Shown here piece after piece: positions 1 to 64,000 of a DNA stretch of 64,000 bases. Position 1 is the first letter of the stretch; each line of letters starts with the position of its first letter. The notes beneath the pieces are model-generated. The model was not told the origin of the DNA. It saw only the letters and a list, made by a program, of their open reading frames with translations, and searched no databases. Source of the stretch: Actinomycetes bacterium (lineage in GTDB: Bacteria > Actinomycetota > Thermoleophilia > Gaiellales > F1-60-MAGs149); the NCBI GenBank assembly GCA_025360225.1, contig JANYCN010000042.1:1-64000 (forward strand), in the 5' to 3' direction. Made by a program: the position numbers and the translations under genes.

Positions 1-1
1 C

Positions 2-106
2 GAAGAGGTAATGGCAAAGCTCTTTTCCAGAAGGGTCGTGACGCGGCTCAAGAGCGAAGCGAACCCCGATGAACTAGAGGAAAAGAAGGCCATACGTGAA
101 GACTAG
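2..106 (+). CDS. C-terminal end of an unidentified protein (5' end outside window)
   Basis: An open frame enters from the left edge and runs 34 codons to a TAG at 104-106. The visible tail is highly charged, with the residues KLFSRRVVTRLKSE followed by an acidic and lysine-rich end (NPDELEEKKAIRED), typical of a helical cytoplasmic C terminus. The codons are less GC-rich than those of the genes to the right. No family can be named from so short a tail. About 120 bases of noncoding DNA separate it from the end of the convergent membrane-protein gene, and nothing recognisable was seen in them. Confidence 0.45.
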   Translation, partial: EEVMAKLFSRRVVTRLKSEANPDELEEKKAIRED

Positions 107-224
107 TACCCCTAATCACCGGTGTCAAGTATACAATCACCCCCGGATCCGGTCGTACGTCGTAGACAGCAAGGTCGTGCTTCTTCGTCGTTGGCGGAGC
201 CTCGTCGAGCCCGACCTTGCCGGC

Positions 225-647
225 TCAAAGCATCCGCGGGCCAAGACGAACGGCGAGCCCGCCAAGGATCAACACGAAGCCAACGACGAACCCGGCAGCG
301 AGACATTGCGCGCCTCGCGGGAAGGTCTCGGGATCGCTGTTGCGCCCCAATCGACTCCAATCGAGCCCAACGGTCACACCAGAGAACGCGCATCCACACG
401 TAAGCACGATGAACCCGACCTGGATGAACGCTCGGCTGTTATGCCGCTCGGCCAGCTGACCGCCGTAGAGCACAACGAGGAACGCCAGCACGCCGAGAGT
501 CAGGAATCCGATCTGCGCGGCCCCGTGCGGCCGCAGACGCCACTCCTGATGCACGACCGCAGCGGCGAACCCAAAGAGGAAGGTCAGCAAGAGGACAAGC
601 TCTATCCAAGGCCGCCGCAGAACCAGGTTGGTGAACCACTCGCTCAC
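225..647 (-). CDS. Small integral membrane protein, function unknown
   Basis: The 140-residue product has about four hydrophobic segments, roughly residues 14-33, 42-62, 73-93 and 115-134, separated by short charged loops, so it should be a polytopic inner-membrane protein. No catalytic or transport motif is recognisable. The ATG at 647 lies 56 bases from the GTG of the divergent response-regulator gene at 704, so the two probably share a promoter region. That arrangement makes a link to the two-component system possible but unproven. The reading frame is supported by the clear hydrophobic periodicity; the overlapping plus-strand frame is low-complexity and hydrophilic and looks like a shadow. 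Confidence 0.6.
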   Translation of the reverse strand: MSEWFTNLVLRRPWIELVLLLTFLFGFAAAVVHQEWRLRPHGAAQIGFLTLGVLAFLVVLYGGQLAERHNSRAFIQVGFIVLTCGCAFSGVTVGLDWSRLGRNSDPETFPRGAQCLAAGFVVGFVLILGGLAVRLGPRML

Positions 648-703
648 GGCCAGTCATCCTCCCCGATGGGCTCCGTCCCCTGCCCGCCGTAGAATCCCAA
701 CCC

Positions 704-1327
704 GTGGCTGAAGAGATCACCGTTCTCATCACCGACGACCACGAAGTCGTCCGCGAGGGCCTGCGGCTGTCGCTGCTTCGCTCGCCGCACATCCGCATCG
801 TGGGCGAGGCACCCGACGGCGAAACCGCGATCTCGCTCGCCGAACGGCGCCGGCCGAACGTCGTGATCATGGATCTCCGCATGCCCGGAATGGACGGGAT
901 CGAAGCGACCGAGGAGATCCTCAAGCGCGTCCCGGAAACCGCGGTGCTCATCTTCACCGCGTACAGCGAGCGCGCCCTGCTCACGCGCAGCCTCGAGTCC
1001 GGCGCGCGGGGTTACATCCTCAAGGAGGCGCCGCACGAGACGCTGCTGCGCGCGATCGAGAAGGTCGCAAACGGCGACACGTTCGTCGACCAGGCGCTGA
1101 TGCCGGCGTTCGTCCAGGGCAAGGACGGCAACGACTCGCTCACCCCGCGCGAGCGCGAGATCCTGCAACTGCTCGCCGACGGCATGTCCAATGCGGACGC
1201 CGCAGGCCGGCTCTTCATCAGCCAGGAGACGGTCAAGAGCCACGTCCGGCACATCCTCGTGAAGCTCGAAGCGGACACGCGCACGCAGGCGGTCGCGATC
1301 GCGCTCCGCGAGGCGATCATCGACTGA
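704..1327 (+). CDS. NarL/FixJ-family response regulator
   Basis: The 207-residue protein has an N-terminal receiver domain (residues about 5-120) and a C-terminal LuxR-type helix-turn-helix (about 143-200, starting LTPREREILQLLADG). The acidic pocket is D11/D12, the phosphoacceptor is D57 in VVIMDLRMPG, and the conserved lysine lies in GYILKEA. By family it binds DNA as a phosphorylated dimer. The GTG at 704 gives a compact receiver start (MAEEITVLITDDHE). The histidine kinase begins 28 bases downstream, so this is very likely its cognate regulator. The target genes are not evident; the divergent membrane protein is one candidate. Confidence 0.93.
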   Translation: MAEEITVLITDDHEVVREGLRLSLLRSPHIRIVGEAPDGETAISLAERRRPNVVIMDLRMPGMDGIEATEEILKRVPETAVLIFTAYSERALLTRSLESGARGYILKEAPHETLLRAIEKVANGDTFVDQALMPAFVQGKDGNDSLTPREREILQLLADGMSNADAAGRLFISQETVKSHVRHILVKLEADTRTQAVAIALREAIID

Positions 1328-1355
1328 CGAGCGGGAACGGGGGACGGACGAAACG

Positions 1356-2648
1356 ATGCCTGCCTGGCTGCTCTTTGCCGTCTCCCTCGCCATGGGTATC
1401 CCCGTGGCGTGGACGATCGTCCAGGGACGCGCGCGGACGCGCCTCGAGCGCGCGCGCCACTTCGAGCGTGAGCTCGCGAGCGAGCTGCTCGCGCAGGCGT
1501 CGGGCCTCGACCGTCTCGTGGCGGTGCTTGGCGACCTTGCGGACGGCCTCGACGGTGACCGCGTGCTCGTCCAGGCCGCGACCGAGGCGCCGCGACTGCT
1601 CGGTGCAGACGCAGCGGTCCTGCTCTGCGCGACGGGCGACGGCATGCTCCGCCCCCATCCCAACCTCCGCCAGCCGGCCATCAGGAACCTGGTGGTCGCG
1701 GATCCCGACGACGCCGAGCGCGTGGTTGCGAAGGCGCTCGGCGTGTCCGTCGCCCACGCGACGCCGTTGGCGGGTCACGGCGAGCTGATCGGCGTGATCG
1801 TCGTGTGCCGAGGCGACACCGCGGACGCCCCCGCACGCCCGTTCTCACCCGCCGAGCTAGCCCAGCTCCGGGTGCTCGCGGACTTCGCCTCGCGGGCGAC
1901 GCAGAACGCCCGCCTGCATGCAGGCCTCGAGCGTCTAAAGGACGAGGCGGAGGCGCGCGAGCGAGAGCGCGCTCGTCTCTCGGACGAGCTCGCGACCGCA
2001 GAGCAGTCTGAGCGCCGTCGGCTGGCGATGCTGCTGCACGACGGGCCGCAGCAGACGATCACCTCCGCCTCGCTGCTGCTCGACGCGTGCATGGACGCAA
2101 TCGCCGCGGGTGACCCGGACGACGTGCATCGCATGCTCGGCATCGCGCGCCAGCGCAACCGCGAGGCGGTGCGAGACCTCCGCGAGCTCTCGTTCACGCT
2201 CGAACCGGCAGCGCTTCGGGAGGAGGGACTGGGGGCGGCGCTCGCTCCGTTGTGCGAGCGCCTCGGCGACGCACACTCGGTGCAGTTCACGATCGCCCTT
2301 GACGCTGCCGAGTCGCTTGAGCCGGCGCGAAAGACCTTCGTCTACCAGGTGATCCGCGAGGCGATCGCGAACGCCATCAAGCACGCCGCGCCAACGCTGA
2401 TCGCGATCGGCGCGGTACGGGGGGGCGACGGATCCCTGGCCATCACGATCGCCAACGACGGTCGCGGTATCACCCGCGACAAGGCCGCCGACGGGATGAG
2501 CCAGGGCACGGACACCATGCGCGAGCGCGCTGCGACGATCGGCGCGACCGTGGCGTGGGAGGCGGTCGACACCGGCGGGACGTGCGTCAGGATGACGGTT
2601 CCTCGTGACCGGATGGGACTGGTGACACGGCTCGAGCAGGCGGCATAG
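1356..2648 (+). CDS. GAF-domain sensor histidine kinase (HisKA_3, NarX/DesK-like)
   Basis: This 430-residue kinase pairs with the response regulator immediately upstream. It has one N-terminal hydrophobic anchor (residues about 3-23), a GAF-like sensor region (about 50-187), a coiled coil rich in Arg and Glu (about 188-220), and a HisKA_3 dimerisation domain with the phosphorylated histidine at H228 in AMLLHDGPQQ. A HATPase_c domain follows, with N-box residues in REAIANAIKHA and a G-box in NDGRGI. There is no periplasmic sensor domain, so the signal is probably cytoplasmic or membrane-derived; the GAF ligand cannot be told from the sequence. Its 3' end overlaps the convergent lgt gene by 62 bases. 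Confidence 0.9.
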   Translation: MPAWLLFAVSLAMGIPVAWTIVQGRARTRLERARHFERELASELLAQASGLDRLVAVLGDLADGLDGDRVLVQAATEAPRLLGADAAVLLCATGDGMLRPHPNLRQPAIRNLVVADPDDAERVVAKALGVSVAHATPLAGHGELIGVIVVCRGDTADAPARPFSPAELAQLRVLADFASRATQNARLHAGLERLKDEAEARERERARLSDELATAEQSERRRLAMLLHDGPQQTITSASLLLDACMDAIAAGDPDDVHRMLGIARQRNREAVRDLRELSFTLEPAALREEGLGAALAPLCERLGDAHSVQFTIALDAAESLEPARKTFVYQVIREAIANAIKHAAPTLIAIGAVRGGDGSLAITIANDGRGITRDKAADGMSQGTDTMRERAATIGATVAWEAVDTGGTCVRMTVPRDRMGLVTRLEQAA

Positions 2649-3540
2649 CTCGCGCCCGCAGGCCCCGGAGAAACCAGGCCGTGCCGACGACGAACACGGT
2701 CGCGAACAGCCACTGGTTGATCCGCACGCCGGCGACGTGGTTCGCCGGGTCAACCCGCATTCCCTCGATGAAGAAGCGGCCGAACGAGTACGCCATCAGG
2801 TACGCGCCGAAGATCGTTCCCGCCGGCAATCGCGTCCACATGGCGCGGATCAAACGGTACAGGAACAGCACGACGAGCAGGTTCCAGAGCGACTCATAGA
2901 GGAACGTCGGGTGGAACGTGGCGCTCGACGCGTACTGCGCCGGACGGTTTGCGGGAGCGATCTCGACGGCCCACGGCAGCGTGCTCGGCCCGCCGAACAG
3001 CTCCTGGTTCGCCCAGTTTCCCCACCGCCCGAGCGACTGGGCAGCAATCAGGCCGGGCGCGATGCAGTCGATCACGACCGGGAGCGGGAGCGCCGCTCGG
3101 CGCGCACCGATGTACGCCCCGAGCACGCCACCGGCGACGACGCCGGGAAGGCCAAGCCCGCCGTGCCAGAGCTGTGGGATCTCCAGCAGGTGTCCGTCGA
3201 AGCGGCCCCAGTCGGTCGCCACGTGGTAGAGGCGCGCTCCGATCACGCCAGCGGGAACGGCCCACGCAGCGACGGTGTACACGCGCTCGCCGTCGAGGCC
3301 ACGGCGCGCGAGCTCGTGCTTCATCAGGCGGCCGCCGAGCAGCACGCCGAGCGCGAGCAGCGTCCCGTACCAGCGCAGGTTGAGGCCACCGATCTGGGTG
3401 ATCAGCGGCGAGGACGGGCTCGGGATGGAGAGGAAGGGAAGCAGGATCGGCAGAGGGAGCGGCGAGCGCGGGCCGTGAGTCGAGGACGAACACCGTCGGC
3501 CTCGGCCCGCTGTACGGTCGGCGGCGCGGCAGAGCGCCAC
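2587..3540 (-). CDS. lgt: Prolipoprotein diacylglyceryl transferase
   Basis: Lgt transfers diacylglycerol from phosphatidylglycerol to the lipobox cysteine of prelipoproteins in the membrane. Signature segments are present in order: IPSPSSPLI near the N terminus, LRWYG, GARLYHV, HGGLGLPG, the hallmark RWGNWANQE, and PTFLYES. The protein is multi-spanning. The start is uncertain. Homology begins around LPILLPFLSIPSP, so the GTG at 3540 used here leaves about 20 poorly conserved N-terminal residues; a CTG near 3448 would fit the family length of about 270-285 residues better, and an ATG at 3639 would add an unlikely Arg-rich leader. A lipoprotein substrate (the cupredoxin) is encoded at 9.3 kb. 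Confidence 0.9.
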   Translation of the reverse strand: MALCRAADRTAGRGRRCSSSTHGPRSPLPLPILLPFLSIPSPSSPLITQIGGLNLRWYGTLLALGVLLGGRLMKHELARRGLDGERVYTVAAWAVPAGVIGARLYHVATDWGRFDGHLLEIPQLWHGGLGLPGVVAGGVLGAYIGARRAALPLPVVIDCIAPGLIAAQSLGRWGNWANQELFGGPSTLPWAVEIAPANRPAQYASSATFHPTFLYESLWNLLVVLFLYRLIRAMWTRLPAGTIFGAYLMAYSFGRFFIEGMRVDPANHVAGVRINQWLFATVFVVGTAWFLRGLRARAMPPARAVSPVPSGHEEPSS

Positions 3541-3691
3541 GAGCCCGGTCGCAGTGTACGCCCTCGGCGAGAGCGACCGCGTTGACTCGACCGATCTGCG
3601 TCGACGATCTCGCGTCTGCTCGACTCTCTCACCGCGCATCGCTCACCGATCCCACACCACCGATCCGGCGCGGGCCGGTTACCCTGGAAGG

Positions 3692-4660
3692 GTGCTGACG
3701 TGTCGATCGCTCGCATTCGTGCTCCTCGCCCTCGCTGCGCCGAGCCTCGCCGTCGCCGACCCCGGCGTGGCGCGGGTGCTCTCCCCCGCCGGACTGGTCG
3801 TCGTGGCCGCGCCGGCGCAGGCGGGCTGGGCTTTCCCCGATGGCGGCGCGCTCGTGCAGGTCGCCGACGTCGTCGAGTCCGCTCGGAGCGTCGAGCTTTT
3901 CGGTGTCTCGCTCCTCGGCGGGCGCCTGGTCCTTGGTCACGTCACCGTCGGTGACGGGGCGCGAGTCGACAACGCGATGCTGGATGGCAGGGCGATCGCC
4001 GTGATGCCGAACAGCGTCGTCGCGATCGCGGGCGCCGGCTGGGCAATCGTCGACCAGCAGGCGGTGATCCCGCTCAACGCAGGAGCGATCCGCCACACAA
4101 GGGTATCCTTAAGGCTTCACTTGACCGTTAGCATATCGGGCGCTCCTGCCGGAACGGAGATCCTGGTCGGCTACAGCGCGGACGCGGCCGCAACGAGGTT
4201 GACGGGCGCGGCTCGGGAGATCCCCGCCACGCTCGTGCCGATCTACCGTGCCGCCGCACGCCGTTACGGCATCGCCTGGTCGGTGCTCGCGGCGATCAAC
4301 CGCGTCGAGACGTCGTTCGGACGAAACCTGTCGACGTCGAGCGCTGGCGCGATCGGCTGGATGCAGTTCATGCCGGCGACCTGGCGAGCCTACGGCGTTG
4401 ACGGGAACGGCGATGGACGTACCGACCCGTACGACCCGACGGACGCGATCTACTCCGCCGCCGCGCTGCTCGCGGCCAACGGCGCGCGACACGATCTGCA
4501 CTCGGCGATCTGGCTGTACAACCACTCGGAGCGGTACGTGACGACCGTGCTCGCGCTCGCCCGCTCCTACGCCAACGGCGACGCAACGCCGGCCGCGATC
4601 GGTGACGCTGCGGCCCTCGACGACAACGGCGCCACGTTCTCCCCGATCACGCTCTGGTAG
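3692..4660 (+). CDS. Secreted lytic transglycosylase (SLT domain)
   Basis: The protein is about 322 residues from the GTG at 3692. It begins with a signal peptide (hydrophobic stretch to about residue 21, cleavage after AVA), then a poorly defined 150-residue region, then a lysozyme-like transglycosylase domain (about 178-295). The catalytic glutamate should be E206 in INRVETSFG; GAIGWMQFMPATW and the Asp-rich DGNGDGRTDPYDPTDAI loop are typical of MltB/SLT enzymes. It should cut peptidoglycan glycosidic bonds outside the membrane. The upstream in-frame ATG at 3554 would put an implausible hydrophilic leader before the signal peptide. It diverges from lgt, so promoters for both should lie in about 3541-3691. 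Confidence 0.85.
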   Translation: MLTCRSLAFVLLALAAPSLAVADPGVARVLSPAGLVVVAAPAQAGWAFPDGGALVQVADVVESARSVELFGVSLLGGRLVLGHVTVGDGARVDNAMLDGRAIAVMPNSVVAIAGAGWAIVDQQAVIPLNAGAIRHTRVSLRLHLTVSISGAPAGTEILVGYSADAAATRLTGAAREIPATLVPIYRAAARRYGIAWSVLAAINRVETSFGRNLSTSSAGAIGWMQFMPATWRAYGVDGNGDGRTDPYDPTDAIYSAAALLAANGARHDLHSAIWLYNHSERYVTTVLALARSYANGDATPAAIGDAAALDDNGATFSPITLW

Positions 4661-4710
4661 GCGCCGATGAGAGGGGTCGCTCCGTCAGGGCCATGACGTA
4701 GGCTGCACCG

Positions 4711-6663
4711 ATGGCGGCGGCTGACCAGTACGGAGCGGACCAGATCCAGGTCCTCGAGGGTCTCGAGCCAGTGCGCAAGCGCCCCGGCATGTACATCGGC
4801 GGCACGACAGCTCGCTCCCTGCACCAGCTCGTCTGGGAGGTCGTGGACAACGCCGTCGACGAGGCCCTTGCCGGCCACTGCACCGAGATCGTCGTGGAGG
4901 TCGAGCCGGACGGCGTGATCTGCGTGCAGGACAACGGGCGCGGCATCCCCGTCGGAATCCAGCGCGAGACGGGCGTGTCGGCACTCGAGCTGGTGTTCAC
5001 GCGGCTTCACGCAGGCGGGAAGTTCGGCGCCGGCGGCTACAAGGTGTCCGGTGGCCTGCACGGCGTTGGCGCGTCCGTGACGAACGCGCTGTCACGGTGG
5101 CTCGAGGTCGAGGTCAGGCGCGAGGGCTACGTGCACACGCAGCGCTATGAGCGTGGCCACGTCATCACTCCGGTCACCCGTGGTGCCGCATCACCGCGTG
5201 GCGCAGGAACGGGAACCACCGTCCGCTGGCGCTTCGACGACGAGATCTTCGACCGGGGAGCGCACTACTCCGCCTCCACGATCGGCGCGCGACTGAAAGA
5301 GAAGAGCTACCTCGTCCGCGGCCTCACCTTCCGGTTTCGCCAGCCCGGCGCAACCGAGCAGGTCTTCCGCTCCGAGCGCGGCCTCGCCGACTACGTCCGC
5401 GACCTGAACGCCGAACGAGGCGCGCTTCACGCGACGGTGATCAGCCTCATCGGCGCGGAAGGCACGCCGGTCGAGGTGGCGCTCCAGTGGACGGACGCGG
5501 CAGAGGAGCGGATCTACTCGTTCTGCAACGTCGTCAACACCGTCGACGGCGGCACGCACGTCTCCGGACTGCGCCGAGCCCTCACCCGCGGGCTGAACGG
5601 ACACGCCCAGGAGACTGGCCGGCTGAAACGCGACCGAGGCGAGTCACTCGACCCACGCGACGTGTTCGACGGGTTGACGGCGGCCGTCTCCGTGATGATC
5701 GAGGAACCGCAGTTCGAGGGCCAGACAAAGGGCCGGCTGAACAACTCCGAGGCACAGGGACTCGTTGCGGCGTTCGTCGGACCCGCGTTCGCCGACTGGC
5801 TGCAGGCGAAGGAGAACGCTCGCGACGCGAAAGCGATCCTCGACCGGATCCTCCTGACGCGCGACATTCGCCTTGCGCAGGGGAAGATCTCAAAGAAGCT
5901 GCGGAACGCGGCGACGTCGATCTTCTCGGACTCGAACCTCCCTGGCAAGCTCGCCGACACGCTTGACAACCCGAACGTGCCGATCAACGACCGCGAGATC
6001 TTCATCGTCGAGGGAGACTCCGCAGGCGGCTCCGCCAAGCAGGCGCGTGACGCAAACACGCAGGCGATCCTCCCGATCCGCGGGAAGATCCTGAACGTGC
6101 TCGGCGCGAAGCCGGGCCGTGCGTTCGAGAACACCGAGGTGGACTCGATCCTCGTCGCGCTCGGCGGACGCAAGGACGCGATCGGCAAGGCGATCGTCGC
6201 GACGCTCGAGCCGCAGAGCCGCCGGTACGGTGCCGTCGTGATCGCCTGCGACGCGGACGCTGACGGCGCCCACATCGCGAACCTCCTGATCACGCTCTTC
6301 CACGAGCTGTTCCCGCGGATCATCGCAGAGGGGCGCCTGTTCCTCGCTCAGCCACCGTTGTTTCGCATCTCTCTTGCCGACGGCACCTACGTGTACGTCA
6401 ACACCGAGGAAGAGCGCGAGCGCGTGCTCCGCGCCCGCCGGCGAACAGGCGAGCACGTGACCCGTTTCAAGGGACTCGGCGAGATGAATCCGGACCAGCT
6501 CCGCGAGACGGTGTTCGACCCGACGACGAGAAGCATCCTGCAGGTCACGCTCGACGACGCAGCGCACGTAGCCGAGACCGTGAAGCTCCTGATGGGCGGC
6601 GACGCCGGGCCACGTCGGACGTGGCTCGAGGAGGCCGCGGCCGACGTGGAGGTCGACGTATGA
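4711..6663 (+). CDS. parE: Type IIA topoisomerase ATPase subunit (ParE, topoisomerase IV B subunit-like)
   Basis: The 650-residue protein has a GHKL ATPase domain ([35 protein letters not shown]), a transducer domain, and a TOPRIM domain with EGDSAGGSA and CDADADGAH as Mg-binding motifs, ending with the PIRGKILNV and [10 protein letters not shown] segments. With the ParC-like partner encoded 4 bases into its 3' end it should form an A2B2 enzyme that passes DNA strands using ATP. Length and partner type match the second topoisomerase of actinobacteria (ParE/ParC in Streptomyces) rather than the main gyrase. Naming it ParE rather than GyrB is inference from the partner's C-terminal domain. Confidence 0.88.
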
Positions 6664-9173
6664 GCGAGGAGGAGGCGGCCGAGGCGGAGGGCGACCTCGA
6701 CCGGGCGGTCGAGCGTCGCTCCTGGGCTGGCGCAACGGTCGACGTCTCAGAGGCCATGCTCGAGCGAGCGCTGTCGTACGGCATGTACGTGAACAAGGGC
6801 CGAGCGCTGCCCGACGTCCGCGACGGGCTGAAGCCCGTCCAGCGGCGCATCGTCTACTCGATGAACGAGATCGGCGCTCGTGCGGGGCGCCCGTACGTCA
6901 AGTCGGCGACCGTGATCGGACAGGTGATCGGTCACTACCACCCGCACGGCGACGTCGCCGTTTACGACGCGATGGTGCGCCTCGCCCAGGACTTCAACCA
7001 GAACGTCCCGCTCGTCGACGGCCAGGGCAACTGGGGCTCCGTCGGGCCGAAGGAGCACTCCGACCCTGCCGCCGCGTACCGGTACACCGAGGCGCGACTG
7101 ACCCAGGCGGCGTCGGACTGGCTCGCGGACATGCGGCCCGAGATCGTCGAGTACCGCCCTAACTTCACCGAGCGCCGGCAGGAGCCGTTCGTCCTTCCCG
7201 TCTCGTTCCCGAACCTGCTCGTCAACGGGTCGAAGGGGATCGGGTGGTCGATGGCGTGTGAGGTGCCGCCGCACAACCTCGCCGAGGCGTGTGCAGCAGC
7301 CGTCATCCTGGCGCGCAACCCCGAAGCGACGCTCGCTGAGCTGCTCGCGGTCCTGCCCGGCCCGGACTTTCCGACCGGTGGGATCGTCGTCGACCCGGAC
7401 GGGCTCGCCGCCGCCTACGAGCGCGGCAGCGGCACGATCCGGCTGCAGGCGAAGCACCACATCGAGCAGCTGCCCGGCAACCTGCAGGCCGTCGTCGTGA
7501 CGGAGCTGCCGTACGGGGTGTCTCCCGACCAGGTGGTCACCGAGGTGGTTCGCGCCGCGCGCGCGGAGAAGATCACCGACGTCACGGAGATGCCGAAGAA
7601 CCTGTCTGATCGCAACGGGATCCGCGTGCAGGTGCGGTGTAAGCGCGGCGGCAACATCGCCAAGCTCGTTGCCGACCTGGTGCGCCACACGAGCCTCCGC
7701 GTGACGATCGGGATCAACATCACGGTCCTCGTCGACGGCGTCCCGCGCCAGATCGGGCTACGCGAAGCGCTCGATCGGTTCGTCTCGTTCCGCTTCGAGG
7801 TCGTGACCCGTCGGCTCGAGCACGAGCGACGCGAGCTGCTTGCCGACCTTCACCGGCTCGTGGCGCTGCTTTCGGCGCTCGCGAACGTCGAGGACGTGAT
7901 CCGCATCGTGCGCGAGTCCGACGACGACGCCGACGCGCGGGAGCGGCTGAAGGCGGCGCTCACGGTCGTGCTCCATGGAGCGACGGTTCCCGCGCCGATC
8001 GACGACGACCAGGCGCAGGTGATCCTCGACATGCCGATCAAGCGGCTCGCGCGGCTGAACCGGCTACGCCTCGAGGAGGAACGAGCAGCGAAGGGCGCGC
8101 GCGTCGACGAGATCACGCGGACGCTCGACTCCTACGAGGCGCTCCGGGACATCGTCGTGGACGAGCTCGAACGGACAGCGCGCACCCTCGGCGTGGCGAG
8201 GCGGACGATCCTCGCGGGTGAGACGCCAGGCGCCAGCGCGCCGGCGGGTCGTGTTCGCGACCTGCCGGTGATCACGGCGCCGCGCACCGACGTGTGGCTG
8301 TTCGCGACCGCTGCCGGCGCCTGCGCGGCACGGCCTGTCGACGGTCGACTGACCCGCGTGCCGCTCACGCTCGCCGCCGGCGACGTGGTACGAGCGGCGG
8401 TGCGCACCGACACCGACAGCGAGCTGAACGCCTTCACCAGCGACGGGCTGGTTTTCCGTCTGCGCGTTGCTGAGGTGCCGATCGAGAGCCGCCTCACTCG
8501 CGGGACGCGCGCCGTCGCCCTGGCCCGTGGCGCCTCGGTAGCCGGGCTCGTCCCGGTCGCGCCGGAAGGAGGCTTCGTGCTGATCGTGACGGAGCGGGGC
8601 GAGATCAAACGCGCCGACGCCTCCGTATTCGCAGCGTCGCACCAGGGAGGCTCACCAGCCCTGGACGTCCCAGACGGCGACAAGGTCGTCGCCGTCGTCG
8701 CGCACGGCGAGCCCGACGAGATCCTGCTGCACTCCGCCCACGGTAGGACCCTCCGGGTCGAGGCGAGCAAGCTTCGGCCGGTGAAGAGCGCCGCTGCGGG
8801 CGGCGTTGCCGGAATGCGACTCGAGCCGGGAGATCGCGTCGTCGCGGCGGGAGTCGCCGCCGGCAACGCGGTGGTGGTGGCGCACGAGCTCGGACACGTG
8901 AAGGTGGTCGCGCTCGCCGAGTACCCGGTCAAGGGACGGGGAACCGGTGGCGTCCAGTCGGCAACGACGAGCGCTCCACGCCGCGCTCCCGCAGGCCCGG
9001 TCGCCGCGGCGACGACGCTCTCGCCGGGCGCAAGCGCGCTCGCGATCTCCGCCGCTGGCACGATCTCTCGGGTACAGGGCGAGGTGGCGACGCCCGTCGG
9101 GCGAGCGGCCGTATCACGTCCCTTCGTCGCTCTCGCGGTCGGCGACGAGGTCGTGCTCGTCGTCGAAGAATGA
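6660..9173 (+). CDS. parC: Type IIA topoisomerase cleavage subunit (ParC-like)
   Basis: The ATG at 6660 overlaps the parE stop as ATGA, so the two are probably translationally coupled. The 838-residue product has the winged-helix/tower breakage-reunion domain, with [13 protein letters not shown], the GHYHPHGD motif and the active-site tyrosine Y142 in [13 protein letters not shown]-terminal beta-pinwheel follows (from about residue 535). Instead of the canonical GyrA box Q(R/K)RGGKG it has [13 protein letters not shown], which resembles the KGRATGGV motif of Streptomyces ParC and argues against wrapping-type gyrase. It should act with ParE in decatenation and relaxation. The in-frame ATG at 6621 lies inside parE and is disfavoured. 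Confidence 0.88.
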
Positions 9174-9178
9174 CTGAA

Positions 9179-9248
9179 TAATGACAAATATATGACAGGT
9201 CTGTCAGATGTTTGGAAATCTGACAGACCTGTCATATTCTCGTCATTA
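9179..9248. promoter_or_regulatory. Nested palindromic operator-like region upstream of the cupredoxin gene
   Basis: Two copies of TGACAG-NN-CTGTCA occur, at 9193-9206 (centre GT) and 9221-9234 (centre AC). They form a perfect 20-bp inverted repeat, ATATGACAGGTCTGTCAGAT at 9190-9209 against 9218-9237, with an 8-base spacer. A further 7-bp outer dyad (TAATGAC at 9179-9185, GTCATTA at 9242-9248) encloses it. The same core palindrome occurs at 27940-27953. No T-run follows the stem, so a plain terminator for parC is less likely than a tandem operator, though the structure could also form a strong hairpin in RNA. Confidence 0.6.
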
Positions 9249-9303
9249 CTGAGATTTTCGCATCTTTCAGCGGAATCTCGCCCCACCCCAAGGGAGAACT
9301 GAA

Positions 9304-9750
9304 ATGCACGCACGACGTGTGGCTGGCGCATGCGCGCTTGGCCTTCTGACCTTCTCGCTCGCAGCCTGCGGCGGCGCCGATGACACCGCCGCCACAGGGG
9401 CGACCGCGGGCAACGCGCTGGCCGTCACCCTCGGCGGCGCACAGGAGTTCTCGGTCAACCCCGCCAGCTCCACCGTGAAAGCCGGGAAGATCACGTTCAC
9501 CGCAACGAACTCCGGGAAGGTCCTCCACGAGATGATCGTCGTCGCCCTGACGCCCGGCCAGGACCTCGCGTCGATCACCAAGGCCGACGGCTCTGCCAAC
9601 GAGGCGGCCGCAGCCGGAGAGGCAGCCGACATCGAGGCAGGCGTCTCGAAGAGCGTCACGATCGACCTGAAGCCGGGCACCTACGCGCTGATCTGCAACC
9701 AGCCGGGCCACTTCGCTGGTGGAATGAAGACGACGATCACCGTGTCGTAA
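9304..9750 (+). CDS. Cupredoxin-domain lipoprotein
   Basis: The 148-residue precursor has a lipoprotein signal ending LAAC, with the lipidated cysteine C22, followed by a flexible Ala/Thr/Gly linker and a plastocyanin-like domain (about 40-148). The four expected type-1 copper ligands are visible: H75 in VLHEM, then C131, H136 and M141 in CNQPGHFAGGM. It should be an extracytoplasmic, membrane-tethered one-electron carrier. The gene stands alone between parC and a MATE transporter, behind the nested TGACAG palindromes also seen at the redox cluster at 24-30 kb, which hints at co-regulation. A purely copper-binding or structural role cannot be excluded. Confidence 0.88.
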   Translation: MHARRVAGACALGLLTFSLAACGGADDTAATGATAGNALAVTLGGAQEFSVNPASSTVKAGKITFTATNSGKVLHEMIVVALTPGQDLASITKADGSANEAAAAGEAADIEAGVSKSVTIDLKPGTYALICNQPGHFAGGMKTTITVS

Positions 9751-9774
9751 CGATCGACCTGCGAGGCTGCGCGG

Positions 9775-11064
9775 GTGTCGTCCCGCGCAGCCTCGAACCG
9801 GCGCATCCTCGCTCTGGCGATTCCCGCGCTCCCGGCGCTCGCTGCGGAGCCGCTGTACGTGCTCGTCGACACCGCGATCGTCGGCCACCTCGGCGCCGCG
9901 CAGGTCGCTGCCCTCGCGATCTCCGCAACGCTCCTGACCGACACGGCGTGGCTCTGTAGCTTTCTCGCCTACGGCACGACGGCAGTCTCGGCCCGCCTCT
10001 TCGGGGCAGGACGCCGGCAGGAGGCTGTCCAGGCAGGTGCGCAAGCCACGCTCGTCGCGGCCGTGCTCGGTGTGGTCGTGACGGTCGCGCTCGAGCTCGT
10101 CGCCTCGCCGGCAGCAGAGCTGATCGGTGACGCGCCGACGCAGAAGGCGGCGGCCGTCGTCTGGCTTCGCGTCGCTGCGCTTGGCGCGCCGGCGATCCTC
10201 GTGTCGCTCGCCGGTCAGGGATGGATGCGTGGCGTGCAGCGAACCGGGAGCCCGCTCCGCTTCCTCATCGTCGCGAACCTGATCAGCGCCGCAGCATGCC
10301 TTGGACTGGTCAACTTCCTCGGCCTCGGCATCGTCGGGTCAGCCTGGGCGAACGTTCTGGGCCAGACCGTCGCGGCAGTCCTCTTCGTGCGGGCACTGAG
10401 ACAGGAGGGCGTGCACTGGCGGATCGATCGCACAGCGCTGGACGCGCAACTCCGTTCGGCCCGCGACCTGGGAATCCGTACGGCGGCATTCCAGGTCACG
10501 TTTCTCAGCGCGGCCGCCGTCGCTTCCCGGATGGGCACGGATCGCGTCGCCGCGCACCAGATCGCGCTGCAGCTGTGGACGTTCCTCGCGCTGGTGCTCG
10601 ACAGCGTCGCCATCGCTGCGCAGGCGCTCATTGGAGAGCACCTGGGCGCGGGAGACCGGGCCGGTGCTCTGACGATGGCGCGCAGGCTGGGCGAGGTTGG
10701 GCTGGTCCTCGGGCTGCTGTTCGGCGCCGTGTTGCTGCTGCTCGAGCCGACGGTCGCGACGACGTTCACCTCCGACGCGTCCGTGCGGCAACAGATCGCC
10801 GTCGCATGGCCGTGGTTCGTCGCGACCCAACCGCTCGGAGGCGTCCTCTTCGCGCTCGATGGCGTGCTGATCGGGGCTGGCGACATCGCCTTCATGCGCA
10901 ACGTCACGGTGGCAGGCGCCCTCGGCGGCTTCCTCCCCCTGACCCTTCTCGCAGGCGCTTTCGGGTGGGGGCTTGGCGGCATCTGGGCGGGGCTCCTCGC
11001 GTTCATCGCCATCCGCACGGCGGGCGGCGTCGCGCGGACACTACGTGACGCCTGGCTCGACTAG
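9775..11064 (+). CDS. MATE-family multidrug/toxin efflux transporter
   Basis: The 429-residue protein has about twelve hydrophobic segments in two similar halves, as expected for MatE antiporters, which expel organic cations or drugs using a Na+ or H+ gradient. Typical N-terminal features are LAIPALPALAAEPLYVLVDTAIVGHLG and GTTAVSARLFGAGRR; the C-terminal half contains RVAAHQIALQLW. It starts with GTG at 9775. The stop codon TAG (11062-11064) lies inside the left end of the repeat element that begins at 11061, so insertion of the element may have redefined the C terminus, which reads RTLRDAWLD. The transported substrate is unknown. Confidence 0.9.
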   Translation: MSSRAASNRRILALAIPALPALAAEPLYVLVDTAIVGHLGAAQVAALAISATLLTDTAWLCSFLAYGTTAVSARLFGAGRRQEAVQAGAQATLVAAVLGVVVTVALELVASPAAELIGDAPTQKAAAVVWLRVAALGAPAILVSLAGQGWMRGVQRTGSPLRFLIVANLISAAACLGLVNFLGLGIVGSAWANVLGQTVAAVLFVRALRQEGVHWRIDRTALDAQLRSARDLGIRTAAFQVTFLSAAAVASRMGTDRVAAHQIALQLWTFLALVLDSVAIAAQALIGEHLGAGDRAGALTMARRLGEVGLVLGLLFGAVLLLLEPTVATTFTSDASVRQQIAVAWPWFVATQPLGGVLFALDGVLIGAGDIAFMRNVTVAGALGGFLPLTLLAGAFGWGLGGIWAGLLAFIAIRTAGGVARTLRDAWLD

Positions 11065-11374
11065 TGGATTGTCAAAGAGCGGCGTCATCGGGTGTCTGGA
11101 GCGAGCGGGGGCGTTGCGCGTCGCGCAGGGCTTGCCGATCGCGGGCGTGCTGGATAGCACGCCCGCTCGCACGCGTGTCAAGGCGAAGGCCTTGACACGC
11201 TAAGCGCAAGCGGCGCGCGACGCTCCCGCGAAGACCACGTTCCGGCACGCACAGCGGGCCGGAACGTGGTCGCCGCAGCTGGCTGGCAGAGCCACCGGAC
11301 GGGTGGCGCAGCCGGCCAGCGCAGGACGATCCAGGAGCGCGAATGACCACGCTATCTGACAATCAGACCACTAC
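11061..11374. repeat. Hairpin-rich repeat element, copy A (about 314 bp)
   Basis: The element is bounded by inverted ends (CTAGTGG-ATTGTCA on the left, TGACAATCAGACCACTA on the right). Inside are four stem-loops: GCGGGCGTGC/GCACGCCCGC with a 6-base loop (11141-11166); GCGTGTCAAGG/CCTTGACACGC with loop CGAAGG (11173-11200); a perfect 14-bp stem (11233-11246 with 11258-11271); and a nested GCTGGC/GCCACC stem near 11280-11320. Copies B and C lie at 14254 and 61269. It looks like a non-autonomous mobile element or structured repeat. Short frames through it (for example one giving CLERAGALRVAQG) repeat only because the DNA repeats. The rest of the gap, 11375-11556, shows nothing clear. Confidence 0.85.
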
Positions 11375-11556
11375 CAGGAGTCCGTCAGAGGAGCGGCGCC
11401 GCCGCAAAGAGCCTGACGTCCAACCGAGAAGTGATCCGCATCCATCGTTGTGATCCATAGCCGACCACCTATGGAATTCCGATCGACGGCGATGGGTGTA
11501 CGCCACCCGCTGCTGGCATCATGAGCCGCGTACCCCAAGACTACGGCGAGGTCATC

Positions 11557-14193
11557 ATGAGCGATCCATTCAGCGCGCGAACCCCACTGCCTGGCCACCC
11601 AGGCGTTGACTACTTTCGGATCACGCGCCTGGACGAGGCCGGCATCGCGGACACGTCGCGGCTCCCCTACACCGTCCGCGTGCTGCTGGAGATCCTGCTG
11701 CGGAACGCCGGCACGATCCACGTGCGCGCGGATGACGTGCGTGCGCTCGCACGCTGGCCGGAGCCGGCCGAAGGAGAGCCCGAGATCGCCTTCTTGCCGG
11801 CACGAGTCATCCTGCAGGACTTCACCGGCGTGCCCGCCGTCGTCGACCTTGCCGCGATGCGTTCGGCCATCGCCCGGGCGGGCAAGGATCCCGCAGTGGT
11901 AGACCCGCTCGTCCCGGTCGACCTGGTGATCGACCACAGCGTGCAGGTGGACGCGTTTGGCACCGGCACGGCATACGCCCGCAACATCGAGCGAGAGTAC
12001 GAGCGCAACGGGGAGCGCTACGCGCTCCTTCGCTGGGCCCAGGGCGCGTTTGGCGCGTTCCGCGTCGTCCCGCCCGGCATGGGGATCATCCACCAGGTGA
12101 ACCTCGAGCACCTCGGTCGCGTCATCGTGCTGCGACAGGACGCCGACGGCACGATCGCGATCCCCGACACGCTCGTCGGCACGGACTCCCACACGACGAT
12201 GATCGACGCCCTCGGGATCCTCGGTTGGGGCGTGGGCGGCATCGAGGCGGAGGCGGTGATGCTCGGCGAGCCGCTGGTCATGCAGACACCGATCGTCGTC
12301 GGTGTCGAGTTCCTCGGTGCGCTGCGAGCCGGCGTCACGGCAACCGACCTCGTGCTCACGCTCACCGAGCGGCTAAGGAGGCATGGTGTCGTCGGCAAGT
12401 TCGTCGAGTTCTGCGGTGACGGACTGTCGGCGCTGAGCGTGCCCGACCGCGCAACGCTCGCCAACATGGCGCCCGAGTACGGTGCGACAGCCGCGACGTT
12501 CCCGGTCGACGCCGAGACCCTCCGATTTCTCGGGGAGACAGGACGCGGAGACGTCTGTGAGCTCGTCGCGGCCTACACTCGAGCCCAGGGGATGTGGCGC
12601 GAGGACGGTGCGCCGCCTCCCTCCTTTTCCGAGACCCTGCGGGTCGACCTCGACACGATCGTGCCGTCAGTCGCAGGTCCACGCCGCCCGCAGGACCGCC
12701 ACCCGCTCGGAGACGCGCCGGCATCCTTCCGGGCGCTGTACGGCGAACGACGCTCCGAAACCGCAGGGCAGCCGGTCGCTGACGGAAGCGTTGTGATCGC
12801 CGCAATCACCTCGTGCACCAACACGTCGAACCCGTCGGTCATGATCGCCGCTGGGCTTCTTGCCCGGAACGCCGTGGCACGCGGACTCTCGTCTCAGCCG
12901 TGGGTGAAGACGAGCCTCGCGCCCGGATCGCGCGTCGTCACCGACTACCTCGAGCGAGCCGGTCTCGCAGAGCCGCTCGACGCGCTCGGCTTTAACCTCG
13001 TCGGCTACGGCTGCACGACCTGCATCGGCAACTCAGGCCCGCTTTCCGCGGCGATCGACGAGGCCATCCGAGAAGGTGATCTCGCCGTCGTCTCAGTGCT
13101 CTCCGGGAACCGGAACTTCGAAGGGCGCATCCATCCGCTCGTGAAAGCTAGCTACCTCGCATCACCGCCACTCGTCGTTGCCTACGCGATCGCGGGCTCG
13201 ATCGACGTCGACCTGACGACCGAGCCGCTCGGTGTGGACACGGCCGGCGCTCCGGTCTACCTCGCCGACGTGTGGCCGACGGCGGCAGAGATCCGCGAGA
13301 CGATCGCGACCGCCGTCGGTGCCGACCAGTTCGAGGCGGAGTACGCCAGGGTCTGGGAAGGCGACGACCACTGGCGCGCCATGCCGGCCCCAAGCGGTGC
13401 GCTCTTCGCCTGGGACGAGACCTCGACGTACGTCCAGGAGCCACCCTACTTCGCCAACCTCTCCACCACCCCGCAGCCGGTCGCCGACATCGTCGATGCA
13501 CGAGCGCTCGCCGTGCTCGGCGACAGCGTCACCACCGACCACATCTCGCCGGCTGGCTCGTTCTCGGCGGAGGGCCCAGCAGGCCGGTACCTGACCGAGC
13601 ACGGCGTCGAACGTGCCGACTTCAACTCGTTCGGGTCACGGCGCGGAAACCACGAGGTGATGATTCGCGGCACCTTCGCGAACATCCGCTTGCGTAACGC
13701 GCTCGTTCCGGGCGTCGAGGGAGGCGTGACGATCCACGCCGGCTCAGGCGAACAGCTCTCGATCTTCGAGGCCGCTGAGCGCTACCGGGCGGAGGGCGTT
13801 CCCCTCGTCGTGCTTGCCGGCAAGGAGTACGGCTCAGGATCGTCGCGCGACTGGGCCGCGAAAGGCACCGTGCTGCTCGGTGTCCGCGCCGTGATCGCCG
13901 AGTCGTACGAGCGTATCCACCGCTCGAACCTCGTCGGCATGGGCGTGCTCCCGCTGCAGTTCCTCGAAGGCGAGACGCCCACCAGCCTTGGCCTGACCGG
14001 CCGCGAGCGGTTCACGATCCGCGGCCTGACCTCGCTCACGCCGCGCTCCACCGTGACCATCGAGACGGTCGACGACGGCGGTTCGGAAGGCAGGTTCAAC
14101 GCGCTCGTGCGGATCGATGGGCCGGCGGAGCTCGACTACCTGCGCCATGGAGGGATCCTGCCCATGGTCGTGCGGCGCATGGTCGCCGGGTGA
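11557..14193 (+). CDS. acnA: Aconitate hydratase
   Basis: This 878-residue enzyme of the AcnA/IRP1 type isomerises citrate and isocitrate in the TCA cycle using a [4Fe-4S] cluster. The three cluster cysteines are in AITSCTNTSNPS and GYGCTTCIGNSGP. Other hallmarks are VGTDSHTTMIDALGILGWGVGGIEAEA, and in the swivelling C-terminal domain SFGSRRGNHEVM and KEYGSGSSRDWAAKG. The ATG at 11557 is preceded at good spacing by GGCGAGG; the alternative ATG at 11521 adds 12 residues and lacks a visible ribosome-binding site. The gene is monocistronic, with repeat copies A and B on either side. Confidence 0.95.
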   Translation: MSDPFSARTPLPGHPGVDYFRITRLDEAGIADTSRLPYTVRVLLEILLRNAGTIHVRADDVRALARWPEPAEGEPEIAFLPARVILQDFTGVPAVVDLAAMRSAIARAGKDPAVVDPLVPVDLVIDHSVQVDAFGTGTAYARNIEREYERNGERYALLRWAQGAFGAFRVVPPGMGIIHQVNLEHLGRVIVLRQDADGTIAIPDTLVGTDSHTTMIDALGILGWGVGGIEAEAVMLGEPLVMQTPIVVGVEFLGALRAGVTATDLVLTLTERLRRHGVVGKFVEFCGDGLSALSVPDRATLANMAPEYGATAATFPVDAETLRFLGETGRGDVCELVAAYTRAQGMWREDGAPPPSFSETLRVDLDTIVPSVAGPRRPQDRHPLGDAPASFRALYGERRSETAGQPVADGSVVIAAITSCTNTSNPSVMIAAGLLARNAVARGLSSQPWVKTSLAPGSRVVTDYLERAGLAEPLDALGFNLVGYGCTTCIGNSGPLSAAIDEAIREGDLAVVSVLSGNRNFEGRIHPLVKASYLASPPLVVAYAIAGSIDVDLTTEPLGVDTAGAPVYLADVWPTAAEIRETIATAVGADQFEAEYARVWEGDDHWRAMPAPSGALFAWDETSTYVQEPPYFANLSTTPQPVADIVDARALAVLGDSVTTDHISPAGSFSAEGPAGRYLTEHGVERADFNSFGSRRGNHEVMIRGTFANIRLRNALVPGVEGGVTIHAGSGEQLSIFEAAERYRAEGVPLVVLAGKEYGSGSSRDWAAKGTVLLGVRAVIAESYERIHRSNLVGMGVLPLQFLEGETPTSLGLTGRERFTIRGLTSLTPRSTVTIETVDDGGSEGRFNALVRIDGPAELDYLRHGGILPMVVRRMVAG

Positions 14194-14253
14194 GCGCGAG
14201 CTCCGAGCGACAACCGGCTTCGAAGGCCGGCGTAGCATCGACGAAGCGGTGTG

Positions 14254-14571
14254 CCAGTGGTGTGATTGTCAAATAGCGGCGTCATCGGGTGTCTGGAGCG
14301 AGCGGGAGCGTTGCGCGTCGCGCAGGGCTTGCTGATCGCGGGCGTGCTGGATAGCACGCCCGCTCGCACGCGTGTCAAGGCCTTCGCCTTGACACGCTAA
14401 GTGCAAGCGGCGCGCGACGTTCCCGCGAAGCCCATGATCCGGCACGCAGAGCGGGCCGGGGCGTGGTCGCCGGAGCTCGCTGGCAGAGCCACCCGACGGG
14501 TGGCAGAGCCGACAAGCGCAGGACGATCCAGGCAGTCGGATGACCACGCCATTTCACAATCAGACCACGAA
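14254..14571. repeat. Hairpin-rich repeat element, copy B (about 318 bp)
   Basis: Copy B lies between acnA and the convergent serine hydrolase gene. The left end reads CCAGTGGTGTGATTGTCA and the right end CACAATCAGACCACGA. The core GTCATCGGGTGTCTGGAGCG is shared with A and C. The second hairpin has the same stem as copy A (GCGTGTCAAGG at 14370-14380, CCTTGACACGC at 14387-14397), but its loop is CCTTCG, the exact reverse complement of copy A's CGAAGG. The 14-bp third stem of copy A is degenerate here. The remaining bases of the gap, 14572-14708, hold nothing recognisable. Confidence 0.85.
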
Positions 14572-14708
14572 CACGACGGGTCGGCGACCGCCTCGTCTGC
14601 GGCGTGCTCCTGCACTGCGGCGACCGAACCCGCTCGTTCGGGCCGGGCCCGATGGCAGGCGGCCGGTGTCGTCGCTGTGGCAGACCCCGTAGCCCGCGCC
14701 TCACCGGG

Positions 14709-15851
14709 TCACACGTCGAGGAAGCGTGCGGCCGCGCGCGCGGCCGCGAGGGCGAGGCGGTCAGCAGGATCGCCGCTCGGGCCTGGCCAGGAGGACTGCT
14801 TCACGACGACGACCGACCGCGCCGCGTCGACGTAGAGGAGCTGCCCGTGGATCCCGACGGCGCACGTCACGCCCGGATCGCCGGCGACGTTTGGCTGGTA
14901 CCAGAAGCTGCGGTAGCCCCCACCTGGCAGGAACGTCGCGTAGTCACCGTCTGCCCACTGCGCGCGGTCGCCGCCGAACCGGAGCTCCTCGATGAAGGCT
15001 GCCGGGACGACCCCGCGACCACCCTCCGCGACCAGCAGCCCGAAGCGCGCAAGGTCGCGCGCCGTCGTGCTGAGACCGCCAGCAGCGCGCGGAGCGCCGA
15101 ACCGATCGAGCGTCAGGTCGCCGTCGTGCTCGGCACCGAGCGGCGCCCAGAGGTACCGCTGTAGCGCCTCGGCGAGCGGAAGGCCCGTGGCGCGCTCAAG
15201 CACCCACCCCGCCACGTCGGTGTTCGGCGAGAGGTAGCGGAACCGCTCGCCGTGCTCGCGGTCACCGCGGCGCATCGCCGCCAGGTACGCGTGCATGCCG
15301 GGCGATGGCTGCTCGCTCGGATACCAGCCCGTCGACTCGCGGTAGGCCCGCACGTCGGGCCCAGGGCTGTAGTCCTCGACGAAGTCGATCGCGGTCGTCA
15401 TGTCCAGCAGGTGGCGCACCGTCGCGTCGCCGTACGCGCCTCCTGCAACCTCCGGGACGTAGCGCACGATCGGCGCCTCCAGGTCGACGAGCCCGACGCT
15501 GGCAACGGCGCCGGCGAGCACCCCAACGACCGACTTCGTGACGCTGAACAGCAGGTGGCGATCGGTCGACGCTCCCCCTGGGGCGTACCACTCGTAGACG
15601 ACGGCTCCGCGGTGCAGGACGACGCACGCGTCGCCGAAGCTCTCCGCGAGAAACGGCTCGAGACGGTGCTCGCCACCCGCGTCGTCGCGGAACGGCAGCG
15701 TCGCAAGGCCGGGCGCGATCGCCTCCGGGAGCTCGAGCGCGTCACCTCGCCGCACGCGGGCGGTCGGCAGCAGCTCTCTGACGTGGCGAAACGCCCAGCG
15801 GTTGCCCGGCGGCGCCATCCAGTTCTCGAGCGTCGGTCGGCCCGCGATCAT
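14709..15851 (-). CDS. Serine hydrolase of the beta-lactamase/PBP4* family
   Basis: The 380-residue protein has the class C beta-lactamase/esterase fold: the SxxK nucleophile motif in LFSVTKSVVG, a YxN-like YLSPNTDVAGW, and a late Gly-rich HGQLLYVD strand. No signal peptide is visible, so it probably acts in the cytoplasm. Known members hydrolyse esters, amides or D-amino-acid peptides. The ATG at 15851 overlaps the stop of the D-Ala-D-Ala ligase gene (ATGA), making it the last gene of a three-gene operon. The neighbourhood points to D-amino-acid or peptide metabolism, but the substrate is inference. Longer upstream frames run through ddl and are not used. Confidence 0.82.
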   Translation of the reverse strand: MIAGRPTLENWMAPPGNRWAFRHVRELLPTARVRRGDALELPEAIAPGLATLPFRDDAGGEHRLEPFLAESFGDACVVLHRGAVVYEWYAPGGASTDRHLLFSVTKSVVGVLAGAVASVGLVDLEAPIVRYVPEVAGGAYGDATVRHLLDMTTAIDFVEDYSPGPDVRAYRESTGWYPSEQPSPGMHAYLAAMRRGDREHGERFRYLSPNTDVAGWVLERATGLPLAEALQRYLWAPLGAEHDGDLTLDRFGAPRAAGGLSTTARDLARFGLLVAEGGRGVVPAAFIEELRFGGDRAQWADGDYATFLPGGGYRSFWYQPNVAGDPGVTCAVGIHGQLLYVDAARSVVVVKQSSWPGPSGDPADRLALAAARAAARFLDV

Positions 15852-16759
15852 GCGAGCGCGCCGTTCAGCAGCGCCGCGACGAGGTCCTCGAACGCCATCC
15901 CCGCCGCACGGGCGGCAAGCGGCGTGAGGCTCGTCTCCGTCAAGCCGGGAACGGTGTTGATCTCCAGCACCTGCGCCTCCCCGTCGTCGGACACCAGGAG
16001 GTCGACCCGGGCGAACGCCGCCGTCCCGACGGCGCGGCACGATGCGAGCGCCGTCAGGCCACACTCTGGCCCGACGTCCGCCGGTGCGATGAACTCCGTC
16101 GCCCCTGGCGTGTAGCGCGCGTCGAAGTCGTAGCCCGCAGGGCCAGAGGCGATCGCCTCGACCGCCGGCAGCGCGACGTCAGCGAGCACGGTGACGGCGA
16201 TCTCCCTGCCGTCCACGTAGGCCTCGCACAGCACGTCGTCGTCGTAGGCGAGGGCGGAGAGGAGCGCCGCGGCGAGCTGCCCCACCTCGTCGACGCGGCG
16301 GATGCCGAGCGACGAGCCGCCGCGAGCCGGCTTCACCATCAGCGGCAGCCCAACGCGCTCGGCAACGACGTCGAGCAGGCCGTCCGCGCCGAGATCACGC
16401 ACCGCGCTCGCCGAGAGGCGCACGAACGCCGGCGTCGCGATCGCCGCCGCCTCGAGCACGCGCTTCGTTGCGATCTTGTCGCTCGCGACCGCGCACGCAG
16501 CCGGCCCGGCACCGGCGTATGGGACGCCGGCGAGCTCGAGCAGCTCCTGCACGGTGCCGTCCTCGCCATCGCGTCCGTGGATCGCGATGATCGCCGCATC
16601 GAGCCGCTCCTCCCGCAACCGTCGGCACAGGTCGGGCTCGGCGTCGAGCATCACCGTCCCATGGCCGAGGCGCCGGAGCGCCAGCTCGACGCGCGCGCCG
16701 GAGCGCTGCGACACGGCCCGCTCGAGCGAACGCCCTCCAGCGAGCACGGCGACGCGCAT
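15848..16759 (-). CDS. ddl: D-alanine--D-alanine ligase
   Basis: The 303-residue ATP-grasp enzyme should join two D-alanines for peptidoglycan precursors. Visible features are the N-terminal VAVLAGGRSLERAVS, the serine-containing AIHGRDGEDGTVQ loop, VKPARGGSSLGI for nucleotide binding, and the C-terminal EINTVPGLTETS that binds Mg and the dipeptide. The starting ATG at 16759 overlaps the stop of the aminotransferase by one base (TGATG). Genomes often carry more than one Ddl-like ligase. Its place between an aminotransferase and a PBP-like hydrolase, instead of beside mur genes, leaves open whether this is the main or an accessory ligase. Confidence 0.9.
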   Translation of the reverse strand: MRVAVLAGGRSLERAVSQRSGARVELALRRLGHGTVMLDAEPDLCRRLREERLDAAIIAIHGRDGEDGTVQELLELAGVPYAGAGPAACAVASDKIATKRVLEAAAIATPAFVRLSASAVRDLGADGLLDVVAERVGLPLMVKPARGGSSLGIRRVDEVGQLAAALLSALAYDDDVLCEAYVDGREIAVTVLADVALPAVEAIASGPAGYDFDARYTPGATEFIAPADVGPECGLTALASCRAVGTAAFARVDLLVSDDGEAQVLEINTVPGLTETSLTPLAARAAGMAFEDLVAALLNGALA

Positions 16760-18009
16760 CAGACGTCCCGCCGCCGGCCGAGCGCTCGGGCAAGCGAGGC
16801 CCGTTCTCGCGCAACGTCGCCGATCAGCCGAACGCCGGCAGCGATCCGTTCCTCGTCCGCGGCGGAGAAGTTCAAGCGCATCGACGACGCCCCTTGGATG
16901 CCGTCGACGAACGCCGCGCGGCCTGGCACGAAGGCGACGTTGCGCTCGAGCGCCGCGGCCAGCAGGTCTGTCGTGTCCAGCCCGTCGGCGAGCGTCACCC
17001 AGAAGAACAGCCCACCCTTCGGTGCGGTGTACGCGGCGTCCGGCAGGAACTCGTCGATCGCCTTCACCATCGCGTCCCGACGCGCTCCGTAGAGCGCCCG
17101 CATCCGCTCGAGCACGCCATCGCGCCGCGCGTGCTGCAGGAAGCGCAGGCACACCAGTTGCGCGAACGTCGACGTGCAGAGATCAGCGCCCTGCTTCGCG
17201 AGGTTGATGCGGTGCAGGATCGGATGGGGTGCGTGCACCCAGCCGACCCGCACGCCCGGGGCGAAGATCTTCGACATCGTGCCGAGATAGACGACGCGCC
17301 CGGTAGCGTCGAGCGAGCGCAACGTCGGCAGCGCCTCCCCCTCGAACCGCAGCCGTGCGTACGGCTCGTCCTCGACGATCAGGAGGTCGTGCTCCTGCGC
17401 GAACGCCACCAGCGCGCGTCGGCGCTCGAGCGAGAGCGTCACGCCAGCCGGGTTCTGGAACGTCGGGATCACGTAGACGAACTTCGGCGTACGAGCGTCC
17501 CGCGCGAGACGCTCGTACGCGTCGGCCAGCAGGTCGACGCGGATCCCCTGATCGTCGATCGCAACCTGGTGCACGTCAGCACCACAGCCAGAGAACACCG
17601 GCACCGCGCCCGGGTACGTCGGGCCTTCGGCGAGGACCGCGTCGCCAGGATCGACGAGCACCCGACAGACGAGGTCGAGCGCCTGTTGGCCGCCGGTCGT
17701 GACGATCAGCTCGCCCGCCCCGACCACCGTACCGTCCTCGGCCATGAGGTCGCAGATCGCGTGGCGAAACTCGTCGAGTCCCTCCGTCGGGCCGTACTGC
17801 AACGCCTTCGCGGCGTCGCGGCTCGTGACCCGCTCGACCATCTCATCGAGCAGGTCGGCCGGGAAGGCCTTCGTGTCGGGCAGGCCCCCGGCGAGCGAGA
17901 TCACCTCCGGACGCGAGGTGACCGCCATCAGGTCACGCATCGCGGATGAGCGCAGCGTGCCGGTGCGGTGCGCGTACAGGCGCTCGTACGGATCGAGACG
18001 CGACTTCAC
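16759..18009 (-). CDS. PLP-dependent aminotransferase (class I/II, 2-aminoadipate/LysN-like)
   Basis: The 416-residue fold-type-I aminotransferase has the N-terminal ISLAGGLPDTKAFP, TTGGQQALDL, the YVIPTFQNPAGVTLS segment, and the PLP lysine in GTMSKIFAPGVRVGW. These features are typical of the MocR-related aminotransferases that lack the GntR domain, such as 2-aminoadipate or broad aromatic/branched-chain transaminases. It is the first gene of the operon with ddl and the serine hydrolase. An amino donor or acceptor cannot be fixed from sequence. It starts 79 bases from the divergent ABC ATPase gene at 18089. Confidence 0.88.
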   Translation of the reverse strand: MKSRLDPYERLYAHRTGTLRSSAMRDLMAVTSRPEVISLAGGLPDTKAFPADLLDEMVERVTSRDAAKALQYGPTEGLDEFRHAICDLMAEDGTVVGAGELIVTTGGQQALDLVCRVLVDPGDAVLAEGPTYPGAVPVFSGCGADVHQVAIDDQGIRVDLLADAYERLARDARTPKFVYVIPTFQNPAGVTLSLERRRALVAFAQEHDLLIVEDEPYARLRFEGEALPTLRSLDATGRVVYLGTMSKIFAPGVRVGWVHAPHPILHRINLAKQGADLCTSTFAQLVCLRFLQHARRDGVLERMRALYGARRDAMVKAIDEFLPDAAYTAPKGGLFFWVTLADGLDTTDLLAAALERNVAFVPGRAAFVDGIQGASSMRLNFSAADEERIAAGVRLIGDVARERASLARALGRRRDV

Positions 18010-18088
18010 AGAAGAAGCCTACTCAGCGGTTGACCTCCTCGACGACATCGACGTCGAGCCGGCGCGTCCCCGTGGGTAGACTGGCTCG

Positions 18089-19069
18089 GTGGAACCCGCG
18101 ATCGAGGTTGACGGTCTGGTGCGCAGCTACTCCGCGACCCACGGCATGGTGCGACGTCGCCGCTCGACGGTCGAGGCGGTGCGCGGCGTCTCGTTCCAGG
18201 TCGCGCGCGGCGAGCTGTTCGGCCTGCTCGGCCCGAACGGCGCCGGCAAGACGACGACGATCAAGATCCTCACCACCCTGCTTCTGCCGACCGCCGGAAC
18301 AGCGCGGGTATGCGGCCTTGACGTGGTCGCCGACACGCGCGCTGTTCGCACGCGCATCGGCTACGTGTTCGGCGGTGACCGCGGGCTCTACGACCGGCTC
18401 TCCGGGCTCGACAACCTGCGCTACTTCGCCGAGCTGTACGCCGTCGACCCGCGCGGGCTGCGCGCCCGCATCGATGAGGTGCTCGATCTCGTCGGCCTCG
18501 GCGGCCGTGAAGGCGACCGCGTCGAGGGCTACTCGCGGGGTATGCGCCAGCGCCTCCACGTCGCGCGCGGGCTGCTCCACCGCCCCGAGGTCCTGTTCCT
18601 CGACGAGCCCTCGATCGGCGTCGACGCGGTCGCGGCGCGCGAGCTCCGCGCCGTCGTCGCCCACCTCGTCGAGGACGGGACGACGGTGCTCCTGACGACG
18701 CACTACATGTTCGAGGCCGACCAGCTGTGCGACCGGATCGCCGTGATCGCCCGCGGGTCGATCGTCGCCGAAGGGACGCCGGCACAGCTGAAGGACCAGG
18801 TCGCGGACGACCGCGTCGTCGAGGTGCAGGTGTTCGGGATCGGCGAGGCCGAGGTCGCCCGCGTCCGCGCGATCACCGGCGTCACGAGCGTCATCGTCGA
18901 GGACCACGAGCAGGCACAGGCCTTGATCGTCCATTGCGAGCGCAGCCTCGACGTGTCGGCTGAGGTCGTCGCCGCCCTCGACGGCGTGCGTGTCGGGTCG
19001 ATCGCGACGCGTGAGCCGACGCTCGAGGACGCTTACATCTCGCTCGTCACGGCCGCCGAGGACGGCTGA
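18089..19069 (+). CDS. ABC-2 type exporter, ATP-binding protein
   Basis: The 326-residue ATPase starts with GTG. It has Walker A GPNGAGKTTTIK, the signature YSRGMRQRLHVARGL, Walker B VLFLDEPSIGVD, and a C-terminal extension of about 90 residues similar to DrrA/CcmA-type subunits. It should energise export through the two membrane proteins encoded immediately downstream. The N-terminal YSATHGMVRRRRSTVEAVRGVSF insert is typical of drug/lipid exporters in this group. The substrate is unknown. Confidence 0.9.
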   Translation: MEPAIEVDGLVRSYSATHGMVRRRRSTVEAVRGVSFQVARGELFGLLGPNGAGKTTTIKILTTLLLPTAGTARVCGLDVVADTRAVRTRIGYVFGGDRGLYDRLSGLDNLRYFAELYAVDPRGLRARIDEVLDLVGLGGREGDRVEGYSRGMRQRLHVARGLLHRPEVLFLDEPSIGVDAVAARELRAVVAHLVEDGTTVLLTTHYMFEADQLCDRIAVIARGSIVAEGTPAQLKDQVADDRVVEVQVFGIGEAEVARVRAITGVTSVIVEDHEQAQALIVHCERSLDVSAEVVAALDGVRVGSIATREPTLEDAYISLVTAAEDG

Positions 19070-19070
19070 C

Positions 19071-19835
19071 GTGCCACGACGTCTCGTCCGCATCTGGCTC
19101 CTCCAGGTGAAGCAGATGTCGCGCTCGAGCTTCGAGATGATGGGGGCGGTGCTCCTGCCGCTGCTGTTCGCGACGCTGGCGTTCTACGTCCTGCGCGCCG
19201 GCACCCACCCCCACGCGCTGCTCGGTGCGAGCATCGGCGCCGGCCTGATGGGCACCTGGTCAACCGTCCTCTTCGGCGCCGGCTCGGCGATCGATCACCA
19301 ACGATGGCAGGGGACGCTCGAGCTGATCGTCGCCGCACCGACGCCGCTGATCGTCGTGCTGCTCTCCCTGACGCTCGCAACGACGACGGTGGGGATCTAC
19401 TCGCTCGTCGCGACGATGACGTGGGGCGCGATCCTGTTCGGCGTGCCGCTCGACCTCGTCCACCCAGCGGCGTTCCTCGTCGCGATCCCGGCGACGATCG
19501 TCGCGCTCGCGACGCTCGGGCTGCTGATGGCGTCGACGTTCATCGTCCTGCGGAACGCCAACGCCCTCGCGAACACCGGCGAGTTCCCGATCTGGCTGCT
19601 CTCCGGCGTTCTCGTCCCGGTCGCGCTCCTGCCGACGTGGGTCCAGCCCGTGTCGTCGCTCCTCGCGCCGACCTGGGGCGTGCGGGCGTTGCGGGAGGCT
19701 GCGCTCGGTGGATCGCCGTGGCGGGCGATCGGCGCGTGCGTGCTCTGCGCGGCCGTCCAGCTCGCGCTCGCCGCCGTCGCCCTGCGTCGCGTCGAGCGGC
19801 GGGCCCGCGATCGTGCAACGCTGGCTCTGACATGA
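19071..19835 (+). CDS. ABC-2 type exporter, membrane subunit 1
   Basis: The 254-residue protein has six predicted membrane spans and the ABC-2 layout (N-terminal amphipathic RRLVRIWLLQVKQMSRSSFE, then alternating helices with GTLELIVAAPTP in the coupling loop). The GTG at 19071 follows the ATPase stop by one base; an upstream in-frame codon inside the ATPase gene is less likely. With the next gene it probably forms a heterodimeric permease. The LLSGVLVPVALLPTWVQP segment near the C terminus is characteristic of DrrB-like exporters. Confidence 0.85.
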   Translation: MPRRLVRIWLLQVKQMSRSSFEMMGAVLLPLLFATLAFYVLRAGTHPHALLGASIGAGLMGTWSTVLFGAGSAIDHQRWQGTLELIVAAPTPLIVVLLSLTLATTTVGIYSLVATMTWGAILFGVPLDLVHPAAFLVAIPATIVALATLGLLMASTFIVLRNANALANTGEFPIWLLSGVLVPVALLPTWVQPVSSLLAPTWGVRALREAALGGSPWRAIGACVLCAAVQLALAAVALRRVERRARDRATLALT

Positions 19836-20617
19836 CCGCGCGAGCCTGGCTCCGCCTCGTCATCGTCGGCGGGCGGATCTCGTACCGCGCGCTGTTCAAC
19901 TGGACATCGCCGCTGATGTACATTCCAACGCTGCTCGTCAGCCCGCTTCTCGGCACGCTCTTCTTCGCCTATCTCGGGCGGTACGCCGGCGGACGCGACG
20001 ACACGTTCTACGTCCTCGGCAACGGCCTCCTCGCCGTCGCCGGGCCCTGCGTGTTCGGCGGGATGATGGCGCTCGCGAACGAGCGGCGATACCAGACGCT
20101 CGGCGCGGTCCTCGGCACGCCGGCGCCACGAGGGGCGATCCTCGTCGGCCGCGCCGTGCCGTACGTCGGCAACGGCCTGTTCACGGCGGTCGTCGTCACG
20201 ACGTTGGCCGCGCTCATGCTGCGCGTCTCGATCCGGATCGCCGATGTCCCGGGCCTGCTCCTCGCTGCGCTCGCCGCCGCCGCGTCATGCACGGCGTTCG
20301 GGCTCGCCCTCGGCGCGATCGGCATGCGCGTGCGTGACGTCTGGGTGATCTCGAACACCGTCTGGGTGTCGCTGTGGCTCGTCAGCGGCGCGAACGTGGC
20401 GCGCTCGGCGTTGCCCGACTGGCTGGAGGTGGTCGGCGGCCTTCTGCCGATCAGCCACGGCATCGACGCAGCACGGGCGATCGCCGGAGGGTCACCCGCC
20501 GCCGGCTTGATCGCGCGCGAGGTAGCCCTCGGCGCGGCCTGGGCGGCGATCGCCACGCTCCTCTTTCGCACCTTCGAGCGCTCGGGCCGCCGCCACGCCG
20601 CGCTCGATCGGGGGTAG
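19832..20617 (+). CDS. ABC-2 type exporter, membrane subunit 2
   Basis: The 261-residue membrane protein overlaps the first permease by ATGA at 19832. It has six hydrophobic segments, the coupling-loop sequence NERRYQTLGAVLGTPAPR, and a C-terminal half ending ISHGIDAARAIAGG, which resembles the first subunit. This is the third and last gene of the exporter operon. It ends 9 bases before the convergent methyltransferase gene. Confidence 0.85.
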   Translation: MTARAWLRLVIVGGRISYRALFNWTSPLMYIPTLLVSPLLGTLFFAYLGRYAGGRDDTFYVLGNGLLAVAGPCVFGGMMALANERRYQTLGAVLGTPAPRGAILVGRAVPYVGNGLFTAVVVTTLAALMLRVSIRIADVPGLLLAALAAAASCTAFGLALGAIGMRVRDVWVISNTVWVSLWLVSGANVARSALPDWLEVVGGLLPISHGIDAARAIAGGSPAAGLIAREVALGAAWAAIATLLFRTFERSGRRHAALDRG

Positions 20618-20626
20618 GACGCGGCC

Positions 20627-21532
20627 TCAGCCGACGCCGACGCGCCGCGCTTCCCAGCAGCGGTGGATGCGTGGGTTGCGCTCGAAGTCGGGTGGGATCG
20701 ATCGGCGCGTGACGTCGCGGAAGGCGAGCTCGGGGATCGCCGCCGCGTCGAGCTCGAAGCGCCGGAAGTTGGTCGAGAAGATGATCGTGCCGTCGTGGCG
20801 GAGGGTGCGAAGGCACTGGCGCAGGAGCGGGACGTGGTGTCGCTGCACGTCGAAGTCCGTCGCTCGTTTGGAGTTCGAGAACGTCGGCGGGTCGACGAAG
20901 ATCAGGCCGTAGCGCTCCGCATCGCGACGCAGGAACGTCATCGCATCGGTCTGGTGCAGCGCGTGCGTGCCATCGTTCAGGCCGTTCAGCACGATGTTGC
21001 GCTCGGCCCAGTCGAGGTAGGTCGCGGACAGGTCGACGCTCGTCGTCGAGCGGGCACCACCGGCCGCGGCATAGACCGTGGCGGTGCCCGTGTAGGCGAA
21101 CAGGTTGAGCACGTCCTGCCCCGCGGCGAGCTCGCGCACGCGCGCACGCGCCGGGCGGTGATCGAGGAACAGACCGGTGTCGAGGTAGTCGAGAAGGTTC
21201 ACCTCGAAACGGAGCCCACCCTCCTCGACGACGAGAACCTCCCCGAGGTCGTCCATCCGACCGTAACGCTCGCCGGGCGACTGACGACGGCGTTGCTTCG
21301 TCGCGACCCGCTCCTGCGGCACGTCGAAGACGTCACACGCGACCCCGACGATCTCGTCGAACCGGCGGGCCGCGGTCTCCTCCGGGATCGAGGCTGGCGC
21401 CTGGTACTCCTGCACGTGAAGCCAGTCGCCGTAGACGTCGATCGCAGCGGCATACTCGGGAAGGTCGCCGTCGTATGCCCGCCAGCAGGAGATCTGCTCG
21501 CGCTTTCGCCAGCTGCGCAGGTGGCGCTCCAC
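20627..21532 (-). CDS. RlmK-like 23S rRNA methyltransferase (class I SAM)
   Basis: The 301-residue protein matches the C-terminal RlmK half of RlmKL: CWRAYDGDLPEYAAAIDVYGDW, NLLDYLDTGLFLDHR, the SAM motif VLNLFAYTGTATVYAA, and catalytic FVDPPTFSNSK. By family it should make m7G in 23S rRNA (E. coli G2069). The THUMP/RlmL half is absent. The frame upstream of the GTG at 21532 still reads like family sequence (QQLANRLRKVERHL) back to a TAG, but contains no ATG, GTG or TTG, so the true start may be a rare codon or the N terminus may be a trimmed fusion. The RlmI family is the alternative. Confidence 0.8.
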   Translation of the reverse strand: MERHLRSWRKREQISCWRAYDGDLPEYAAAIDVYGDWLHVQEYQAPASIPEETAARRFDEIVGVACDVFDVPQERVATKQRRRQSPGERYGRMDDLGEVLVVEEGGLRFEVNLLDYLDTGLFLDHRPARARVRELAAGQDVLNLFAYTGTATVYAAAGGARSTTSVDLSATYLDWAERNIVLNGLNDGTHALHQTDAMTFLRRDAERYGLIFVDPPTFSNSKRATDFDVQRHHVPLLRQCLRTLRHDGTIIFSTNFRRFELDAAAIPELAFRDVTRRSIPPDFERNPRIHRCWEARRVGVG

Positions 21533-21632
21533 CTTGCGCAGGCGGTTCGCGAGCTGCTGTGCGCCCGCGGACCGTTCGAAGTGCTGCTCGCTACCGATGA
21601 CCCCAGTGTGCCAGCCGGGCTATTTTCCTGCC

Positions 21633-23156
21633 GTGACCACTCGCACCTACCCGCCGTTCGTCGCCCTCGAACGCCTCTACGCCGCGCGCGAGGCCGACTG
21701 GCGGAACGGTCCGATCGTCTACCACGTGATGGTCGACCGCTTTGCCCCATCAGCCGACCTCGATGCCAAGCGCCACCTGTACGAGGCGCCACGCACGTTG
21801 CACGCCTGGTCGGAGACGCCGAAGCAGGGCACGCACAACGTTCAGCAAGGCCTCTGGACGCACGAGCTCGCGTTCTGGGGTGGCGACCTTGCGAGCACCC
21901 GCTCCCACCTCGATCACGTGCAGGAGCTCGGCGCGGACGTGCTGTACCTGAACCCGATCTGCGAAGGCCTGACGAACCACAAGTACGACGCGGACGACTA
22001 CGCCGTCGTCGCCGCCGAGTTCGGCACCCGGGCTGACATCAAGGATCTCGCAGACGACCTGCACGCACGCGGGATGCGGCTCATGCTCGACGGCGTCTTC
22101 AACCACATCGGCCGCCGCTCGCCGATGTTCCAGGACGCGCTCGCCAACCCGGCGAGCCCGTACCGCGAGTGGTTCACGTTCAGCGACGACCAGCCGCACG
22201 GCTACCGCGCGTGGTGGAACGTCGCGAACCTGCCCGAGCTGCGTCACGAGAGCGCAGCGGTCCGCGACGCGCTGTGGGGCGGGGACGACTCGATCGTTCG
22301 CAGCTACCTGCGCGACGGGGTGGACGGGTGGCGCCTCGACGTCGCTTTCGAGCTCGGCATGGAGCACCTGTCGGAGCTCACCGAGGCGGCGCACGCGACG
22401 AAGCCTGGTTCGTTCGTGATCGGTGAGGTCTGGAACGCGCCGGAGCACTGGTCGCCCGCGATCGACGCGATCATGAACTTCCACGCGCGCGAGCTGGTCC
22501 TCGAGCTCGTCGCCGGCCGCCTATCCGGACCCCGCTGTGGGCGTCTGCTCGGAGAGATGGTCGAGGACGCCGGGCTCGAACCGGTCCTGAAGGCCTGGCT
22601 GATGCTCGACAACCACGACACGCCGCGGCTCGCGACGATGGTGCCCGACACGGCCTTGCGCGCCCTCGCCCAGACGCTGCAGTTCACCCTCCCTGGCAGC
22701 CCGGTGCTGTGGTACGGCACCGAGCTCGGGATGGACGGTGGCGACGACCCGGAGACCCGAGCGCCGATGCGCTGGGATCTCGTCAACGAGGAGAACGACG
22801 AGCTCGCGCGCGTCCGCGAGCTGCTCGACCTCCGTCGCCGGTCGCGGGCATTGAAGATCGGCGGCTTCAAGGTTCTCGAGGGCGAGCAGCTGCTGGCGTT
22901 CTCGCGCACCACCGACCGCGCCGCTGAGGCGCGATACGTCGTTGCGAACCCGACGGCGGCGACGGTGACCGAGCCGCTCTCGCTGCGCGACGGCATGCTG
23001 ATGCAAGGCACGCGCCTCGTCGACGAGCTTGCCGGCGGCGAGTGGGAGGTGCGGTCTGGCCTCGTCACGATCGACGTCCCAGCACGCTCCGTGCGTGTCC
23101 TGCGACCGCTGACCGCCGAGAAGGATGGCTACACGCCCTACAAGCGGATGCCGTGA
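21633..23156 (+). CDS. GH13 alpha-amylase-family glycosidase
   Basis: The 507-residue enzyme has the (beta/alpha)8 motifs of family GH13 in order: DGVFNHIG, DGWRLDVAFEL with the nucleophile Asp, VIGEVWN with the acid/base Glu, and LMLDNHDTPR with the transition-state Asp. A C-terminal beta domain ends VPARSVRVL. No signal peptide is seen, so it probably acts on cytoplasmic maltodextrins, cyclodextrin or glycogen fragments, like neopullulanase/cyclomaltodextrinase. The GTG at 21633 is preferred; the ATG at 21534 would run through the start of the divergent methyltransferase and adds a Cys/Arg-rich leader. Confidence 0.88.
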   Translation: MTTRTYPPFVALERLYAAREADWRNGPIVYHVMVDRFAPSADLDAKRHLYEAPRTLHAWSETPKQGTHNVQQGLWTHELAFWGGDLASTRSHLDHVQELGADVLYLNPICEGLTNHKYDADDYAVVAAEFGTRADIKDLADDLHARGMRLMLDGVFNHIGRRSPMFQDALANPASPYREWFTFSDDQPHGYRAWWNVANLPELRHESAAVRDALWGGDDSIVRSYLRDGVDGWRLDVAFELGMEHLSELTEAAHATKPGSFVIGEVWNAPEHWSPAIDAIMNFHARELVLELVAGRLSGPRCGRLLGEMVEDAGLEPVLKAWLMLDNHDTPRLATMVPDTALRALAQTLQFTLPGSPVLWYGTELGMDGGDDPETRAPMRWDLVNEENDELARVRELLDLRRRSRALKIGGFKVLEGEQLLAFSRTTDRAAEARYVVANPTAATVTEPLSLRDGMLMQGTRLVDELAGGEWEVRSGLVTIDVPARSVRVLRPLTAEKDGYTPYKRMP

Positions 23157-24005
23157 TCAGCGTCGTTGGGTGAGCGCAACGCCACCCGCGGCGACGATCA
23201 TGCCAACGAGGGCGAGCGGTCGGAGCGTCTCGTCGAACACCCACCACGCCTCGGCGGCGGCGAGCGGCGGCACGAGATAGAGCAGGCTGAGCGTGCGCGT
23301 CGTCGAGGCGCGTCGCAGCAGCACCATCAGCAGCGCGACGGCGCCGATCGAGAGACCGACGACGAGCCACGCGAGCGACAGCACGACCCGGCCCGACCAG
23401 ACGAGGCGGTATGGCTCGAACGCGAGCGCGCCGACCAGCACGACGACCGTCCCAGCGAGATACTGGCCAGTCGCGCCCGACCACACCGGCACGCCGGTGC
23501 AGAAGCGTCGCTGGTAGAGCGTGCCGACCGTGACGCCGCCGAGCGCGAGGAAGCTGAGCGCTGCAGCACCCACGGTCACGCCGGCCAGCGAGAGCGTCGA
23601 CGTGAGCACCAGCGCGATGCCGGCGAGGCCGAGCGCGAGGCCGGACGACTGCACCCGCGTGACACGCTCGCCGAGCAGCGGGCCGACGACGCATGCGCTG
23701 AGCACCGGCTGCAGCCCGACCACGAGCGCCGAGACTCCCGTCGGCAGCCCTGCGTGAACCGAGGCGAACACGCCGCCGAGGTAGACGCCGTGCAGCAGCG
23801 CGCCGACGACCGCGGAGTGACCCATGAGCCGCCAACCCGGCCATGCCGTACGCAGCACGATCGCGAGGAGCGCCACGAGCACCGCGACGGCGGCGAAGCG
23901 GAAGGCGAGGAACCACAACGGCTCGACGTCCGCCCGCACGGCGCGCGCGCCGATGAAGCCGGTCGACCAGAGGAGGACGAACATCGGTGGAATGAGGCGA
24001 TCCAC
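23157..24005 (-). CDS. EamA/DMT-superfamily transporter
   Basis: The 282-residue protein has ten hydrophobic segments arranged as two EamA repeats, with FVLLWSTGFIGARAV at the start and LYLVPPLAAAEAWWVFDETLRPLALVGM at the end, both typical of drug/metabolite exporters. The GTG at 24005 places the start directly before the first helix; an ATG at 24125 adds an Arg-rich leader. It converges with the GH13 gene with no gap and diverges from the redox cluster. The substrate is unknown. Confidence 0.86.
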   Translation of the reverse strand: MDRLIPPMFVLLWSTGFIGARAVRADVEPLWFLAFRFAAVAVLVALLAIVLRTAWPGWRLMGHSAVVGALLHGVYLGGVFASVHAGLPTGVSALVVGLQPVLSACVVGPLLGERVTRVQSSGLALGLAGIALVLTSTLSLAGVTVGAAALSFLALGGVTVGTLYQRRFCTGVPVWSGATGQYLAGTVVVLVGALAFEPYRLVWSGRVVLSLAWLVVGLSIGAVALLMVLLRRASTTRTLSLLYLVPPLAAAEAWWVFDETLRPLALVGMIVAAGGVALTQRR

Positions 24006-24159
24006 GCAGGGCAGGGTAGGCGCCGGGCGAGACCAGCACGGGAACCTCCGGGCATCGACAGCCGACGCCCCCCCGGCTCGCAGCGCCAGAGTCGCCCGTC
24101 CTCGACGCCGATCTGGTACGCCCACGTCGATCCCACGCGCAAGCTCCCCCGATCGGGGG

Positions 24160-24227
24160 TAGAAATCCTCAGAAAAGTCTCATCTTCTCGCGCGCAAGTT
24201 TTCGCTGGTCTGTCAGTCTCCTTCCAC
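24160..24227 (+). promoter_or_regulatory. Upstream region of the redox cluster with an operator half-site
   Basis: The 222-base gap 24006-24227 holds the presumed promoter of the first A-B-C triad. At 24207-24216 it contains GGTCTGTCAG, identical to the right half of the palindrome at 9193-9206, but the matching left half is not conserved (TTCGCT in place of TGACAG). The region from about 24165 to 24210 is locally AT-richer (GAAATCCTCAGAAAAGTC), as expected near a promoter. No convincing ribosome-binding site precedes the ATG at 24228. Half-site status makes regulation here a weak inference. Confidence 0.35.
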
Positions 24228-24644
24228 ATGGCACGCAAACGAACGACCATGCGATCGACCCGGATGCGTTGGTATACCGCGTCAGTTGCCCTCGCGACCG
24301 GCGGCGCCGTTGCCGTCGCGATCGACGTCAGCGCGGCAGCCGAGACCGCTGCGCGTTCCCACGCTGCCGCGACCGCGAACGCCGCCTGGTCGAAGGCCGA
24401 GCTGAAGCGCATCGTGTCGCTCGAGAAGGCGACGGACGACCAGCTCGCGCAGTACAGGAAGCTCGTAACGATCGCAAACGCGACGCAGACGAAGATGCTC
24501 GCCGACCTTCACGTCGCCCGCAAGGCAGCGGAGACCGCGCAGAACGTCAAGCTCGCGAGCATCACCTACCGCGTCAACACCGGCTGGTCCGGCCCGGCAG
24601 TGATCGCCGGCGGCGGCAGCGGACCCTCGTCGGGAACGAGCTGA
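24228..24644 (+). CDS. Redox-cluster protein A1: membrane-anchored coiled coil with SGTS tail
   Basis: The 138-residue product has a basic N terminus (MARKRTTMRSTRMRW), one transmembrane helix (about 15-33), a helical region (about 40-112) likely to be a coiled coil, and a flexible Gly-rich end finishing PSSGTS. It is clearly paralogous to the product at 28042: both share AID after the membrane helix, a (T/S)(R/K)MLADL segment, a NVKLA segment and an SSGTS C terminus. The positive-inside rule puts the C-terminal part outside the membrane. No known family is recognised. SGTS resembles the (S/T)GA(T/S) acceptor motif of ApbE, encoded at the end of the cluster. An ATG at 24249 is an alternative start. 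Confidence 0.75.
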   Translation: MARKRTTMRSTRMRWYTASVALATGGAVAVAIDVSAAAETAARSHAAATANAAWSKAELKRIVSLEKATDDQLAQYRKLVTIANATQTKMLADLHVARKAAETAQNVKLASITYRVNTGWSGPAVIAGGGSGPSSGTS

Positions 24645-24656
24645 GGGCAGACGAAG

Positions 24657-25502
24657 ATGACGGCTCTCGGAGGCAAGATCGCGATGGTTGGCTGCGCCAT
24701 CACCTGTGGCGTCGGCGTGGCGGGGACGGCGTTCGCGCTGTCGCAGACCCGCGCGCCCGGCGCGAGCGGGGCCTTGGCGCGCGCCGCTTCAAGGCCGGCC
24801 TCCGGAGCAACGTCGGTCGTCACCGGGCTCGCGGCGTTCCAGCCAGCAGCCCTCCCTGCCCCGCTCCACCTCGACCCGCTCGTCGTCCACCCCCACCAGG
24901 TCATCGTCCGCGGCAGCACGTTCGCGCCGGGCGGCGGAACGGGGTCGGGCTCCGATAACCCGTGGGCGGGCGGCGCGTGGTCTCCAAGCGGCTCGGGCGG
25001 CGGGTCGGGGAGTGGGGGCACCCCCACCCCGCCGCCCCCGCCACCTCCAGTCGGCACGACCCATACGGGCACGACCGGCGGCGGCACGACCGTCCCGAGC
25101 GCCACGACCTCGACCGGCACCACGTCCACGCCATCGCCGACGAGTGGCAGCACCTCGACGGGGTCAACGAGCTCGGGCGGCGGATCCACCACCACGACCT
25201 CGCCGACGGTCGTCGCCGTCGCCCTGCCACGGAACACCGCGCCGCCGACGATCACCGGCGACAACGTCTTCGGCTCGCTCCTCACGGCGCATCCGGGCAC
25301 CTGGAGCGGCAACCCAACGACCCTCCTGTACACCTGGCTGCGCTGCTCGACCCCGACGGCGTGCGTGACGCACGCGACAGGCCCGACGTACCGCACCGTC
25401 CAGGCCGATCTGAGGTTCATGTTCATCGTCGTCGTCACGGCAACGAACGCCGGCGGGTCGCGCAGCGCCCGAAGCAACGAGAGCGACACGGTGCAGCGCT
25501 GA
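24657..25502 (+). CDS. Redox-cluster protein B1: secreted/anchored Pro-Thr-rich protein with Ig-like domain
   Basis: The 281-residue protein starts with a hydrophobic signal or anchor (about 6-27), then a conserved block VTGLAAFQPAALP...LDPLVVHPHQVIV shared with the B2 protein at 28493. A Gly/Ser and polyproline segment, a Thr/Ser-rich linker (about 125-190), and a C-terminal Ig-like domain follow (about 192-281: APPTITGDNVFGSLLTAHPG, then a YTWLRC strand). The Ig-like unit is of the PPTITG type common in actinobacterial surface proteins and is absent from B2. It is probably extracytoplasmic, possibly cell-wall spanning. Its stop overlaps the C1 start (TGATG). No function can be assigned. Confidence 0.75.
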   Translation: MTALGGKIAMVGCAITCGVGVAGTAFALSQTRAPGASGALARAASRPASGATSVVTGLAAFQPAALPAPLHLDPLVVHPHQVIVRGSTFAPGGGTGSGSDNPWAGGAWSPSGSGGGSGSGGTPTPPPPPPPVGTTHTGTTGGGTTVPSATTSTGTTSTPSPTSGSTSTGSTSSGGGSTTTTSPTVVAVALPRNTAPPTITGDNVFGSLLTAHPGTWSGNPTTLLYTWLRCSTPTACVTHATGPTYRTVQADLRFMFIVVVTATNAGGSRSARSNESDTVQR

Positions 25503-25846
25503 TGCGGCGAACCTGGCTTCTCCTCTACACCGGCGGGATGCTCGTCGCCCTCGTGATCGCGCTCACCTTCGCGGTGCGCGGCTACCAGCGAGCGCAGCAC
25601 GAGGCGCACTGGAACGACCGCGCGCGGTCTGCGGCGAACGCCGCTGCAGCGATCGCACGGCGCGAGCAGTCCGCTACCGCGCGCTACGCCGCTGCGAACG
25701 CCGAGTACGCGGCGCTGGCGGCCAAGGTGAACGTGGCGACGAAGGCTCTCGCCGACGAGATCGCGCGCACGAAGACGACGAAGCGGAAAGTTGTCACCGG
25801 CTCCACTATCGTGAGCTACGTGGCAGTTCCGACGAAGGCTGGGTGA
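25502..25846 (+). CDS. Redox-cluster protein C1: membrane-anchored coiled coil with KRKVVTGST motif
   Basis: The 114-residue protein has one N-terminal membrane helix (about 4-24) and a long Ala-rich helical region (about 35-95). It ends with KRKVVTGSTIVSY plus a short tail. It is paralogous to C2 at 28921, which ends KRKVVTGAPIVSY. The TGST tetrapeptide fits the ApbE acceptor pattern (S/T)-G-(A/S)-(T/S), although the Asp usual three residues before it is missing. It starts at the TGATG overlap with B1 and stops just before the haem-protein gene, so it is part of one operon with both. Confidence 0.75.
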   Translation: MRRTWLLLYTGGMLVALVIALTFAVRGYQRAQHEAHWNDRARSAANAAAAIARREQSATARYAAANAEYAALAAKVNVATKALADEIARTKTTKRKVVTGSTIVSYVAVPTKAG

Positions 25847-25849
25847 CCC

Positions 25850-26422
25850 TTGTTCGCATCGATGATCCTGTGGGACGTGACGCGCTCGAGCGCGTTCATC
25901 GCGTTCGCTTGCTACACGGTGTCCGTCGCGTGGGGAATCTCCCTCACGGCGCGGTCGTTCCGGCCGCCGGTGGCACCGCAGTTCGACTACCACCGGTTCG
26001 TTGCAATGCTCGGACTGTTCGCGATGCTGACGCACGTCGGCACGACGTACTTCGACGCGTTCGCGCACATCCGCCTGAAGAACCTCGTCGGCGTCGGCGC
26101 CGACTGGAAGATCCTGCTCGGCGTGATCGCCATGTGGGTCGCCCTTGCCCTGCCCCTCAGCTTCCACCTGAAGCAGCGGAAGATCCTCGTCAACCAGAAG
26201 TTCTGGCGCAACTTCCACTACCTCGGCTACAGCGTCTGGGCGCTCGCGCTCGTGCACGGCATGTGGCAGGGCTCGGACACAGCGTCGAAGTGGGCGATCG
26301 GCGCGTACGGTGCGAGCGCGATGGCGATCGGCGGCGTCGCCTGGTGGCGGTGGTTCGAGGCGCCGCTGAAGAAGCCCGCGAAGCGATCGCCGGCAAAGCC
26401 GCAGCCGAGCGCGGAGGCGTGA
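25850..26422 (+). CDS. Ferric-reductase-like transmembrane haem protein
   Basis: The 190-residue protein has about five or six membrane spans and the two-haem b signature of the ferric reductase/NADPH oxidase superfamily. H48 and H62 are 14 residues apart on one helix (DYHRF, LTHVG), and H123 and H136 are 13 apart on another (NFHYLG, LVHGMW), matching the HX13H and HX12H spacing of that superfamily. It has no FAD or NAD domain of its own, so electrons should come from a partner such as the reductase or ferredoxin encoded next, and pass across the membrane. The start may be TTG at 25850 (AGG upstream) or ATG at 25862. Confidence 0.85.
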   Translation: MFASMILWDVTRSSAFIAFACYTVSVAWGISLTARSFRPPVAPQFDYHRFVAMLGLFAMLTHVGTTYFDAFAHIRLKNLVGVGADWKILLGVIAMWVALALPLSFHLKQRKILVNQKFWRNFHYLGYSVWALALVHGMWQGSDTASKWAIGAYGASAMAIGGVAWWRWFEAPLKKPAKRSPAKPQPSAEA

Positions 26423-26489
26423 GGAACGCCTCATCGCGACGTGCAACCATCGACCCGTGGCCGTCCCCCGACTCACAGGTGATCTACCA

Positions 26490-27614
26490 ATGACTGAACG
26501 AGTGATCGTCGTCGGCAACGGGGTTGCCGGCCACTCCTGCGCCAGCCGGCTCGCCGAGCTCGGCACCAAGGTAACGATGATCGGCCCCGGCCTCCCGCAC
26601 GACCGTCCGCCGTTGTCGAAGCGCGCGCTCGCGACCGGGCGGCTGCCGATGCTGTCCGACGCCGAACGGCTTATCGCGAAGGGCGTTGACCACCTCGACG
26701 GCACCGTGACGGACGTCGACCTTCCGAACCGCCGCCTTACGGTCGCGCAGACCGGTGGTGGTGAGCCGCTCGTCATCGATGCCCCGCGACTGGTCTGGGC
26801 GACCGGGCTTCGCTACCCGAAGCCGCCGGTGCCCGGCCTCGACCACCTCGGACACGAGAACGCGACCGGCGACGGGATGCTTGCCCTGCACCAGCAGATC
26901 CGTGAGCCGGGCAAGCGCGTCGTCGTGATCGGTGCCGGCCTGATCGGCACCGAGACGGCCGCCACGCTTGGACAGAACCACGCCGTCACGCTGCTCGACA
27001 TGGTCGACCGGCCACTCGCGCGCTTCCTCACACCCGTCACCGACGGTGCCCTGAAGATCCTCAACGAGCTCGGCGTACCGTTCCACGGTGAGTGCCGTAT
27101 CGACGGCGTTGAGCGCGATGGCGACCAGCTCGTCGTGCAGACCTCGACGCACGGGTCGATTCCCTGCGACGTCGTCGTGAGCGCTGCCGGGTTCCGCAGC
27201 AGCCTGCCGCCCGAGCTCGTCGAAGATCCGCGTGCGCTGGCGATGCCGTGCGACTCGACGCTGCGCGTCGAAGGCCACGAGAACCTCTGGGCCGCAGGCG
27301 ACTGCCTGACGTTCCCTCACCCGCGCTGGGGTCGGATCGGCATCCCCCACTGGGACCACGCCCACTGGAGCGGCCGGCACGTTGCCGAGTCGATCCACGG
27401 CTCGACCCTTGCGTACGTGCGCGACCCGTACTTCTTCAGCGACATCGCCCACCTCCGCATCCAGCAGGTCGGCTTCGCGCCAGCTGCCACGTCGTGGGGC
27501 GAGGAGTCCGGCCTGCACGTCGGCCGTGACGCGGACGGCGCCGTGGCGTGCGTCCTGTTCATGAACGCCCCCGCGCGCCTCAAGGAGGCGCGTGAGCTGC
27601 TCGCCGCCGCGTGA
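26490..27614 (+). CDS. FAD-dependent NAD(P)H:ferredoxin reductase-like oxidoreductase
   Basis: The 374-residue flavoprotein has a FAD dinucleotide fold at the N terminus (VVGNGVAGHSCASRL), a second Rossmann motif for NAD(P)H (VVIGAGLIGTETAATLG, about 145-165), and a late FAD-binding LWAAGDCL segment. It resembles the ferredoxin reductases of oxygenase and P450 systems (BphA4-like). It lies 41 bases upstream of the ferredoxin gene, so it should reduce that ferredoxin with NAD(P)H in the cytoplasm. The ATG at 26490 has AGGTGA seven bases upstream; the GTG at 26457 is a weaker alternative. Confidence 0.86.
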   Translation: MTERVIVVGNGVAGHSCASRLAELGTKVTMIGPGLPHDRPPLSKRALATGRLPMLSDAERLIAKGVDHLDGTVTDVDLPNRRLTVAQTGGGEPLVIDAPRLVWATGLRYPKPPVPGLDHLGHENATGDGMLALHQQIREPGKRVVVIGAGLIGTETAATLGQNHAVTLLDMVDRPLARFLTPVTDGALKILNELGVPFHGECRIDGVERDGDQLVVQTSTHGSIPCDVVVSAAGFRSSLPPELVEDPRALAMPCDSTLRVEGHENLWAAGDCLTFPHPRWGRIGIPHWDHAHWSGRHVAESIHGSTLAYVRDPYFFSDIAHLRIQQVGFAPAATSWGEESGLHVGRDADGAVACVLFMNAPARLKEARELLAAA

Positions 27615-27659
27615 TCACCACCCGGCTCGTCATCAACGCCCCCGAGAGGAGCACCACCC

Positions 27660-27848
27660 ATGAGCGTACGTCTGATCGTTGACGCCGATGGCTGCATCGG
27701 ATCTGGCGAGTGCGTCGCCGAGGACCCACAGGCAATCGAGATCGACGACAGCGGCTGCGCCCGCGTGCTGATCGGCGCGATGGATGAGGCCCGCGCCCAG
27801 CACCTGTGCGACGTCTGTCCCGTCGGCGCGCTCACCATCGAGCACTGA
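27660..27848 (+). CDS. [3Fe-4S]-type ferredoxin
   Basis: The 62-residue ferredoxin has cysteines C12 and C18 (CIGSGEC) and C50/C53 in CDVCPVGAL. The residue that would be the second cluster cysteine of a [4Fe-4S] protein is S15, which points to a [3Fe-4S] cluster as in actinobacterial P450-type ferredoxins. The extra C50 could allow cluster interchange. Upstream GAGAGGAGC is a good ribosome-binding site. Acting with the reductase just upstream, it probably delivers electrons to the membrane haem protein or another acceptor of this cluster. Confidence 0.9.
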   Translation: MSVRLIVDADGCIGSGECVAEDPQAIEIDDSGCARVLIGAMDEARAQHLCDVCPVGALTIEH

Positions 27849-27914
27849 ACGGCATCGTAACGAGAAGAGAACCACTCCCCCGCCTGGGGGAGACGCAAAG
27901 GACGCTATCATGCC

Positions 27915-27970
27915 CGATCGAGGATTCTGCGCAATTTATGACAGATCTGTCATAAAAAGCCCCTCGATCG
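27915..27970. promoter_or_regulatory. 22-bp perfect palindrome inside a second dyad, upstream of the second triad
   Basis: TTTATGACAGA (27935-27945) is followed directly by its exact reverse complement (27946-27956), giving a 22-bp perfect palindrome with core TGACAGATCTGTCA. Outside it, CGATCGAGG at 27915-27923 pairs with CCTCGATCG at 27962-27970. The core matches both palindromes upstream of the cupredoxin gene at 9.2 kb. It lies in the 193-base gap between the ferredoxin and A2 genes, the place expected for an operator/promoter of the second triad. A role as a hairpin attenuator or terminator after the ferredoxin gene is possible, since AAAAAG, not a T-run, follows on the plus strand. Confidence 0.6.
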
Positions 27971-28041
27971 AGGCACGAAGAGCCCGATGCGATTTGACAT
28001 GGTTGGGAAGACACCCGACCGATCGTGGGGGGACGAACGGA

Positions 28042-28488
28042 ATGCACCTAGGAAGACGAGGAGAGAGGACGCCAAACGCCGCAGCCGCGGTGAAACGGCG
28101 CAAACGCGCACAACGCGTGTACACGTCCGCGCTCGCGGCGCTCTCGACCTGCTCGATCGCGTACGCGATCGACATGAACGCACAGGCCGACAAGGGCGAC
28201 GCGGCAGCGACGCGAGCAGCGCAGCTGAAGAAGTACGCCTCCGTGCTTGACCAGCACATCGCGGCGACCGACAAGCAGTACAGCGCCCTCATGCGCCAGT
28301 ACGGCGGCATCGTCGCCTCCGCGAAGACGCAGCAAACCCGGATGCTCGCCGACCTCACGAAGGCGCGCGACGACGTCCAGAAGGCGCGAAACGTGAAGCT
28401 GGCGCCCATCCAGTACGCCGTCCAACGCGTCTCCGGCGGCGGATCGGTATCCGCAGCATCGGGCGGCGCCTCGAGCGGGACGAGCTGA
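28042..28488 (+). CDS. Redox-cluster protein A2: membrane-anchored coiled coil with SGTS tail
   Basis: The 148-residue paralogue of A1 has a basic N terminus (KRRKRAQR), one membrane helix (about 26-43), AIDMNAQAD, a helical region with TRMLADLTKARDDVQKARNVKLA, and a Gly/Ser-rich linker ending ASSGTS. The ATG at 28042 follows a G-run that could serve as a ribosome-binding site. The gene is the first after the palindrome at 27935 and is followed 4 bases later by B2. Conservation of the last five residues (SSGTS) against the otherwise divergent linkers of A1 and A2 suggests the tail is functional. Confidence 0.75.
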   Translation: MHLGRRGERTPNAAAAVKRRKRAQRVYTSALAALSTCSIAYAIDMNAQADKGDAAATRAAQLKKYASVLDQHIAATDKQYSALMRQYGGIVASAKTQQTRMLADLTKARDDVQKARNVKLAPIQYAVQRVSGGGSVSAASGGASSGTS

Positions 28489-28492
28489 ACCG

Positions 28493-28924
28493 ATGAAAGC
28501 AACGACCATCCGTTCGCGGCTCGCAGCGCTGACCTGTGCCGCTACCGCCGGCGCGGCCGTCATGGGCGGCGCGTTCGCCGTCGCCGCGACGCGCGGCGCT
28601 GCGACCGGCGAGGCGGCGATCGCCGCGGCGTCCGACGCCAAGAAGTCGACGCCCGTTCCCGTCGCGCACCTCACCGGCCTTGCTGGCTTCGTGCCGGCGA
28701 AGATCCCGCCCAAGCTCGTCCTGAAGCCGCTCGTCATCCACCCGCGTCAGATCGTGGTCGTGACGAAGCGAACGGTCGTCAGCCAGCGGACGACGGGTGG
28801 GAAGACGACGAAGAAGGACCCGTGGGGCAGCGGCTCGGACTGGAGCGCGACCGGCTCGTCGAGCAACGGCAACAACGACGCGCCGCCGCCGCCACCACCG
28901 CCTCCGGGGACGCCGGCGCCATGA
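28493..28924 (+). CDS. Redox-cluster protein B2: anchored proline-rich protein
   Basis: The 143-residue paralogue of B1 has an N-terminal hydrophobic signal or anchor (about 9-33), the conserved block HLTGLAGFVPAKIPPKLVLK plus PLVIHPRQIVVV, and a Trp/Ser/Gly segment (DPWGSGSDWSATGSS). It ends in a run of eight prolines and GTPAP. It lacks the Thr-rich linker and Ig-like domain of B1. It overlaps the C2 start (ATGA at 28921). The conserved block, which has a regular alternation of hydrophobic residues, is the only feature common to both B proteins besides the N-terminal anchor and the proline run. Function unknown. Confidence 0.73.
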   Translation: MKATTIRSRLAALTCAATAGAAVMGGAFAVAATRGAATGEAAIAAASDAKKSTPVPVAHLTGLAGFVPAKIPPKLVLKPLVIHPRQIVVVTKRTVVSQRTTGGKTTKKDPWGSGSDWSATGSSSNGNNDAPPPPPPPPGTPAP

Positions 28925-29247
28925 AGCTTGGCTACCTGAGCGCCTACAACGCGGTCATCGCCGTCGCGTGTGCCGCGTCGATCTTCTACGCGGTAGAGGC
29001 CCACAACCGCGCCAACGCGCGCGACCGCTACACGCCCGTGGCAACGCACCTGACGAAGGTGACCGACGCGAAGGCGGCGCTCGACCAGGCGGCCGTCGCG
29101 AAGGTGAACGCGCTCTCGAGCGCCCTCCAGGACCTGACAAAGAAGGTCGCAGCCGAGCAGACGACCCTTGCTTCGGAGATCGCGAAGACGCGTACCATGA
29201 AGCGCAAGGTGGTGACCGGCGCGCCAATCGTGAGCTACGCGGGGTAG
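28921..29247 (+). CDS. Redox-cluster protein C2: membrane-anchored coiled coil with KRKVVTGAP motif
   Basis: The 108-residue paralogue of C1 has a membrane helix at about 4-25 and a helical region ending TTLASEIAKTRTMKRKVVTG, then APIVSYAG at the C terminus. The ASEIAKT-RT-KRKVVTG block aligns without gaps with ADEIARTKTTKRKVVTG of C1. In the position corresponding to the acceptor Thr of C1 (TGST) it has Pro (TGAP), so if C1 is flavinylated there, C2 is not at the same residue. The ApbE gene starts 6 bases after its stop, in the same operon. Confidence 0.74.
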   Translation: MKLGYLSAYNAVIAVACAASIFYAVEAHNRANARDRYTPVATHLTKVTDAKAALDQAAVAKVNALSSALQDLTKKVAAEQTTLASEIAKTRTMKRKVVTGAPIVSYAG

Positions 29248-29253
29248 CCGCGC

Positions 29254-30147
29254 GTGGCGGAACGTCCAGCATGGGAGTGGAAGGCCATGGGAACGACGTG
29301 GCACATCTTCCACTCGGGCCTGCTCACCCAGGCGATCGCAGACCAGATGGCGTTGCTCGTCGAAGAGGACGAGCAACGCTGGTCGCGCTTCCGCGAGTCG
29401 AGCGAGCTGATGAAGCTCAACCGCTGTGCAGGCATCCCTGTCGAGGCCAGCCCGGAGACGCTCGGTCTGCTCGTCGAGTGCGACCGCTGGACGCGGGAGA
29501 CCGACGGCGTCTTCAACCCGCTGGTCGGAATGGCGCTCCGTGACTGGGGGTACGAGGTGTCGAAGTTCGATCGACCACCCGGTCGCGACACCAGCCCGAC
29601 GCCTCGCCCGGCGGTGCGTGAGCCGCTCGTCTTCGACCGCCGCCGTGGCATCGTGCTGGTCCCCGAGGGTGCCCAGCTCGATCTTGGCGGCATCGCGAAG
29701 ACCTGGAGCGTCACGCGCGTCGTCGCGGCACTGCTGCCCTTGACCGACGACCCGGTGCTGCTCGTTGACGCGGGCGGGGACATGGTCGCCGCCCGCGGCG
29801 ACCACGAGGTCGCGATCGAAGGACGCGAAGGGCCGGACGCACCGCCGCTAGCGACCGTCGTGCTCCGCGAGTCGCAGGGCGTCGCGACGTCCGGCTGGAG
29901 CCGGCGCTCATGGCGCAACGCCGATGGCGGCGAGGGGATGCACATCATCGACCCGGCGACCGGCGCACCCGCCGGACGCGTGCAGGCGACGGTGATCGCG
30001 GACGAGCCGTTGCGCGCCGAGGTGACAGCGAAGACGCTCGTGATCCGGCCCGACCTGATCGACGCGGTCGATGTTGCCGCCCTCGTCGCGACGGGCGACG
30101 GCGTGCGCACGTCGACGCGCTGGGCGTCGGTCGCGACCGTCTCCTGA
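29254..30147 (+). CDS. apbE: FAD:protein FMN transferase (ApbE family)
   Basis: The 297-residue enzyme should attach FMN from FAD to Thr or Ser of an acceptor protein. Family features are visible in order: KAMGTTWHI near the N terminus, RFRESSELMKLNR, VFNPLVGMALRDWGY, LDLGGIAKTWSV, LLVDAGGDMVA, and GEGMHIIDPATG with the His/Asp region of the active site. No signal peptide or lipobox is present, unlike most ApbE proteins, so it appears cytoplasmic. It closes the redox cluster, directly after C2. No FMN_bind-domain acceptor is encoded in the window, so the A and C proteins are the natural suspects. It starts with GTG. Confidence 0.9.
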   Translation: MAERPAWEWKAMGTTWHIFHSGLLTQAIADQMALLVEEDEQRWSRFRESSELMKLNRCAGIPVEASPETLGLLVECDRWTRETDGVFNPLVGMALRDWGYEVSKFDRPPGRDTSPTPRPAVREPLVFDRRRGIVLVPEGAQLDLGGIAKTWSVTRVVAALLPLTDDPVLLVDAGGDMVAARGDHEVAIEGREGPDAPPLATVVLRESQGVATSGWSRRSWRNADGGEGMHIIDPATGAPAGRVQATVIADEPLRAEVTAKTLVIRPDLIDAVDVAALVATGDGVRTSTRWASVATVS

Positions 30148-30183
30148 CCCGGCCAGCACCTCCGTGGCCACTACACTTCCCGC

Positions 30184-30753
30184 GTGGCCGACCATCCAGA
30201 CCCGATCGACCTCGACCGTGCGGCCGCTGCGGTGCAGGAGCTGCTGACGGCGCTCGGCGTCGACCTGACAGATGAGTCGTTGCGTGATACGCCGCGTCGC
30301 GTCGCGCGCATGTACGCCGAGCTGCTGACGCCCCGACCGTTCTCGGTCACGACCTTCCCCAACGACGGGTCGTACGACGAGCTGGTGATCGTCCGCGACA
30401 TCCCGTTCTCGAGCGTCTGCGAGCATCATCTGATGCCGTTCACCGGTGTTGCGCACGTCGCGTACCTGCCGAAGGCGCGCATCGTCGGCCTGTCGAAGCT
30501 CGCCCGCGTGATCGAGCTGTACGCCCGCCGGCTCCAGGTACAGGAACGGATGACGAGCCAGGTCGCGGACTGGGTCGAACGCGAGCTCGAGCCCCGCGGC
30601 GTCGGCATCGTCCTCGAGGCCGAGCATCTGTGCATGACGATCCGCGGCGTGCAGACGCCAGGGGCGCGCACGATCACCTCAGCCGTCCGCGGCACGCTGC
30701 GTACCGACCCACGCACCCGCGCGGAGTTTCTCGCCCTGGTCGGGAACCGATAG
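30184..30753 (+). CDS. folE: GTP cyclohydrolase I
   Basis: The 189-residue enzyme converts GTP to dihydroneopterin triphosphate, the first step of folate and pterin synthesis. The zinc ligands are in SSVCEHHLMPFTG and HLCMTIRG, and VGLSKLARVIELYARRLQVQE is the classic active-site helix. Length is normal for the family. It starts with GTG at 30184, 36 bases after apbE, possibly as part of the same transcript. No other folate genes are in the window. Confidence 0.95.
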   Translation: MADHPDPIDLDRAAAAVQELLTALGVDLTDESLRDTPRRVARMYAELLTPRPFSVTTFPNDGSYDELVIVRDIPFSSVCEHHLMPFTGVAHVAYLPKARIVGLSKLARVIELYARRLQVQERMTSQVADWVERELEPRGVGIVLEAEHLCMTIRGVQTPGARTITSAVRGTLRTDPRTRAEFLALVGNR

Positions 30754-30755
30754 GG

Positions 30756-32171
30756 TTGATCGCGGGCCGACGCCCGCTCGCGGCGATCGTTTGCGCCGCG
30801 CTCGTCGCGATCCTCCTCCGCCTTCACTTCCTCGCCGTCCCTCTGACGACCGACGAGGGCGGCTACGCGGCGATCGCCCGGCTGTGGTCGCACGGCGAGC
30901 GGCTCTACGGTCCGGTCGCGTGGGTCGATCGACCACAAGGTCTGATGCTTGCCTACCGCCTCGGGGGGCTCGTCAGCGGCACCACCGGCGTGCGGCTCCT
31001 CGCGATCGCCGCGGCAACGATCACGCTGGTCGCCGTGAGCGCAGCAGCGTGGGCGCTCGCCGGGCCGCGCGCCGCGGTGCTCGCGGCGTGGTTGTACGCC
31101 GTCGTCTCGCCCGCGCCGCACCTCGAGGGCTTCACCGCGAACGGCGAGCTGCTGGCTGGTGCCCTGGCGGCGACCGGCGTCGCGCTCGCTCTCTGGTGGC
31201 GCAGCCGCGACGATCCCTGGCTCCTCGCCGTGGCAGCGTTGACCGCCGGGGCGGCGCCGCTCGTGAAGCAGTCGGCGTTCGACGGGGCGGTCGTGGTGAT
31301 CGTGATCGCCCTCGCGGGCCAACGGCCGCGGCGCTCGGTCGGGCTCGCCGCAGCCTGGCTGGCTGTCCCAGCTCTCGCCGCGCTGGCCCACGGCCTTCTG
31401 ACGGGCCCGGCGGACTGGTGGTACGCCGTCGTCGGCTACCACACAGCGACCGAGTCCGTGATCCGTGGCGACCACGCCACCCAGCTTCACGCCTTCCTCC
31501 GGTCGCTCGGCCCGCTCCGCGATCTCTCGCCGCTCCTCGTTCTCGCGCTCCTCGCCGGCGTCAGAGAACGGCATCACCTGCCGCGCGCGGCGCTCGCCAC
31601 GTGGCTCGCCGCGGTGCTCGTCGGTGTCGCCGGCGGCGGACTCTTCCACCCGCACTACTGGATCGCCTTGATCGCGCCCTGCATCGTGATCGCGGCGGTC
31701 GCGGCGAGCCGCCACCACGGCAGAACCCCGTCGTTGCTCGTCGCCGCGACGGTCGTGCTGTCAGCGGTGATCGCCGTCCAGGCCTACACGACCACGTCGC
31801 CGCGCCTGATCTCGCTACGCACCAGCAACGACACCCGCATCGTCGACGCGCCGACCGTCGGCCGTGCGCTCACGAGGGCGTCGCGGCCAGGTGACCGCGT
31901 GCTCGCGTTATGGGCGAACGCGAGCGTGTACTGGTACGTCGACCGGGCGCCGGCAAGCCGATACCTGTGGCACCGGAACCTCGAGCTGATCCCCGGCGCC
32001 GCGGCTGCGATCGTCGCGAGCATCGACGGCCCGCATCCACCGGCGGCGATCGCCGTCTACCAGCAGCCGCAGACGCTCGACCGTAGCGGTGCCATTGAGC
32101 GGGCGCTCCGCGAGCGCTACACGCTCGTCACGACGATCGGCGGCGTACCCGTGTACCGTCTACGGCCATGA
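30756..32171 (+). CDS. Polytopic glycosyltransferase, GT39/ArnT-like
   Basis: The roughly 471-residue membrane protein has about ten or more hydrophobic segments. The first extracytoplasmic loop contains PLTTDEGGYAAIARLWSHGE with the Asp-Glu pair typical of GT-C enzymes that use polyprenyl-phosphate sugars, followed by WVDRPQGLMLAYRL. It probably glycosylates lipid or protein on the outer face of the membrane. The TTG at 30756, three bases after folE, puts the start just before the first helix; a GTG inside folE is an alternative. It overlaps the thioesterase gene by ATGA. Confidence 0.78.
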   Translation: MIAGRRPLAAIVCAALVAILLRLHFLAVPLTTDEGGYAAIARLWSHGERLYGPVAWVDRPQGLMLAYRLGGLVSGTTGVRLLAIAAATITLVAVSAAAWALAGPRAAVLAAWLYAVVSPAPHLEGFTANGELLAGALAATGVALALWWRSRDDPWLLAVAALTAGAAPLVKQSAFDGAVVVIVIALAGQRPRRSVGLAAAWLAVPALAALAHGLLTGPADWWYAVVGYHTATESVIRGDHATQLHAFLRSLGPLRDLSPLLVLALLAGVRERHHLPRAALATWLAAVLVGVAGGGLFHPHYWIALIAPCIVIAAVAASRHHGRTPSLLVAATVVLSAVIAVQAYTTTSPRLISLRTSNDTRIVDAPTVGRALTRASRPGDRVLALWANASVYWYVDRAPASRYLWHRNLELIPGAAAAIVASIDGPHPPAAIAVYQQPQTLDRSGAIERALRERYTLVTTIGGVPVYRLRP

Positions 32172-32560
32172 GCATGCACACGAAGCGGATCGAGATCCGC
32201 TGGAGCGACCTCGACGCTTTCGGGCACGTCAACCACGCGCGCTTCGCGACGTTCCTCGAGGAGGCGCGCGACGAGTGGCTGCAACGGGTCGTCGGGCCGG
32301 CGCTCGACGACTTCCTCATCCGACGCATCGAGATCGACTTCCTCTCCCAACTCGTGCACGCCGACGACAGCGTCGACGCAACCGTGACGCTCGAGCGGAT
32401 CGGCACGTCGAGTCTCGTCACGTCCGAGCGCATCGTCGTCGCCGGCGACGGGCGCCTCGCAGCGACGGCAGCCTGCGTGCTCGTCCACACGGGCCCCGAG
32501 CACGTACGGGCCGAGCCGATCGGCCTCGACCTACGCGCGTTGCTCATCCCGGGCTCGTAA
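32168..32560 (+). CDS. Acyl-CoA thioesterase, 4HBT hotdog family
   Basis: The 130-residue protein is a single hotdog fold with the 4-hydroxybenzoyl-CoA/YbgC-type signature IRWSDLDAFGHVNHARFATFLEEARDEW, in which the Asp of the DLDAFGHVN segment is the catalytic candidate. It should hydrolyse an acyl-CoA thioester in the cytoplasm; the acyl group is unknown. It overlaps the upstream glycosyltransferase (ATGA) and its last 30 bases overlap the convergent PfkB kinase gene. Confidence 0.88.
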   Translation: MSMHTKRIEIRWSDLDAFGHVNHARFATFLEEARDEWLQRVVGPALDDFLIRRIEIDFLSQLVHADDSVDATVTLERIGTSSLVTSERIVVAGDGRLAATAACVLVHTGPEHVRAEPIGLDLRALLIPGS

Positions 32561-33358
32561 CACAACCGACGTGCCGGCACAGGCGACGTGGGTCGCGTCG
32601 AGCGCCGACGCCCCGTCGGCCATCGCCGCCGCGAGAAGGGTGAGGAACGTGTCGCCGGCACCAACCGTGTCGGCGAGACCGACGACGGGGACGACGGGAA
32701 CGGCCTCCATCCCCTGGCCGGTGTGAACGACCGCGCCACGCTCGCCGAGCGACACGACGACGACCGGCACTCCAGCGGCGATCGCGACGGCTGGTCCGGC
32801 GCGACCGAACAGCGCCTCGGCCTCGGCCTCAGCGCACTTCAGCACCGTCACGCCAGGTATCGCCGCGACGTCGAACGCCCCGCGGAGAGCGATCGGCCCG
32901 AGCACGGGCGGACGCACGAGGCCCTGCGCATCGAACAGCACGCGCCGACCGCCCTCCGCGAGCGCGGCGAGCGTCTCCGGCGGGAAGTCTCCTGTCCACT
33001 GTGCCCCGGCGACGACCGTGTCGCAGCGCGCGAGAGAGGGCGCCATCCAGCCATCGACGTCGCGCGGTAGGAACGGGTCACCGAGCGACGCAACACGGTG
33101 ATGACGCTCACCGCCGACGAGCAGGTCGAGCTCGCTCACGAAGCTCGTGCTGCTTGGCCCGACGACGACCCCCACTGGGGTCGCCGAGAGCGAGCGGAGC
33201 AGCTGGGGCGTCGCACCGCGCGTGAGGATCGTGGCGTCGAGCCCGAACGCCACGATCGCCGCAGCAGCGAACACCGGTGACCCGCCGAGACGCTCGACGT
33301 GACGCCCGTCAGGGGTGGTCACGCGATCGATCACCGACTGACCGACGACAGCGATCAC
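32531..33358 (-). CDS. PfkB-family sugar kinase
   Basis: The 275-residue kinase of the ribokinase superfamily has the N-terminal VIAVVGQSVIDRVTT, the substrate-binding RLGGSPVFAAAAIVAFGLDA, and the C-terminal anion-hole motif VGLADTVGAGDTFLT with the catalytic Asp in GAGD. It should phosphorylate a sugar or nucleoside with ATP. The GTG at 33358 overlaps the stop of the upstream membrane-protein gene (GTGA); a much longer frame reaching 33913 runs through unrelated sequence. The substrate is not evident from the context. Confidence 0.85.
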   Translation of the reverse strand: MIAVVGQSVIDRVTTPDGRHVERLGGSPVFAAAAIVAFGLDATILTRGATPQLLRSLSATPVGVVVGPSSTSFVSELDLLVGGERHHRVASLGDPFLPRDVDGWMAPSLARCDTVVAGAQWTGDFPPETLAALAEGGRRVLFDAQGLVRPPVLGPIALRGAFDVAAIPGVTVLKCAEAEAEALFGRAGPAVAIAAGVPVVVVSLGERGAVVHTGQGMEAVPVVPVVGLADTVGAGDTFLTLLAAAMADGASALDATHVACAGTSVVLRARDEQRA

Positions 33359-33636
33359 CTCCGCGCGACCACGATCAGGTACCCGAGCGACACGAGACCA
33401 AGGACGCCACCGAGAACGAGCGCCGATCCGGACGCGCTCGGCCCACAGCGCGGACCGCCGGCACAGAGCAGGCGATGCAGGAGCCCGTAGCCGGACACCA
33501 CGAGGGCGAGCGCGACGACACCAACCGCTGCCCATCCGGTGGTCGTGTCGATGCGGCGCGCGAGCCTGACGACGGTGACGCCGATCGCGAGACCGGCCGC
33601 GATCGATCCCACGGTCATGAGAGGGAGAGCCGCCAT
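33355..33636 (-). CDS. Small three-helix membrane protein, function unknown
   Basis: The 93-residue protein has hydrophobic segments at about 4-23, 34-55 and 67-90 and a loop with CAGGPRCG between the second and third. It overlaps the PfkB gene by GTGA, so the two form an operon. No family is recognised. The ATG at 33636 is 22 bases from the divergent ATG of the channel-like gene at 33659, so the promoters overlap. Confidence 0.6.
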   Translation of the reverse strand: MAALPLMTVGSIAAGLAIGVTVVRLARRIDTTTGWAAVGVVALALVVSGYGLLHRLLCAGGPRCGPSASGSALVLGGVLGLVSLGYLIVVARR

Positions 33637-33658
33637 CCCCGAACGCTACCCTGATGGC

Positions 33659-34228
33659 ATGGTGAGGCACCGCACCCTCGCCGCGACGCCCCAGCGGCCC
33701 CGCTGGCTCACACGCGGCGCGATCCGCCTGACGATCCTCTGCGTGTTCATCGTCCTCGTCGACATGCTCAGCCCACGGATGTCCCGCCACGAAGCAGGCA
33801 TGGTCGTCGCCGTCGGAGCGAGCGCGGTGATCGGCGCGATCGTGCTGGTGGTGACCGTCACCCGCCGCGGGGCCCTCGGCCGCGCTGCTGCCGTGCTCGG
33901 GTTGCTGCGCCACGTCGGGCTCCCGCTGATCGGCCTTGCCTTCTTCCTGCTCTGGGCGCTCGTCTACATCGCTACCTGGTGGTACCGGCCGGAGGGCGCC
34001 TTCTCCGGGCTGTCTGCCCGCCCACGGTTCGCAGACTTCTTCTACTACGCCGTCTCCACCGGGCTGATCTCCCCACCGGGCGACATCATCGCGTCGTCGC
34101 GCGGCGCGCGGTCAGCGACGCTCGTCGAGATGGTCACCGGGCTGGCGCTGCTCGGCGCCTACCTCTCGAGCTTCTCGGACCTCCTCGCCCCGCGCTCGCC
34201 CGATGACGCACCTGGGCCACCGGCGTGA
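33659..34228 (+). CDS. Membrane protein resembling a two-helix ion channel, atypical filter
   Basis: The 189-residue protein has about five hydrophobic segments (residues about 21-39, 48-68, 85-108, and a pore-like pair at about 125-140 and 150-172). The last part, FADFFYYAVSTGLISPPGDI, looks like a pore helix and filter of the Ion_trans_2 class (usual YFSVVTLTTVGYGDI), but the TVGYGD filter is replaced by SPPGD. It may be a channel with altered selectivity or a non-conducting relative. The ATG at 33659 starts the protein. It overlaps the next gene by GTGA, so they are probably co-transcribed. Confidence 0.6.
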   Translation: MVRHRTLAATPQRPRWLTRGAIRLTILCVFIVLVDMLSPRMSRHEAGMVVAVGASAVIGAIVLVVTVTRRGALGRAAAVLGLLRHVGLPLIGLAFFLLWALVYIATWWYRPEGAFSGLSARPRFADFFYYAVSTGLISPPGDIIASSRGARSATLVEMVTGLALLGAYLSSFSDLLAPRSPDDAPGPPA

Positions 34229-35160
34229 CGTCGCTGCGCGAGTTCGGCGCCGCCGTCGCAGCGTTCGCCGGAAACCTGTCTGACGTGCGACTCGTGCCGC
34301 TCATGCTTGGTCTCTCCCTCCAGCTCGCGAACCTGCTCCTCCGCTCCGCAGCGTGGTGCGTCATCCTGCGAGCAGCGTTTCCCAGCGCCGCCGTGCGGCT
34401 CCGGACGACCGTTGGCGCCTACCTCGCCGGTGCCGCCGTGAACGCCATCGCCCCTGCGCGAGGCGGCGACCTCGTAAAGGTCGGCGCGATCCGCCATGCT
34501 GCACGCGAGACGACGATCCCCGGCGTCGCGGCGACGCTGCTCGTCGAGACCCTGTTTGACCTCGTCGTCGCGGGGTCGCTCGCCATCTGGGCGTACGCCT
34601 CCGGACGGTTGCCAGCGTTGCCGCAGCTTCCCGACTCGCCGGCGTTCGAGTGGTCCTGGATCGCACGAAACCTGCAGCTCGCAAGCGCGATCGCGATGGC
34701 GGTTGCCTTGCTCGCGGTCCTCGCGGCCCGCAGGATCGGCCGGCGCGTCGTCGCGTTCTGGTCGCGGGTCGGCGTCGGCTTCACGATCCTCCGCACCCCC
34801 GGGCGATACCTGCGCACGGTCGCCCTGCTCCAGGCCGCGGGCTGGTGCTGCCGCGTCGGGGTCGCGTACGAGCTCCTCGTCGCGTTCCGCATCCCCGCGA
34901 CTCTGTCCACCGCACTCGTCGTGCTCGTTGTCGGCTCGCTCGCGACGATGCTGCCGATCACACCCGGCGGCGCCGGCGCCCAGCAGGCGCTGCTCGTGCT
35001 GGCGCTCGGGCACGCAACCGCGACGTCACGGATCCTCGCCTACTCCGTCGGCGCCCAGCTATCGACGACGGTGCTGAACGCGACTGCTGGCTCGATCGCG
35101 CTGCTCGCGATGTTCGGCACCCTCCGGCTGAACCTCGTACGCCGCCGAGCGGCCTCGTAG
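34225..35160 (+). CDS. UPF0104/lysylphosphatidylglycerol-synthase-type membrane protein
   Basis: The 311-residue protein has about eight membrane spans and the LPG_synthase_TM family features: an early RSAAWCVILRAAFPS, AYLAGAAVNAIAPARGGDLVKV, TLLVETLFDLVV, and late ATMLPITPGGAGAQQALLV. Relatives include AglD and MprF flippase domains, which move lipids or isoprenoid-linked sugars. No synthase domain is attached. With the GT39-like enzyme three genes away, a role in lipid-linked sugar movement is possible but unproven. The GTG at 34225 overlaps the channel-like gene. Confidence 0.82.
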   Translation: MTSLREFGAAVAAFAGNLSDVRLVPLMLGLSLQLANLLLRSAAWCVILRAAFPSAAVRLRTTVGAYLAGAAVNAIAPARGGDLVKVGAIRHAARETTIPGVAATLLVETLFDLVVAGSLAIWAYASGRLPALPQLPDSPAFEWSWIARNLQLASAIAMAVALLAVLAARRIGRRVVAFWSRVGVGFTILRTPGRYLRTVALLQAAGWCCRVGVAYELLVAFRIPATLSTALVVLVVGSLATMLPITPGGAGAQQALLVLALGHATATSRILAYSVGAQLSTTVLNATAGSIALLAMFGTLRLNLVRRRAAS

Positions 35161-35167
35161 CCGCCAG

Positions 35168-35944
35168 CTACGAGGCTGGCTCCTCGCTCGCCGGGGCCTC
35201 GATCGCCGCCGGCGGCGGCGTGGGCGCGGCGATGCCGAGCTCCTCCCGGAGCTTCGACAGACGCAGCTCGGCGGAGGCCTGCGAGAGCGAGCGGGCCACC
35301 TCGCGCTCGGCGCCCTCGACGGACGACTCGCCAAGCTCGGCCTTCGCCGACGCAAGCGCCATCCGCGCGTTGATCTTGTCCTCAACCGATGCGATCGTCG
35401 GGCCCGTGTCGGCGAGCGGCTGGGAGAGCTGCGCCACGGTGGCGTTCACACGCTCCTGCATCTTCGTCTGCTCGAGCTTGCCGAGCAGCTCCATCCGCTT
35501 TGCCGAGAGCTCCTGAACGCGCATCGCGTTCTCGTTCACGTGTTGCTTGGCAACCTCGGCCTGCTCGTTCGCGGTGCCGAGCTGCGCCTTCAGGCTGGTG
35601 ACGGACGACTCGGTCGCCTCGAGCTTCATCGCGAGCGCGTTGGCAGCGCGCGTCCACCTCTCGCCCTCGGCGACGTCGCCGCCGCGCGATGCCTCATCGA
35701 GCTTACGCAGCGCCTGCCCGGCCTCGCCTCGAGCCTTCGTCGACTCCTCGACGGAGCGGTCAAGCAACATCTGGATCTCCGTGCGGTGCGCGATCACCTG
35801 CGCCGCCTGGTTGCGCAGCGCGAGATCCTGCTTCTTCGCCTCCGCCATCGCCTGCTCGATCTGGATCTCGGGCTTCATGCGGCTCTCGACGCCACCCGTG
35901 ACCGCCGTCTTGATGTAGCCCCACACCTTGCTGAAGAACCCCAT
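35168..35944 (-). CDS. pspA: PspA/IM30-family membrane-stress protein
   Basis: The 258-residue protein begins MGFFSKVWGYIKT, an amphipathic helix, followed by a long coiled coil (about 25-225) with the early KPEIQIEQAMAEAKKQD typical of PspA/IM30. The C-terminal 25 residues are Pro/Ala/Glu-rich. PspA forms large ESCRT-III-like assemblies that stabilise the membrane under stress. The start overlaps the stop of the upstream coiled-coil gene (TAATG), so the three minus-strand genes VWA-SBP, coiled-coil and pspA form an operon. The gene converges with the UPF0104 gene. Confidence 0.9.
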   Translation of the reverse strand: MGFFSKVWGYIKTAVTGGVESRMKPEIQIEQAMAEAKKQDLALRNQAAQVIAHRTEIQMLLDRSVEESTKARGEAGQALRKLDEASRGGDVAEGERWTRAANALAMKLEATESSVTSLKAQLGTANEQAEVAKQHVNENAMRVQELSAKRMELLGKLEQTKMQERVNATVAQLSQPLADTGPTIASVEDKINARMALASAKAELGESSVEGAEREVARSLSQASAELRLSKLREELGIAAPTPPPAAIEAPASEEPAS

Positions 35945-36690
35945 TACGTCCCCTTCTCGAGCGGTTGGTCTCCATTGTGCCCGTACGCCTCGACGAGGCT
36001 CGTCGCGAGGATCCGCATGCGCTCGCGCAGGCCCGCAACGTCAGCGTTCACGCTGGTCGTCGGCGTGGCCGCGATGCGCGCCTGCACCAGGCGCCCACGA
36101 ACCGCAGCAAGCGACGCGGCGACCGCCTCGATCTCCCGATCGAACGCCGCCCGCGCCTCGGTGAACGAGTCGACAACGGCTAGCTGCTCCGCGAGCGCAT
36201 CCACCGCCGGGCCCTTCGACGTTGTGGCCGCGCGGGCACGCAGGTCGGGGACGTCGACGGACGCCAGGTACAGCTCCATCTCGCTCGCGCGGCGCGCGTT
36301 CGCCACCACCTCGTCGCACAACGCGGCCACCTCGCCGGCGACGTCGTCGCGGACGCCTGGCGACCGGGCGAGCTCGCTCTCGATCGCGCGCTGCTCGTTG
36401 AGGACAGCGATCACCTGACCGCGGATCGTCCCGGTGACACCATCGAGCGGGCGTCGAGCACCGGACGTCGACTGCCGCGAAGCGCGGGTCGCGAGGCGCT
36501 CAGACTCCTTCGGGTCGCCGATCGTCGCAGCGACCAGCAGCGCGTAGACCGGCACGGCAGCGACATCGACGAGCGTGCTCTGCAGCAGGATCCCACCCCC
36601 CTCCACCACCGCAGCAACGAGCAGGTTTAGTGGCTTCGTCGCCGCGTTCCAGACGATGCGCCAGAACAGCCTGTCACGCTCCGCCGCCAC
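35944..36690 (-). CDS. Coiled-coil protein with N-terminal hydrophobic segment, PspA operon
   Basis: The 248-residue protein has a hydrophobic N-terminal part (residues about 16-55, IVWNAATKPLNLLVAAVVEGGGILL onward) and a long helical, Ala/Arg/Glu-rich remainder with heptad-like spacing. No named domain is recognised. It lies between the VWA fusion gene (3 bases upstream) and pspA (one-base overlap), so it most likely works with them at the membrane, perhaps linking PspA to the VWA protein. That role is inferred from position only. Confidence 0.65.
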   Translation of the reverse strand: MAAERDRLFWRIVWNAATKPLNLLVAAVVEGGGILLQSTLVDVAAVPVYALLVAATIGDPKESERLATRASRQSTSGARRPLDGVTGTIRGQVIAVLNEQRAIESELARSPGVRDDVAGEVAALCDEVVANARRASEMELYLASVDVPDLRARAATTSKGPAVDALAEQLAVVDSFTEARAAFDREIEAVAASLAAVRGRLVQARIAATPTTSVNADVAGLRERMRILATSLVEAYGHNGDQPLEKGT

Positions 36691-36693
36691 CGG

Positions 36694-38391
36694 CTAGAAG
36701 AAGGACGAGATCGAGGTGTACACGCTGTTGATCGTCCTCGGGTCGCCGGTGTACGGCTTGCCGCCGCCTGCCTTGGCGATCTCGGCGAGCGCGCTGCCGT
36801 CGGCATCGGCGCCATAGGCGATCGTGAAGACCCGCACACCCCCGGACTCGGACTGGCCCGAGAGCGCGCCAACGACGTCCTGAACCGTCGCCTTCGACTT
36901 GTTGTCCTGACCGTCCGTCAGGATCACCGCGGCCTGGATGTGCGTCTTCGCAGCGGAACGGTTGAGGAGCGAGAGCGACGCGAGCGACGCATCGAACACC
37001 GCGGTGCCACCGTCGGGGAACAGCCCGTCGATCGTCGCATCGAGCGCTGTCCGGTTCGCGGTCGACATCGGCTCGAGCGGCACGACGGTTGACGCCGTGG
37101 TGGAGAAGGTGATCAGCGCCACGCGATCCTGCGGCGAGAGCGCCTTCAGAAACGCGTGCAACCCCACCTTCGCCTGGTCGAGCTTGCCTGCGTCGTTCAT
37201 CGAGCCGGAGACGTCGAGCACGAGCGCGATGTCCGCCGGCTTGCGGTCCTCGTGCCACAGCTCGCGGACACGCGCGAGCACCGGCGGGGTTGGGAAGGAG
37301 AGAAGCCGCGTTGGGAGGGTCGGGTCGACGCCGTTCGCCGCCGTCAGGCTGCCGTCGAGCGGCGCAGTCGCGTCGGACGGTCGGAAACCAGAGGCCGTGA
37401 CACGTCCCTGCACGGCCGGGGAGAGAAGGAAGCTCGCGAGCTGGTCGGCGGCGGCCTTCTGGTCGGCAGTCACCCAAGGCGCGTTGAGCGTGATCAGGGG
37501 GTTATCGGAGAAGAACGTTCCCTCCTTCGGATAGAGCGCGACGAGCTTCGGGCCCGACCGACGCAGGCGCGTGTTGAAGTCGACGAGCGTCGTCTCCTCC
37601 ATCGCGACCGCCGACGCGAAGGCAGGTCCGCGCGCTGCGAGCTGCTCGGCGAAGAACAACGTCGTGTCGCCGTAGTGCACGATCGACCCCTCGATCGCCT
37701 TGATCTGGTCGCGAACCGCGGGCTTGCTGATGTCGTCGAGGGTCAGCCCCTCGGTCTTTCCGGTTGCCGCGTAGTACTCCGCTGCGACGGCGGCGAGCCC
37801 CGACGTGGAGAAGTCAGGATTCGTGTGGCCGAGTCGGAACGCACCCCACTCCGGGTGGCCGTGCGCAGCCCAGCCCCCGGCGCTGCGCGCCTCGGCCAAC
37901 ACGTCGGCCCAGCCGAGCTCCTTCGCCGGCCAGCCAAGCGCTCGCGCCTCGGCCTCCCACATCGCGATCACGACGGGCGTGCGCACGAACGACGGGCTTC
38001 TCTCCGGCACCCAGGTCACGTCGGCCTGCTGCGTGAGGAGCCGGCCCCACAGGGACGAGGAGGGCGACCACACCGTCGGCTTGAGGGTGCCAGCGCGGAG
38101 CGCGTCGAGCGCGGCGCCAGAGGCGATCTTCGTCGGTTGGATGACGATCGGACGGCCGTTCACGGTAAGACCTCTGGCGGTGAACGCTGCGAACGCGGAC
38201 TTCAGGAGCGCATCCTTCTCCGGCGAGTAGGCGACCGAGACGATCACAGCGTTCGCCGGCGCCGTCACGGTCGGGGCGGCGCCGGTGGCTCCCTGGTCGC
38301 TCGCGGAACCGGACCGACGGAGCGCGAGGGCGCCGACGATCACCGCCGCCGCGACAACGAGGGCAACGACACGGATCAGACGCGAGCTCAC
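36694..38391 (-). CDS. Extracellular solute-binding domain fused to a VWA domain
   Basis: The 565-residue protein has a signal anchor (about 5-25), a type-2 periplasmic-binding domain (about 45-350, with IQPTKIASGAALDALRAGT, VWSPSSSLWGRLL and MWEAEARALGWP), and a VWA domain (about 385-565). The VWA metal site (MIDAS) is intact: DVSGSMNDAG, a later Thr in FPDGGTAVFDA, and the Asp of VILTDGQDN. It should be exposed outside the membrane and bind a divalent metal and perhaps a protein. It is the first gene of the pspA operon. The GTG at 38391 is chosen because it puts the hydrophobic anchor at the N terminus; the frame runs open to 38643. Confidence 0.85.
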   Translation of the reverse strand: MSSRLIRVVALVVAAAVIVGALALRRSGSASDQGATGAAPTVTAPANAVIVSVAYSPEKDALLKSAFAAFTARGLTVNGRPIVIQPTKIASGAALDALRAGTLKPTVWSPSSSLWGRLLTQQADVTWVPERSPSFVRTPVVIAMWEAEARALGWPAKELGWADVLAEARSAGGWAAHGHPEWGAFRLGHTNPDFSTSGLAAVAAEYYAATGKTEGLTLDDISKPAVRDQIKAIEGSIVHYGDTTLFFAEQLAARGPAFASAVAMEETTLVDFNTRLRRSGPKLVALYPKEGTFFSDNPLITLNAPWVTADQKAAADQLASFLLSPAVQGRVTASGFRPSDATAPLDGSLTAANGVDPTLPTRLLSFPTPPVLARVRELWHEDRKPADIALVLDVSGSMNDAGKLDQAKVGLHAFLKALSPQDRVALITFSTTASTVVPLEPMSTANRTALDATIDGLFPDGGTAVFDASLASLSLLNRSAAKTHIQAAVILTDGQDNKSKATVQDVVGALSGQSESGGVRVFTIAYGADADGSALAEIAKAGGGKPYTGDPRTINSVYTSISSFF

Positions 38392-38470
38392 GCGGGGTAC
38401 GGTACTACGCCGTCGGGGCCGTTGTCGCGTGGTAGCCTTGATGAAGAGCCTGCACTCTGGAGGGACGACC

Positions 38471-38737
38471 ATGTTCGGTGGAACAATCGGTACCGGCGAG
38501 ATCCTGATCGTGCTCGTCGTCGCGCTCGTGGTGTTCGGCCCGAAGCGTCTTCCCGGCCTCGGCCGCGACCTTGGGCGCGGCATGCGCGACTTCAAGCGCG
38601 CCGTCTCCGGCGAGGATGCGGACGAGCGCCAGGCCGAGGACACCGCTCACAAGACGGCCGCGATCCAGCCTGCCGCGACGGTCGTTGACGCCACCCCGGG
38701 CGCGCCGGCGAGCGTCCCCGCTGACGACGCAAGCTAA
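38471..38737 (+). CDS. tatA: Sec-independent translocase protein TatA
   Basis: The 88-residue protein has the single short membrane helix and amphipathic helix of TatA: GEILIVLVVALVVFGPKRLPGLGRDLGRGMRDFKRAV, with the FGPKRLP hinge. The rest is an acidic tail. It forms the protein-conducting part of the twin-arginine translocase with TatC, encoded 9 bases downstream. The ATG at 38471 follows GGAGGGACG; an ATG 30 bases earlier is a poorer choice. No tatB is visible, and an A/C-only system is usual in many Gram-positive bacteria. Confidence 0.92.
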   Translation: MFGGTIGTGEILIVLVVALVVFGPKRLPGLGRDLGRGMRDFKRAVSGEDADERQAEDTAHKTAAIQPAATVVDATPGAPASVPADDAS

Positions 38738-38746
38738 CGTCGCCTG

Positions 38747-39541
38747 ATGCGTTTTCGGGTCCGCCGTCTGGACCACTCCGATGAGGTCACCGTCGTCGAA
38801 CACCTCGACGAGCTTCGAAACCGGCTCGTCGTCTCGCTGATCGCGCTCGGAGTGACCTTCGGGGTCGCGTTCTGGCAGCACAACAAGCTGATCGAGATCA
38901 TGAAACGGCAGGTGCCGCTCGGCCCGGACGGCAAGCCGTACGGGCTGGTGATCCTCGCCCCCGGCGAGCAGTTCTCGCTGGCGATGCAGATCTCGTTCTG
39001 GGCCGCCGTTATCGTCACGACACCGATCCTGTTCTACCAGCTCTACGCCTACGTGATCCCGGCGTTCAACCCCGATCGGACGCGGACGACCTGGCCGCTG
39101 CTGCTGATGGTGCCGTTCTTCTTCACCACCGGCGTCGTGTTCGCGTACTTCGTCGTCATCCCCGCCGCAGCCGGGTTCCTCCTCGGCTTCGACGCCAACG
39201 AGTACGTCGTCCAACCGCGTGCGGAGCTCTGGTACGAGTGGATGGTCACGCTGCTCCTGGCAGTGGGCCTGATCTTCGAGATGCCGGCGGCCGTGCTGAT
39301 GCTGGCGAAGATGCGGATCGTCAGCTCGCGCATGCTCCGGCGCTTCCGCCGCCACGCGATCCTCGTCAACACGGTCGTCGCCGCCGCGTTGCCCGGCGTC
39401 GACCCGGTGTCGATGATCATGGAGGCGCTGCCGCTCTTCGCCCTCTACGAGCTGTCGATCCTGCTCGCCTGGCTCGTCGAGCGGGGCTCCGGTCGGCAAG
39501 CGGCCAGTGACGTGGACGTCGACACCGACGTGGACGCGTAG
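38747..39541 (+). CDS. tatC: Sec-independent translocase protein TatC
   Basis: The 264-residue protein has six membrane helices and the TatC hallmarks VVEHLDELRNRLVVS at the N terminus, a central PALNPDRTRT-like segment (PAFNPDRTRTTWP), and a late PGVDPVSMIMEALPLF. It binds the twin-arginine signal. It is in an operon with tatA. The C-terminal tail is acidic (DVDVDTDVDA). A possible Tat-dependent protein in the window is the DUF1501 product, which has an RR near its hydrophobic segment. Confidence 0.94.
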   Translation: MRFRVRRLDHSDEVTVVEHLDELRNRLVVSLIALGVTFGVAFWQHNKLIEIMKRQVPLGPDGKPYGLVILAPGEQFSLAMQISFWAAVIVTTPILFYQLYAYVIPAFNPDRTRTTWPLLLMVPFFFTTGVVFAYFVVIPAAAGFLLGFDANEYVVQPRAELWYEWMVTLLLAVGLIFEMPAAVLMLAKMRIVSSRMLRRFRRHAILVNTVVAAALPGVDPVSMIMEALPLFALYELSILLAWLVERGSGRQAASDVDVDTDVDA

Positions 39542-39686
39542 GTCGCCTCCAACCGTTTTCGCGTTCCTGCGCTACCGTAAGGCTTCAGGCACCCGCGTAC
39601 GGCGCGGCCCCGCCCTTCCTCTCCGAGCACAAGGCGTCACCGAGATAGCTGACAAGCCGAGCAACCGTGGTGTCCAGGGCTACTCC

Positions 39687-40700
39687 GTGGGCACCAAGAA
39701 CGCGCCGACCGCGCCGAGTGGCAAGAAGGGCCGCCCCACGCCCTCGCGCCGCAAGCCGCCAGGCGAGCGCCCGCTGTTCACCGAGTGGGTCGTCCGTCGC
39801 GGTCGCTGGGTGTTCATCCTGCTCGCGGCAGTCTTCGTCATCGGCTTCGTGCTGTACGGCGTCGGCAACTCGGGCGGGGCTGGCCTGAACGACGTCCTGC
39901 AGAACGGCAACGCGTCGAACACGCCGACGACGGTGCCGACGCCCGACGTGGTCAAGGCAGCGCTGAAGGCGACGAAGGAGCGGCCGACCGACGCTAGCGC
40001 GTGGGTCTCGCTCGGCGCTGCGTACTCGAGTGCTGCCGCCGGGCTCAGCAGCCCCGCGGGGGCGCTCGTTGACTACTCGATGTCCGTCACCGCGTACGAG
40101 AAGGCGAAGTCACTGAAGCCAACCGACGTCGACGTGCTCTCCGCGCTCGCGCTGGCCTACAACGCAGAGGCGAGCGCCGCCGACTCGCGCGCCGCCGAGC
40201 TGTACAACCAGTCGTCGTCGCTGCAGTCGGCGAGATCGAACGTCGAGCTCTTCGCGCCGGCCAGCTTCGGCTCGCTCGTCGACCCGCTGACCCAGGCCAT
40301 GGACTCGTCGATCAGCAACCGGGCAAACGCCCTGCAACAGCTCACCTCGCCGTTCTACACGCAGGCCTCGGCCGCGTCGAAGGCAGCGCTCACGGTCTAC
40401 CTGCAGCTGACGACGCTCCGCTCCACAGACCCGGCGATCTGGTTCCAGATGGCGGAGGCGGCACGGCAGACCGGTGACAAGACGAACGAGGTGAAGGCGT
40501 TCGAGCGCTTCCTCGCGCTCGTGCCATCTGACCCGCTGTCGCCGCAGGTGCGTTCTGCGCTCGACAACCTGACGAAGCCGACGACCGCGGCGTCGACGGC
40601 CGCCGCAACGACGACCGCCGCGACGACGACGAAGAGCACCACGACGAAGGCCACGACCCCGTCGTCGTCGACGAGCCCGAAGACCTCCACGACGAAGTGA
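39687..40700 (+). CDS. Membrane-anchored TPR-like protein
   Basis: The protein is about 337 residues from the GTG at 39687. A basic N-terminal tail (KKGRPTPSRRKPP) is followed by one membrane helix (about 37-57), then a region of helical repeats (about 85-290) with TPR-like blocks such as DASAWVSLGAAYSSAAAG, DVDVLSALALAYNAEA and DPAIWFQMAEAARQTGD. The last 40 residues are nearly pure Thr/Ser/Ala/Lys. It should display TPR units outside the membrane. The ATG at 39507 lies inside tatC and reads poorly. The GTGA overlap with the next gene suggests co-translation. Confidence 0.72.
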   Translation: MGTKNAPTAPSGKKGRPTPSRRKPPGERPLFTEWVVRRGRWVFILLAAVFVIGFVLYGVGNSGGAGLNDVLQNGNASNTPTTVPTPDVVKAALKATKERPTDASAWVSLGAAYSSAAAGLSSPAGALVDYSMSVTAYEKAKSLKPTDVDVLSALALAYNAEASAADSRAAELYNQSSSLQSARSNVELFAPASFGSLVDPLTQAMDSSISNRANALQQLTSPFYTQASAASKAALTVYLQLTTLRSTDPAIWFQMAEAARQTGDKTNEVKAFERFLALVPSDPLSPQVRSALDNLTKPTTAASTAAATTTAATTTKSTTTKATTPSSSTSPKTSTTK

Positions 40701-41065
40701 CGCTGGTCAGCGTCGTCTCGCTGACAGCCGACGCGACGCTCATCGTGATCGCCGGCGCCGTCGGTGCGCACGAGATCGACACGCTCCGCGCGGCGCTTGG
40801 CGAGGCCGCGCGCGTTCCGTCCCGCCGGTACGTCGTCGACTGCACCGACGCCGTGATCGACGATCCTGACGCGATCACCGCCCTGTACGAGCTGGCGGGG
40901 ATCGCACGGGCGCGCGACGGCGTCGTCGCGCTCGCCACCGGCCGGCCAAGCTCCCTGCGCAACATGCTCGACACGTCAGGGCTGAAGGCGGCGTTTAGCC
41001 TCTACGACAGCCGTGGGCGCGCGCTCGACGACCTCGACCTGCCCGATCCCGCCCCGGAACCCTGA
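40697..41065 (+). CDS. STAS-domain protein (anti-sigma-factor-antagonist-like)
   Basis: The 122-residue protein shows the alternating beta-alpha pattern of STAS domains: an early hydrophobic strand ATLIVIAGAVGAHEIDTLRAAL, RYVVDCTDAVIDDPDAITALYELA, then VVALATGRPSSLRNMLDTSGL and a C-terminal strand and helix. The serine that is phosphorylated in SpoIIAA-type proteins is at a D/DP position here, so it may not be a canonical switch. It follows the TPR gene by a GTGA overlap. No anti-sigma kinase gene is nearby. It is the last gene before the tRNA. Confidence 0.7.
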   Translation: MTLVSVVSLTADATLIVIAGAVGAHEIDTLRAALGEAARVPSRRYVVDCTDAVIDDPDAITALYELAGIARARDGVVALATGRPSSLRNMLDTSGLKAAFSLYDSRGRALDDLDLPDPAPEP

Positions 41066-41113
41066 CCGGCCGCTGACGAGCGGCTCGCCGAGCCTTGATA
41101 CACTCGGCTCTCC

Positions 41114-41186
41114 GGGCCGTTAGCTCAGCTGGTAGAGCAGGGGACTCTTAATCCCAAGGTCGTAGGTTCGATCCCTACACGGCCCA
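41114..41186 (+). tRNA. tRNA-Lys (anticodon CTT)
   Basis: A complete cloverleaf can be drawn. The acceptor stem is GGGCCGT at 41114-41120 with ACGGCCC at 41179-41185, the D arm contains TAGCTCAGCTGGTAGAGC, the anticodon stem-loop is GGGGA-CTCTTAA-TCCCA with anticodon CTT at 41147-41149, and the T arm is GTAGG-TTCGATC-CCTAC. The discriminator base is A and CCA is not encoded. Anticodon CTT decodes AAG. Confidence 0.97.
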
Positions 41187-41604
41187 TCGCTGTAGACGTC
41201 GCATGCAGGTTCTCACAGACGCGACGGCGGTCCGACCGGACGGCGGGGACATCCTCTCGGCGACCACGAGCGGGCCGATGTTCGGAACCCACCCTCGGCT
41301 CTCGTGCACCGTCTCGAAGATACGTGGCGGTTCGAGCGCTGCGGAGCGGCGTCTGAAAGCTCGCCCGACAGGGCGGGACGAGAGCTGGGCAAGCAATGCT
41401 TGCCCAGCGTGCGAGGTGATCTGGTGTCCACCAGATCACCGAGTCTCCAGCTCGGTCACGTAGCGTGCTCCCTCGCTGTCGCTTGTCAGGCGCGCTCCTC
41501 ACGACGAACCACCAGGTACGTACAGAACGTGATCATGGGAGCGTCCCGCCGCGGAGGTCCACGAACGACCGTCGTCCCACTCCCGACAGCATCGAGCCTC
41601 CTCG
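41187..41604. other. 418-bp gene-free gap with two perfect adjacent hairpins
   Basis: No convincing gene was found between tRNA-Lys and the DoxX gene. Two adjacent perfect stem-loops lie in it: GCTGGGCAAGC at 41384-41394 paired with GCTTGCCCAGC at 41398-41408 (loop AAT), and GGTGATCTGGTG at 41415-41426 paired with CACCAGATCACC at 41429-41440 (two-base loop, so better as a cruciform than as RNA). A weaker CGCCC/GGGCG pair precedes them at about 41362-41376. The ends do not match the repeat found at 11, 14 and 61 kb. Minus-strand frames here include the familiar tRNA-derived artefact MGRVGIEPTTLGL. Confidence 0.6.
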
Positions 41605-42117
41605 GTGACAATATGGGCGATGCTCCTGCAGCCACTCTCGCGCGACCGGCACCGTGACCGGGAGCGACGCACGAACCGCATGGCCGTTGCCCTTGCCGGC
41701 GCCCGTATGCTGGCCGGCGTCATCTGGCTCGCGAACCTCGAGTGGAAGGTTCCGCCGCAGTTCTTCTCGGACGACGGCCAGAGCCTGACGAAGGTGCTGC
41801 AGACGGCCTCGCGGCACGGCGTCGAGCCGTTCCGGGCGCTCGCTGCTGACGTGCTCGCGCCGCACCTCACCACGACCGGATGGATCGTCTTCTCCTGCGA
41901 GCTCCTCGCAGGCGCTCTGCTTCTGATCGGCTGGCACACGAGCATTGGCGCGGCGCTCGGCACGATCCAGGCGCTCGTGATCACCGCGTTCATGGCGCCG
42001 GCACCCGGCGAGCACCTGTGGGCGTACGCCCTGCTCGTCGCCGTCAACCTGCTCCCCCTCGTTGCGCCAACGAACATGCGGCTCAGCGTCGACGCGTGGC
42101 TCGGCCGCGGCTGCTAG
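41605..42117 (+). CDS. DoxX/TQO-small-subunit-like membrane protein
   Basis: The 170-residue (or shorter) protein has four hydrophobic segments, starting with ARMLAGVIWLANLEWKVPPQF, which resembles the first helix of DoxX/DoxD proteins. It has TGWIVFSCELLAGALLLIGWHTSIGAALG and a final helix ending LPLVAPTNMRLSVDAWLG. Homologues include the small subunit of thiosulfate:quinone oxidoreductase and general DoxX proteins of uncertain function. The start may be GTG 41605, ATG 41620 or ATG 41680; the last begins just before the first helix. The amine oxidase gene follows 10 bases later. Confidence 0.7.
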   Translation: MTIWAMLLQPLSRDRHRDRERRTNRMAVALAGARMLAGVIWLANLEWKVPPQFFSDDGQSLTKVLQTASRHGVEPFRALAADVLAPHLTTTGWIVFSCELLAGALLLIGWHTSIGAALGTIQALVITAFMAPAPGEHLWAYALLVAVNLLPLVAPTNMRLSVDAWLGRGC

Positions 42118-42127
42118 TCTCGACCCG

Positions 42128-43216
42128 ATGCGCGTAGCGGTCGTTGGTCTGGGAGCGATGGGGGTCGCCGCGGCCCGCGTGCTGGCTGAACGCGGTCACG
42201 AGGTCGTCGCGTTCGAGCGCCACGGTGTCGCGCACTCGCTCGGATCGTCCGCACACGCCTCGCGGATCTTCCGCTTCTCCCATCCAGATCCCGACTACGT
42301 CCTCCTGGCGCGGCGCGCGCTCCGGCTGTGGCGCGAGCTCGAGCGGCGCGACGGCAGCCGGCTCCTCACCGCATCCGGTCTCCTCGAGATCGGCGGGCCG
42401 CACGATCAGGTGCTCGCCGCGATGGCCGACGCGAACGCGCACGTGCGCGAGGTCGATCACGCCGAGGCTTGGCGCATCGCGCCGGGCGTCGCCGTCCCAG
42501 ACGATCGACCGTTACGGTGGAGCGCCACGGCCGGCACGCTTGCCGCACGCGACTGTCTGCTCGTACAGGCGGACATGGCGAGCCGGTGCGGCGCTGAGAT
42601 CGCAGCAGACGAGGCGGTGGCCGAGGTCTCCGAGACGGCGAGCGGCGTGCGGATCGAGACGACGCGCCGCACGGTGCTCGCGGACACCGTCGTGATCACC
42701 GCTGGCCCATGGTCGAACATGCTGCTTGGGCCGGTCGGGCTCGGGCTCCCGCTCGCTCCCCAGCTCGGCCAGGCGAGCGTCTACCGGGGCGCGAAGGCCG
42801 AGCGCCAGCCGTGCGTGATGGAGTGGGCGGGCGACGGCGACGAGTTCGCTTACGGTCTCCCGGTTCCCGGCGGATACAAGCTCGGCATCAACCCTGGCGC
42901 TCCATTCGACCCGGCGAACGATGCCCGCCGCGTCGACCACCAGCAGGTGCTCACGCTCTCCGCGCAGGTCGCCGACCGCTACCCCGGCCTCGAGCCATTC
43001 CCGATCCGGAGCGAGCGGTGCCCGTGGACGATGACCCCGGACGGGGACTTCGTCATCGACCGTCGCGGCTCGATGATCATCGGTGCCGGGTGCTCCGGCC
43101 ACGCCTTCAAGTTCTCACCGGTGCTCGGGGAGCTGCTCGCCGACCTTGTCGACGGGAAGCCGGGACACCCACGTTTTGCGATCGATCGTCCAGCGATCGT
43201 CGCCGCGAACCGCTGA
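42128..43216 (+). CDS. Sarcosine oxidase/N-methyltryptophan oxidase-like flavoenzyme
   Basis: The 362-residue monomeric oxidase has an N-terminal FAD fold (VAVVGLGAMGVAAARVLAERG), and the MSOX/MTOX segment SERCPWTMTPDGDFVID, in which C298 aligns with the cysteine that covalently binds FAD in sarcosine oxidase. The late GAGCSGHAFKFSPVLGE is also typical. It should oxidise a secondary N-methyl amino acid (sarcosine, N-methyltryptophan or similar) with oxygen, giving formaldehyde and peroxide. The substrate is unknown; the nearby choline-sulfatase-like gene would fit a path from choline derivatives through sarcosine, but the intermediate enzymes are not here. Confidence 0.85.
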   Translation: MRVAVVGLGAMGVAAARVLAERGHEVVAFERHGVAHSLGSSAHASRIFRFSHPDPDYVLLARRALRLWRELERRDGSRLLTASGLLEIGGPHDQVLAAMADANAHVREVDHAEAWRIAPGVAVPDDRPLRWSATAGTLAARDCLLVQADMASRCGAEIAADEAVAEVSETASGVRIETTRRTVLADTVVITAGPWSNMLLGPVGLGLPLAPQLGQASVYRGAKAERQPCVMEWAGDGDEFAYGLPVPGGYKLGINPGAPFDPANDARRVDHQQVLTLSAQVADRYPGLEPFPIRSERCPWTMTPDGDFVIDRRGSMIIGAGCSGHAFKFSPVLGELLADLVDGKPGHPRFAIDRPAIVAANR

Positions 43217-43229
43217 GGCGGCGGATCCG

Positions 43230-44726
43230 CTACACCCGCCGGGCGCGTTCGAGGGTCGACCAGAAGTCGCAGCCGGTACGGATGTAACGGCTCGCGCCAT
43301 CGTCCGGGGAGGGGTGATCCCAGGCATGCACAGCGCCTGTCGACAAGGCGCGACGGACGACGCGCCGTCGTGCCTGGCTCGCACGAACGTCACGGTCGAG
43401 CGCCGAGAGATCCCAACGCGTGTCGGCCTCAGCGCGGAGCGCCTCGACCTCGCCCGCCCGTGACGGGTCGTCGGCGAGATCGACCCGCTCGCCGGGGTCG
43501 GCGTTGAGGTCGAACAGGAGGTCTGGCTCCCCAAGACTGCGCACGAGCTTCAACGCACCGCGCACGAGCGTCACCTGAGGCGCGCGCACGCCCTCGGCGA
43601 GGTACTCGAGCGGGACGTCGCGTTCCGGTAGGGGCTCGCCGAGGAGCGCACCGGCGAGGCTGACGCCGTCGCTGTCGCCCGGGGCAGCAACGCCCGCAAG
43701 GGCGACGAGCGTTGGCAGGACGTCGAGCAGCGACACGGGATCGATCACCCTTCGCGGCGAGAACCGTGCAGGGGCGTGAACGATCAGCGGGACACGGATC
43801 GAGCCGTCGAACGGGGCCATCTTGTACCACAGGCCACGATCGCCCAGCATGTCGCCGTGGTCGGACGTGACGACGACGACGGTGTCGTCGGCGAGACCGT
43901 GCTCCTCGATCGTTGCCAGCAGGGTGCCGAGGTGGTCATCGACGAAGGAGATCGCGGCGTGATAGCCGCGTCGTGCCAAGGCCCCTTGCTCGCGGCTGAC
44001 CGGGATGCGCTCGGCGTCAACCATCCCCCGCAGCCGACGGGTCGGCGGATCGTCCGCGGGCCGGTCGTCGGCCTCGTCGAACGACACGCCCTCGTACCGC
44101 GCCCAGTACGCAGCCGGCACCTCGTACGGGTCGTGCGGATGGGTGAACGAGGCGACGATGAGAAATGGTCGGTCGCCCTCCCGCGCCGAGTCGACGATCG
44201 CCCGTCGCGCACGGAATGCCGTCTCGTCGTCGTAGTCGACCTGTAACGTCGAGCGCACCGGGCCGGCGCGGAGCACGCTTGAGAGGTCGTGGTACCACGA
44301 CAACCGCTCGTCGTCAGCGAGATCCCAGTCGGGGATCCAGTCGAGCCCCGCCGGGTAGACGTCCGTCATCGGCCGCTCCTCGAACCCGTGCAGCTGGTCG
44401 GGGCCGACGAAGTGCATCTTGCCGGTCAGCACCGTGCGGTACCCGGCCGCGCGCAGGTGGTGGGCGAAGGTAGGCACCGACGCTGGGAGCTCTCCGGCGT
44501 TGTCGATCGCACCCGTTCGCGACGGCAACAGCCCCGTCATCAGCGCCCCTCGCGAGGGGACGCAGAGCGGCGAGGCGCAGAGCGCTCGCTCGAAGACGAC
44601 GCCGTCGCGGCCGAGACGCGCGAGGTTAGGGGCGATCACCCGCTCGTTGCCGTAGGCGCCGAGCGCATCGGCTCGCAACTGGTCGGCGATGACGAGCAGG
44701 ACGTTCGGGTGCTCACGCACGGTCAA
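43230..44726 (-). CDS. Sulfatase, choline-sulfatase-like
   Basis: The 498-residue alkaline-phosphatase-superfamily sulfatase has the formylglycine motif with C55 in SPLCVPSRG, metal ligands in NVLLVIADQLRAD and TSDHGDMLGD, and LTGKMHFVG. The C-terminal DGASRYIRTGCDFWSTLERAR resembles the conserved tail of choline sulfatases (BetC), so choline-O-sulfate is a reasonable substrate. No signal peptide is seen, as in BetC. Its 5' end overlaps the beta-lactamase-like gene by 14 bases, making an operon. An anaerobic or FGE-type maturase is needed but not encoded here. Confidence 0.86.
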   Translation of the reverse strand: MTVREHPNVLLVIADQLRADALGAYGNERVIAPNLARLGRDGVVFERALCASPLCVPSRGALMTGLLPSRTGAIDNAGELPASVPTFAHHLRAAGYRTVLTGKMHFVGPDQLHGFEERPMTDVYPAGLDWIPDWDLADDERLSWYHDLSSVLRAGPVRSTLQVDYDDETAFRARRAIVDSAREGDRPFLIVASFTHPHDPYEVPAAYWARYEGVSFDEADDRPADDPPTRRLRGMVDAERIPVSREQGALARRGYHAAISFVDDHLGTLLATIEEHGLADDTVVVVTSDHGDMLGDRGLWYKMAPFDGSIRVPLIVHAPARFSPRRVIDPVSLLDVLPTLVALAGVAAPGDSDGVSLAGALLGEPLPERDVPLEYLAEGVRAPQVTLVRGALKLVRSLGEPDLLFDLNADPGERVDLADDPSRAGEVEALRAEADTRWDLSALDRDVRASQARRRVVRRALSTGAVHAWDHPSPDDGASRYIRTGCDFWSTLERARRV

Positions 44727-45846
44727 CCACCTTCCTGAGCGCTTCCAGAAGCGTCGCGCCGCGCTCGTCCACGCTCGACGAACGCATCTCCGTGACGACG
44801 AGCGAGAACCCGGTGCGACGAGACGGCCAGGCCCCGTGTGTCGATCCGCCCGCGCCAGTGTGCCCGAACGCGTCCGGCACGTCGCCGAGCGGCGACGGCG
44901 TGCCGTCGAGCTCGAAGCCGACGCCGAAGCGCAACGGCCGATTCGTCAACGGGTCGAGGCCGCGCGAGCGCTCTGCCCGGCCGAGCGCGACGGTCTCCGG
45001 ACGGAGAACGCGCGTGCCATCGAGCTCGCCACCCCGTGCGAGGCACCCGTAGAGTCGGGCCATCGCGAGCGCTGTCGCAACGCCGTTCGCCGCCGGCACC
45101 TCGAGCGAGAGAAGCTCCTCGCTCGACCAGTCGAGCTCCGCCGTTAGCGCCCCGTACACCCAGTCGAGACGACGGTCGTAGCCGTCGGACGAGAGGGCTG
45201 ACAGCGTGTACCCGGGCGCACGGACGAGCCGACCGACCCGCGCAGCGACGTCCGGCGGCGCGCCGATCCAGAGGTCGAGGCCGAGGGGGCCGGCGACGTC
45301 GTCTGCCACCACGCGGGCGATCGACCGACCGTCGACGCGCCGGACGATCGCGTCGACAAGCCAGCCGAACGTGACCGCGTGGTAGCTCGGCGTCGTGAAC
45401 GGGACGAACGGCACCTCCGCGGCGAGGAGGCCGAAGAGGGTCGAGGGGTCGCCGAGGGTCGAGAGCGTCAGCGGCGTGCGCAACCCCGGAATGCCCGAGG
45501 TGTGCGCGAGCACGTCACCGATCGTCACCGCCTCCTTCCCACCGACGGCAAACGCCGGCCAGACCGAGGCAACGGTCGCAGCGAGATCGATCACACCGCG
45601 CTCGACGAGCACCAGCACCGCGACGGCGACGACGCCCTTCGTCCCGGAGAAGATCACCGTCGGCGTGTCCGGGCGCCACGGGTCGCCGCCCGTCGTTCGC
45701 CGCCCGGCGTAGACGTCGACGACCGTTCGACCGTCGACGACCGCAGCGAACGCCGCACCTGGGCCTTCCTCGGGCGTGATCCGCGCGAACGCGTCGGCGA
45801 TCGCCTCGTACCCGGGCTGCACCGACCCCTTGACCGCGCGTGCCAT
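44713..45846 (-). CDS. Serine hydrolase of the beta-lactamase family (esterase-like)
   Basis: The 377-residue protein has the SxxK motif in IFSGTKGVVAVAV, a Tyr at the second motif (PSYHAVTFGWLVD), and HTGAGGSTHGAWPSR near the C terminus; this pattern fits EstB/6-aminohexanoate-dimer-type hydrolases. No signal peptide is present. The ATG at 45846 is followed by MARAVKG; it is 19 bases from the divergent CocE/NonD gene, so promoters overlap. It is the first gene of the operon with the sulfatase. The natural substrate cannot be told. A frame extending to 45993 adds unlikely sequence. Confidence 0.84.
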   Translation of the reverse strand: MARAVKGSVQPGYEAIADAFARITPEEGPGAAFAAVVDGRTVVDVYAGRRTTGGDPWRPDTPTVIFSGTKGVVAVAVLVLVERGVIDLAATVASVWPAFAVGGKEAVTIGDVLAHTSGIPGLRTPLTLSTLGDPSTLFGLLAAEVPFVPFTTPSYHAVTFGWLVDAIVRRVDGRSIARVVADDVAGPLGLDLWIGAPPDVAARVGRLVRAPGYTLSALSSDGYDRRLDWVYGALTAELDWSSEELLSLEVPAANGVATALAMARLYGCLARGGELDGTRVLRPETVALGRAERSRGLDPLTNRPLRFGVGFELDGTPSPLGDVPDAFGHTGAGGSTHGAWPSRRTGFSLVVTEMRSSSVDERGATLLEALRKVVDRA

Positions 45847-45865
45847 CGCTGGAAGGATACGAGCG

Positions 45866-47818
45866 ATGCTGGTTCGCGACCACGTCCAGGTGCCGATGCG
45901 CGACGGCGTTCGCCTCTCGGCACGCATCTGGCTCCCCGACGACGCGTCGTCGACGCCGGTCCCGGCGGTCCTGGAGTACATCCCGTATCGCAAGGGCGAC
46001 GCGACCGCGGCGCGAGACGGGGTGACGCACCCGGCGCTCGCGGCGGCCGGCTACGCCGGCGTTCGTCTGGACGCCCGCGGGACCGGCGACTCCGAGGGCG
46101 TGATGCTCGGCGAGTACCTGCAACAGGAGCTCGACGACGGGGTCGACGCCATCGCGTGGCTCGCCGAGCAGCGCTGGTGCAGCGGTGCCGTCGCGATGAT
46201 CGGCAAGTCGTGGGGCGGCTTCAACGGGCTGCAGATCGCCGCTCTCCGCCCACCCGCGTTGCGAGCGGTGATCTCGATCTGCAGCACCGACGACCGCTTC
46301 CGCGACGACATCCACATGATCGGTGGCTGCGTGTACGCCGCGGCCGCGTTGTCGTGGGCGTCGACGATGTTCGCCTACAACGCCCGTCCGCCTGATCCGG
46401 CAACGAGCGGCGAGAGCTGGCGCGCGACGTGGCTCACCCGGCTCGAGGCGCACCGGCCGTGGGGACACGAGTGGCTCACGCACCAGACGCGCGACGCGTT
46501 CTGGCAGCATGGCTCGGTGTGCGAGGACTACGATGCGATCGCCTGTCCGGTGTACATGGTCGGCGGCCTCGTCGACCCGTACCGCGGCGCGCCGTTCCGG
46601 CTGCTGGCCGGCGCTCCCGGACGAACGCGTGCCCTGCTCGGCCCGTGGGCGCACACGTACCCGCACCAGGGCGCGCCTGGACCGGCGATCGACTTTCTCG
46701 GTCTCTGCGTGCGCCTCCTCGACCTCGAGCTGAAGGGGATCGGGACGGGGCTCGCCGACGAGCCGGCGCTTCGCGCCTTCATGCCCGAGCCGCTCGCCGC
46801 CGGGCCGGCGCCGGCGGTGCGGACCGGGCGCTGGGTCGGCGAGGAGCGGTGGCCGCCGGACCGCGAACCGCTGGTGCTCTCGATCACCGCGGACGGCCTC
46901 CGCGCGACCGCGGGCCCACCCGTCGCCCTCAGCCACGACGGCTCGCTCGAGCACGGCCAAGGCTGCCCGACCTACCTGCCGTGGGGCGTCCCGGCCGATG
47001 AGGCCTCGGACCAGCAGGGCGAGGATGGCCGCTGCCTGACGTTTGACTCCGAGCCGCTCGCTGACCGCGTCGAGATCCTCGGCGAGGCCCGCGTCCGCAT
47101 CACACGCTCTACGGCCTGCACGGGGGGACAGCTCGTCGTACGTCTGTGTGACGTACAGCCCGGCGGGCACTCGCGCCTCATCGCCTACGGCGTCCTCGAC
47201 CTGCACGAGGCCACGCGCGAGGTCGAGGTGCCGCTGCTCGCAACCGCGCACGCCTTCGCCGCCGGCAACCGCATCCGGGTCGCCGTTGCTGGAAGCTACT
47301 GGCCCCTCGTCTGGCCCTCGCCGCGCGGCATCGCGGTGAACGTCGTCGTGGGAGGAAGCGCTCACCTGGCGTTGCCGACCCGACCCGCCGATGGGACGAC
47401 CGACCTCGCCCCCCTTGACGAGCCGCCGACGTCGGCGCCGTCCGCGGTCGAGCAGGTCGAGCCGGCGTTCGTGCGCCGCCGCGCGATCCGCGATGCCGGC
47501 AGCCACGAGCTCCGCAACGAGGTCGACGCCTCGAACTTCGGCACGATCCGTCTCGGTGACGGCCTCACGTACCGCGAGCTAGGCGCCGACCGGTTCTCCA
47601 TCCGCGAGGGGGATCCCGGCTCCGCGATGGCGAGCTCGCGGTGGCAGATCGAGCTCGAACGCGGCTCGTGGAAGGTGCGCATCGAGACGACGAGCACGAT
47701 GGCGACAGACGCGGGCGGCTTCGTGCTCGACGACGAGATCACCGTGACGGAGGGCGGCGAGCAGGTCCTTGCGCGCTCGTTCCGCTCCCGCGTCCCCCAG
47801 CGTGGGACACAGTTGTAA
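45866..47818 (+). CDS. CocE/NonD-family hydrolase (X-Pro dipeptidyl-peptidase-like)
   Basis: The 650-residue alpha/beta hydrolase has the nucleophile serine in MIGKSWGGFNG, the oxyanion segment VLEYIPYRKGD, and a C-terminal jelly-roll (about 420-620) starting PWGVPADEASDQQGEDG, typical of the S15/CocE family. Members cleave esters or X-Pro peptides. There is no signal peptide. Its position ahead of a peptide-type ABC importer suggests it processes an imported compound. The ATG at 45866 is used because homology begins there; frames starting upstream lie over the divergent gene. Confidence 0.88.
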   Translation: MLVRDHVQVPMRDGVRLSARIWLPDDASSTPVPAVLEYIPYRKGDATAARDGVTHPALAAAGYAGVRLDARGTGDSEGVMLGEYLQQELDDGVDAIAWLAEQRWCSGAVAMIGKSWGGFNGLQIAALRPPALRAVISICSTDDRFRDDIHMIGGCVYAAAALSWASTMFAYNARPPDPATSGESWRATWLTRLEAHRPWGHEWLTHQTRDAFWQHGSVCEDYDAIACPVYMVGGLVDPYRGAPFRLLAGAPGRTRALLGPWAHTYPHQGAPGPAIDFLGLCVRLLDLELKGIGTGLADEPALRAFMPEPLAAGPAPAVRTGRWVGEERWPPDREPLVLSITADGLRATAGPPVALSHDGSLEHGQGCPTYLPWGVPADEASDQQGEDGRCLTFDSEPLADRVEILGEARVRITRSTACTGGQLVVRLCDVQPGGHSRLIAYGVLDLHEATREVEVPLLATAHAFAAGNRIRVAVAGSYWPLVWPSPRGIAVNVVVGGSAHLALPTRPADGTTDLAPLDEPPTSAPSAVEQVEPAFVRRRAIRDAGSHELRNEVDASNFGTIRLGDGLTYRELGADRFSIREGDPGSAMASSRWQIELERGSWKVRIETTSTMATDAGGFVLDDEITVTEGGEQVLARSFRSRVPQRGTQL

Positions 47819-47909
47819 CGATTCCGTGAGCGGCTTGCATCGTTCGTGACGCTGGCGTTATTGTCTCGCTCGCACGGCTGACACTTCGCAACGGAACGAG
47901 AGGGGCGGC

Positions 47910-49502
47910 ATGGAGATCGAGAACGGGCGCTTCACGCGCGACGACATGCTCCGGCTTGGGGCGCTCGGCGGCCTCGCTATCGGCGGTCTCGGTGGTGGCA
48001 CGCAGGCGCTGCTGAACGCGGCCCAGGCGTTCGCAGCCTCGCCCAAGAGAGGCGGACACTTCAACATCATGATCCAGGGCGGCACCGACAAGGAGTCGAT
48101 GGACGCCCAGGACACGATCCTCGACCCGGACGGCGCCCGCCTCGTCGCGACCTACGAACGGCTTCTCACGTTCAACGAGAAGTTCCAGGTCGTGCCGGAG
48201 CTCGCGAAGAGCTTCACCGCGCACGGCTCGAAGGGCGACGTCTGGGACATCGTCGTACGGTCGGGCATCCTCTTCCACAACGGCAAGGAGCTCGTCGCCG
48301 AGGACGTCATCTTCTCGATCAACCGGATGAACGCCCCGACGTCGAAGACGTACGCCGCCTCGATCCTAGGCAACCAGGTCGACACGCTCACGAAGACGAG
48401 CAAGTACTCCGTCCGGATGAAGCTGAAGGCCCCGAACGTGCTGATCCGCGAGGCGTTCGCCCAGTACATGATGGGAATCGTCCCTGACGGCTACAAGGGT
48501 TGGGCCGAGGACCCGCGACCGGCCGCCCAGGTTGGCACCGGCCCCTTCAAGCTGAAGAGCTTCACGCCCGGCAAGCGCTCCGAGCACGTGCGCAACCCGC
48601 ACTACTGGCGCACCGGTCAGCCGTACCTCGACTCGATCTCGATCATCGATGCGTACGACGAGTCGCAGAAGGTCGGAGCACTGCTCGACGGCCAGGTACA
48701 CGCGATCACGAGCATCGAGTTCAGCGCGATCAAGAACGCCCAGCGGGCTGGCTTCCACGTGTACGAGGGGAAGGGCGGCGGCTGGGTGCCGTTCACGATG
48801 CGCACCGACCACGGTGTGACCAAGGACGTGCGCGTCCGTCAGGCGTTGCGCCTGATCGCCGACCGTCCGAAGCTCGTGAAGGTCGCCTACGCCGGCCACG
48901 GCCGTGTCGGTAACGACGTCTACTCGCCGCTCGACGTCGCCTACAACAGCGCGCTGCCGCAGCGCCACCAGGACATCGCGCAGGCGAAGTCGCTGCTGAA
49001 GAAGGCCGGCAAGACGAACCTCACGCTCGACCTGTACACGACGGATGGCCGCGCTGGCCAGGTCGCGATGTGCGACGTCTACGCCGCCGACGCGAAGAAG
49101 GCCGGCGTGAAGGTCAACGTGCACAAGCAAGGCGGAGAGTTCTGGAACGCCGGCAACTACCTCAGCTACGACTTCGGGACCGACTACTGGGGCACGCACG
49201 GCTACCTGAACCAGGTAGCCGCAGGCTCGACGCCGAAGGCGGCCTACAACGAGACGCACTGGGCCGACCCAACGTTCCTGAACCTCTACAAGCAGGCGCT
49301 CGGGCAGGTCGACGACAAGAAGCGGGCGGACATCATCCACGCGATGCAGAAGATCGAGTACACCTCGGGCGGCTACATCATCTGGGGCTTCTACAACCTC
49401 ACGGATGCCGTCGCGCCAAAGGTGCTCGGGCTCGGCGCCAGCGCCGGCACGCTGCCGCTGAACAGCTACGGCCAGGGCTTCCGGCTCATCTCCTTCAAGT
49501 AG
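47910..49502 (+). CDS. ABC importer substrate-binding protein, peptide/opine class (SBP_bac_5)
   Basis: The 530-residue protein begins with a hydrophobic stretch (about 14-43: MLRLGALGGLAIGGLGGGTQ) and has the DppA/OppA-type fold, with TYERLLTFNEKFQVVPELAKSF, DIVVRSGILFHNGKELVAEDVIFSI and VGTGPFKLKSF. It has no lipobox cysteine and only one Arg in the Tat-like TRDDMLRLG segment, so how it is exported and retained is unclear. The permeases and fused ATPase follow. The 91-base gap upstream must hold the promoter; a GAGAGGGGCGGC ribosome-binding site precedes the ATG. Confidence 0.9.
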   Translation: MEIENGRFTRDDMLRLGALGGLAIGGLGGGTQALLNAAQAFAASPKRGGHFNIMIQGGTDKESMDAQDTILDPDGARLVATYERLLTFNEKFQVVPELAKSFTAHGSKGDVWDIVVRSGILFHNGKELVAEDVIFSINRMNAPTSKTYAASILGNQVDTLTKTSKYSVRMKLKAPNVLIREAFAQYMMGIVPDGYKGWAEDPRPAAQVGTGPFKLKSFTPGKRSEHVRNPHYWRTGQPYLDSISIIDAYDESQKVGALLDGQVHAITSIEFSAIKNAQRAGFHVYEGKGGGWVPFTMRTDHGVTKDVRVRQALRLIADRPKLVKVAYAGHGRVGNDVYSPLDVAYNSALPQRHQDIAQAKSLLKKAGKTNLTLDLYTTDGRAGQVAMCDVYAADAKKAGVKVNVHKQGGEFWNAGNYLSYDFGTDYWGTHGYLNQVAAGSTPKAAYNETHWADPTFLNLYKQALGQVDDKKRADIIHAMQKIEYTSGGYIIWGFYNLTDAVAPKVLGLGASAGTLPLNSYGQGFRLISFK

Positions 49503-49556
49503 CGCGAACGCGACCGGAAGGCGGGCACCTCGTCACGCCTTCCGGTCGCTCGTAGC

Positions 49557-50528
49557 ATGAATCCCTTCCGCGGAATTCTCGGGTTCGTCGTCCGCCGGCT
49601 CCTCGTCGGCTGCCTCACCGTGGTCGCCGTCGCAACGGTGATCTTCCTCGCGACCCAGATCCTTCCCGGCGACCCCGCCCACGCGCTCCTCGGACGCAGC
49701 GCGACGCCGAACGCCGTGCGTGCGCTGAACCAGTCGCTGCACCTCGATCGGCCGGCCCTGGTGCAGCTCAAGGACTGGCTCGCCGGGCTCGGCCACGGCG
49801 ACTTCGGTACCAGCTTCCAGACGCACCAGCCCGTGCGCAAGCTCGTGCGTGAGCCGATCATCAACTCCGCCTTCCTCGTCCTCGTCGCCGGCGCGATCTC
49901 CATCCCGGTCGCGCTCGCGCTCGGGATCTGGGCGGCGGTCCGCCGCGACACCCGCTTCGACTCGGCGACGACCTTCGCGACGCTCGCCGTCGCCGCCGTG
50001 CCCGAGTTCGTCGTTGCCGTGACGCTCGTGATCCTCCTCAGCACCAACGTCCGGCACTGGCTCCCGGCAAGCGTGATCCTCGCAGACGGCGAGCACCCGT
50101 GGGACCAGCGCAAGGAGCTGGTGCTACCGGTTCTGACGCTCGTGATCGTCGTCGTGCCGTACATCACGCGCTTCATGCGCGCCTCGATGATCGAGGTGCT
50201 GGAGAGCGACTACGTCGAGATGGCTCGCGTGAAGGGGTTACCGGAACGGGTCGTGATCCTCCGTCACGCGCTTCCGAACGCGATCGTGCCCGCGCTCCAG
50301 GCGATCGCCTTGACGCTTGCCTACATCGCTGCCGGCATCGTCGTCGTCGAGCGGATCTTCGGCTACCCCGGCATGGGGCACGCGATCCTGAACGCGATCG
50401 AGGCGCGTGACATGCCGGCGGTACAGACGCTCGGCCTCGTCCTCGCTGCCCTCTACGTCGGCCTGAACCTGGTCGCCGACATCCTCACGATCATCGTCAC
50501 GCCACGGCTGCGGACGTCGCTACGATGA
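49557..50528 (+). CDS. ABC importer permease, DppB class
   Basis: The 323-residue protein has six membrane spans and the BPD_transp_1 features of DppB: FVVRRLLVGCLTVVAVATVIFLATQILPGDPA at the N terminus and the EAA loop DYVEMARVKGLPERVVILRHALPNA. It pairs with the next permease to form the membrane channel. The ATG at 49557 follows the binding-protein stop by 54 bases. GTG of the next gene overlaps the stop (ATGA). Confidence 0.92.
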   Translation: MNPFRGILGFVVRRLLVGCLTVVAVATVIFLATQILPGDPAHALLGRSATPNAVRALNQSLHLDRPALVQLKDWLAGLGHGDFGTSFQTHQPVRKLVREPIINSAFLVLVAGAISIPVALALGIWAAVRRDTRFDSATTFATLAVAAVPEFVVAVTLVILLSTNVRHWLPASVILADGEHPWDQRKELVLPVLTLVIVVVPYITRFMRASMIEVLESDYVEMARVKGLPERVVILRHALPNAIVPALQAIALTLAYIAAGIVVVERIFGYPGMGHAILNAIEARDMPAVQTLGLVLAALYVGLNLVADILTIIVTPRLRTSLR

Positions 50529-51427
50529 GCGCCGAGGTGGCCGCGCCCGCGGCGCCCCTCGCAGACGACCGCCCGCCGCGCGGCATGCTGCGCACGACGA
50601 TCGCCGCCGCCGCGCGGCTACCGACGATCTGGATCGGCCTGACGATCCTCGTCGGGCTCCTGTTCCTCGCGATCGTCGGACCGCACCTCGCCCAGCTCGC
50701 TCCGGACGATGTGCAGGCGGACCTGCCGTACGCGACGGATGGCTACGGTCGCTTCGGGCTCGACTTCGAGTCGCGGCAGGTGTGGAGCAGGTTTCTCTGG
50801 GGCGGTCGCTCGGTCTTCGGTCTATCCGCCGCCGCGACGGCGATCGGCATTGGCTTCGGCAGCCTGCTCGGGCTCCTCGGCGCCTACGCCCGCGGGAGGG
50901 TCGACGCAACCCTGATGTGGGTCACCGACGTCGTTCTCGCGTTCCCGCCCATCCTTCTGGTGCTGGTGTCCGTCAGCACCGTCGGCCCGAGCATCCCCCT
51001 GCTGATCGTCACGGTCGGCATCACGAACATCCCGCGCGCCACGCGCGTCGTCCGCGGCGCGGCGCTCCAGGTCGTCGACCGTGACTTCGTACGCGCGTCG
51101 GAGGCGCTCGGTGAGAGCCGGCTGCGGATCATGTTCGGCGAGCTCCTGCCCAACGTCGTCGGTCCGCTCGTCGTCGAGGCGACCCTCCGCTTCGCCTACA
51201 CCGTCGCGATCGTCGCCGGCGTCTCGTTCCTCGGCTACGGCCTGCAGCCGCCAGCCGCTGACTGGGGCGTGATGGTGAACGAGAACTATCCCGGGATCCA
51301 AGACAACCCCTGGGGAACGGTCCTGCCGGTCGCGGCGATCGGGCTCCTGACGATCGGTGCCGGTCTCGTCGGCGACGGGCTGACGCGCGCGCTCGCACGC
51401 ATCGGCACCGCCGAAGGGAAGCCATGA
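50525..51427 (+). CDS. ABC importer permease, DppC class
   Basis: The 300-residue permease has six spans, an N-terminal hydrophilic leader of about 25 residues, and a DppC-type EAA loop DFVRASEALGESRLRIMFGELLPN. It starts at an ATGA overlap with the DppB-like gene and ends with an ATGA overlap with the ATPase gene, so all three are tightly coupled. The periplasmic gate segment WGVMVNENYPGIQDNPWG is usual for this class. Confidence 0.92.
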   Translation: MSAEVAAPAAPLADDRPPRGMLRTTIAAAARLPTIWIGLTILVGLLFLAIVGPHLAQLAPDDVQADLPYATDGYGRFGLDFESRQVWSRFLWGGRSVFGLSAAATAIGIGFGSLLGLLGAYARGRVDATLMWVTDVVLAFPPILLVLVSVSTVGPSIPLLIVTVGITNIPRATRVVRGAALQVVDRDFVRASEALGESRLRIMFGELLPNVVGPLVVEATLRFAYTVAIVAGVSFLGYGLQPPAADWGVMVNENYPGIQDNPWGTVLPVAAIGLLTIGAGLVGDGLTRALARIGTAEGKP

Positions 51428-53193
51428 GCGAGCCCGTCGTCGACGTCCGTTCGCTCCACATCGAGACGCTAGGCGGGACCGAGATCGTCGACGAGGTCGG
51501 CTTCACGATCGGGCCGGGCGAGGTGCTCGGGCTCGTCGGCGAGTCCGGCTCGGGCAAGACGACCGTCGGGCTCGCGCTGCTTGGCCACACACGCCGGGGG
51601 GTGAGAATCGGTGCCGGCCGCGTTCACATCGCCGGCCGCAACGTCCTGCGACTGCCGCCCGCCGAGCTGCGGGCACTGCGCGGGGCGACCGTCGCGTACG
51701 TTCCACAGGATCCCTCGTCGGCGCTCAACCCGGCGCTCCGACTCGGCCGTCAGCTGCTCGAGTCGCTCCGCTCGCACGGCACGGGCCGCGAGGCCGGGCT
51801 GGTGCGCGTACGCGAGGCCCTGACCGAGGTCGCGCTCCCGAACGACGACGCGTTCTTGCGCCGCTACCCGCACCAGCTCTCCGGTGGACAGCAGCAGCGC
51901 GTCGCTCTCGCAATGACGTTCGCGCCCCGCCCGCAGGCGATCGTCCTCGACGAGCCGACGACCGGCCTCGATGTGACCACCCAGGCACACGTGCTTCGCA
52001 CCGTCAGCGAGCTGTGCCAGCACCACAACACGGCGGCGCTCTACATCACGCACGACCTGGCGGTGATCGCGAACATCGCCGACCGCGTCGCGCTCATGTA
52101 CGCGGGGCGGATCGTCGAGATCGGCCCGCGCTCGACGTTCCTCGACCGGCCTGCGCACCCGTACGCGCGCCGGCTGATCGCGGCGATCCCAGCGATGTCC
52201 GGGAAGCAGGCCCTGGTCGGCATCCCCGGTTCGGCGCCGCGACCTGACTCGCGACCCGCCGGATGCGCGTTCGCGCCCCGCTGCACGATGGCGGAGGAGC
52301 GCTGCACGCGATCGGAGCCGCGCGAGCGGGCGATCGCCGAGGACCACGACGTGCGCTGTTTCCGCTGGCAGGAGGTGATCACCCAGCCGATGGTGCCGCG
52401 ACCGGCCCCGAAGCCGACCCCGGCCACCGAGCGCGTTCCGACGATCGCCCTGAGCGGGGTGAACGCCGGCTACGGGCGGACGGCGGTCCTGTTCGACGTT
52501 AGCCTCGAGGTCGGCACGGGCGAGTGCGTTGCCCTCGTCGGCGAGTCGGGATCCGGCAAGACGACGCTCGCGCGCTGCATCGGCGGTCTCCACCGCGAGA
52601 TGACGGGCGAGATGCTCCTGAACGGCGATCCGCTGCCGGTCGGCGCACGCGGCCGCACGGCGGCGACCCGCCAGAACGTGCAGTACATCTTCCAGAGCCC
52701 GTACCAGTCGCTCAACCCACGGCGAACCGTCGGTGGCATCGTCGGGCAGCCGTTGCGGATCTTCGGCACGGGCCGACGATCCGAACGCGGGCGGCTCGTG
52801 CGGGAGGCGCTCGAGCGCGTCTCGCTACCCGGGGCGGTGGCTGAGCGCTACCCGGACCAGCTGTCCGGCGGTGAGCGCCAGCGGGTTGCGATCGCCCGCG
52901 CGATCGTGTCGCGACCCGGCGTGCTGATCTGCGACGAGATCACGTCGGCGCTCGACGTATCGGTTCAGGCGGCGATCATCGACCTGATCGCGGAGCTGCG
53001 GCGCGAGATGGGGCTGAGCCTGCTTTTCGTGACCCACAACCTGGCGTTGATCTCCACGATCGCCGACCGCGTCGCCGTCATGAGCGCGGGTCGGATCATC
53101 GAGCTCGGGCCCGTGCGAGAGGTGATCGACACGCCCGCTCAGCCATACACCCAGCGGCTGATCGCCGACACTCCGGCGATCGTCTCCGTCTAA
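51424..53193 (+). CDS. Fused dual ATP-binding protein of the peptide-type ABC importer
   Basis: The 589-residue protein joins two ABC ATPases corresponding to DppD and DppF. The first half has Walker A GESGSGKTTVGLALLG, signature LSGGQQQRVALAM, Walker B AIVLDEPTTGLD, and the oligopeptide-type C-terminal segment with CAFAPRCTMAEERC. The second half has GESGSGKTTLARCIGG, LSGGERQRVAIARA and ICDEITSALD. The Cys-containing segment (CX5C...C) of the first half resembles the one that binds a [4Fe-4S] cluster in some DppD subunits. Such fusions are common in actinobacteria. It supplies energy for uptake through the two upstream permeases. Confidence 0.93.
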   Translation: MSEPVVDVRSLHIETLGGTEIVDEVGFTIGPGEVLGLVGESGSGKTTVGLALLGHTRRGVRIGAGRVHIAGRNVLRLPPAELRALRGATVAYVPQDPSSALNPALRLGRQLLESLRSHGTGREAGLVRVREALTEVALPNDDAFLRRYPHQLSGGQQQRVALAMTFAPRPQAIVLDEPTTGLDVTTQAHVLRTVSELCQHHNTAALYITHDLAVIANIADRVALMYAGRIVEIGPRSTFLDRPAHPYARRLIAAIPAMSGKQALVGIPGSAPRPDSRPAGCAFAPRCTMAEERCTRSEPRERAIAEDHDVRCFRWQEVITQPMVPRPAPKPTPATERVPTIALSGVNAGYGRTAVLFDVSLEVGTGECVALVGESGSGKTTLARCIGGLHREMTGEMLLNGDPLPVGARGRTAATRQNVQYIFQSPYQSLNPRRTVGGIVGQPLRIFGTGRRSERGRLVREALERVSLPGAVAERYPDQLSGGERQRVAIARAIVSRPGVLICDEITSALDVSVQAAIIDLIAELRREMGLSLLFVTHNLALISTIADRVAVMSAGRIIELGPVREVIDTPAQPYTQRLIADTPAIVSV

Positions 53194-53303
53194 CGGCACC
53201 GCCGCCGGGCGAACCCGTTGGAACCTCACGTTTTCCCCAGACGATTCCGATCGGAAGGGGTGATGAAGGAGAACTGCTCGCTGTCGATGCAGAGGGAAGC
53301 GTC

Positions 53304-56300
53304 GTGAACCGGCCCCGCCTCACCATGCTCGTCCTCGTCGCACTGCTGCTCGTGCCGGTTGCCGCACGTGCGGACGACCTGCTCGTGCTGCAGGGCGACC
53401 ACGTCTCGATCGCCGGGAAGCGCACGCTCGGACGCGTCTACGTGGACGGCACCCTTCGCCTGACGGGCGACGCCGTGCTGACCGCGACGTCCGTGTACGT
53501 CGGGCCGCACGGATCGATCGTCACCTGCTTCGTGCCCGACCCGGTGAACCCCAAGAACGGCGATGACCACGGCTGTACCGATGGGCGCTCCCTCACGATC
53601 CGAGCGCGTGGCGCGGTGACGATCCTCCCGGGCCTCTCCCTCAGAGGCGGGAGCGGCACCGGCCGCGGTGGATCGCTCTCGATCACGGCCGCGGCCGTGT
53701 CTCTCGGCGGCGACACGACGACGTCGGGTTTCGGTGGAGCGTCGGGTTCGCTCACGCTCATCGCGACGGGGCCAGTCGACGTGCAAGGGCTCTCCGCTCC
53801 GGGTGCCCGGGTGATCGTGCGCGGCGGTGCCGGCGTCTCCGTGTCCGGTGACATCGTGACGCGTGGTACGAGCCAGGCGCCGAACGCCGGCGCGATGGAG
53901 GTCACCTCGGCAGGCGGCACGGTCGTCGTGCGGGGACGCCTCGACGCCGCCGGCACCGCCGCAGGCAACGGTGGCGGCGTCCAGGTCTCCGGCGGCGATC
54001 TCCAGCTCGGCGACATCACAGCCAACGGCAGCGCCGCGATCGTCGACGTCGCCGGCACGTCGGGGCCCGTGCGGATCACCGCCCGCGGGTCGCTCGTGAT
54101 GGGCGACGTCACCACGAGCGGGGCGCATGGCGTGACGCGTTCAACAGCCGGCGCGGCGATCACCCTCCAGGTGGCGGGTCGGCTCGTCGCCGGCAGGCTG
54201 AACGCGACCGGTGCGAGCGGCGTGGCCGACGGCACGAGCGGCGGAGCCGTGACGCTCCACGCCGGCGGCGTCTCGCTCGGTGGTCTAGCGACCGCCGGCG
54301 GCGGCGCGCCGACGACCGGTTCGCCCGGACGGGCAGGGCCGGTGTCGATCGTCGTCACCGGAACAGCCTGGCTGCCGACGATCGCCGCGGACGGTGGCAA
54401 CAGCGGGTCGGCGACGGCCGGTGGCGCCGGTGGCGTCGTGAAGATCAGCGGTGCGGACGTCACGATCGCCGGTAACGTCAACGCGACCGGGGGACGCTCC
54501 GCCACGGGTGATGGTGGGACGACCGGCGCGATCACCATCACGACCCACCGACGCTTGACGGTGCTAGGCCAGCTCGATGCGAGCGGCACGAGCTCCGCTG
54601 CCGGGCGCGCGTCGGCTGGCGGTACGGTGACGGTGACAGCGGGCGGCGCGGCGTACGTCGCGGGAACCAGCGTCAGCGGCGCGAACGGTGCGACGGGTGG
54701 GAGCGCTGGCGGATCGGCGATCCTGTGCGCGCCCTCGCTGCAGCTCCTATCGCTGGCGGCAGGCGGCGGGAACGGGACGAGCGCGCCCGCGCCGGGTGGC
54801 CGCGGTGGGCAGCTCACCGTGACGGTGCGCCACGACGCGCTGCTTCCCGGCATCTCGACGAGCGGCGGAAACGCGATCGGTGCCGCCCCTGGCGGCGCTG
54901 GCGGCCCGGTGACCCTGTCGGTCGGTTCGGGCACGATCGGGGCGATCCGCACCAACGGCGGACAGTCGGCAGACGCCGCGGCCGGCGTTCCAGGGCCGAT
55001 CGCCATGGCGGCGGCGGGCGACCTGTTGGTGAACGGCGCGATCGACGCGAGCGGCACGAGCACGGCAGGCGGTTCGGCATCTGACGGCGGCAGGGTGGTG
55101 GTGACGGCCCGCGGCACGCTAACGACGGGAGGGCTGACGGCGAGCGGCGGCGACGGGTCGGTGCGGGCCGGGAGCGGCGGCACCGTCATGGCGACCGCGC
55201 GAGCCCTCGACGCGCCGTTCGCCGCCGTGACGGGTGGGCGCGGCAGCGGAGCAAGCGCCTCCGGCGGCGCAGGCGGACACCTGACCCTGACCGGCACGAG
55301 CGCGGTGGTGGGCACCTTCATCAACGCCGGTGGCGGCTCCGGAACGCTCAACGGCGGTCGAGGCGGCACGACGATCATCCGCGGTGGTGAGGTCGTCGCG
55401 ACCTACTCGGACGTCTCCGGCGGGAGCGGGCAACAGGCCGCCGGCGGGAGGGCGGGGACGATCACGATCGCCGCTACCCGCGCCGTGCACGCCCGGTCGA
55501 CGTCGGCGAGCGGTGGCTCGGCGGCGACCCGCGGCGGCAGCGGCGGCACGGTCACGGTGCACGCCGCGTCGCTCCTCGCCGGCACGTTCTCCGTCGCCGG
55601 GGCAGGCGGCCCTGGCGGGGCGGCTGGGGCCGCCGGCCGGTTGACGATCACGACCGGCGCAAGCGCCACGGTCGGTGCGGTCTACGCCTACGGCGGATCG
55701 GCGACCGGTGGAGCTGGCGGAGCTGGCGGAGCTGGCGGAGCTGTGTCGGTGCTCGCCGGCGCAGCGAGCACCGGCCCGATCTACGCGACGGGCGGCACGG
55801 GTGTTGGTGCCGGCGCGAAGGGCGGTTCGATCAGCCTCGTCGGCGCACACGGACTCGACGTCACGGGGAGCCTCGTCTCCGACGGCGCGAACCAGGCCGC
55901 CGCCGGCGGCGCGCCAGGGTTCGCAGGCGCCTCGGGCGGATCGATCGCCGCGAGCGGTGGCCGCGGGCGGCTCACGATCTCGGGCATGGTGAGCGCGCGC
56001 GGCGGCCAGGGCGGCGATCCGGCAACAGGCGAGCAGGGTGGCAACGGCGGGCGGGGTGGCGCGGTCGAGATCGCCGGGCACGCGATCGCGATCGGCGGCG
56101 TCGACACCTCGGGTGGCAACGGCGGTGGCAGCAACCGCGGTCAGGGAGACGGCGGCGACGGCGGGCTCGTGCGCGTCTGGTCGAACGCCTCGGTGCTAGA
56201 CGGCACCGTGGCGCTCGTCGCAACCGGCGGCCAGGGGGCGTTGCACGGGCGCGAGGGTGCTCAGGAGACGGAGTCGGCGCCGACCGGCGCCCACGCCGCC

Positions 56301-56507
56301 GGCGGCTCGGTGCGGTTTCGCTCGAACAGTCCGGCGGCGCACGGCTACGGTCTTGTCGCCCTCACGGGGCGCGGTCGGGGACGGCTGGTGGCGACGCGTC
56401 ACCGCGGCCCGCTAACGCTGCCGGGCTGCGGAGTCCGGTATGGCGTCGTCGGGGTCGAAAGGCGCCTGGCATGGGTGTCAGATGCAATCGCGAAGGTGGG
56501 GTGCTGA
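53304..56507 (+). CDS. Secreted Gly/Ala/Thr-rich repeat protein, PGRS- or beta-helix-like
   Basis: The 1067-residue protein has a signal peptide ending ARADD (cleavage at about residue 24), a short beta domain with a Cys pair (VTCFVPDP...HGCTDGR), and about 900 residues of irregular repeats of 20-30 residues. These read like (T/S)ASGG-G...GGSGGTVTVTA, with alternating Gly-rich turns and short Val/Thr strands, as in parallel beta-helices and PE_PGRS proteins. A cluster GGAGGAGGAGG is coded by a 9-base tandem repeat. It should be a surface or wall protein. It starts with GTG at 53304, and is followed one base later by the DUF1800 gene. The strand shadow 53438-55378 is not a gene. Confidence 0.78.
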   Translation: MNRPRLTMLVLVALLLVPVAARADDLLVLQGDHVSIAGKRTLGRVYVDGTLRLTGDAVLTATSVYVGPHGSIVTCFVPDPVNPKNGDDHGCTDGRSLTIRARGAVTILPGLSLRGGSGTGRGGSLSITAAAVSLGGDTTTSGFGGASGSLTLIATGPVDVQGLSAPGARVIVRGGAGVSVSGDIVTRGTSQAPNAGAMEVTSAGGTVVVRGRLDAAGTAAGNGGGVQVSGGDLQLGDITANGSAAIVDVAGTSGPVRITARGSLVMGDVTTSGAHGVTRSTAGAAITLQVAGRLVAGRLNATGASGVADGTSGGAVTLHAGGVSLGGLATAGGGAPTTGSPGRAGPVSIVVTGTAWLPTIAADGGNSGSATAGGAGGVVKISGADVTIAGNVNATGGRSATGDGGTTGAITITTHRRLTVLGQLDASGTSSAAGRASAGGTVTVTAGGAAYVAGTSVSGANGATGGSAGGSAILCAPSLQLLSLAAGGGNGTSAPAPGGRGGQLTVTVRHDALLPGISTSGGNAIGAAPGGAGGPVTLSVGSGTIGAIRTNGGQSADAAAGVPGPIAMAAAGDLLVNGAIDASGTSTAGGSASDGGRVVVTARGTLTTGGLTASGGDGSVRAGSGGTVMATARALDAPFAAVTGGRGSGASASGGAGGHLTLTGTSAVVGTFINAGGGSGTLNGGRGGTTIIRGGEVVATYSDVSGGSGQQAAGGRAGTITIAATRAVHARSTSASGGSAATRGGSGGTVTVHAASLLAGTFSVAGAGGPGGAAGAAGRLTITTGASATVGAVYAYGGSATGGAGGAGGAGGAVSVLAGAASTGPIYATGGTGVGAGAKGGSISLVGAHGLDVTGSLVSDGANQAAAGGAPGFAGASGGSIAASGGRGRLTISGMVSARGGQGGDPATGEQGGNGGRGGAVEIAGHAIAIGGVDTSGGNGGGSNRGQGDGGDGGLVRVWSNASVLDGTVALVATGGQGALHGREGAQETESAPTGAHAAGGSVRFRSNSPAAHGYGLVALTGRGRGRLVATRHRGPLTLPGCGVRYGVVGVERRLAWVSDAIAKVGC
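55710..55745 (+). repeat. Short tandem repeat, GGAGCTGGC x3 plus a variant fourth unit
   Basis: Three perfect copies of the 9-base unit GGAGCTGGC (55710-55736) are followed by a degenerate fourth, GGAGCTGTG. The repeat encodes Gly-Ala-Gly units inside the Gly-rich surface protein and stays in frame, so gain or loss of units would change length, not reading frame. Confidence 0.85.
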
Positions 56508-56508
56508 C

Positions 56509-57906
56509 GTGAAGCTCACGGAACCGATGGTCGATCGGCTGTTCTGGCGCGCCGGGTTCGGCCCGAGCGCGGCCGACCGAAGACGCTGGAAGGGTAAGCC
56601 GGTGCTAGCGCTCGTCGACTGGTTCCTCACCGCCCCGGCCCGCCTCGTCGGCCCAGCTCCGACCAAGGACGGGATGGCGCTCGACCCGATCAAGAACGAC
56701 GACGACCTCGTGCTCGAGTGGGTCGACCGGATGATCCGCACGACGAACCCGCTCGTCGAGCGGCTCACGTTCTTCTACCACCGGCATCTCGCGAACTCGC
56801 AGCAGGGCGTCGGTTCAAACCAGATGTTGCGCACCCAGAACGCGGTGTTCCGCGGCTACGCCGACCTCGCGCACAACCCCAACGCGAGCTTCCGCGGCCT
56901 GATGCGCGACATCACGATCGATCCGGCGATGTTGCGCTTCCTGAACGGCGAGTCGAACGTGAAGGGTGCGCCGAACGAGAACTACGCGCGCGAGCTGATG
57001 GAGCTGTTCTGCCTCGGCGTGCGCGACGACAGGAACCGCGCGAACTACACGCAGTACGACGTCGAGCAGCTTGCAAAGGCGCTCACCGGCTGGTCGATCG
57101 CGGGCACGGACGGGATGGATCCGCACCCGACGCCGACCTTCAACCTCGACTCGTGGAACAACGGCCCGAAGGTCGTGTTCGGCGTCCAACAGGAGTTCCG
57201 GGTGCGGGAGCGCACCGATCCAGGGTACGTGTCGGCGAAGGATCCCATCGAGCTCGTGTTGCGGCGCCCCGGCGCTGGACGCAAGCCGTACGAGACGCAC
57301 GCGCGGTTCTTCCTTCGCAAGCTCTGGCACGAGTTCATCGTCCCAGCGCCCGACGCGCGCACGATGAACGCGCTCGTTGCCGCGTACCTCGCGCCCGTCC
57401 ACGGCGTTCCGGGGCTCCACCTCAAGCCGGTGTTGCGGCGAATCCTCTCCGCCAAGGCGCTCTTCTCCTCGCTCGCCGAGCCCGACATGGTGAAGCCCCC
57501 CGTCGTCTACGTCGTCGGGATGTTCCGCTCCCTCGGGGCGCACGTCACGGACAACCTCGCATACCGGGCGCTGTCACTGACCGATCAGGTGCCGTACGAG
57601 CCGCCGAACGTCGCGGGCTGGGAGGGCGGAAACGCGTGGCTCACGACGAACAGCGTCCTCTGGCGCTTCTCGCTCGCAGGCGAGCTCCTGCGACGCCTTC
57701 CGCCGGTCGATCACGTCGAGTCGGCCACGATGGCGGTCAAGCGAGCGGTGACGGAACTGCACCGCCCTTGGGTGGCCAAGGCGACGATGGCGATCGTCAA
57801 TGACGCAGCTTCACGGTCGCCGTCCGGGTCGGCCGACGCACGCATCCAACGGCAGCGACTGGTACGCGCGCTGCTTCTCGCAGGCCCCGACGGACAGGTG
57901 ATGTAG
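56509..57906 (+). CDS. DUF1800-family protein
   Basis: The 465-residue protein carries the DUF1800 signature: an early RLFWRAGFGPSAADRRRW, the LTFFYHRHLANSQQ segment, PNENYARELMELFCLGV, and YTQYDVEQLAKALTGWSI. Late FFLRKLWHEFI and QVPYEPPNVAGWEGGNAWL are also typical. The family is widespread and often encoded beside a DUF1501 gene, as here, but its activity is unknown. No signal peptide is apparent from the GTG at 56509; a frame from 56440 lies inside the upstream gene. It probably acts with the DUF1501 protein. Confidence 0.9.
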   Translation: MKLTEPMVDRLFWRAGFGPSAADRRRWKGKPVLALVDWFLTAPARLVGPAPTKDGMALDPIKNDDDLVLEWVDRMIRTTNPLVERLTFFYHRHLANSQQGVGSNQMLRTQNAVFRGYADLAHNPNASFRGLMRDITIDPAMLRFLNGESNVKGAPNENYARELMELFCLGVRDDRNRANYTQYDVEQLAKALTGWSIAGTDGMDPHPTPTFNLDSWNNGPKVVFGVQQEFRVRERTDPGYVSAKDPIELVLRRPGAGRKPYETHARFFLRKLWHEFIVPAPDARTMNALVAAYLAPVHGVPGLHLKPVLRRILSAKALFSSLAEPDMVKPPVVYVVGMFRSLGAHVTDNLAYRALSLTDQVPYEPPNVAGWEGGNAWLTTNSVLWRFSLAGELLRRLPPVDHVESATMAVKRAVTELHRPWVAKATMAIVNDAASRSPSGSADARIQRQRLVRALLLAGPDGQVM

Positions 57907-59430
57907 ATGGCGATCTCGAACGGCATCCGGGCAGAGAGCTGCCTCGACTGTGAGCGCACCGACAGCCGCGTCCGCGATCTGACGCCCAGCCAGCACCTGG
58001 CGATCCCCGCGGAGGCGCTACGCAGGGACCTCGGCGACGTTCCGCGCCAGGCGCGCTACAACCGTCGCGCAGCGCTACGCAACGGCGCCGTCGGGATGGC
58101 CGCGGTCTACGCGGCGACACGTCTTGACTGGGACCAGATCTGGGAGGCGGCGCGAGCGGAGGCGGCGACGACGTCAGCGGCACGCAAGGTCGTCCTGATC
58201 TACATGCAGGGTGGCGCCGATGGGCTGAACATGTTCGTGCCGCAGGCAGATGCCCAGTGGGCTTCCTACAACGGCGCCCGGTCGAACATCGCCCGCACGC
58301 GGGGCGTCTCCACCTCGCTCGCCGACGTCGGCTCGACGCCCCTGCCCGGCGCTGCCGGTGCGTACCTCGGTCTCGCCAACCCGCTTCTGTCTGGTGCGAT
58401 GAACAACCAGCTGTACGGCATGCCAGCCGGCGCCGGCGGCCTCGACACGGTGTTCGGCGACGGCTCGGGTGGCGCTGGCTCGAACCTCGCGATCTTCCCG
58501 GCGGCAGACTACGATCCACCGAACCTGTCGCACTTCGACTCGCGCGACTACTGGTTCGCCGGCTCGGTGACGAAGCCGACGACGACCGGGTGGCTCGGGC
58601 GCTGGCTCGACGCGCAAGGCTCGAGGACGAACCCGCTGCAGGCGGTCTCGCTCGACAGCGCGCTCTCGAAGCAGATCCGCACGGCGGGCGCTCCGGTGTG
58701 CGCGATCGACAGCCTCGACGGGGTCGTGTTCGACGTCGCCGGGGTCAGCGGCGACGCGAACCGTTACGTCCAGCAGCTCGGCTCGATCGCGGCCGGGCGA
58801 CGCAACGCCGCCCTGGCGCGCAGCCGCGCGACCTACGCGCTGACGACCCGCGTCTCGGCACGGGTGCAAGACGTCGCGGTCGGCACCCCGGCCGGCGTGT
58901 ATCCCGACGCGAACGCCTCGTACCTGTCGAACCGCCTGCAGCTCGCCGCGCGCCTGCTCGGCGGCGGCCTCGGAACCCGCGTGATCACGATCGACTGGGG
59001 CAGCTTCGACACGCACGGCTCAGAGAAGACGGCGATGGACCCGCAGCTCGCAGAGCTTGGTGCGTGCCTGTCGGCGTTCCAAGCCGACCTGACCGCGCGC
59101 GGCATCGCCGATGACGTGATCACCGTCGTCTTCTCCGAGTTCGGTCGCCGGGTCGGGTCGAACGACTCGGCCGGGACCGACCACGGCGCCGGCGGGCCGA
59201 TGATGGTGCTCGGCAACGCCGTCCGCGGCGGCCTCGCGAGCGAGCCATCCGACCTTACGACGCTCGACGACAACGGCGACCTGCGCGTCACCACTGACTT
59301 CCGTCACGTCTACCGCGCGGTCCTCGAGGAGTGGCTCGGCGCTGACCCGCGCCGATACCTCCCCGACCTCCCGAACGGCACGATCAACCGTCTCGGCAAC
59401 GACCCGAACGTCCTGCTGAAAGCCTCGTAG
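57907..59430 (+). CDS. DUF1501-family protein
   Basis: The 507-residue protein of the alkaline-phosphatase-like superfamily has ARKVVLIYMQGGADGLNMFVP at the start of the domain (about 93-115), a central DYDPPNLSHFDSRDYWFAGS, and RVITIDWGSFDTHGSEKT, VITVVFSEFGRRVGSND, all diagnostic of DUF1501. The segment RRAALRNGAVGMAAVYAATRLDW (about 53-75) is Tat-signal-like, and CLDCERTD lies near residue 12. The gene starts with the ATG directly after the DUF1800 stop (spacing zero). Family function unknown; sulfatase-like catalysis has been proposed from fold. Confidence 0.9.
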   Translation: MAISNGIRAESCLDCERTDSRVRDLTPSQHLAIPAEALRRDLGDVPRQARYNRRAALRNGAVGMAAVYAATRLDWDQIWEAARAEAATTSAARKVVLIYMQGGADGLNMFVPQADAQWASYNGARSNIARTRGVSTSLADVGSTPLPGAAGAYLGLANPLLSGAMNNQLYGMPAGAGGLDTVFGDGSGGAGSNLAIFPAADYDPPNLSHFDSRDYWFAGSVTKPTTTGWLGRWLDAQGSRTNPLQAVSLDSALSKQIRTAGAPVCAIDSLDGVVFDVAGVSGDANRYVQQLGSIAAGRRNAALARSRATYALTTRVSARVQDVAVGTPAGVYPDANASYLSNRLQLAARLLGGGLGTRVITIDWGSFDTHGSEKTAMDPQLAELGACLSAFQADLTARGIADDVITVVFSEFGRRVGSNDSAGTDHGAGGPMMVLGNAVRGGLASEPSDLTTLDDNGDLRVTTDFRHVYRAVLEEWLGADPRRYLPDLPNGTINRLGNDPNVLLKAS

Positions 59431-59436
59431 GCCCGG

Positions 59437-59520
59437 TCCGGCGCACGCCGCCGCGACCCGTTCTGGCGTCGCGCCGGAGAACCGATAAGCGTTCCAGGGC
59501 ATTGTCCGGTCATACGGACA
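59437..59520. promoter_or_regulatory. Inverted repeats before and at the ECF sigma start
   Basis: TCCGGCGC at 59437-59444 pairs with GCGCCGGA at 59471-59478 and could act as a terminator stem for the DUF1501 operon, without a clear T-run. TGTCCG at 59503-59508 pairs with CGGACA at 59515-59520 around a 6-base spacer (whole site TGTCCGGTCATACGGACA), and its last base is the A of the sigma gene's ATG. This second dyad occupies the place of a ribosome-binding site and could be an operator or an RNA hairpin limiting translation. Confidence 0.45.
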
Positions 59521-60005
59521 TGCGTGGCGTGACGACGAGACGGATCGAGCGGCTCTACCGCGACCGCTACCTGCGGTTTCATCGCGTCGCGGCGAGCGTC
59601 GTTCGCGACGGCGTTCGAGCACACGACGTCGTCCACGAGGCGTTCTGCCGGGCTCTTGAAGCAGCGGGATCGTTCCGCGGCGATGGGCCGCTCGAGGCGT
59701 GGCTGATGCGGATCGTGTTGCGCGTCGCGTATGACGAGCGGCTCGACACGCGTGCCGCTGTACCGGAGATGATCGCGGTGGCTCTTCCGTTCCCGGAGCG
59801 CGACGTCGAGCTTGCGTTCGCGGTGTCAGCGCTGCCGCCGCGGCGGCGTCTGATCGTGTTCCTTCGCTACTGGGCAGACATGACGGTCGCGGACATCGCG
59901 GCGACGCTCCAGGTGTCAGAGGGGACGGTGTCAGCGACGCTCACACAGGCGCGCAACGAGCTGCGTGGCGCGCTCACGCACGATGTAGAGGAGGCAGCGC
60001 GATGA
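59520..60005 (+). CDS. ECF-type RNA polymerase sigma factor
   Basis: The 161-residue protein has a sigma-70 region 2 (LYRDRYLRFHRVAASVVRDG, followed by a VHEAFCRALE segment, about 10-60) and a region 4 helix-turn-helix (about 98-148: LPPRRRLIVFLRYWADMTVADIAATLQVSEGTVSA). It is short even for an ECF factor because the linker is compressed. By family it directs transcription of a few target genes and is held by a membrane partner, here encoded with an ATGA overlap. The ATG at 59520 gives MRGVTTRRIERLY; TTG at 59502 is an alternative. It may control the operon upstream. Confidence 0.85.
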   Translation: MRGVTTRRIERLYRDRYLRFHRVAASVVRDGVRAHDVVHEAFCRALEAAGSFRGDGPLEAWLMRIVLRVAYDERLDTRAAVPEMIAVALPFPERDVELAFAVSALPPRRRLIVFLRYWADMTVADIAATLQVSEGTVSATLTQARNELRGALTHDVEEAAR

Positions 60006-61240
60006 GACGTGACCGTGACAGATCGTTCGATCAGGAGCTCCGCGAACGGTTCCGCGGACAGGACGAGCCAGGTGTCGAGGAGCTGCGAATCCCGCTCGGC
60101 CGCATGAAGCGGCGCTATGCGGTGGAGCGCGGCCGTGAGGCGCGCGCGTCGGTCGTCGTCGTGCTCGCGTCGACGGTCGCCGTGGCGGCGGTCGTGGCGT
60201 TCGCGGTCGCCGTTATCGTCGTTCGTCGTCCCGTTGTCGTCCACCCCACGGCGAACGCAACGCCCGGTCTCGCACAGGCGACGTCGTCAGCGGCAACGCC
60301 GGCGGGTCTACCAGCGGTTCGCTGCTTCACCGGGCCGGCGGGAGTCGACGCCACCTCCGGAGGGAGTGCCGTAACCCCGGCAGCGAGCGTGACGTGTTTC
60401 ACCTCGACGAGCCCGGCGAGTCCCGTCGAGCAGTGCACCACGACGTCTGCCACGTCAACGGCGACGATGTACACGTGCGTTCCGGTGATCGAAACAGCCT
60501 CGACCGGGCAGAACTGCTCGTACAGCGAGACGCCGTGGACGGCGCCAACCGGATTCACCTGCTCCTTCAGCGAGTCGGCGGGGATGGCGGTCGTTGCCTA
60601 CACCTGCGCTAGCTCGTCAACATCGAGCACGCCGCCCACGCCACCGACGGCGGCGGCGGCGATCTGCACGATGACCACCCCGTCGGAGAGCCCTACGCCA
60701 GTGCCAGGCCGGTGCTACGCAACGGTGGAGTCGCGCGTTACGGTGACGCGGTGTTTCATCGATCAGACGCGGACGCCGGCACCGGCAGCGCCCCCGTCCT
60801 GCTCGTCAGGACAGCTCACGTTGACGCTCGACGGCGTTCAGGGCGCGACGCAGAACGTCGTGCTGGTGTGGCACGTCACCAACACCGCCGCGACGTGCAC
60901 CCTCGGTTCGAGGCTGCCGACGGTGGTGTTCTCCGACGGGAAACGCTCGGTCGAGGCGTTTTCGTACGTGCAGCCCGCTGGGTCGTCACGGCCGTTCATC
61001 ATCACATCGGGCGCCTCGGTGCGTCTGAGCGGATGGTGGAGTGGCTGGTGCGCGTCGTGGAAGCCGACGCGAGCCGCGCTATCGTTCCCGTCCGGCGCGA
61101 GGCTCTCCGCCGCGCTGCTGCAGGGAGCTGGGTCGGTGGAATGGAAAACGAGGCCGTATGCGCCGGTCAACTGCCATAGTCACGGACCGGCGAGCTCCGC
61201 GACGATCGGGTTCGACGGCCCGGCGCCGCCGACGCCATGA
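60002..61240 (+). CDS. Membrane protein with Cys-rich exterior, probable partner of the ECF sigma factor
   Basis: The 412-residue protein has a charged cytoplasmic N terminus (about 1-48), one membrane helix (about 49-74), and a long outside region. The latter holds a Thr/Ser/Pro-rich stretch with cysteines at fairly regular intervals (CFTG, CFTST, CTTTS, CVPV, CSYSE, CSFSE, CASSS, CTMTT, CYATV, CFID), then a C-terminal DUF4232-like domain (about 268-410) with TLDGVQGATQNVVLVWHV. The position and topology suit an anti-sigma factor, but no zinc-binding HX3CX2C motif is seen. Fourteen cysteines outside the membrane hint at disulfide or redox behaviour. Start ATG overlaps the sigma stop. Confidence 0.7.
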   Translation: MRRDRDRSFDQELRERFRGQDEPGVEELRIPLGRMKRRYAVERGREARASVVVVLASTVAVAAVVAFAVAVIVVRRPVVVHPTANATPGLAQATSSAATPAGLPAVRCFTGPAGVDATSGGSAVTPAASVTCFTSTSPASPVEQCTTTSATSTATMYTCVPVIETASTGQNCSYSETPWTAPTGFTCSFSESAGMAVVAYTCASSSTSSTPPTPPTAAAAICTMTTPSESPTPVPGRCYATVESRVTVTRCFIDQTRTPAPAAPPSCSSGQLTLTLDGVQGATQNVVLVWHVTNTAATCTLGSRLPTVVFSDGKRSVEAFSYVQPAGSSRPFIITSGASVRLSGWWSGWCASWKPTRAALSFPSGARLSAALLQGAGSVEWKTRPYAPVNCHSHGPASSATIGFDGPAPPTP

Positions 61241-61268
61241 CGGCGGCCTCCCTGCAGCGATCGCGCCG

Positions 61269-61487
61269 CTAGTGGTGTGATTGGCAATGGGCATGGTCAT
61301 CGGGTGTCTGGAGCGAGCGGGAGCGTTGCGCGTCGCGCAGGGGTTGCCGGGGCAAGCGCAAGCGGCGCGCGGCGTTCCCGCGAAGCGGGAGCCTGGCGGC
61401 AGAGCCACCCGCAGCGTGGCTCTGCCGGCCAGCGCAGGTCGATCCAGGCGCGCGAATGACCACGCCGTCTCACAATCAGACCACTAG
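61269..61487. repeat. Hairpin-rich repeat element, copy C (short form, about 219 bp)
   Basis: Copy C lies between two convergent genes. Its ends are the cleanest of the three: CTAGTGGTGTGATTGGCA on the left and CACAATCAGACCACTAG on the right, near-perfect inverted repeats. It shares with A and B the left core TCATCGGGTGTCTGGAGCGA and the right core CAGCGCAGG...GATCCAGG. About 95 bases carrying the first three hairpins of A are missing. A new strong stem GGCAGAGCCAC/GTGGCTCTGCC (61398-61426) replaces the weaker fourth hairpin. The CTAG at both outer edges suggests the element begins and ends there. Confidence 0.85.
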
Positions 61488-61492
61488 AAGCC

Positions 61493-64000
61493 CTACCGGA
61501 CGACGATGGTGACGACCATCGTCTGGTAACCGGGCTTCGTTACCGTGACGGTCACCGTTCCGGCGCGCCGGGGAGCGCCCTTCCAGACGGCCGAGCCAGA
61601 CGCCGTCGTGCGCAGCGTCCGCGCGATCCCGGCACCGGAGATGCGTACCGTTGCTCCCGCGAGCGAGACGCGCTGGACGTTCGTGACGGTGACGATGATC
61701 GAGCCCTTCTTGCCCTTACGCAGAAGCCCTGCGGCGTGCGCGATCAGGCGCTCAGGCAGCAGGAAGGACCGCACGTCAGACCACTTGCCGACGTTCTTCG
61801 TCTCATCGACGGCAGCGACGTGCCAGTACAGCCTGCCGCCGTCGCGGTACCCGCTCGCGATCATGGCGGGCGCATACGCCGGCGAGTCGACCAGCACGCG
61901 CTCGACGTACGTGACCGCCATGTCGGGCCGGCGTGAGACCTCGACCCGGTAGTGCGCAGCGCCGATCGTCGGCTGCCACGAGAGGAGGAGCCCGTGCCCG
62001 CCGTTCGCCGCCGACACACCGGTTGGCGGCGACATCGTGTTGTCGAAGTCGACGAGCGGCGACCAGTCGCCCGGCACCGACGCAGTCTTGCCGGGGAACT
62101 CGGCCTGCACGCGCCAGCGCCAGATCCCCGTGCCGTCGAGCTTCAGGAAGGTCACGCCAGCTCCCGCGTACGGGCCCCACGTCTTCTTCACCGAGGCGAT
62201 CACTCCCGGCGGGCTGTTCGTCTCGACCTTGTAGCCGATCGCGCCGGGCACCGGGTTCCAGAGGAACGTCGGCACCATGTCGGCGTGCGTCGCCTGCGCG
62301 GGGACGGTCGGCGCGGGCAGCACGTTCTTGAACGTTCCCGTTGCTGACCAGGAGAGCTGGATGTCGTCCCAGTCCACTGCGGCAACGCGCCAGTACAGGT
62401 CGCCGGCCGGATATGTCACCTCGGGCGTGTAGGAGGTCGCCGGCGTGAGGAGCGTCTCAACGATCGAGGAGAACTTGTCGTCGCTGGCAACGACGAGCCG
62501 GTACGTCTTCGCCCCTTCGACCGCTGACCAGACGAAGGTCGGACGCTGCCCGGCGGCCGGGCTCGTGACCGTCAACGCCGGCGGCACCGAGGTCTTGCTA
62601 AACAGCTGCGGGTTCGCCTTCGTCGCGTCGATCGGGCCGCCAGCGCCGTTCGCCGTCGCCGACGGCAGGACGGCCCAGTAGTACCTGGTCGTCTCGTCCG
62701 GGTAGGAGACGGGCGCCCGCGGCGTGCGCGGTGCATAGGCGTTGCCGTGCACGTAGGCGTAGTCGATGACGTTGGTCAACGCCGCGTCCTGGGCAACGAT
62801 GACGAAGTATCCAGACGCGTTCGGGTCGGCGGCCCACGTGAAGTACGGCGTGCGGGCAACGGTGCTCGATGGCGCCGGCAGCAGGTAGGTGGCTGCGACG
62901 GGGTAGTCGACGACGCACGAGACCGAACAGGTCGGGTAGCCGGTGAAGTGAAACGAGACCGTCGCCGAGGGCGCGTTCCAGCCCCCGTCGAGCTCGGTCC
63001 ACGCACCGTACACCGGCGCCTTCACGCCGCCGCCGTCAACCGAGTCGGCCGAGTACGGGCGCACGCGAACGCAGTAGTGGTGCCCCAGGACCATCTGAAC
63101 GATGCCGTCGAAGCTGAGCGTCGCGTTGTTCGGGAACGGGCCCTTCGTGTTCGCCGGCTTGATGCCGAGCGGTGTCCAGGCGTTCACCGCGACGATGTCG
63201 TCCCAGTACTCGCCAAGCACCGCGTTCGTACACACGGCGGAGAGCAGGGATGGCGGAGTCTGGTTGTCGTAGGTCATCTGCGCCAGGCGCACCTCGACCT
63301 CGTAGGCCGAGGCGCCAGGCATCGGATCCCAGGTGATGAGCGGCGAGCCAACGTCCGGCCTCGTGCCGGCGATCGTCGTCCCGCTCTGATCGACGAGCCG
63401 CAGGTGCGTGATCGGGTGCGCGGCCGACGTGTAGAACGACTTGAGGAAGGACAGGGGGTTGAGCGGATCGCCACCGTACGCGTTCCAGACGCCGTTGTTT
63501 CCTGCAGCGTCGATCCCGCGGACGTGCCAGTAGAACCGGTTGTTCGGCAGGTTGGCGATCGGCGACAGCTTCGTTCCCACGGTCGTGCGATCGAGGAAGA
63601 TCGAGTCAGACAACGACTGCGAGGAACCGACCTGCACCTGGTAGCGCACCGCTCCGGGGATCGGGTCCCACGAGAACTGCGGGTCGACGACCGGAGGATC
63701 GACGTCGAACCCGGCAGGGTCGCGGAGGTTGAGGTACCTCGTCGCCGTCGTCGACGTCCAGTGCCAGGTGAACGAGTACACCGGCGAGGGGGTTCCCTCG
63801 CTCTTCTCCGCGTCGATCGGCACGACCTGCCAGTAGTAGGTCGCCCCAGGGGTCAGCGCCCCCGTGAACGTGTACTCGGCGGCGTCGGTCGCCTGGGAGA
63901 AGTTCGCGACGCCGTCAAGCGCCGTCAATCCCGCGTCAGAGCCAGCCTTCAGCCGGTAGCTCGCGGCGCCCGCGATCGGTGTCCAGCGTACCGTCGGAGC
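61493..64000 (-). CDS. Secreted multi-domain protein with fibronectin-like repeats (5' end outside window)
   Basis: The frame is open from the TAG at 61493 to the right edge, where codons still read APTVRWTPIAGAASYRLKAG, so the gene continues beyond the window and the TTG at 63928 is not the start. The visible 835 residues contain at least seven fibronectin-III-like units, each with a W-x-P-(I/M/V)-x-GA-x-x-Y-x-V signature (for example WDPIPGAVRYQVQV, WDPMPGASAYEVEV, WNPVPGAIGYKVET) and a YYW or LYWRV strand. A C-terminal carboxypeptidase-regulatory-like or Big-type domain ends TKPGYQTMVVTIVVR. It is most likely exported and involved in cell-surface binding. Confidence 0.82.
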   Translation of the reverse strand, partial: APTVRWTPIAGAASYRLKAGSDAGLTALDGVANFSQATDAAEYTFTGALTPGATYYWQVVPIDAEKSEGTPSPVYSFTWHWTSTTATRYLNLRDPAGFDVDPPVVDPQFSWDPIPGAVRYQVQVGSSQSLSDSIFLDRTTVGTKLSPIANLPNNRFYWHVRGIDAAGNNGVWNAYGGDPLNPLSFLKSFYTSAAHPITHLRLVDQSGTTIAGTRPDVGSPLITWDPMPGASAYEVEVRLAQMTYDNQTPPSLLSAVCTNAVLGEYWDDIVAVNAWTPLGIKPANTKGPFPNNATLSFDGIVQMVLGHHYCVRVRPYSADSVDGGGVKAPVYGAWTELDGGWNAPSATVSFHFTGYPTCSVSCVVDYPVAATYLLPAPSSTVARTPYFTWAADPNASGYFVIVAQDAALTNVIDYAYVHGNAYAPRTPRAPVSYPDETTRYYWAVLPSATANGAGGPIDATKANPQLFSKTSVPPALTVTSPAAGQRPTFVWSAVEGAKTYRLVVASDDKFSSIVETLLTPATSYTPEVTYPAGDLYWRVAAVDWDDIQLSWSATGTFKNVLPAPTVPAQATHADMVPTFLWNPVPGAIGYKVETNSPPGVIASVKKTWGPYAGAGVTFLKLDGTGIWRWRVQAEFPGKTASVPGDWSPLVDFDNTMSPPTGVSAANGGHGLLLSWQPTIGAAHYRVEVSRRPDMAVTYVERVLVDSPAYAPAMIASGYRDGGRLYWHVAAVDETKNVGKWSDVRSFLLPERLIAHAAGLLRKGKKGSIIVTVTNVQRVSLAGATVRISGAGIARTLRTTASGSAVWKGAPRRAGTVTVTVTKPGYQTMVVTIVVR

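Follow-up and report, generated by a model that had tools for sequence, protein, structure and literature searches.

The locus described here has much in common with the MsrQ-like flavinylation systems of Meheust et al. (2021, PMC8238504), for which Huang et al. (2024, PMC10979944) give structures: a six-helix-type membrane cytochrome with four His together with ApbE, a combination frequent in Actinobacteria, donors on the NAD(P)H side (NuoF-like or a fused NAD domain) and, in some systems, VIT-family iron transporters. Known ApbE substrates are FMN_bind, NqrB/RnfD, DUF2271, DUF3570, Flavodoxin_4 and FMN_red with a C-terminal extension, and short C-terminal flavin tags are efficient ApbE substrates as well (PMC12052999). 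The published ApbE census kept only loci in which a signal was predicted for ApbE, FMN_bind, DUF2271 or DUF3570 (PMC8238504). We analysed a window of 64,000 nucleotides from a soil Actinomycetes bacterium of the Gaiellales and identified, from open reading frame calls, a cluster of ten genes, all on the + strand, at positions 24228–30147 (Table 1). To judge from its sequence, the cluster is likely to be a flavin-tail electron-export cassette in which the C-terminal tail of the A proteins serves as the ApbE substrate.

Table 1. Features of the cluster, with positions in the window.
Feature	Position	Strand	Description
A1	24228-24644	+	ORF; TM anchor at the N-terminus, then a helical segment; C-terminus disordered, last residues ...PSSGTS
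A1 tail motif S-G-T-S at C-terminus	24630-24641	+	register equals [S/T]GA[S/T] of known ApbE sites
B1	24657-25502	+	TM anchor, then a low-complexity linker of Pro/Thr/Ser and, at the C-terminus, a segment that looks Ig-like
C1	25502-25846	+	TM anchor and helical segment, ends KRKVVTGSTIVSYVAVPTKAG
Cytochrome, ferric-reductase fold	25862 (ATG) or 25850 (TTG) to 26422	+	
NAD(P)H:ferredoxin reductase, Pyr_redox_2 family	26490 (ATG, likelier) or 26457 (GTG) to 27614	+	
Small ferredoxin	27660-27848	+	Cx5C...CxxCP pattern, 3Fe-4S type likely
Perfect 22-bp palindrome TTTATGACAGATCTGTCATAAA	27935-27956	+	upstream of A2, possible operator
A2	28042-28488	+	TM anchor, long helix, disordered tail ending ...ASSGTS
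A2 tail motif S-G-T-S at C-terminus	28474-28485	+	
B2	28493-28924	+	TM anchor and proline-rich disordered region
C2	28921-29247	+	TM anchor and helical segment, ends KRKVVTGAPIVSYAG
ApbE, FAD:protein FMN transferase	29254 (alternative start ATG 29287) to 30147	+	

Two sets of A, B and C genes occur in the same order, and their paralogy, part of the original prediction, is beyond chance: composition-adjusted BLASTP within a small set gave 40% over 112 aa for A1 and A2 (E=5e-13), 41% for B1 and B2 (E=4e-10) and 35% over 106 aa for C1 and C2 (E=3e-13). None of the A, B and C proteins has a Pfam match above the curated cut-off. B1 is without a match in Pfam or NCBIfam, and its C-terminal segment looks Ig-like with no Pfam match behind it. 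No homologue of B or C was detectable in the 128 other genomes of the order, and searches with B2 and C2 over 129 order genomes returned the window's own pairs only, so that co-occurrence of the triads is unusable as a test. A-like proteins are the sole triad member recurring in the order, and A1 matches the tail protein of a further locus at 37.9% over 95 aa (E=1e-7). The recurrent cassette is A, ApbE and cytochrome, and the triads are not the key unit. The C-terminal ends of C1 (VTGST) and C2 (VTGAP) were also considered as flavin sites and dropped because they are not conserved between the two paralogues.

The original prediction had the triads build a carrier on the outside of the membrane. 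That A, B and C do so jointly, with ApbE modifying another protein or an FMN_bind protein elsewhere, is very improbable. The genome does contain a third A-B-C-cytochrome set besides the two triads, and a separate FMN_bind acceptor, the possibility of which was raised with the original prediction, does exist on contig C6, both of which would suit such a carrier; however, the C6 protein, whose two domains are the only FMN_bind matches of the genome, adjoins an ApbE of its own, which belongs to a distinct clade, FMN_bind is absent from 43 of the 52 relatives that have haem protein and ApbE, and B and C, being without detectable homologues in the 128 other order genomes, are not the general carrier.

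The ferric-reductase-type, putatively two-haem protein, ferredoxin reductase, 3Fe-4S-type ferredoxin and ApbE of the original prediction are all present. Four His of the cytochrome are invariant in 16 homologues, which is consistent with two b-haems. The protein reaches 12.6 bits against Pfam Ferric_reduct (PF01794; cut-off 28), and a fold search with NOX5 (TMq 0.61), STEAP2 and SpNOX as top matches, and DUOX also matched, points to a NOX/STEAP-type fold, at a probability of 1.00 yet with E = 0.05 or worse. Genes for the reductase (Pyr_redox_2, 152.5 bits) and the ferredoxin (Fer4_15, 35.1 bits) recur beside the haem protein in relatives, and ApbE is found in 52 of 54 order genomes with the haem protein versus 19 of 75 without it (P=2e-17). 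Fold, recurrence and co-occurrence favour the originally proposed transmembrane path, in which electrons would pass from NAD(P)H through the FAD reductase and the ferredoxin to the two b-haems and then to the outside; this part of the prediction is retained, without the triads as its defining unit. Homologues of A, B and C without ApbE, named with the original prediction as evidence that would refute it, do occur to some extent in the same genome: an A-B-C-haem protein set at 77 kb on contig C45, where the tail is lost, and tail-bearing pairs of A-like and haem proteins on contigs C60 and C16 are all without an adjoining ApbE, although ApbE is encoded at other sites in the genome. The loss of the tail at C45 and the missing local ApbE of the two tail-bearing loci also count against the tail as substrate.

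The window ApbE (PF02424, 132.7 bits, cut-off 25.6) keeps the DxxGxxK, TS and H-x-[IL]-D-P motifs as DLGGIAK, ATSG and MHIIDP and lacks the canonical AD-x-x-[AS]-T, in place of which it reads AEVTAKT (an AExxAK variant of ADxxAT). K stands for T in ADxxAT in 71 of 102 tail-linked ApbEs versus 0 of 16 FMN_bind-linked ones, a change that could alter or abolish metal binding. FMN_bind-linked ApbEs form one separate clade (99% SH-like support). The window ApbE, cytosolic by sequence, has no signal peptide, and neither do the tail-linked ApbEs, so that the tail loci would have failed the census filter.

In agreement with the original prediction, Pfam detected no FMN_bind domain in the cluster and there is none elsewhere in the window. 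Outside the order, FMN_bind was scored by Pfam PF04205 on whole genomes because our in-house FMN_bind profile is weak there, and was absent from 20 of 25 named genomes; the complete chromosome of Neobacillus SuZ13 encodes one ApbE and a tail gene, and neither FMN_bind nor NqrB/RnfD. DUF2271 (seven weak matches, none over the cut-off and none in the genome of the window) and NqrB/RnfD (weak matches in 28 genomes, none in that of the window) were rejected as substrates. The gene content is like that of published MsrQ-like systems (PMC8238504), but an ordinary cluster of that type whose divergent FMN_bind domain escaped detection is extremely improbable: A, B and C have no match to FMN_bind down to E=1, the A2 model (of low confidence) is all-helical, without strands, and followed by a disordered tail (residues 119–148 at pLDDT<50), and DxxSGA[ST] is absent from proteins of <420 aa near 94 tail-type ApbEs.

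The acceptor clue that the original prediction missed lies at the C-terminus of A, where an [ST]xx[ST] tail is conserved. SGTS forms the last four residues of both A1 and A2, and the last Ser is invariant in an alignment that includes them. As in the known site DxxSGA[T/S], S/T occupy the acceptor position and that three residues before it; Gly is kept in SGTS, T stands where known sites have A, and Asp is missing at -7. Asp, Gly or Ala occur at these positions in other members of the tail family, and many tails (TRTS, THVS) are without Gly, the residue favoured by published mutagenesis. Tails were scored on small ORFs that have one TM segment and a disordered linker, lie directly upstream of ApbE and terminate in [ST]xx[ST]. 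They were found at 46 of 64 cytochrome-linked loci of the order versus 22 of 690 other genes (P=8e-42), at 11 of 23 versus 2 of 145 in a sample of the phylum retrieved once the motif had been set (P=1.7e-9), and at 20 of 40 versus 8 of 541 in named genomes (P=6e-20), P values that overstate independence because the loci are phylogenetically related. The gene directly before the window ApbE is C2 and not A2, which we counted against the tail as substrate. None of the 15 FMN_bind-linked ApbEs of the order has a tail. In plasmid records, the last to be checked, every one of seven further cytochrome-linked loci, from five distinct genera, has a tail, as does a PepSY/VIT-linked Psychrobacter locus; both Nqr-linked ApbEs are without one. 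The motif is also present in Streptomyces, Nocardia, Rhodococcus, Bacillus, Chloroflexi and Psychrobacter, and tail genes lie beside ApbE and a membrane haem protein in at least four phyla.

The tail register, D(-7)xx[ST](-4)xx[ST](-1), coincides with that of DxxSGA[T/S], the site known for ApbE, and Asp occupies -7 in 9 of 73 non-redundant tails, against an average of 0.84 over the other 19 positions (P=3e-7 as counted; 2e-4 counting only six independent lineages). Bacillus and Neobacillus tails end DTTTGGT-COOH, an actinobacterial tail reads SSGAS and an Arthrobacter one TTTRAS, and two copies of the motif, one internal and one terminal, are present in proteins of Streptomyces, Nocardia and Amycolatopsis. 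Charge bias predicts an N-in/C-out topology for 64 of the 73. Two Alicyclobacillus tail proteins have a peptidoglycan-binding-looking domain, so annotated in one of them. Copper-linked versions exist, and some loci lie beside copper or iron transport genes. The tail proteins have no description in Pfam, NCBIfam or the literature searched, which covered few subscription papers, and in at least one case the annotation of the record omits the tail gene.

Linkers rich in Pro, Thr, Ser and Ala, as seen here, also occur in glycosylated actinobacterial proteins, and some tails are far from SGAT. The tail could on these grounds be an O-glycosylation site, or be recognised by ApbE, the cytochrome or an envelope protease as a signal for docking, processing or targeting, with another protein as the true ApbE substrate. 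We consider this unlikely, as the Asp -7 register and the SGAS, TGGT and SGTS versions fit the known ApbE site, the internal motif copies argue against a pure C-terminal signal, and several genomes have one ApbE and none of the substrate classes searched.

If the tail is the substrate, cytosolic ApbE would attach FMN to the Ser that closes each A protein (SGTS-COOH). The A proteins have no FMN_bind domain: their TM anchor leads into a stalk, helical or disordered, that ends in the bare tail proposed for modification. Because ApbE has no signal peptide and the tail is predicted to lie outside, attachment would have to precede export of the tail, unless ApbE is itself exported unseen. The b-haems would then reduce the tethered tail flavin outside the membrane, which would pass electrons to some extracytosolic acceptor, for which metal ions such as iron or copper are candidates. 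Gene content, paralogy, the conserved tail motif and its register, its specific association with cytochrome-linked ApbE, the absence of FMN_bind from most genomes with such loci and charge bias are read directly from the sequences; flavinylation, the electron path, attachment ahead of export and the acceptor are inferred from them. On balance the evidence leans towards a domain-less, multi-phylum class of ApbE substrates that would receive FMN on a C-terminal Ser or Thr in the cytosol, be exported, and act as a swinging-arm flavin from the cytochrome to an envelope acceptor. If true, bacteria would have here a so far undescribed route for moving electrons outside the cell, and protein flavinylation would gain a substrate class in which covalent flavins are able to function without a folded binding domain. 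It would further explain orphan apbE genes without a recognised acceptor, mean that a signal-peptide-filtered census misses a widespread class, and offer, in culturable relatives among Bacillus, Arthrobacter, Rhodococcus and Streptomyces, a system in which electron export can be tested directly.

Compared with MsrQ-like systems, the locus has a small domain-less tail protein in place of the FMN_bind acceptor and an ApbE without a signal peptide. The cytochrome shares a fold match and paired His with the ferric-reductase-domain superfamily (NOX, STEAP, MsrQ), but is a stand-alone membrane domain, below the Pfam cut-off, and would receive its electrons from a separate ferredoxin. Tail proteins resemble known ApbE substrates in having Ser/Thr in a [S/T]GA[S/T]-like context, and FMN_red substrates in particular, whose site lies on an unstructured C-terminal extension. 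Unlike known substrates, they are without any folded flavin-binding domain, they show the looser motif [ST]xx[ST], and the putative site is the last residue or among the last few of a membrane-tethered disordered tail. The flavin-tag, seven residues placed at protein termini (reviewed in PMC12052999), demonstrates that a short terminal peptide is enough for ApbE, as we propose for the tail; whereas the tag is an engineered tool, the tail appears to be natural and widespread.

The ten genes of the original prediction (A1-B1-C1-cytochrome-reductase-ferredoxin-A2-B2-C2-ApbE) were all recovered on the + strand of contig C45, part of a 3.24 Mb assembly (G000), and sequence comparison bore out the paralogy of A1/A2, B1/B2, and C1/C2. 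Our own gene calls were used throughout for the GC-rich draft genomes. Confident Pfam assignments in the cluster were ApbE, Pyr_redox_2, and Fer4_15, with a weak one for the cytochrome and none at all for A, B, and C. The A-B-C triads, proposed as a unit, did not recur: searches of 129 Gaiellales genomes with B2 and C2 returned only themselves and B1/C1. The cassette recurrent in relatives consists of a response regulator and histidine kinase, a DD-ended small anchored protein, a second anchored protein, ApbE, and the cytochrome, at times with a ferredoxin plus reductase or NuoF-like protein. The second small anchored protein of one such cassette (L039) is homologous to A1 (E = 1e-7); A2 shows weaker homology to it and to its counterpart in L034. 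G000 additionally encodes a third A-B-C-cytochrome set and, on contigs C60 and C16, two A-like plus cytochrome pairs without local ApbE.

Coordinates of features in the window, its genome, and related loci
Feature	Location	Strand	Observation
Window ApbE	29254-30147	+	A[ED]xxAK variant
Palindrome	27935-27956		TTTATGACAGATCTGTCATAAA, perfect, 22 bp, upstream of A2
Near-copies, 16 bp	9192-9207, 9220-9235		resemble palindrome half; past gene ending 9173
Third A-B-C-cytochrome set	C45:77256-78926 (L036:7256-8926)		13 kb past window; no local ApbE
C6 locus	G000:C6 (L038:8856-11917)		canonical ferric reductase, double FMN_bind protein (two GGASYTS sites), short ApbE
Tail ORF, Streptomyces sp. NBC_00637 plasmid	L254:5640-5984		two motif copies, VTRSTDS and MTRSGGS-COOH; missing from gene table of the record
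Tail gene, L047 (G061)	~8801-9053	-	apparent frameshift; PPLTTTRTS end in another frame

In almost every case the small protein adjoining ApbE terminates in TRTS, TRSS, THVS, TSTS, SGGS, SHAS, SGTS, or similar, a disordered [ST]xx[ST]-COOH tail that we propose as the ApbE flavin site. Under a fixed rule (small ORF, N-terminal transmembrane segment, exact C-terminal motif, ending -305 to +60 of the next gene's start), tails preceded 46/64 cytochrome-linked, FMN_bind-less ApbEs of the order versus 22/690 other genes (P = 8e-42), 11/23 versus 2/145 in a phylum sample fetched once the motif was already fixed (P = 1.7e-9), and 20/40 versus 8/541 in named genomes of several phyla (P = 6e-20), all P values being inflated by the relatedness of loci. 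None of the 15 FMN_bind-linked ApbEs of the order had such a tail, and it was absent from both A and C of the third set. Several misses carry one to five residues beyond the motif (e.g. TRSSR, TQTSPPPPA, TATSAVARG), others an assembly frame break (L047) or an internal motif copy (L079, L095); these near-misses were left out of the counts. Plasmid records had tails in 7/7 newly added cytochrome-linked loci and a PepSY/VIT-linked Psychrobacter locus, and none beside the two Nqr-linked ApbEs. A further small anchored protein, its C-terminus acidic and rich in DD, is regularly found upstream of the tail protein and may be a metal-binding partner (L048, L051, L106, L111, L255, and others); its Chloroflexi version contains PepSY domains.

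Known ApbE sites read DxxSGA[T/S] with the last residue modified, tolerate Asp-to-Ala nearly fully and Gly-to-Ala or Ala-to-Val at about half efficiency, and work best as tags at protein termini (PMC12052999). The tails fit this register, S/T at -1 and -4 being selected for by definition, and the window tail (SGTS) is a relaxed version of the site. Asp occurs at -7 in 9/73 non-redundant tails versus a mean of 0.84 over the other 19 positions; the relatedness of the three Bacillus tails makes it fairer to count about six independent lineages (P ~2e-4).

FMN_bind was not found in 51/71 ApbE-bearing genomes of the order, in 43/52 with both cytochrome and ApbE, or in 20/25 named genomes picked mostly for having tail cassettes; DUF2271 was not found above cut-off in the order, nor NqrB/RnfD in the 12 named genomes searched further. 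Nine of these 12 have a single ApbE gene, including the complete chromosome of Neobacillus sp. SuZ13, whose tail ends DTTTGGT. The C6 locus of G000 is a second, separate flavinylation system. Among the ApbEs compared, the FMN_bind-linked ones form one clade. Tail-linked ApbEs retain the catalytic His and Lys motifs and often replace ADxxAT by A[ED]xxAK; the Thr-to-Lys change occurs in 71/102 of them versus 0/16 FMN_bind-linked ApbEs, and also in 25/59 of unassigned context. In three CPR MAGs (L130, L136, L138), in which FMN_bind was not found, small anchored proteins two genes upstream of ApbE, with another small protein intervening, end PRTRVS, STRSTKSS, and PRTTVS.

A strong positive-inside bias places the tail outside in 64/73 tail proteins, only 5/95 tail-linked ApbEs have an N-terminal hydrophobic segment, and two Alicyclobacillus tail proteins (one so annotated by RefSeq) have a peptidoglycan-binding-like domain between anchor and tail. 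From these features we infer that FMN would be attached in the cytosol, which supplies FAD, before export of the unfolded tail. Cytochrome homologues occur in 54/129 genomes of the order, with five in G000, and four histidines are invariant across 16 aligned sequences. The confident, helical AlphaFold2 model (mean pLDDT 90.5) matched NOX5, STEAP2, pneumococcal NOX, and DUOX best (probability 0.99-1.00, TMq up to 0.61, E 0.05 or worse). From the histidines and this structural match, the cytochrome most probably holds two membrane-spanning b-haems, as MsrQ-like systems do.

Genes next to the cassette in Streptomyces, Nocardia, and Amycolatopsis encode copper-type P-type ATPases, a Met-rich anchored protein, and an HMA chaperone, and in Nocardia also a CsoR-type repressor; such combinations (copper-type ATPase genes, HMA chaperone or CsoR-type repressor, and Met-rich protein at L103, L119, and L134) suggest a copper-linked version. 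In Cnuibacter, Alicyclobacillus, and Psychrobacter the cassette adjoins VIT-family transporters. The most parsimonious guess at the cassette's role is reduction of metals outside the cytosol, with no feature of the window itself indicating a particular acceptor.

A published census required a predicted signal in ApbE, FMN_bind, DUF2271, or DUF3570 (PMC8238504), a filter that excludes these systems because their ApbE lacks a signal and the tail lacks a domain. We found no account of a tail substrate lacking a domain in the literature searched, which took in little subscription literature. A later paper reported Flavodoxin_4 and FMN_red as ApbE substrates (PMC10979944). The FMN_red substrates carry the flavin site on an unstructured C-terminal extension, the nearest precedent for the tail.
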